Source: Elusimicrobiota bacterium
GTDB lineage: Bacteria > CAYTYR01 > UBA6262 > DAOVJB01
Assembly (NCBI GenBank): GCA_030673425.1
Contig: DAOVJB010000017.1
Coordinates: forward strand, 1 to 13,337
Reading direction: 5' to 3'
DNA: 13,337 bases
Under the pieces are notes generated by a model. That model worked only from the letters and a program-made list of their open reading frames with translations, did no database searches and was not told the DNA's origin. Of this stretch, positions 1-13,337 are shown piece by piece. Both the position numbers and the translations under genes were made by a program. Positions within the stretch are counted from its first letter, which is position 1. Every line of letters begins with the position of its first letter.

Positions 1-317
1 AATGGGCGTTACCCGGGGGATTTGTTGAATCTGGAGAATCTCCCGAAACTGCCTGCTTGAGAGAGTTAAAAGAAGAAACAGGCCTAAAGGGTAAAGTTAA
101 AGGATTAATAGGCGTTTATATTCAGAAAAGCAGGCATTATGGTTCACTTCTTGTTATCGGGTATGAAGTTAGCGTTTCTAAATATAATTTATCATTAAAC
201 AGCGAACTGAGAGATGCGAGATTTTTCAGCAGAAAAGATTTGCCTGTTATACCATTTTTATCCCACAGAAAAATAATAGAAACGGTTTATGGAAAAGACG
301 TAAAATACGATGACTAA
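1..317 (+). CDS. Nudix hydrolase, 5'-truncated by the window edge
   Basis: Nudix enzymes hydrolyse nucleoside diphosphates linked to another group, using a divalent metal held by the Nudix helix. The reading frame is open from base 3 and carries the complete Nudix box (G-x5-E-x7-R-E-x2-E-E-x-G-L), encoded at about 18-86: the start reads PGGFVESGESPETACLRELK, followed by EETGL. Only the N-terminal strands before the box are missing. The downstream part contains an ARFF segment and the motif HRKIIE, as in ADP-ribose or NADH pyrophosphatase-like Nudix proteins. The TTG at 57 lies inside the Nudix helix and cannot be the real start. The stop TAA at 315-317 overlaps the next gene by 8 bases, so the two are probably translated together. 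The fold is certain from the motif; the substrate cannot be told. Confidence 0.9.
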   Translation, partial: WALPGGFVESGESPETACLRELKEETGLKGKVKGLIGVYIQKSRHYGSLLVIGYEVSVSKYNLSLNSELRDARFFSRKDLPVIPFLSHRKIIETVYGKDVKYDD

Positions 318-1257
318 TTATGATCTACTTGCATTTGGGCCGGTTCCATCAAGGCGTTTGGGACATAGTTTAGGAATAAATAATATTCCTCCAAAAGTTT
401 GTAGTTATTCCTGTGCCTACTGTCAAGTTGGTAGAACTTTAAATATGCAAACTAAAAGAGAGGAGTTTTATAAACCAGAAGAGATATTAAAGAGTATCGA
501 AAGAAAAGTCAAGGACGCAAAAGAAATAGGAGAAGAGATAGATTATTTAACTTTGGTACCAGACGGCGAACCTACTTTGGACATTAACCTCGCCAAAGAA
601 ATAAAGTTGCTTAAACCATTAGGAATCAAAATCGCAGTTATTTCAAACGCGTCTCTTATATGGCAGAAGGATGTTCAAGATGACCTCTGCAAAGCTGACT
701 GGGTTTCCTTAAAGATTGATGCTGTTAGCGAAGATATATGGCGCAGGGTTAACAGGCCCCATAAATCTTTACAACTCGATAAGATTTTACAGGGTATAGC
801 AGAATTTTCGCATACTTTTAATGGCAAGATAAACACAGAAACCATGCTTATTCAGAATATTAATGATAATACAGAAGAAATAGAAAGAATCGCTGATTTT
901 ATCGGTGGGCTAAAGAACGTAAAAGGTTATATATCTATCCCAACAAGGCCGCCAGCGGAAAAATGGGTCCTTCCGGCTACAGAGCATAGTGTAAATAGAG
1001 CATATCAGATTTTTAAGGAGAAATCTATTGATGCAGAATATCTCATTGGCTATGAAGGGAATGCCTTTGCATTTACAGGAAATATAGAGGAGGATTTATT
1101 GAGTATAACGTCCGTGCATCCAATGAGAGAAGAAGCTGTAGATGAATTTTTAAGTAAGGCTAATGGAGACTGGACTACTGTAGAAAAATTAATAAATGAG
1201 AATAAATTGATAAAGACAGCATACAAAAATAAAAAATTTTATATAAGAAAATTATGA
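310..1257 (+). CDS. Radical SAM protein, COG0731 (TYW1-like) family
   Basis: This 315-aa protein has the radical SAM cluster motif C31-x3-C35-x2-C38 (CSYSCAYC). It follows the conserved N-terminal GPVPSRRLGHSLGINN segment that marks the COG0731 group related to archaeal wybutosine enzyme TYW1. Three Cys bind a [4Fe-4S] cluster that cleaves S-adenosylmethionine to a 5'-deoxyadenosyl radical. A glycine-free PDGEPTLD segment at about residues 84-91 and the KIDA segment near 136-139 fit the radical SAM barrel. The last 60 residues (from about HPMREEAVDEFL) look like a winged-helix tail rather than the TYW1 C-terminal domain. The bacterial members have no assigned reaction known to me. The start ATG overlaps the Nudix gene by 8 bases. 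Family call is secure; substrate unknown. Confidence 0.88.
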   Translation: MTNYDLLAFGPVPSRRLGHSLGINNIPPKVCSYSCAYCQVGRTLNMQTKREEFYKPEEILKSIERKVKDAKEIGEEIDYLTLVPDGEPTLDINLAKEIKLLKPLGIKIAVISNASLIWQKDVQDDLCKADWVSLKIDAVSEDIWRRVNRPHKSLQLDKILQGIAEFSHTFNGKINTETMLIQNINDNTEEIERIADFIGGLKNVKGYISIPTRPPAEKWVLPATEHSVNRAYQIFKEKSIDAEYLIGYEGNAFAFTGNIEEDLLSITSVHPMREEAVDEFLSKANGDWTTVEKLINENKLIKTAYKNKKFYIRKL

Positions 1258-1278
1258 ATTTAATTAAAGAGATTTAAA

Positions 1279-1713
1279 GTGACTAAAGAACAAAAAGGTA
1301 TCATAAATTCTTTCTATAAAACATTCGGAGCATTCAAGGAATTATTTCCGATGTTACTGGGTGTTATTTTGCTTTTAGGGCTTTTTCGAACCTTTATTTC
1401 AAAAAAGATGATTTCTTCTTTATTTACAGGGGAGTTATTGCGAGATACAGTAATCGGTTCGGTAATTGGCAGTGTTGCAGCAGGTAATCCAATCACCAGC
1501 TATATAATAGGGGGGGAGCTTTTAAGAGAGAGTGTGAGTTTATTAGCAGTGACAGCTTTTATCGTGGCCTGGGTTACAGTCGGTGTGATTCAGCTCCCTA
1601 TGGAAATAGCTGCGTTTGGCAAGCGGTTCGCCTTTGTTAGGAATATATTGAGTTTTGTATTATCCATTTTGGTGGCTATGGCTACTGTTACTACATTAAT
1701 GGTGCTTAAATGA
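1279..1713 (+). CDS. Split permease, N-terminal half (COG0701/DUF318-like)
   Basis: This 144-aa integral membrane protein has about four hydrophobic segments (near residues 20-38, 55-78, 84-106 and 120-143). The sequence GNPITSYIIGGELL matches the internal repeat motif of COG0701 permeases, the group that includes the arsenic permease ArsP. Full-length members are usually 300 residues or more and contain this kind of unit twice. Here the second unit is encoded by the next gene, whose ATG overlaps this stop as ATGA (1710-1713). The start is GTG at 1279 with a purine-rich AAGAGA just upstream; no better in-frame start is seen. The two products probably form a heterodimer. Substrate is not evident: metalloid or organic efflux is only a family-based guess. 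Confidence 0.72.
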   Translation: MTKEQKGIINSFYKTFGAFKELFPMLLGVILLLGLFRTFISKKMISSLFTGELLRDTVIGSVIGSVAAGNPITSYIIGGELLRESVSLLAVTAFIVAWVTVGVIQLPMEIAAFGKRFAFVRNILSFVLSILVAMATVTTLMVLK

Positions 1714-2267
1714 AAACAGACACGAACATAAAGGATAAAAAGGAGAAGAAATATTATAGTTTATATTTTTTAATATTTGTTCTCTTTTTGTATGTTATTC
1801 TGTTTGTTTTTAATCCAGAGAGAACACAAAGTTCTCTTGAAGCAAGTGGGAGATTATTTATTCGTATAGTTCCCATAATGGTAGTCGTTTTTCTGTTTAT
1901 GGGAATTATGAATTATCTGGTAAAACCAAGAGGAATGTTAAAGTATATTGGCAAAGGGTCTGGGATTAGAGGATGGTTTTTGGCTATATCTTTAGGAATA
2001 CTCAGTCACGGACCTATTTATGTTTGGTATCCTTTACTAAAAGATCTTCGGGCTCAAGGGATGAAAGACAGCTTGATTGCAGCATTTCTATATAACAGGG
2101 CTATAAAAATCCCTCTTTTGCCGTTGATGATTTATTATTTTGAATTAACATTTGTATTTGTGGTTTTGGTTTATATGATTATTGCTTCAATTGTGGAAGG
2201 GAAAATTATTGATGCGATTGAAGAGCGCTTTCGAAAAATAGGTTCTAAAAAGAGAGTATTCTATTAA
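1710..2267 (+). CDS. Split permease, C-terminal half (COG0701/DUF318-like)
   Basis: This 185-aa membrane protein has a charged, Lys-rich N-terminus (about residues 1-15) and then five or so hydrophobic segments (about 16-36, 48-68, 84-104, 120-141 and 143-165). The central segment LGILSHGPIYVWYPLLKDLR, followed by a Gly and a conserved AxxYNRAIKIPLLP run, is the second-repeat signature of COG0701 permeases. It is translationally coupled to the upstream half through the ATGA overlap. The equal division into two short genes argues for a stable split arrangement: both frames are intact and each has its own start. It is not a recent frameshift, since the second protein has its own hydrophilic leader. 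The transported compound is unknown. Confidence 0.72.
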   Translation: MKTDTNIKDKKEKKYYSLYFLIFVLFLYVILFVFNPERTQSSLEASGRLFIRIVPIMVVVFLFMGIMNYLVKPRGMLKYIGKGSGIRGWFLAISLGILSHGPIYVWYPLLKDLRAQGMKDSLIAAFLYNRAIKIPLLPLMIYYFELTFVFVVLVYMIIASIVEGKIIDAIEERFRKIGSKKRVFY

Positions 2268-2334
2268 AGTCGGGATAAGATTTAAGATAGAGATTTGAAA
2301 GATATGATTTCAAAGAGCTTTCCTTAAAAAAGAC

Positions 2335-2363
2335 TTGACAGGATTTTAGGATAGAGGTATACT
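2335..2363 (+). promoter_or_regulatory. Sigma70-type promoter of the fur operon
   Basis: A perfect -35 box TTGACA (2335-2340) and a near-perfect -10 box TATACT (2358-2363) are separated by exactly 17 bases. A second TATAAT (2364-2369) follows directly but lacks a matching -35. Transcription would start at about 2370, giving a leader of about 55 bases before the Fur-family gene. This is one of the best promoters in the window and probably drives the whole run of genes to 7551. Confidence 0.8.
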
Positions 2364-2372
2364 TATAATGGG

Positions 2373-2391
2373 AATGGGAATCATTTTCATT
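2373..2391 (+). promoter_or_regulatory. Fur-box-like operator
   Basis: The 19-base sequence AATGGGAATCATTTTCATT is an interrupted palindrome: 14 of its 18 non-central positions are symmetric, and the others would be G/T-type mismatches. The inner 15 bases (2375-2389) match 11 of 14 defined positions of the classical 7-1-7 Fur box TGATAATnATTATCA. It sits a few bases downstream of the predicted transcription start, where a bound repressor would block promoter clearance. Its location immediately before a Fur-family gene suggests autoregulation. Whether the ligand is iron, zinc, manganese or peroxide is not shown. Confidence 0.65.
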
Positions 2392-2425
2392 AAGGGTTTT
2401 AATAAGAAGAAAGAAAGGTAATGTT

Positions 2426-2893
2426 ATGCATGGTCCTCCATGGTGGCACGGGAGATTCAGGGGCTGCGGTTACAGGTTAACCATTCCAAGGGATGCCATA
2501 TTAAATGTTCTAAGCAAAGCTTCAAAACATCTGAGTGCAGAGGAAATTTATTTTGCTGTTCATAAGATATATCCTGCTATCGGTTTAACCACGGTCTACA
2601 GGACCGTGGACCTACTTGCAGGTATGGGGCTGGTTCATAAGTTTGATTTTGGTGACGGGAGAAGCAGGTATGAACTATCCAAGGGACCTGGCAGCATACA
2701 TCATCATCACCTGGTCTGTAGAGGCTGCGGCAGGGTGATTGATTATACGGATTTTATAGATGAGGAAGCAGAATTATTCAAACAGACAGAAGCTGCTTTA
2801 TCTAAAAAGTATAATTTTAAGATAAAGAGTCATAGAGTACAGTTTTACGGTTTATGCGAGAAGTGTAAACCAAAAGAAGAAAATAAAGAATAA
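2426..2893 (+). CDS. Fur-family metal-responsive transcriptional regulator
   Basis: This 155-aa protein has the Fur architecture: a winged-helix DNA-binding domain (about residues 16-88, with LTIPRDAILNVL and the recognition region GLTTVYRTVDLL at 53-64) and a C-terminal dimerisation domain. The HHHH metal-site motif is at 92-95. Two CxxC pairs (C98/C101 and C144/C147) match the structural zinc site found in many Fur, PerR and Zur proteins. Unusual is the N-terminal extension MHGPPWWHGRFRG, rich in His, Trp, Gly and Arg, before the normal start of the fold. The start ATG is set by AAAGG (2414-2418) seven bases upstream; the nearby ATG at 2421 is out of frame. It likely controls its own operon through the palindrome at 2373-2391. 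Which member of the Fur superfamily it is cannot be decided from motifs alone. Confidence 0.92.
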   Translation: MHGPPWWHGRFRGCGYRLTIPRDAILNVLSKASKHLSAEEIYFAVHKIYPAIGLTTVYRTVDLLAGMGLVHKFDFGDGRSRYELSKGPGSIHHHHLVCRGCGRVIDYTDFIDEEAELFKQTEAALSKKYNFKIKSHRVQFYGLCEKCKPKEENKE

Positions 2894-2924
2894 CTAAAAA
2901 TATATAGGAAAGGAGGTGTTTACT

Positions 2925-3311
2925 ATGCCAGGTGGAGATAGAACTGGTCCGATGGGTTTAGGGCCAATGACAGGCAGGGCTGCTGGGTATTGTGCTGGTT
3001 ATCCTGTTCCCGGTTATATGAACCCGGCGGTTGGAGGAAGAGGCCGTGGATTCGGCAGAGGCTGGGGACGCGGTAGAGGCAGAGGTTTTGGCAGAGGCTG
3101 GGGTTTTGGCAGAGGATTTGGCTGGCAGGGTTATGGATATCCTTATGATATGGATCCATATGCTGGATATCCATATGCTCCTGAAGTCGCTCCTCAGCAG
3201 GAAACTGAGATGCTGAAGGAACAGGCAAAAGCTATCAAGGAAGAACTTGGGGCCATAAACCAGCGTATTAAGGAACTTGAAGCTAGTGCTAAGACTGAAA
3301 AGAAAAAGTAA
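2925..3311 (+). CDS. Gly/Arg-rich DUF5320-like protein
   Basis: This 128-aa protein begins MPGGDRTGPMGLGPMTGRAA, the conserved N-terminus of the DUF5320 family. It continues with a low-complexity stretch of GRG, GFGRGWG and GRGRGFG repeats (about residues 38-66). A Tyr/Pro-rich segment (about 70-90) follows, and then a charged Glu/Lys/Gln helix that should form a coiled coil (about 91-122), ending in a Lys tail. The only Cys is at position 23. ATG at 2925 is chosen because AGGAGGT (2911-2917) lies seven bases upstream; the in-frame GTG at 2916 sits inside that ribosome-binding site. Members are commonly found beside NifX/NifB-like and Fe-S ATPase genes, as here, but have no known function. 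The basic Gly-rich part could bind nucleic acid or be flexible scaffold; this is inference. Confidence 0.8.
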   Translation: MPGGDRTGPMGLGPMTGRAAGYCAGYPVPGYMNPAVGGRGRGFGRGWGRGRGRGFGRGWGFGRGFGWQGYGYPYDMDPYAGYPYAPEVAPQQETEMLKEQAKAIKEELGAINQRIKELEASAKTEKKK

Positions 3312-3325
3312 CCTGAGGGAATCTC

Positions 3326-3373
3326 GTGTAACGGTCAGGAACAAAGGGAGCACAGGTATCCTGGCCGTTGCAC
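3326..3373 (+). repeat. Long intercistronic stem-loop
   Basis: Bases 3326-3340 (GTGTAACGGTCAGGA) pair with 3359-3373 (TCCTGGCCGTTGCAC) over 15 base pairs. In RNA two of these are G-U wobbles and the rest are Watson-Crick. The loop is 18 bases (3341-3358). No run of T follows, so it is not a standard intrinsic terminator. It lies between the DUF5320-like gene and the NifX-like gene and ends 10 bases before the latter's ribosome-binding site (3384-3390). A role in mRNA processing, stability or differential expression is inferred. Confidence 0.7.
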
Positions 3374-3396
3374 AATATAATCTGAGGAGGTAGCTT

Positions 3397-4143
3397 TTGA
3401 AAATAGCAATTTCAACAGACGGAAATTCAGTATCAGCCCATTTCGGCAGATGTCCGTTGTTTACTATTGTAGAAATTGAAGATAATAAAATAATAAAAAA
3501 AGAGACTATTGATAATCCAGGTCATCATCCGGCTTTTTTACCGCAGTTCCTTGGTGATAAGGGTGTTAATGCTATTATTGCGGGAGGAGCAGGACAAAGA
3601 GCCCTTGATTTATTTAATGAAAAAGGAATCGAAGTAATAGTCGGAATTTCCGGCACTATAAATGAGGTGATAGATAAAATAGTAGCAGGAACCCTTGAGG
3701 GTGGCGAGACTCTTTGTAATCCTGGAGCAGGCAGGGGATATGGATTGGAAAAAACTGAATGTGAGGATAAAAATATGAAGATATGCGTAACAAGTGAGGG
3801 TGATAATTTAGATGCAGGTGTTGATCCAAGGTTCGGAAGATGTAAGTATTTTCTGTTTGTAGATACAGACACACTTTCTTTTGAAGCAATTGAAAACAAA
3901 AACATAAATGGTACTGGTGGTGTCGGGATTCAGTCAGCTCAGCTTCTATCTGAAAAAGAAATTAAAGTAGTGCTTACAGGTAATGTCGGGCCGAATGCTT
4001 TTCAGACACTTAAGGCAGCGGGTATAGATGTAATAACAGGTGTATCAGGAACAGTGAAAGAGGCTGTAGAAAAACACAAAAAAGGCGAATTGAAAACAAC
4101 GGATAATCCAAACGTAGATTCAAAGTTCGGAACACAAATTTAA
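3397..4143 (+). CDS. Tandem NifX/NifB-type iron-molybdenum cofactor-binding protein (two fused domains)
   Basis: This 248-aa protein is two Nitro_FeMo-Co domains (PF02579, COG1433) in a row. Domain 1 (about residues 1-105) has the N-terminal MKIAIST strand, HFGRC at 15-19 and the HHPAFLPQFL segment with IIAGGAGQRAL. Domain 2 (about 127-235) restarts with MKICVTS and has RFGRC (145-149), GTGGVGIQSAQLL and GNVGPNAFQTL. The linker (106-126) is Gly-rich and contains two Cys. Related proteins bind or carry Fe-S or FeMo cofactor precursors, but most COG1433 members are single-domain and not linked to nitrogenase. TTG at 3397 is taken as start because GAGGAGG (3384-3390) is six bases upstream and the family begins MKIA. 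An internal ATG (3775), with GAGG eight bases before it, could give domain 2 alone. Confidence 0.88.
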   Translation: MKIAISTDGNSVSAHFGRCPLFTIVEIEDNKIIKKETIDNPGHHPAFLPQFLGDKGVNAIIAGGAGQRALDLFNEKGIEVIVGISGTINEVIDKIVAGTLEGGETLCNPGAGRGYGLEKTECEDKNMKICVTSEGDNLDAGVDPRFGRCKYFLFVDTDTLSFEAIENKNINGTGGVGIQSAQLLSEKEIKVVLTGNVGPNAFQTLKAAGIDVITGVSGTVKEAVEKHKKGELKTTDNPNVDSKFGTQI

Positions 4144-4154
4144 GGAGGTACAAA

Positions 4155-4364
4155 ATGGTATTCGGTATAGGAAGAGGCGGTGGAAGAGGGGGTGGAAGAG
4201 GCGCAGGCGGTGGAAGAGGAAGAATGGGTGGCAACAGGCCAGGCTCAGGACCTGGTGGATATTGTGTTTGTCCTAATTGTGGTAGGAGAGTTTCCCACCA
4301 AATAGGAACTCCCTGTTATAATATAAGCTGTCCTGATTGCGGCGCAAAAATGGGTAAAGAATAA
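4155..4364 (+). CDS. Small Gly/Arg-rich zinc-ribbon protein
   Basis: This 69-aa protein has a Gly/Arg repeat N-terminus (residues 6-30, GRGGG and GGGRGR type) and a C-terminal Cys domain. The Cys are C37, C39, C42, C54, C59 and C62, arranged as CVCPNCG and SCPDCG with a conserved-looking SHQIGTPC between them. The two CPxCG knuckles (C39/C42 and C59/C62) are those of a zinc ribbon, and C37 and C54 could add a further metal ligand. AAGGAGG (4142-4148) precedes the ATG by six bases. The same type of small protein is a regular companion of COG1433 and MinD/ferredoxin ATPase genes in anaerobes. Function is unknown; metal binding is well supported by the motif, while a scaffold or chaperone role is a guess. 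Confidence 0.8.
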   Translation: MVFGIGRGGGRGGGRGAGGGRGRMGGNRPGSGPGGYCVCPNCGRRVSHQIGTPCYNISCPDCGAKMGKE

Positions 4365-4369
4365 GACTT

Positions 4370-5209
4370 ATGATCATTTCTATTGCAAGCGGTAAAGGCG
4401 GTACCGGTAAAACTACGATTGCTGTCAATCTGGCTTTTACTATTCCCAATTGTCAACTGCTCGACTGTGATGTGGAAGAGCCTAATGACCATATATTCAT
4501 AAAACCGGATATAATAGATAAGATTCCTGTTTTTATACCTGTGCCTGAGGTTGATTTATCAAAATGTGATTTCTGCGGTAAGTGCGCACAGGTTTGTGCG
4601 TATAACGCTATTGCTGCGTTAAAAAAGAAAATTCTGGTTTTTCCTGAATTATGTCATGGGTGCGGAGCATGCAGTTATCTTTGTCCAAAAGAAGCAATAA
4701 AAGAGGTAAATAAAGAAATAGGCTCTGTAGAGATAGGTGAAAAAGACGGCCTGCAGTTCGTTCACGGCAGGCTTAATATTTCAGAAGCAATGTCTCCGCC
4801 TGTTATAAAGGCGGTTAAAAGATATATAAATCCCACAAGAACCGTCATAATAGATGCCCCGCCCGGAACATCCTGTCCTGTTATTGAAGCTGTAAAAGAA
4901 AGTGATTTCTGCATTCTTGTTACAGAACCCACTCCTTTTGGTTTATATGACCTTATGCTTGCTGTTGAGGTTTTAAGGAAAATAAACATTCCTTTTGGTG
5001 TTGTTATTAACCGCTCTGATATTGGGAATGATAAAACAGATATATATTGCAAGGAAGAAAATATACCTGTACTTATGAAGATTCCGTTTAAGAAAGAGAT
5101 AGCTAAGATATATTCTAAAGGTGAAATCATTATTGAAGCATTGCCTGAGTATAAGAAAGATTTTAATGGGTTATTTGATAAAATTAAGAGAATGCGGAAG
5201 CAAGGATGA
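4370..5209 (+). CDS. MinD-superfamily P-loop ATPase with inserted 2[4Fe-4S] ferredoxin domain (copy 1)
   Basis: This 279-aa cytoplasmic ATPase belongs to the COG1149 group. The deviant Walker A SGKGGTGKTT is at residues 7-16, with both signature lysines (K9, K14). The switch DCDVEEPN is at 32-39. A bacterial ferredoxin domain is inserted next: C66/C69/C72/C76 and C95/C98/C101/C105 would bind two [4Fe-4S] clusters. Walker B VIIDAPPGTSCPV spans 159-171. Related SIMIBI ATPases (Mrp/Nbp35, NifH, ArsA, MinD) couple ATP hydrolysis to cluster transfer, reduction or partner movement, so a role in electron transfer to, or assembly of, a metallocluster is likely. It starts six bases after the zinc-ribbon gene and overlaps copy 2 by ATGA (5206-5209), implying equal expression. 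Heterodimer formation with copy 2 is an inference. Confidence 0.92.
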   Translation: MIISIASGKGGTGKTTIAVNLAFTIPNCQLLDCDVEEPNDHIFIKPDIIDKIPVFIPVPEVDLSKCDFCGKCAQVCAYNAIAALKKKILVFPELCHGCGACSYLCPKEAIKEVNKEIGSVEIGEKDGLQFVHGRLNISEAMSPPVIKAVKRYINPTRTVIIDAPPGTSCPVIEAVKESDFCILVTEPTPFGLYDLMLAVEVLRKINIPFGVVINRSDIGNDKTDIYCKEENIPVLMKIPFKKEIAKIYSKGEIIIEALPEYKKDFNGLFDKIKRMRKQG

Positions 5210-6063
5210 AACAGATAGTCGTAATAAGCGGTAAAGGCGGTACGGGTAAGACAGTAATTACAGGAGCCTTTGCTGCTCTGGCTGAGAAGAAAGTTATGGC
5301 AGACTGTGATGTTGATGCTGCTGACCTCCATTTGTTGCTTAATCCCAAGATAAAGCAAACCCATGTATTCAAAAGCGGTTTTACAGCTTACATAAATAAA
5401 GACCTTTGTACGCAATGCGGAAAGTGTATAAGCCTTTGTCGTTTTAATGCTATAAGTGACGATTATATTATAGATTCTGTTTCCTGCGAAGGATGTGCTT
5501 TTTGCAGTTTCATCTGTCCAGAAAAAGCAATAGATATGAAAGAGAATACTTCAGGAGAGTGGTTCGTATCAGATACACGGTTTGGGCCTCTTGTGCATGC
5601 AAAATTAGGCATCGCAGAAGAGAATTCAGGAAAACTTGTTGCAACAGTAAGACAAAAAGCACACGAGATGGCAAAAGAGAATAATTATGACTGGGTAATT
5701 ATAGACGGTTCTCCGGGTATAGGATGTCCTGTTATTGCGTCTTTGTCAGGGACCGATTGTGCAGTCGTTGTAACAGAACCTACACTCTCAGGCATACATG
5801 ATGCAGATAGAGTCATAAAAGTAGTACAACATTTCAAAGTTCCTGTTAAACTTGTTGTAAATAAATATGATCTTAATGAAGAGATGACAGAAAAAATAGA
5901 AAACTACTGCAGAAATAAGAGTATTCCTGTTATAGGTAAAATAAGTTTTGATGAGTCCATAGTAAAAGCAATGGTTGAGGCAAAAACAATAATAGAATAT
6001 AATGATTCGAAAGCTAAGGAAGATATTATTAATATTTGGAATAATTTACAAAAAGGGATATAA
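5206..6063 (+). CDS. MinD-superfamily P-loop ATPase with inserted 2[4Fe-4S] ferredoxin domain (copy 2)
   Basis: This 285-aa paralogue of the preceding gene has the same layout. Walker A SGKGGTGKTV is at residues 8-17 and the switch ADCDVDAADLH at 32-42. Ferredoxin Cys are C68/C71/C74/C78 and C94/C97/C100/C104, and the Walker B region is VIIDGSPGIGCPV. It is not a recent duplicate. The switch (DVDAADLH instead of DVEEPN) and Walker B (DGSPG instead of DAPPG) differ in the way that separates the two standing members of this gene pair in many anaerobes. The ATG overlaps the stop of copy 1. Together the pair could bind four [4Fe-4S] clusters per heterodimer, if one forms. Biochemical role is unproven; Fe-S electron transfer or cluster delivery fits both motifs and neighbours. 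Confidence 0.92.
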   Translation: MKQIVVISGKGGTGKTVITGAFAALAEKKVMADCDVDAADLHLLLNPKIKQTHVFKSGFTAYINKDLCTQCGKCISLCRFNAISDDYIIDSVSCEGCAFCSFICPEKAIDMKENTSGEWFVSDTRFGPLVHAKLGIAEENSGKLVATVRQKAHEMAKENNYDWVIIDGSPGIGCPVIASLSGTDCAVVVTEPTLSGIHDADRVIKVVQHFKVPVKLVVNKYDLNEEMTEKIENYCRNKSIPVIGKISFDESIVKAMVEAKTIIEYNDSKAKEDIINIWNNLQKGI

Positions 6064-6069
6064 TAACCT

Positions 6070-6699
6070 ATGAAATATATTCCGGAATTAACAGAGCAGG
6101 AAATAGAAGAGAATAACAAACACTTCAAAGAAAGAATCACCCTTTATAAACATAAAGGGCTTGATTTTTTTAAGGCGCGAAGTTTTATTCTCCAAAAAGC
6201 AAAGCCTCTTGAAGGAAATATTTTAGAAATAGGAACAGGTACTGGCCATACAACATTATGCCTGGCAAAAGCAGGGCATAGGTTTGCTTCGGTGGATCCG
6301 GATAAAGAGACCCTGAAGATAGCAGCATTAAATGTTGCTTATGAAGGGATGCTCTCTAATGTTGATTTTTACGTGATGGACGGAATGTCCCTTGCTTTTG
6401 GTGATAACAGCTTTAATAATATAATTATTGTATGTCTATTCCATCATATAGATGACATAAGCAGGATACTTAAGGAAACAGACAGGGTATTGGTTCCAGG
6501 CGGCAAGGTCGTTATTTCTGATTTTGACAGATACGGTATGGAAATTGTAAATACTGTTCACGAAGAAGAAGGTCGTAAACACGAAGATTCAGGGGTTACG
6601 GGAAAAGATATTAGAGATTATCTTGATGCTTTAGAGTATAATACCAAAAGTTATGATTATAAAGGGTATTGGATCGTAATAGGTGAAAAGGCAAAGTAA
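6070..6699 (+). CDS. Class I SAM-dependent methyltransferase
   Basis: This 209-aa protein has a Rossmann-type methyltransferase core. Motif I ILEIGTGTGH is at residues 51-60, the acidic end of strand 2 is SVDPD (74-78), and a DGMSLAFGDNSF segment (about 111-122) matches the adenine-binding and post-II region of the Methyltransf_11 group. HHIDDISRILKETDRVL and a PGGKVVISDF strand follow. The N-terminal helix region (1-48) is specific to this protein. It starts six bases after the second ATPase and ends overlapping the next small gene by 17 bases, so it belongs to the Fur-headed operon. The methyl acceptor is unknown. Co-occurrence with the metallocluster genes could mean methylation of a small molecule or metal-related substrate, but no residue proves it. 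Confidence 0.85.
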   Translation: MKYIPELTEQEIEENNKHFKERITLYKHKGLDFFKARSFILQKAKPLEGNILEIGTGTGHTTLCLAKAGHRFASVDPDKETLKIAALNVAYEGMLSNVDFYVMDGMSLAFGDNSFNNIIIVCLFHHIDDISRILKETDRVLVPGGKVVISDFDRYGMEIVNTVHEEEGRKHEDSGVTGKDIRDYLDALEYNTKSYDYKGYWIVIGEKAK

Positions 6700-6892
6700 A
6701 AATATTTGCAAGTGGTTTCATTGCTGTCCTCTTAAGAGGTTCTATGAAGAGGGTAGGCTTGATAAGAAGTGGGTCGAGGATTACTGCTGGAGCAATAATC
6801 CTGATTGCGTGAGGAAGAAGATGGAAGAAAAAGGTCAGTATCATCCTGATAATATGATGCCTGACGGAACAATTGATGAGGATATGGTATGA
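6683..6892 (+). CDS. Small conserved Cys-containing protein, function unknown
   Basis: This 69-aa protein resembles a family of short proteins seen beside COG1433 and Fe-S ATPase genes. Its features are CKWFHCCPLKRFYEEG (residues 9-24), a WVEDYC segment (30-35), CVRKKMEEKGQYHP (42-55) and an acidic C-terminus with MMPDGTIDED. Cys are at 9, 14, 15, 35 and 42, and with H13 or H54 they could bind an Fe-S cluster or zinc. GTG at 6683 lies inside the end of the methyltransferase gene and shares 17 bases with it; its stop overlaps the next gene as ATGA (6889-6892). Such tight packing on both sides supports it as a true gene. I recognise the pattern but know no function. An alternative start a few codons later is possible. 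Confidence 0.7.
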   Translation: MKRQSKNICKWFHCCPLKRFYEEGRLDKKWVEDYCWSNNPDCVRKKMEEKGQYHPDNMMPDGTIDEDMV

Positions 6893-7551
6893 TTACTGAA
6901 AATGTGAAAGAACTGTTAAGCGAACTACCGCAAGGAGTGGAGCTTGTTGGGGCAGCAAAAACCAGGACCCCGGATGAGATAAGAGAAGCAGTAGAAGCGG
7001 GTATAAAAATAATAGGGGAGAACTATGTGCAGGAGGCTGAAGCGGCGTTTAACCTGATAGGCAATAAAGTCAGGTGGCATTTTATAGGCCACCTGCAGAA
7101 GAATAAGGTCACCAAGGCAGTAAAGATATTTGATATGATAGAAACAGTTGATTCTTTGAAGATAGCCCAGGAGATTAATAAAAGGTGTACTCAGGAGAAC
7201 AAGGTAATGGGAGTTCTGATTGAGATAAACAGCGGCACCGAAGAGCAGAAATTCGGTATATTCCCGGATAAAGCAGAGGATCTGGTTAAACAACTGGCAG
7301 GATTAAAGAATATAAAGGTGATGGGGCTTATGACCATGGCGCCGTATTTCGAGAATAGTGAGAAGTGCCGGCCTTATTTTAAAAAAACAAGGGAAATCTT
7401 TAAGCAAATTAAGGCAGCTAATATAGAAAATATAGAAATGAAGTATCTTTCCATGGGGATGACCGATTCATATAAGGTGGCTATCAGCGAAGGAGCGAAC
7501 ATGGTGAGAATAGGCACCAGGATATTCGGTCAAAGGGAATATAAAAAATAG
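6889..7551 (+). CDS. yggS: YggS/PLPBP-family pyridoxal 5'-phosphate-binding protein
   Basis: This 220-aa protein is of the COG0325 family: a single-domain PLP barrel that binds pyridoxal phosphate and keeps vitamin B6 and amino-acid pools in balance, without a proven catalytic reaction. The Schiff-base lysine is K24 in VGAAKT. Other family motifs are IGENYVQE, WHFIGHLQKNK, the IETVDS strand, EINSG, GLMTMAP and the phosphate-binding end SMGMTDSYKVAISEGANMVRIGTRIFG. The length is close to the usual 220-235. It overlaps the preceding small gene by ATGA. In many bacteria the gene lies with cell-division or proC genes, so its place at the end of a metallocluster operon is unusual; it may simply be a housekeeping passenger. 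Confidence 0.95.
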   Translation: MITENVKELLSELPQGVELVGAAKTRTPDEIREAVEAGIKIIGENYVQEAEAAFNLIGNKVRWHFIGHLQKNKVTKAVKIFDMIETVDSLKIAQEINKRCTQENKVMGVLIEINSGTEEQKFGIFPDKAEDLVKQLAGLKNIKVMGLMTMAPYFENSEKCRPYFKKTREIFKQIKAANIENIEMKYLSMGMTDSYKVAISEGANMVRIGTRIFGQREYKK

Positions 7552-7563
7552 CCAAAAAATCGG

Positions 7564-7613
7564 TTGACATAAGCATTAAATAAAGATAAAATAATATCTC
7601 TGGTTGCTATAAT
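7564..7613 (+). promoter_or_regulatory. Promoter region before the ferredoxin gene
   Basis: Two readings are possible. TTGACA (7564-7569) with TAAAAT (7587-7592) has a 17-base spacing. Alternatively TGCTATAAT (7605-7613) is a perfect extended -10 element that needs no strong -35. An inverted repeat AGATA-n6-TATCT (7584-7599) covers the first -10 and could bind a regulator. The gap between yggS and the ferredoxin (7552-7637) is one of the few gaps in this gene run, so a new transcription start here is likely. Confidence 0.6.
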
Positions 7614-7637
7614 GTTTAAAGAGAAGGAGGAAAATAG

Positions 7638-7808
7638 ATGGCAGCTGTTGTAGATAAAGAGAAATGCACAGGATGCGAAGCATGCGTGAGTGTATGTCCT
7701 GTAGAAGCAATAACCATAGTAGATGGTAAGGCAGTCATAAGTGATGCATGCGTAGATTGCGGTGTTTGTATAGAACAATGTCTTGTAAAGGCTATCTCAT
7801 TACCATAA
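7638..7808 (+). CDS. 2[4Fe-4S] ferredoxin, 56 aa
   Basis: This short gene encodes 56 residues beginning MAAVVDKEKCTGCEACVSVC. It has two CxxCxxCxxxC(P) motifs: C10/C13/C16/C20 followed by Pro, and C38/C41/C44/C48. This is the classical clostridial-type ferredoxin of 55-60 aa with two [4Fe-4S] clusters, a soluble low-potential electron carrier. The second motif ends CLV instead of CPV, a small departure that may shift the potential of that cluster. AAGGAGG (7624-7630) lies seven bases before the ATG. It is the first gene after a promoter and is followed at 16 bases by a Cys-rich protein gene. It may serve as electron donor for the nearby Fe-S ATPases or the radical SAM enzyme; this is inference. 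Confidence 0.93.
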   Translation: MAAVVDKEKCTGCEACVSVCPVEAITIVDGKAVISDACVDCGVCIEQCLVKAISLP

Positions 7809-7823
7809 GAAGGGATTTTCTTT

Positions 7824-8030
7824 ATGGCAGAATGTAAAGTCGCCAGGAACAAGGCAAAATGTAACTGCACCTATGAACCATGCAGCAGAAAAGGCGTATG
7901 CTGCGAGTGTATACAATATCACTGGCGCATAGGTGAACTTCCTGCTTGTTTTTTTCCTGATGATGTAGAAAGAACATATGACCGTTCTATTGAAAAGTTT
8001 ATTGAGACCTACCAGAAAAGGAGAGGATAA
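7824..8030 (+). CDS. Cys-rich DUF6485-like protein
   Basis: This 68-aa protein has eight Cys (C4, C13, C15, C20, C26, C27, C29, C42) within the first 42 residues. The pattern [18 protein letters not shown], followed by a [14 protein letters not shown] segment and an [12 protein letters not shown] tail, is that of the DUF6485 family. The Cys cluster must bind metal (zinc or Fe-S) or form a redox centre; the C-terminal third is a plain helix. AGAAGGG (7808-7814) precedes the ATG. It lies between the ferredoxin and a membrane protein gene with short gaps, so it is in the same transcript. Function is unknown in the family as far as I know. Frequent presence in anaerobes next to similar genes supports a redox or metal role. 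Confidence 0.82.
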
Positions 8031-8041
8031 CAGAAGGTAAG

Positions 8042-8698
8042 ATGTCTTCCTGCGCAGAACAAACCCATCAGCATAATCAATCAGTCTCATCACGGATATT
8101 GCATGAGCTGAAAAATCATGCCCCTTTTACTATATTCGGAGCAATTACAGGTATTATCCTGATGATACTGTTTAAGAATATACCTTCAAAGTTTGCATAT
8201 AATATATTTTACATTCTCCATCCATTTCATGTTGTTTTGAGCGCTCTTGTTACCGCCTCCATGTACGAACTCCATAAATGCGGGCGCATAAGAGGCAAAT
8301 GTAATATATGGATACTGCTTCTGATAGGCTATGTCGGTTCGGTGGGTATTGCCACAATAAGTGATTCATTAATACCATATCTTGCAGAAGCCATGCTTGG
8401 TATGCCCAACAGGCAGATACATATAGGCTTTATAGAGAAATGGTGGCTTGTCAACCCGCTTGCAGTAGCGGGAGTCGCCCTGGCATATTTCAGGCCGACA
8501 ACCAAATTCCCTCACGGAGGCCATGTTTTGTTAAGCACATGGGCATCCCTTTTTCATATTCTAATGGCTATGGTCGGTACCTTGAACTGGTTGATGTATA
8601 TTGCTGTGTTTATATTTCTATTCTTTGCTGTATGGATTCCCTGCTGTATAAGCGATATAGTATTTCCACTTTTATTTGTAAAACAAAATCATACATAA
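8042..8698 (+). CDS. Conserved six-helix membrane protein with His/Cys-bearing segments
   Basis: This 218-aa inner-membrane protein has a hydrophilic His-containing N-terminus (residues 1-27). Six hydrophobic segments follow at about 28-45, 54-75, 89-115, 132-150, 160-178 and 183-212. Polar residues rare in membranes stand in or beside them: H60 and H63 in LHPFHVVLSA, D108 in ATISDSLIPY, H127, H158 and H161, and the pair C201/C202 with D205 in IPCCISDIVFP. These motifs look conserved in a family I have seen near NifX and ferredoxin genes, but I cannot give it a name. The polar residues suggest metal or proton passage, or cofactor binding. AGAAGG (8032-8037) precedes the ATG, and a strong AAGGAGG for the next gene follows directly after the stop. 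Confidence 0.75.
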   Translation: MSSCAEQTHQHNQSVSSRILHELKNHAPFTIFGAITGIILMILFKNIPSKFAYNIFYILHPFHVVLSALVTASMYELHKCGRIRGKCNIWILLLIGYVGSVGIATISDSLIPYLAEAMLGMPNRQIHIGFIEKWWLVNPLAVAGVALAYFRPTTKFPHGGHVLLSTWASLFHILMAMVGTLNWLMYIAVFIFLFFAVWIPCCISDIVFPLLFVKQNHT

Positions 8699-8713
8699 CA
8701 AGGAGGTTTCCTG

Positions 8714-9043
8714 ATGGAAACAGATGTAAATGATACCAATTTTAAGGAAGAAGTGTTAGATTCGAAGTTACCGGTGCTGGTAGATTTTTGGGCCCCATGG
8801 TGCGGACCATGCTATATAGTCGCACCCAGTGTTGCAGAAATAGCTAAAGATTATGAAGGAAAACTCAAGGTATGTAAGGTAAATGTTGATGAAGCGCAGG
8901 AAACCGCTGTCCGGTACGGGATTATGAGTATACCGACACTGGCTATTTTCAAAAATGGCAATATAGTGGACAAAATCATAGGGGCGGTTCCAAAATCTAT
9001 GCTTGAAGATAAACTAACACCCCATGTTCCTACTGGAGCTTAG
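8714..9043 (+). CDS. trxA: Thioredoxin
   Basis: This 109-aa protein is of normal thioredoxin length and has the active site W29-C30-G31-P32-C33 in FWAPWCGPC. The buried aspartate is in VDFW, the cis-proline P74 in SIPTL, and the Gly-rich end near IGAVPK. It reduces disulfides in cytoplasmic proteins using electrons from a thioredoxin reductase, which is not in this window. The residues after the active site (YIVAP instead of the common KMIAP) are slightly unusual. AAGGAGG (8700-8706) precedes the ATG by seven bases. It lies between a membrane protein and an OsmC-type peroxidase-like protein, which fits a thiol-redox module. Confidence 0.95.
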
Positions 9044-9051
9044 AGACTAAT

Positions 9052-9513
9052 ATGCCAAATCTAAATAAACACAATAAAAAATTTACCTATAAAGTGCACC
9101 TCAGGTGGACGGAACAGAGAAAAGGCATAATTGCTTCTCCTGACAAGCCTGAGATTGAGCTCTCCACCCCTCCTGAGTTTATGGGACATCCCGGAGTATG
9201 GACACCGGAGGATTTCTTTGTTGCTGCTGTAATAGGCTGTCTTATGACAACATTCCTTTACCAGGCAGAAAAACATAAGCTTAAATTTTCCAGATTGGAT
9301 ATACCCGGGCAGGGTATACTGGAAAAAGTAGAAAATCAATATATTATATCTAAAATAGAACTTATTCCTCATCTTGTGATTTCATCAACGCTTGATATTG
9401 ACAATGCAAAAAAGATATTTGAGCTTGCTGAAAGATACTGCGTGATAACCAACTCAATAAAATCCAAAATTTATCTAACACCGGATATAGAAGTAAAAAA
9501 TAAAGGAGAGTGA
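9052..9513 (+). CDS. OsmC/Ohr-family protein
   Basis: This 153-aa protein has the OsmC fold signature: an N-terminal beta region, a GHPGVWTPEDFFVAAVIGCL helix with C63, and a second helix with C130 in AERYCVITNSI. In OsmC and Ohr two Cys at these positions form the peroxidatic and resolving pair that reduces organic hydroperoxides. The catalytic Arg normally near the N-terminus may be R18 or R23, but this is not certain, so peroxidase activity is probable and not proved. The position directly after thioredoxin (8 bases) is sensible, because thiol reductants recycle such enzymes. The last four bases of the gene overlap a false GTG start of the next gene. No strong ribosome-binding site is seen before its ATG, which suggests coupling to thioredoxin translation. 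Confidence 0.87.
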   Translation: MPNLNKHNKKFTYKVHLRWTEQRKGIIASPDKPEIELSTPPEFMGHPGVWTPEDFFVAAVIGCLMTTFLYQAEKHKLKFSRLDIPGQGILEKVENQYIISKIELIPHLVISSTLDIDNAKKIFELAERYCVITNSIKSKIYLTPDIEVKNKGE

Positions 9514-9518
9514 TTTAT

Positions 9519-9863
9519 ATGCCAATAATGGAAATAACGGTTATTCCATTAGGTACTCAAACAGTATCACTGAGCGAATATGTTGCTGATGCGGTAGTAG
9601 TATTAAAAAAAGAGAAAGACATAATGTACCACCTTACAGCAATGGGAACCATAATACAGTCGGACTCGATCAGCAAGCTGTTTAAGGTGGCGGAGAAGAT
9701 GCATAAAGCGGTTCTTAAAAAGAATAAAAGAGTCGTAACAGCAATAAAGATAGATGACAGGAAAGACAAAAGAATAACAGTCAAAGGGAAACTTGATGCG
9801 GTAAAAGAACACCTGAACAACAAATTGATAAAAAAGAGAGTATTAAAAAATTACGGAAACTAA
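9519..9863 (+). CDS. Thiamine-binding-like protein (COG0011/DUF77, MTH1187 family)
   Basis: This 114-aa protein has the compact alpha/beta form of the MTH1187/YkoF-like family: an N-terminal strand MEITVIPLGT, then SLSEYVADAVVVL, the YHLTAMGTIIQSD strand and FKVAEKMHKAVL helix, and a RVVTAIKIDDRKD strand. Members bind thiamine or related compounds and form tetramers; most have no proven role. ATG at 9519 is preferred to the GTG at 9510 because AAGGAG (9503-9508) leaves ten bases to the ATG but only one to the GTG. An ATG at 9528 is a second choice. The basic C-terminus (KKRVLKNYGN) is a little longer than usual. It is one base from the J-domain gene, so the two share a transcript. Confidence 0.85.
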   Translation: MPIMEITVIPLGTQTVSLSEYVADAVVVLKKEKDIMYHLTAMGTIIQSDSISKLFKVAEKMHKAVLKKNKRVVTAIKIDDRKDKRITVKGKLDAVKEHLNNKLIKKRVLKNYGN

Positions 9864-9864
9864 T

Positions 9865-10167
9865 ATGGCTAATTTTAAGGAAATTGATAATGCACGCAAA
9901 ATCCTGGGATTGACCCAAACAGCAACATTACAAGAAATAAAAGAAACATACAGGAAACTATCATTAAAATATCATCCTGATAGAACTAAAGGTAAAAAGA
10001 AAAAAGAATGCGAAGAGATGTTTAAGAAAATAAATGAAGCTAACCGCATAATTACAGCTTACTGTATCGGGTACAAGTATTCTTTTAAGGAAAAAGATGT
10101 TAAAGATAACGTAATAGATCTGGATTTTGAAGAACACATAAAGAGGTTTTATGAAGACTGGCAATAA
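9865..10167 (+). CDS. Small J-domain (DnaJ-like) protein
   Basis: This 100-aa protein is little more than a J-domain: helix I ARKILGL, helix II EIKETYRKLSLKY, the HPD tripeptide at 37-39, then helix III EEMFKKINEANRIIT. The HPD loop stimulates the ATPase of an Hsp70 partner (DnaK), which is not in this window. No Gly/Phe-rich or zinc-finger region follows; the last 30 residues ([20 protein letters not shown]) may bind one specific client. J-domain proteins such as HscB serve Fe-S cluster transfer, so a link with the metallocluster genes is possible but unproved. It begins one base after the previous stop and overlaps the methyltransferase gene by 17 bases. Confidence 0.9.
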   Translation: MANFKEIDNARKILGLTQTATLQEIKETYRKLSLKYHPDRTKGKKKKECEEMFKKINEANRIITAYCIGYKYSFKEKDVKDNVIDLDFEEHIKRFYEDWQ

Positions 10168-10807
10168 AACCCCGATATTTGATAAAGCCAGAGCAGAGAA
10201 ATATGAGAGTTGGTATGAGACAAGAAAAGGCAGGCGTTTTGATAATCTGGAAAAAGAGCTTATGTTCAAGCTTGTTCATCCCAGGTATGATGAAAAACTT
10301 CTTGATGTAGGTTGCGGGACAGGGCATCATCTGAAATGGTTGAAGGTTTTCGGGTTAAGGCTGACAGGGGTTGATATATCAGAAGATATGCTTAATGTCG
10401 CAAGAAAGTCCCTTGATAAAGACATAGAACTTCGTGTTGCTGATGCCCAAGAGCTGCCCTATGAAGATAACAGTTTCGATATTGTTATAATAGTTACGAC
10501 CCTTGAGATGGTAGATGCCCCGGAAGCTGCTATAAAAGAAGCTTTGCGTGTATCAAAAAACAGGGTATTTTTAGGTATCTTAAATAAATATTCCGTGCTT
10601 TCTGTAAAAAGAAAAATAAAGGGAATATTTATTAATGATCCCTTCTGGAAATACCCTAACTTTTTTAGTATCAAGAAAATTATAAGACTGATTGAAAATA
10701 TAAATAATAACCTGCTCATATCATGGAAAAGCCTCTACGGCAGGAATCCGTTTAGTTCCTTTATTGGTATTTTAATTAAAAAGGAGAACAAAAATGACCC
10801 GCAGTGA
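10151..10807 (+). CDS. Class I SAM-dependent methyltransferase (UbiE/COG2226-like)
   Basis: This 218-aa protein has motif [12 protein letters not shown] (residues 50-60), VDIS at 74-77 (end of strand 2), [15 protein letters not shown] at 96-110 (motif II region) and a [19 protein letters not shown] stretch typical of the Methyltransf_11 fold. The N-terminal [20 protein letters not shown] is the usual substrate-side lid of this group, and the C-terminal part from about 140 is basic. It is clearly different from the methyltransferase at 6070. AAGAGG (10141-10146) is placed four bases before the ATG, which lies inside the J-domain gene. It overlaps the RNase PH gene by 14 bases. The substrate is unknown; similar genes recur near COG1433 proteins in anaerobes. 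Confidence 0.87.
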
Positions 10808-11507
10808 CGGAAGAAAACCTGATAAGCCACGTCCGTTAAAAATAACAAGGAACTACCTAAAGGATGCAGAAGGCTCCGTTCTTATAGAGGCAGGGGATAC
10901 GAAGATAATCTGTTCCGCATCAGTTGATGAAAAAGTCCCGCCTTTTCTTAAGGATACAGGTAAGGGCTGGATCACTGCAGAATATTCAATGCTGCCGAGG
11001 TCAACACAGACAAGAATACCAAGAGACAGAAAAAGAATGCCGGGCAGGAGCTATGAGATACAGAGACTGATAGGCAGGGCGTTAAGATCATGTATTGATC
11101 TTAAAAAATTGGGAGAAAGAAGCATAATCATAGACTGCGACGTGATCCAGGCTGACGGAGGCACAAGGACAACAGCTATTAACGGTGCTTTTATAGCCTT
11201 GGCCGATGCACTTATAAAATTAAAAAAAGACAGGATTATAAATAGTTTCCCTATAACAAATTTTGTTGGGGCAATAAGTGTGGGAAAGGTAAAGAATGCA
11301 CTCCTTCTTGACTTAAACTACTCAGAAGACAGCAGGGCTGATGTAGATATGAATGTAGTTATGAACGATGAAGGAGAATTTATTGAAGTGCAGGGTACAA
11401 GCGAAGGGAAGACCTTCACCCGTGATGAGATGGATCAGCTGATGAACCTTGCAGCAAAAGGAATAAAAGAGATAATAAAAATACAGAAGGAGCTATTAGG
11501 AAAATAA
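10794..11507 (+). CDS. rph: Ribonuclease PH
   Basis: This 237-aa enzyme is of normal length for RNase PH, the phosphate-dependent 3'-5' exonuclease that trims tRNA 3' ends. Family motifs are the N-terminal [12 protein letters not shown], the [12 protein letters not shown] loop, [15 protein letters not shown], the phosphate-binding [12 protein letters not shown] (122-133) and the catalytic acidic stretch [13 protein letters not shown] (about 179-191). It is encoded within the same run as the rdgB gene (4 bases apart), an arrangement found in many bacteria. Its start overlaps the methyltransferase by 14 bases. The three tRNA genes follow 660 bases or more downstream; one of them does not encode CCA, so 3' end maturation of that tRNA needs both trimming and CCA addition. 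Confidence 0.97.
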
Positions 11508-11511
11508 AGAT

Positions 11512-12099
11512 ATGCTTGAAATAGTACTTGCTACAAGAAATAAAGATAAAGTAAAAGAGATTAAGAGAATCTTGACTCACTTAAAAGTCAAGATTTTGTC
11601 TATAGGAGACTTCCCGAATATGCCTGGGGTAGAAGAAGACAGGAAGACCTTAAGAGGAAATGCCATTAAAAAGGCAAAAGAGACTGCAAAATATACCAAC
11701 AAAATCTCCTTAGCTGATGATTCAGGCCTCCAAGTATATGCATTAAACAGAAAACCAGGGGTAACCTCAGCACGTTTTGCAGGTAAAGACTGTAATTATA
11801 AAGACAATAATAAGAAATTGTTAAAATTAATGAAAAACAAGAAGAACAGGAAAGCTCTATTTAAATGCGTAATGGCAATTACAGTACCTAAAGGAAAAAC
11901 AAAGACAGTAACAGGAACAATAATAGGCACTATCTCTACTAAATCAAGAGGGAAACACGGCTTCGGGTATGATCCTGTTTTTATTGTCCCTCAATATAAT
12001 AAGACCTTTGCTGAGTTGGGTCTTTCTATAAAGAACAAAATCAGCCACAGGGCAAAGGCTTTACAAAAAATCCGAAAAATCCTCCAGGAGATGACTTAA
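11512..12099 (+). CDS. rdgB: XTP/dITP diphosphatase (HAM1/RdgB family)
   Basis: This 195-aa enzyme hydrolyses non-canonical purine nucleotides (dITP, XTP) to monophosphates and pyrophosphate, keeping them out of DNA and RNA. Motifs: the nucleotide-binding TRNKDKVKEI (8-17), acidic VEED (40-43), the catalytic LADDSGLQVYAL (67-78), PGVTSARFAG (82-91), FGYDPVF (151-157) and SHR (178-180) that contacts the base. The length is normal. ATG follows the RNase PH stop after four bases. The Lys-rich region around residues 98-117 is more basic than usual but within family variation. A new promoter starts three bases after its stop, so this is probably the last gene of the run. Confidence 0.96.
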   Translation: MLEIVLATRNKDKVKEIKRILTHLKVKILSIGDFPNMPGVEEDRKTLRGNAIKKAKETAKYTNKISLADDSGLQVYALNRKPGVTSARFAGKDCNYKDNNKKLLKLMKNKKNRKALFKCVMAITVPKGKTKTVTGTIIGTISTKSRGKHGFGYDPVFIVPQYNKTFAELGLSIKNKISHRAKALQKIRKILQEMT

Positions 12100-12101
12100 T
12101 A

Positions 12102-12130
12102 TTGACATATTACTAATTTAGTGATATTAT
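12102..12130 (+). promoter_or_regulatory. Sigma70-type promoter of the tRNA operon
   Basis: TTGACA (12102-12107) and TATTAT (12125-12130) are separated by 17 bases, close to the ideal promoter. Transcription would start at about 12137, leaving a leader of about 33 bases before tRNA-Pro. No stem-loop terminator for the preceding rdgB transcript is visible, so some read-through into the tRNAs may occur. Confidence 0.75.
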
Positions 12131-12169
12131 TACTACATATTGCCTTTTTTTATATTTAAATAACAACAA

Positions 12170-12247
12170 CGGGGCGTGGCGCAGTTTGGCTAGCGCGCCT
12201 GCTTTGGGAGCAGGAAGTCCCCGGTTCGAATCCGGGCGCCCCGACCA
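12170..12247 (+). tRNA. tRNA-Pro (anticodon UGG)
   Basis: A complete cloverleaf is seen. The acceptor stem is CGGGGCG with CGCCCCG, including the C1-G72 pair typical of bacterial tRNA-Pro. The anticodon arm CCTGC-TTTGGGA-GCAGG has anticodon TGG, and the T arm is CCCGG-TTCGAAT-CCGGG. The discriminator is A and CCA is encoded (12245-12247). It is the first product of the promoter at 12102. UGG reads the CCN proline codons. Confidence 0.96.
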
Positions 12248-12273
12248 GATTTATATAGAGAGAAGGTTTTTGA

Positions 12274-12465
12274 ATGCCTCCACCAGGTATGACTGGACAT
12301 TTAGAAGAACTTTTAGAAAAGTTGATTGGGACTATTGAGAGAAACAACCAAGTTACAAATAAATTAGATCAATCTCTAGTGAAATATACAAGATGGCTTG
12401 TTGGTTTAACAGTAACTGTAATTGTAATTATGCTTATTCAGATAATTATTATGATATGTAGATGA
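12274..12465 (+). CDS. Small single-pass membrane protein
   Basis: This 63-aa protein has an amphipathic, charged helix (about residues 8-38, EELLEKLIGTIERNNQVTNK type) and one strongly hydrophobic segment (about 41-61, VGLTVTVIVIMLIQIIIMIC) ending in Arg. No signal cleavage site is seen. AGAAGG (12261-12266) lies seven bases before the ATG. It stands between tRNA-Pro and tRNA-Arg with gaps of 26 and 4 bases, and all three seem to be on one transcript. I do not recognise a family. A helix-plus-anchor layout of this kind is seen in many small inner-membrane proteins of unknown role. That it is translated is likely from the site and composition but not proved. Confidence 0.6.
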   Translation: MPPPGMTGHLEELLEKLIGTIERNNQVTNKLDQSLVKYTRWLVGLTVTVIVIMLIQIIIMICR

Positions 12466-12469
12466 TAAT

Positions 12470-12543
12470 GCGCCTGTAGCTCAGTCGGATAGAGCATCTG
12501 CCTTCTAAGCAGAGGGTCGGGGGTTCGAATCCCTCCGGGCGCG
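12470..12543 (+). tRNA. tRNA-Arg (anticodon UCU)
   Basis: The acceptor stem is GCGCCTG with CGGGCGC, with one G-U pair. The anticodon arm TCTGC-CTTCTAA-GCAGA gives anticodon TCT, which reads AGA and AGG. The T arm is GGGGG-TTCGAAT-CCCTC, with one G-U pair, and the discriminator is G. CCA is not encoded: CTT follows at 12544, so CCA must be added after transcription. It starts four bases after the stop of the small membrane protein gene. Confidence 0.95.
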
Positions 12544-12558
12544 CTTTTCAAATAAATC

Positions 12559-12587
12559 TTTAAAAATCACCTCTTTTTGTGTATAAT
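12559..12587 (+). promoter_or_regulatory. Promoter for tRNA-His
   Basis: TATAAT (12582-12587) is a perfect -10 box, with a weak -35 TTTAAA (12559-12564) at 17 bases. The start at about 12594 would leave only about five bases before the tRNA, a normal arrangement for a tRNA gene. The AT-rich spacer between tRNA-Arg and tRNA-His is consistent with this. Confidence 0.55.
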
Positions 12588-12598
12588 ATATATAAGAT

Positions 12599-12673
12599 GG
12601 TGGCTATAGTGTAAGGGCAGCACGAGAGATTGTGGTTCTCTTAGTACGGGTTCAAATCCCGTTAGCCACCCCA
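12599..12673 (+). tRNA. tRNA-His (anticodon GUG)
   Basis: The extra 5' base G(-1) at 12599 pairs with discriminator C73 (12670), the identity mark of tRNA-His. The acceptor stem is GTGGCTA with TAGCCAC. The anticodon arm AGAGA-TTGTGGT-TCTCT gives anticodon GTG, and the T arm is ACGGG-TTCAAAT-CCCGT. CCA is encoded (12671-12673). Confidence 0.96.
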
Positions 12674-12720
12674 CTTTTTCGAAAGACTGTATATAAAGAT
12701 TAATAGCAGGGAGATAGAAA

Positions 12721-13337
12721 ATGGAAAAGAAGTTGGAGTCACTTATAATAGGGGATTTAGAGATAAAAATACCGATTATTCAAGGTGGTATGGGAGTTCA
12801 GGTGTCAACGGCTCCTCTGGCAAGCGCGGTTGCAAATTGCGGGGGAGCAGGAACTATAGCTAGTGTAGGTCTCGGGTATGGCACAGAAGAAAATGAAACG
12901 AATTTTGTTAAGGCTTCCAGAGAAGGACTCGAGAAAGAAATTCGTCAGGCTAAGGAATTAACCCAGGGAGTTGTGGGTGTAAACATAATGATAGCCTTGA
13001 GCAATAATGAGGATTTGGCACGCACTACTGTAAAGGAAAAAGCTGATTTCATTGTTTCAGGAGCAGGTCTGCCTTTGAAGCTTCCTGAATTCGCCGAAGG
13101 TAGTTCAATAAAACTGATACCAATTGTTTCATCAGCAAGAGCAGCTGATATTATAATCAGGACATGGAAGAAACGCTACAATCGTTTGCCAGATGCTATT
13201 GTTGTTGAGGGGCCGTTGGCAGGTGGACATTTAGGGTTTAGGATGGAGCAGTTAGAATCACATGAAGAGAATAGCCTTGAGAATATAGTAGTAGATGTTT
13301 TGGGAATGGTTAAACAATACGAAAATATACCGGTTAT
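12721..13337 (+). CDS. Nitronate monooxygenase / 2-nitropropane dioxygenase-like flavoprotein, 3' end outside the window
   Basis: The visible 205 codons encode the N-terminal part of an FMN-dependent TIM-barrel protein of the nitronate monooxygenase/FabK family (PF03060). Seen motifs: IPIIQGGMGVQVSTAPLASAV (about residues 17-37), the GGAGTIASVG strand (41-50), the VGVNIMIAL strand (84-92), FIVSGAGLPL and VVEGPLAGGHLGF (about 171-183), the last being the phosphate/flavin region with the conserved His in GGH. Activities in the family include oxidation of nitronates and enoyl-ACP reduction (FabK); which applies here cannot be told. AGGGAG (12708-12713) precedes the ATG by seven bases. It starts 47 bases after tRNA-His; no terminator or clear promoter of its own is seen between. 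Confidence 0.9.
   Translation, partial: MEKKLESLIIGDLEIKIPIIQGGMGVQVSTAPLASAVANCGGAGTIASVGLGYGTEENETNFVKASREGLEKEIRQAKELTQGVVGVNIMIALSNNEDLARTTVKEKADFIVSGAGLPLKLPEFAEGSSIKLIPIVSSARAADIIIRTWKKRYNRLPDAIVVEGPLAGGHLGFRMEQLESHEENSLENIVVDVLGMVKQYENIPV

Follow-up and report, generated by a model that had tools for sequence, protein, structure and literature searches.

An ORP-type operon with a predicted Fur operator in an uncultured Elusimicrobiota anaerobe

What kind of metal centre, if not a nitrogenase cofactor, would be served by NifX-like proteins and ferredoxin-motif ATPases encoded behind a Fur-family gene? The question was raised by a 13,337-nucleotide stretch of Elusimicrobiota DNA (the window; contig DAOVJB010000017.1 of assembly GCA_030673425.1), in which nine same-strand genes (2426-7551) follow one another with small gaps or overlaps (largest gap 85 bp), and in which a promoter followed by a Fur box stands 5' of the run. 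The features were assigned as follows:

2335..2363, + strand: sigma-70-type promoter, TTGACA(2335)-17-TATACT(2363), 11/12 consensus matches
2374..2390, + strand: Fur box ATGGGAATCATTTTCAT, directly 3' of the -10 element
2426..2893, + strand: Fur-family regulator of an ORP-linked subclass (PF01475, E 1e-32)
2925..3311, + strand: DUF5320 protein with a Gly/Arg/aromatic middle and a coiled-coil-like C-terminus (PF17253, E 1e-28)
3326..3373, + strand: stable RNA hairpin between the DUF5320 and NifX genes (-33.2 kcal/mol for 3312-3396, z -4.3)
3397..4143, + strand: double NifX (Nitro_FeMo-Co) protein (PF02579 twice, E 1e-50)
4155..4364, + strand: Gly/Arg-rich protein with a C-terminal four-Cys zinc ribbon
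4370..5209, + strand: MinD1, SIMIBI ATPase of the Orp3/Orp4 type with two inserted 4-Cys [4Fe-4S] (Fer4) motifs (family matches)
5206..6063, + strand: MinD2, second ferredoxin-inserted MinD ATPase (family matches; 4 bp overlap with MinD1)
6070..6699, + strand: class I methyltransferase (PF08241, E 5e-20)
6683..6892, + strand: small protein with four conserved Cys (orthologues in loci L038, L053 and L054)
6889..7551, + strand: YggS-family PLP-binding protein (TIGR00044, over the cut-off)
7564..7592, + strand: next promoter, TTGACA-17-TAAAAT, 11/12 matches

Within positions 2250-7900, a score of 11/12 was reached only by the operon's promoter and by the promoter at 7564, which lies just past the operon and probably marks the end of the Fur-controlled unit. 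The hairpin had no match in Rfam. A preliminary description of this DNA had proposed a Fur-headed operon with a strong promoter and a Fur-box-like palindrome, and both elements were confirmed, the box being above chance expectation; the gene run that it listed (Fur, DUF5320, double NifX, zinc ribbon, two MinD, methyltransferase, Cys protein) was upheld by gene and family matches. The title of that description leaves out YggS, though the region it covers extends to the end of the yggS gene.

The lack of nitrogenase genes, previously noted for the window, also held for the genome: neither a NifD/K/E/N family protein (PF00148) nor NifB (TIGR01290) was found in this 88%-complete assembly, and PF02579 occurred in the double NifX gene only. 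Nitrogenase maturation was rejected on these grounds, and nif genes are likely to be absent from the genome, given its 88% completeness.

The operon core is instead of a kind already described, that of the Orange Protein (ORP) system, and the paired ATPases correspond to Orp3/Orp4. About 100 bacterial and archaeal loci were found to carry the ORP-type gene set (Orp3/Orp4 ATPases, Orp8-type NifX domain, Mrp/NBP35). The earlier proposal of a metal-regulated, non-nitrogenase cluster system was retained as the best reading, but not as an unknown system, since its core is this gene set. The ORP complex and its ferredoxin-inserted MinD ATPases occur widely among anaerobes, both bacterial and archaeal. 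Proposals for their job range over cell division, to which the complex has been linked, Mo-Cu chemistry and Fe-S biogenesis, and the cellular role of the complex is still debated.

In the sulphate reducer D. vulgaris, the ORP complex has the same parts, and in vitro its MrpORP passes clusters on to Orp3-Orp4-Orp8 (PMC6345978). In common with ORP/MrpORP of Desulfovibrio vulgaris/alaskensis (PMC6345978, PMC3897727), the system described here has two adjacent ferredoxin-motif MinD ATPases with amphipathic C-termini, an Orp8-type NifX protein (here preceded in the same polypeptide by another NifX domain), an MrpORP-type Di-Nase domain and an Mrp/NBP35 P-loop carrier, which is encoded here in a separate operon (contig C179) and is not Di-Nase-fused; DUF5320, the zinc ribbon, the methyltransferase and YggS are extra. 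The D. vulgaris genes are controlled by sigma-54, the DVU2106 activator and IHF, whereas a sigma-70-type promoter and a Fur box are present here; the former arrangement is a regulatory feature of Desulfovibrio and not of the ORP complex as such. The apparently new element is the regulation, the ORP core itself being already known.

The deviant Walker A motif and all eight motif Cys of MinD1 were invariant in 16 orthologues, and in almost every locus MinD1 had MinD2 as its partner. Compared with the ApbC/Mrp/NBP35-CFD1 Fe-S carriers, MinD1 and MinD2 carry inserted ferredoxin motifs and matched the NUBPL model weakly. Among solved structures, the best match to NifX domain 2 was Orange Protein 2wfb (2wfb_A, E 5e-21), and the double NifX protein matched NF041136 below the cut-off, over the Di-Nase part only (E 2e-41, 142 bits). 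NifX-DUF5320 and NifX-zinc-ribbon fusions were found in other genomes; the tail of a NifX protein of locus L057 is 62% identical to the zinc-ribbon protein of the window, relatives of which recur beside MinD1 in many loci. DUF5320 and the zinc ribbon are likely to work as physical partners of NifX.

The Fur box carries two changes from the delta-proteobacterial consensus WTGAAAATNATTTTCAW (PMC545781), and the boxes match the Fur-type 7-1-7 pattern TGAWAATNATTWTCA. Its chance probability was about 0.005 (dinucleotide shuffles of 200 bp). Exact copies occur twice in the 1.32 Mb genome, before this operon and before the mrp operon; other approximate matches, with one mismatch, each lie within a gene or span a start codon, and the regulon was therefore kept to two units. 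Related loci carry a box at the corresponding place: it was found upstream of the same Fur subclass in 26 of 29 loci, with 1.7% expected for each. The density of strong boxes was 0.57 per 10 kb for the Fur loci and 0.06 for other ORP loci; those of the Fur loci that lie near a recognised gene start precede fur, DUF5320 or FeoA, and DUF5320 has a box of its own in eight other loci. Other ORP loci lack Fur, and iron control is not universal among them.

The Fur subclass is set apart from other Fur paralogues by score, many members share the N-terminal motif WWHG(R/K)FRGCGYR, and the nearest NCBIfam model for the protein encoded here was Bacillus Fur, with a score below the cut-off. Linkage to MinD1 was measured on a 386-genome sample, because the 'phylum' sample consisted of five genomes only: of the 27 genomes that have this Fur, 25 also have MinD1, versus 120 of all 386 (Fisher p 6e-12, with related genomes treated as independent), and 17 of 28 copies of this Fur lie at most 7 kb from MinD1. 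FeoAB lies within the module or close to it in L057, L200, L205 and L207; in the present genome, FeoAB is associated with another Fur paralogue, and the repeat upstream of it looks different. From the 7-1-7 box and the iron genes in the regulon, the regulator was classed as a predicted iron Fur; PerR or Zur in its place is disfavoured by the box type and the FeoAB linkage. Shared with the delta-proteobacterial Fur-FeoAB regulons are the box consensus, fur autoregulation and, in some relatives, adjacent FeoAB, whereas ORP-type genes are not among the regulon members in the passages of PMC545781 consulted. In the literature searched, no paper was found on Fur control of ORP-type genes, which does not prove that none exists.

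The only other exact box stands with a near-identical promoter before the Mrp/NBP35 carrier gene on contig C179; methyltransferase, ferredoxin and Trx/Grx genes come next. This Mrp (276 aa) is a typical NUBPL-family ATPase (PF10609, E 1e-96) that retains the CxxC motif and has CFD1 and Fe-S carrier structures as its structural matches; no Di-Nase match was found in it. It was identified as the ORP partner absent from the window. Among the 30 Fur-headed loci, 15 had an Mrp gene within the sequence retrieved, and among the 88 others, 40 did. Together with the related loci, this regulon link places the metal regulation claimed earlier on a much firmer footing.

We propose, with a probability of about 0.62, that this is a Fur-autorepressed ORP-type operon with a dedicated Fur, which would handle metal-sulphide (most likely Fe-S) clusters under iron limitation. 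At sufficient Fe(II), Fur would bind the box 3' of the -10 and block its own operon and the unlinked mrp operon; at low iron, both would be expressed. The NifX domains, helped by the DUF5320 and zinc-ribbon proteins, would hold an anionic metal-sulphide cluster, which MinD1/MinD2 and Mrp/NBP35 may load, reduce or release, in an ATP-dependent manner, to client Fe-S proteins. SufB/D and FeoB are present elsewhere, and the module would work alongside Suf, with scarce iron being assembled, salvaged or rationed. The conserved Fur box, the dedicated Fur subclass, the FeoAB neighbours and the mrp operon with the same operator form an independent link of the ORP module to iron, and Fur control predicts when such a system is expressed, a directly testable tie to iron economy. 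In this uncultured anaerobe, the operon is apparently switched on through its own Fur at low iron, as judged from its sequence.

Other uses of the same parts were weighed against this proposal. In a store of iron and sulphur (thioferrate-like), NifX and its Gly/Arg/aromatic partners would nucleate an anionic Fe-S polymer that the ATPases fill and empty, in the manner of IssA of Pyrococcus furiosus, whose NifX domain bears a cationic Gly/aromatic tail (PMC5524996). IssA and the IssX clade share with the present system the combination of NifX with low-complexity Gly/Arg/aromatic sequence: DUF5320 residues 31-90 contain 32% Gly, 13% Arg and 23% aromatic residues, and a Gly-rich tail of at least 30 residues is present in 22 of the 175 NifX ORFs that the loci contain, some of them ending in DUF5320 or a zinc ribbon. 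The NifX protein of the window has no cationic Gly/aromatic C-terminal tail; here the Gly/Arg sequences are on separate proteins, and ATPases are present. Pyrococcus produces IssA under Fe and S abundance, whereas the Fur box predicts expression when iron is scarce, and storage is unlikely; of the three activities suggested earlier (building, storing or delivering a cluster), delivery or salvage would fit low-iron expression better than storage. On a further, rather unlikely reading, the dedicated Fur and the ORP-type module would constitute a widespread iron-economy system of anaerobes. The parts of an IssA-like protein would be split between the NifX domains and the Gly/Arg scaffolds (DUF5320 and the zinc ribbon), which together would hold a cluster or polymer of metal sulphide, and the MinD-ferredoxin/Mrp ATPase chain would draw on it at iron scarcity. 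If true, this would amount to a mobilisable, ATP-driven store of Fe-S, separate from ferritin and from the Suf and Isc systems.

The metal itself might be different. The Orange Protein of D. gigas holds a Mo-Cu cluster, S2MoS2CuS2MoS2, and not Fe-S (PMC6345978 and its references), and with ORP as the best structural relative of NifX domain 2, the module could buffer or detoxify Mo and Cu; the Fur boxes and FeoAB neighbours indicate iron, and thiometallate handling seems quite improbable. Strongly amphipathic segments in both MinD C-termini (rank 3 of 269 and 8 of 275 sequence windows), as noted for Orp3/Orp4 (PMC6345978), would suit a complex whose MinD-like ATPases set the position of the septum or of some polar structure, a role first suggested for the ORP complex of D. 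vulgaris. Since the conserved cluster Cys, the constant NifX partners, Mrp and Fur control suit cluster handling better, we hold such positioning to be very improbable. Least credible is a nitrogenase-type or other specific complex-cofactor (FeMo-co-like) pathway with a target elsewhere in the genome, to which the NifX/NifB-like domains and weak NifH-like matches of the ATPases would point, and against which stands the lack of NifD/K/E/N, NifB and other PF02579 proteins described above.

A viral origin of MinD1 was rejected, no match being found in phage records. The four-Cys small protein had no family match, and its AlphaFold model reached a pLDDT of 75. The model of a membrane protein encoded at 8042-8698 reached a pLDDT of 67, from only four sequences, and had no PDB match below E 0.28; neither model was strong enough for interpretation. 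Relatives of the methyltransferase were found in 10 of 30 Fur-headed loci versus 4 of 88 others, and YggS recurs beside the module in L064, L102, L195, L200 and L208.

The gene run claimed in the preliminary description was recovered with its coordinates unchanged and comprised the following features:

2335-2363: sigma-70-type promoter, 11/12 matches
2374-2390: Fur box ATGGGAATCATTTTCAT, just downstream of the -10 element
2426-7551: nine genes on the same strand (Fur, DUF5320, double NifX, zinc ribbon, MinD1, MinD2, methyltransferase, four-Cys protein, YggS)
7564: sigma-70-type promoter, 11/12 matches, beginning the next unit

These promoters were the only two of their quality within 2250-7900. 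Because promoter and site scans yielded weak sites about as often in shuffled sequence, weight was placed on conservation only. Pfam and NCBIfam assigned the Fur, DUF5320, class I methyltransferase and YggS proteins, a double Nitro_FeMo-Co (NifX/COG1433) domain within a single protein, and inserted Fer4 motifs in the two MinD/CbiA-type ATPases. The zinc-ribbon protein had weak Pfam matches only, and the four-Cys protein matched no Pfam or NCBIfam family. The gap that separates DUF5320 from NifX contains a strong RNA hairpin (3326-3373, z -4.3) that lacks a T run and has no match in Rfam; it could act in RNA processing or stability.

The Orange Protein (ORP) complex of D. vulgaris contains Orp3, Orp4, Orp5, Orp8 (Orange Protein) and Orp9 (MrpORP); Orp3 and Orp4 each have two [4Fe-4S] motifs and amphipathic C-termini, and in vitro Orp3-Orp4-Orp8 receives Fe-S clusters from MrpORP (PMC6345978). 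Like Orp3 and Orp4, MinD1 and MinD2 carry two four-Cys motifs and strongly amphipathic C-terminal segments; in MinD1, the eight motif Cys and a deviant Walker A were invariant across 16 orthologues. NifX domain 2 best matched the Orange Protein structure 2wfb (E 5e-21), and domain 1 matched the Di-Nase domain of the MrpORP model, below the model cut-off. Conservation across genomes, which the preliminary description had proposed to check, was evident: the MinD1-MinD2 pair and NifX genes recurred in about 100 loci (Omnitrophota, Chloroflexota, Desulfobacterota, Clostridia, WOR-3, Planctomycetota, methanogens and Asgard-type archaea), often with DUF5320, zinc ribbon and mrp, and MinD1 was found in 120 of 386 sampled genomes. 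The core of the operon thus belongs to a widespread kind of system that is already known.

What is new is the predicted iron control of an ORP-type system by a dedicated Fur, of which no report was found in the literature searched. The two orp operons of D. vulgaris are controlled by sigma-54, DVU2106 and IHF (PMC3897727), whereas a sigma-70-type promoter and a Fur box were found here. The box is two positions off WTGAAAATNATTTTCAW, the Fur-box consensus published for delta-proteobacteria (PMC545781). A genome search with a pattern fitted to the window box returned exactly two perfect matches, at the window promoter and on another contig (C179:3668-3684); other, one-mismatch matches lay within genes or spanned a start codon. 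The promoter around the C179 box was nearly identical to that of the window and preceded mrp/NBP35 (PF10609, E 1e-96), followed by genes for a methyltransferase, a two-cluster ferredoxin and a thioredoxin-glutaredoxin protein. This position places mrp, an ORP partner absent from the window, in the predicted regulon of the window operon. The GC and tetranucleotide make-up of C179 was similar to that of the window, which argues against contamination.

Members of the window Fur subclass scored at least 147 bits against the window Fur (other Fur paralogues in the same loci, <100), and many share an N-terminal WWHG(R/K)FRGCGYR. They occurred in 27 of the 386 genomes, 25 of them also with MinD1 (Fisher p 6e-12); such counts and p values take related genomes as independent, and the compared loci L057 and L199 probably come from one organism or from close relatives. 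Even so, the loci cover several phyla. Seventeen of 28 Fur copies lay within 7 kb of MinD1, and each of six unlinked copies inspected adjoined DUF5320, NifX or mrp. A 7-1-7 box (at least 12/14 matches) was present within 200 bp upstream of Fur in 26/29 loci (chance expectation from shuffles, 1.7% per locus). The density of boxes with at least 13 matches was 0.57 per 10 kb where this Fur was present versus 0.06 in other ORP loci; in the Fur-bearing loci, boxes close to a recognised gene start stood ahead of fur (13), DUF5320 (8) or FeoA (1), and five were near none. FeoA and FeoB lie immediately upstream of Fur in L057; in L207 they separate Fur from DUF5320, and in L200 and L205 they are found close to the module. 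A second, distant Fur of the host genome heads a Fur-FeoA-FeoB operon (C23, locus L193, 539-2944); the repeat upstream of it, TTGAGAATAAATTGCAA, looks different, which suggests that this small genome has two separate Fur regulons.

Gene fusions point to DUF5320 and the zinc ribbon as probable NifX-domain partners: in L036, L065, L084, L088 and L098, a single ORF encodes a NifX domain together with a DUF5320 match that exceeds the Pfam cut-off, and the NifX proteins of L057 and L199 end in a Gly/Arg stretch and a zinc ribbon, 61-62% identical to the separate zinc-ribbon protein of the window (L096 is a third, weaker case).

At the level of sequence, the analysis established the regulatory sites, partner genes and conserved ligands of the module. 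When Fe(II) drops, Fur would leave the box and both units, the window and mrp operons, would presumably be induced. A cluster, which we infer to be a metal sulphide, would be held by the NifX domains and their Gly/Arg partners, and MinD1-MinD2 and Mrp would pass it on to putative clients in an ATP-dependent manner. Among other possible roles, IssA-like storage ranks first. In their Gly/Arg/aromatic composition the small proteins are similar to the tail of IssA, for which binding of anionic thioferrate has been proposed (PMC5524996); this similarity may serve as a lead, not a test. Mo-Cu chemistry and then a cell-division role follow as possibilities.

A nitrogenase role is disfavoured. The host genome (1.32 Mb, 199 contigs, 88% complete, 4.7% contamination) encodes FeoB and a SufB/D protein; no PF00148 protein or NifB was found in it, in agreement with the lack of nitrogenase claimed from the window, and no PF02579 protein besides the double NifX. 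The metal-regulated, non-nitrogenase metallocluster system proposed in the preliminary description was partly supported: a dedicated Fur control gained firmer backing, but the system is of ORP type and no new kind. The role of ORP complexes becomes testable.

By MinD1, the nearest named loci were mostly from Candidatus Omnitrophota MAGs (62-67% identity). At a contig edge of the host genome (C99, locus L051, 5-3737), genes for a second MinD2, a second Mrp, an MBL-fold protein, a Gly-rich zinc-ribbon protein and a cation-efflux (CDF) transporter probably represent another cluster of ORP type, or else contamination. Downstream of the run, 8042-8698 encodes a multi-pass membrane protein in which many His are invariant and the C-terminus carries a PCC.SDI.FPL motif; it had no Pfam match, and relatives occur in ORP-type loci (L034, L053, L081, L105, L195, L199, L200, L203), once immediately upstream of a four-Cys protein gene. 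The YggS, thioredoxin, OsmC, DnaJ-domain and methyltransferase genes of 6889-10807 are of types that recur near Fur-headed ORP loci (L195, L196, L205, L208, L211), so the ORP-associated gene set may be larger than the operon. Upstream, the ArsP_1 permease model is matched below cut-off by two neighbouring ORFs (1279-2267), each covering one half of it, so that a single predicted permease seems to be split into two genes.
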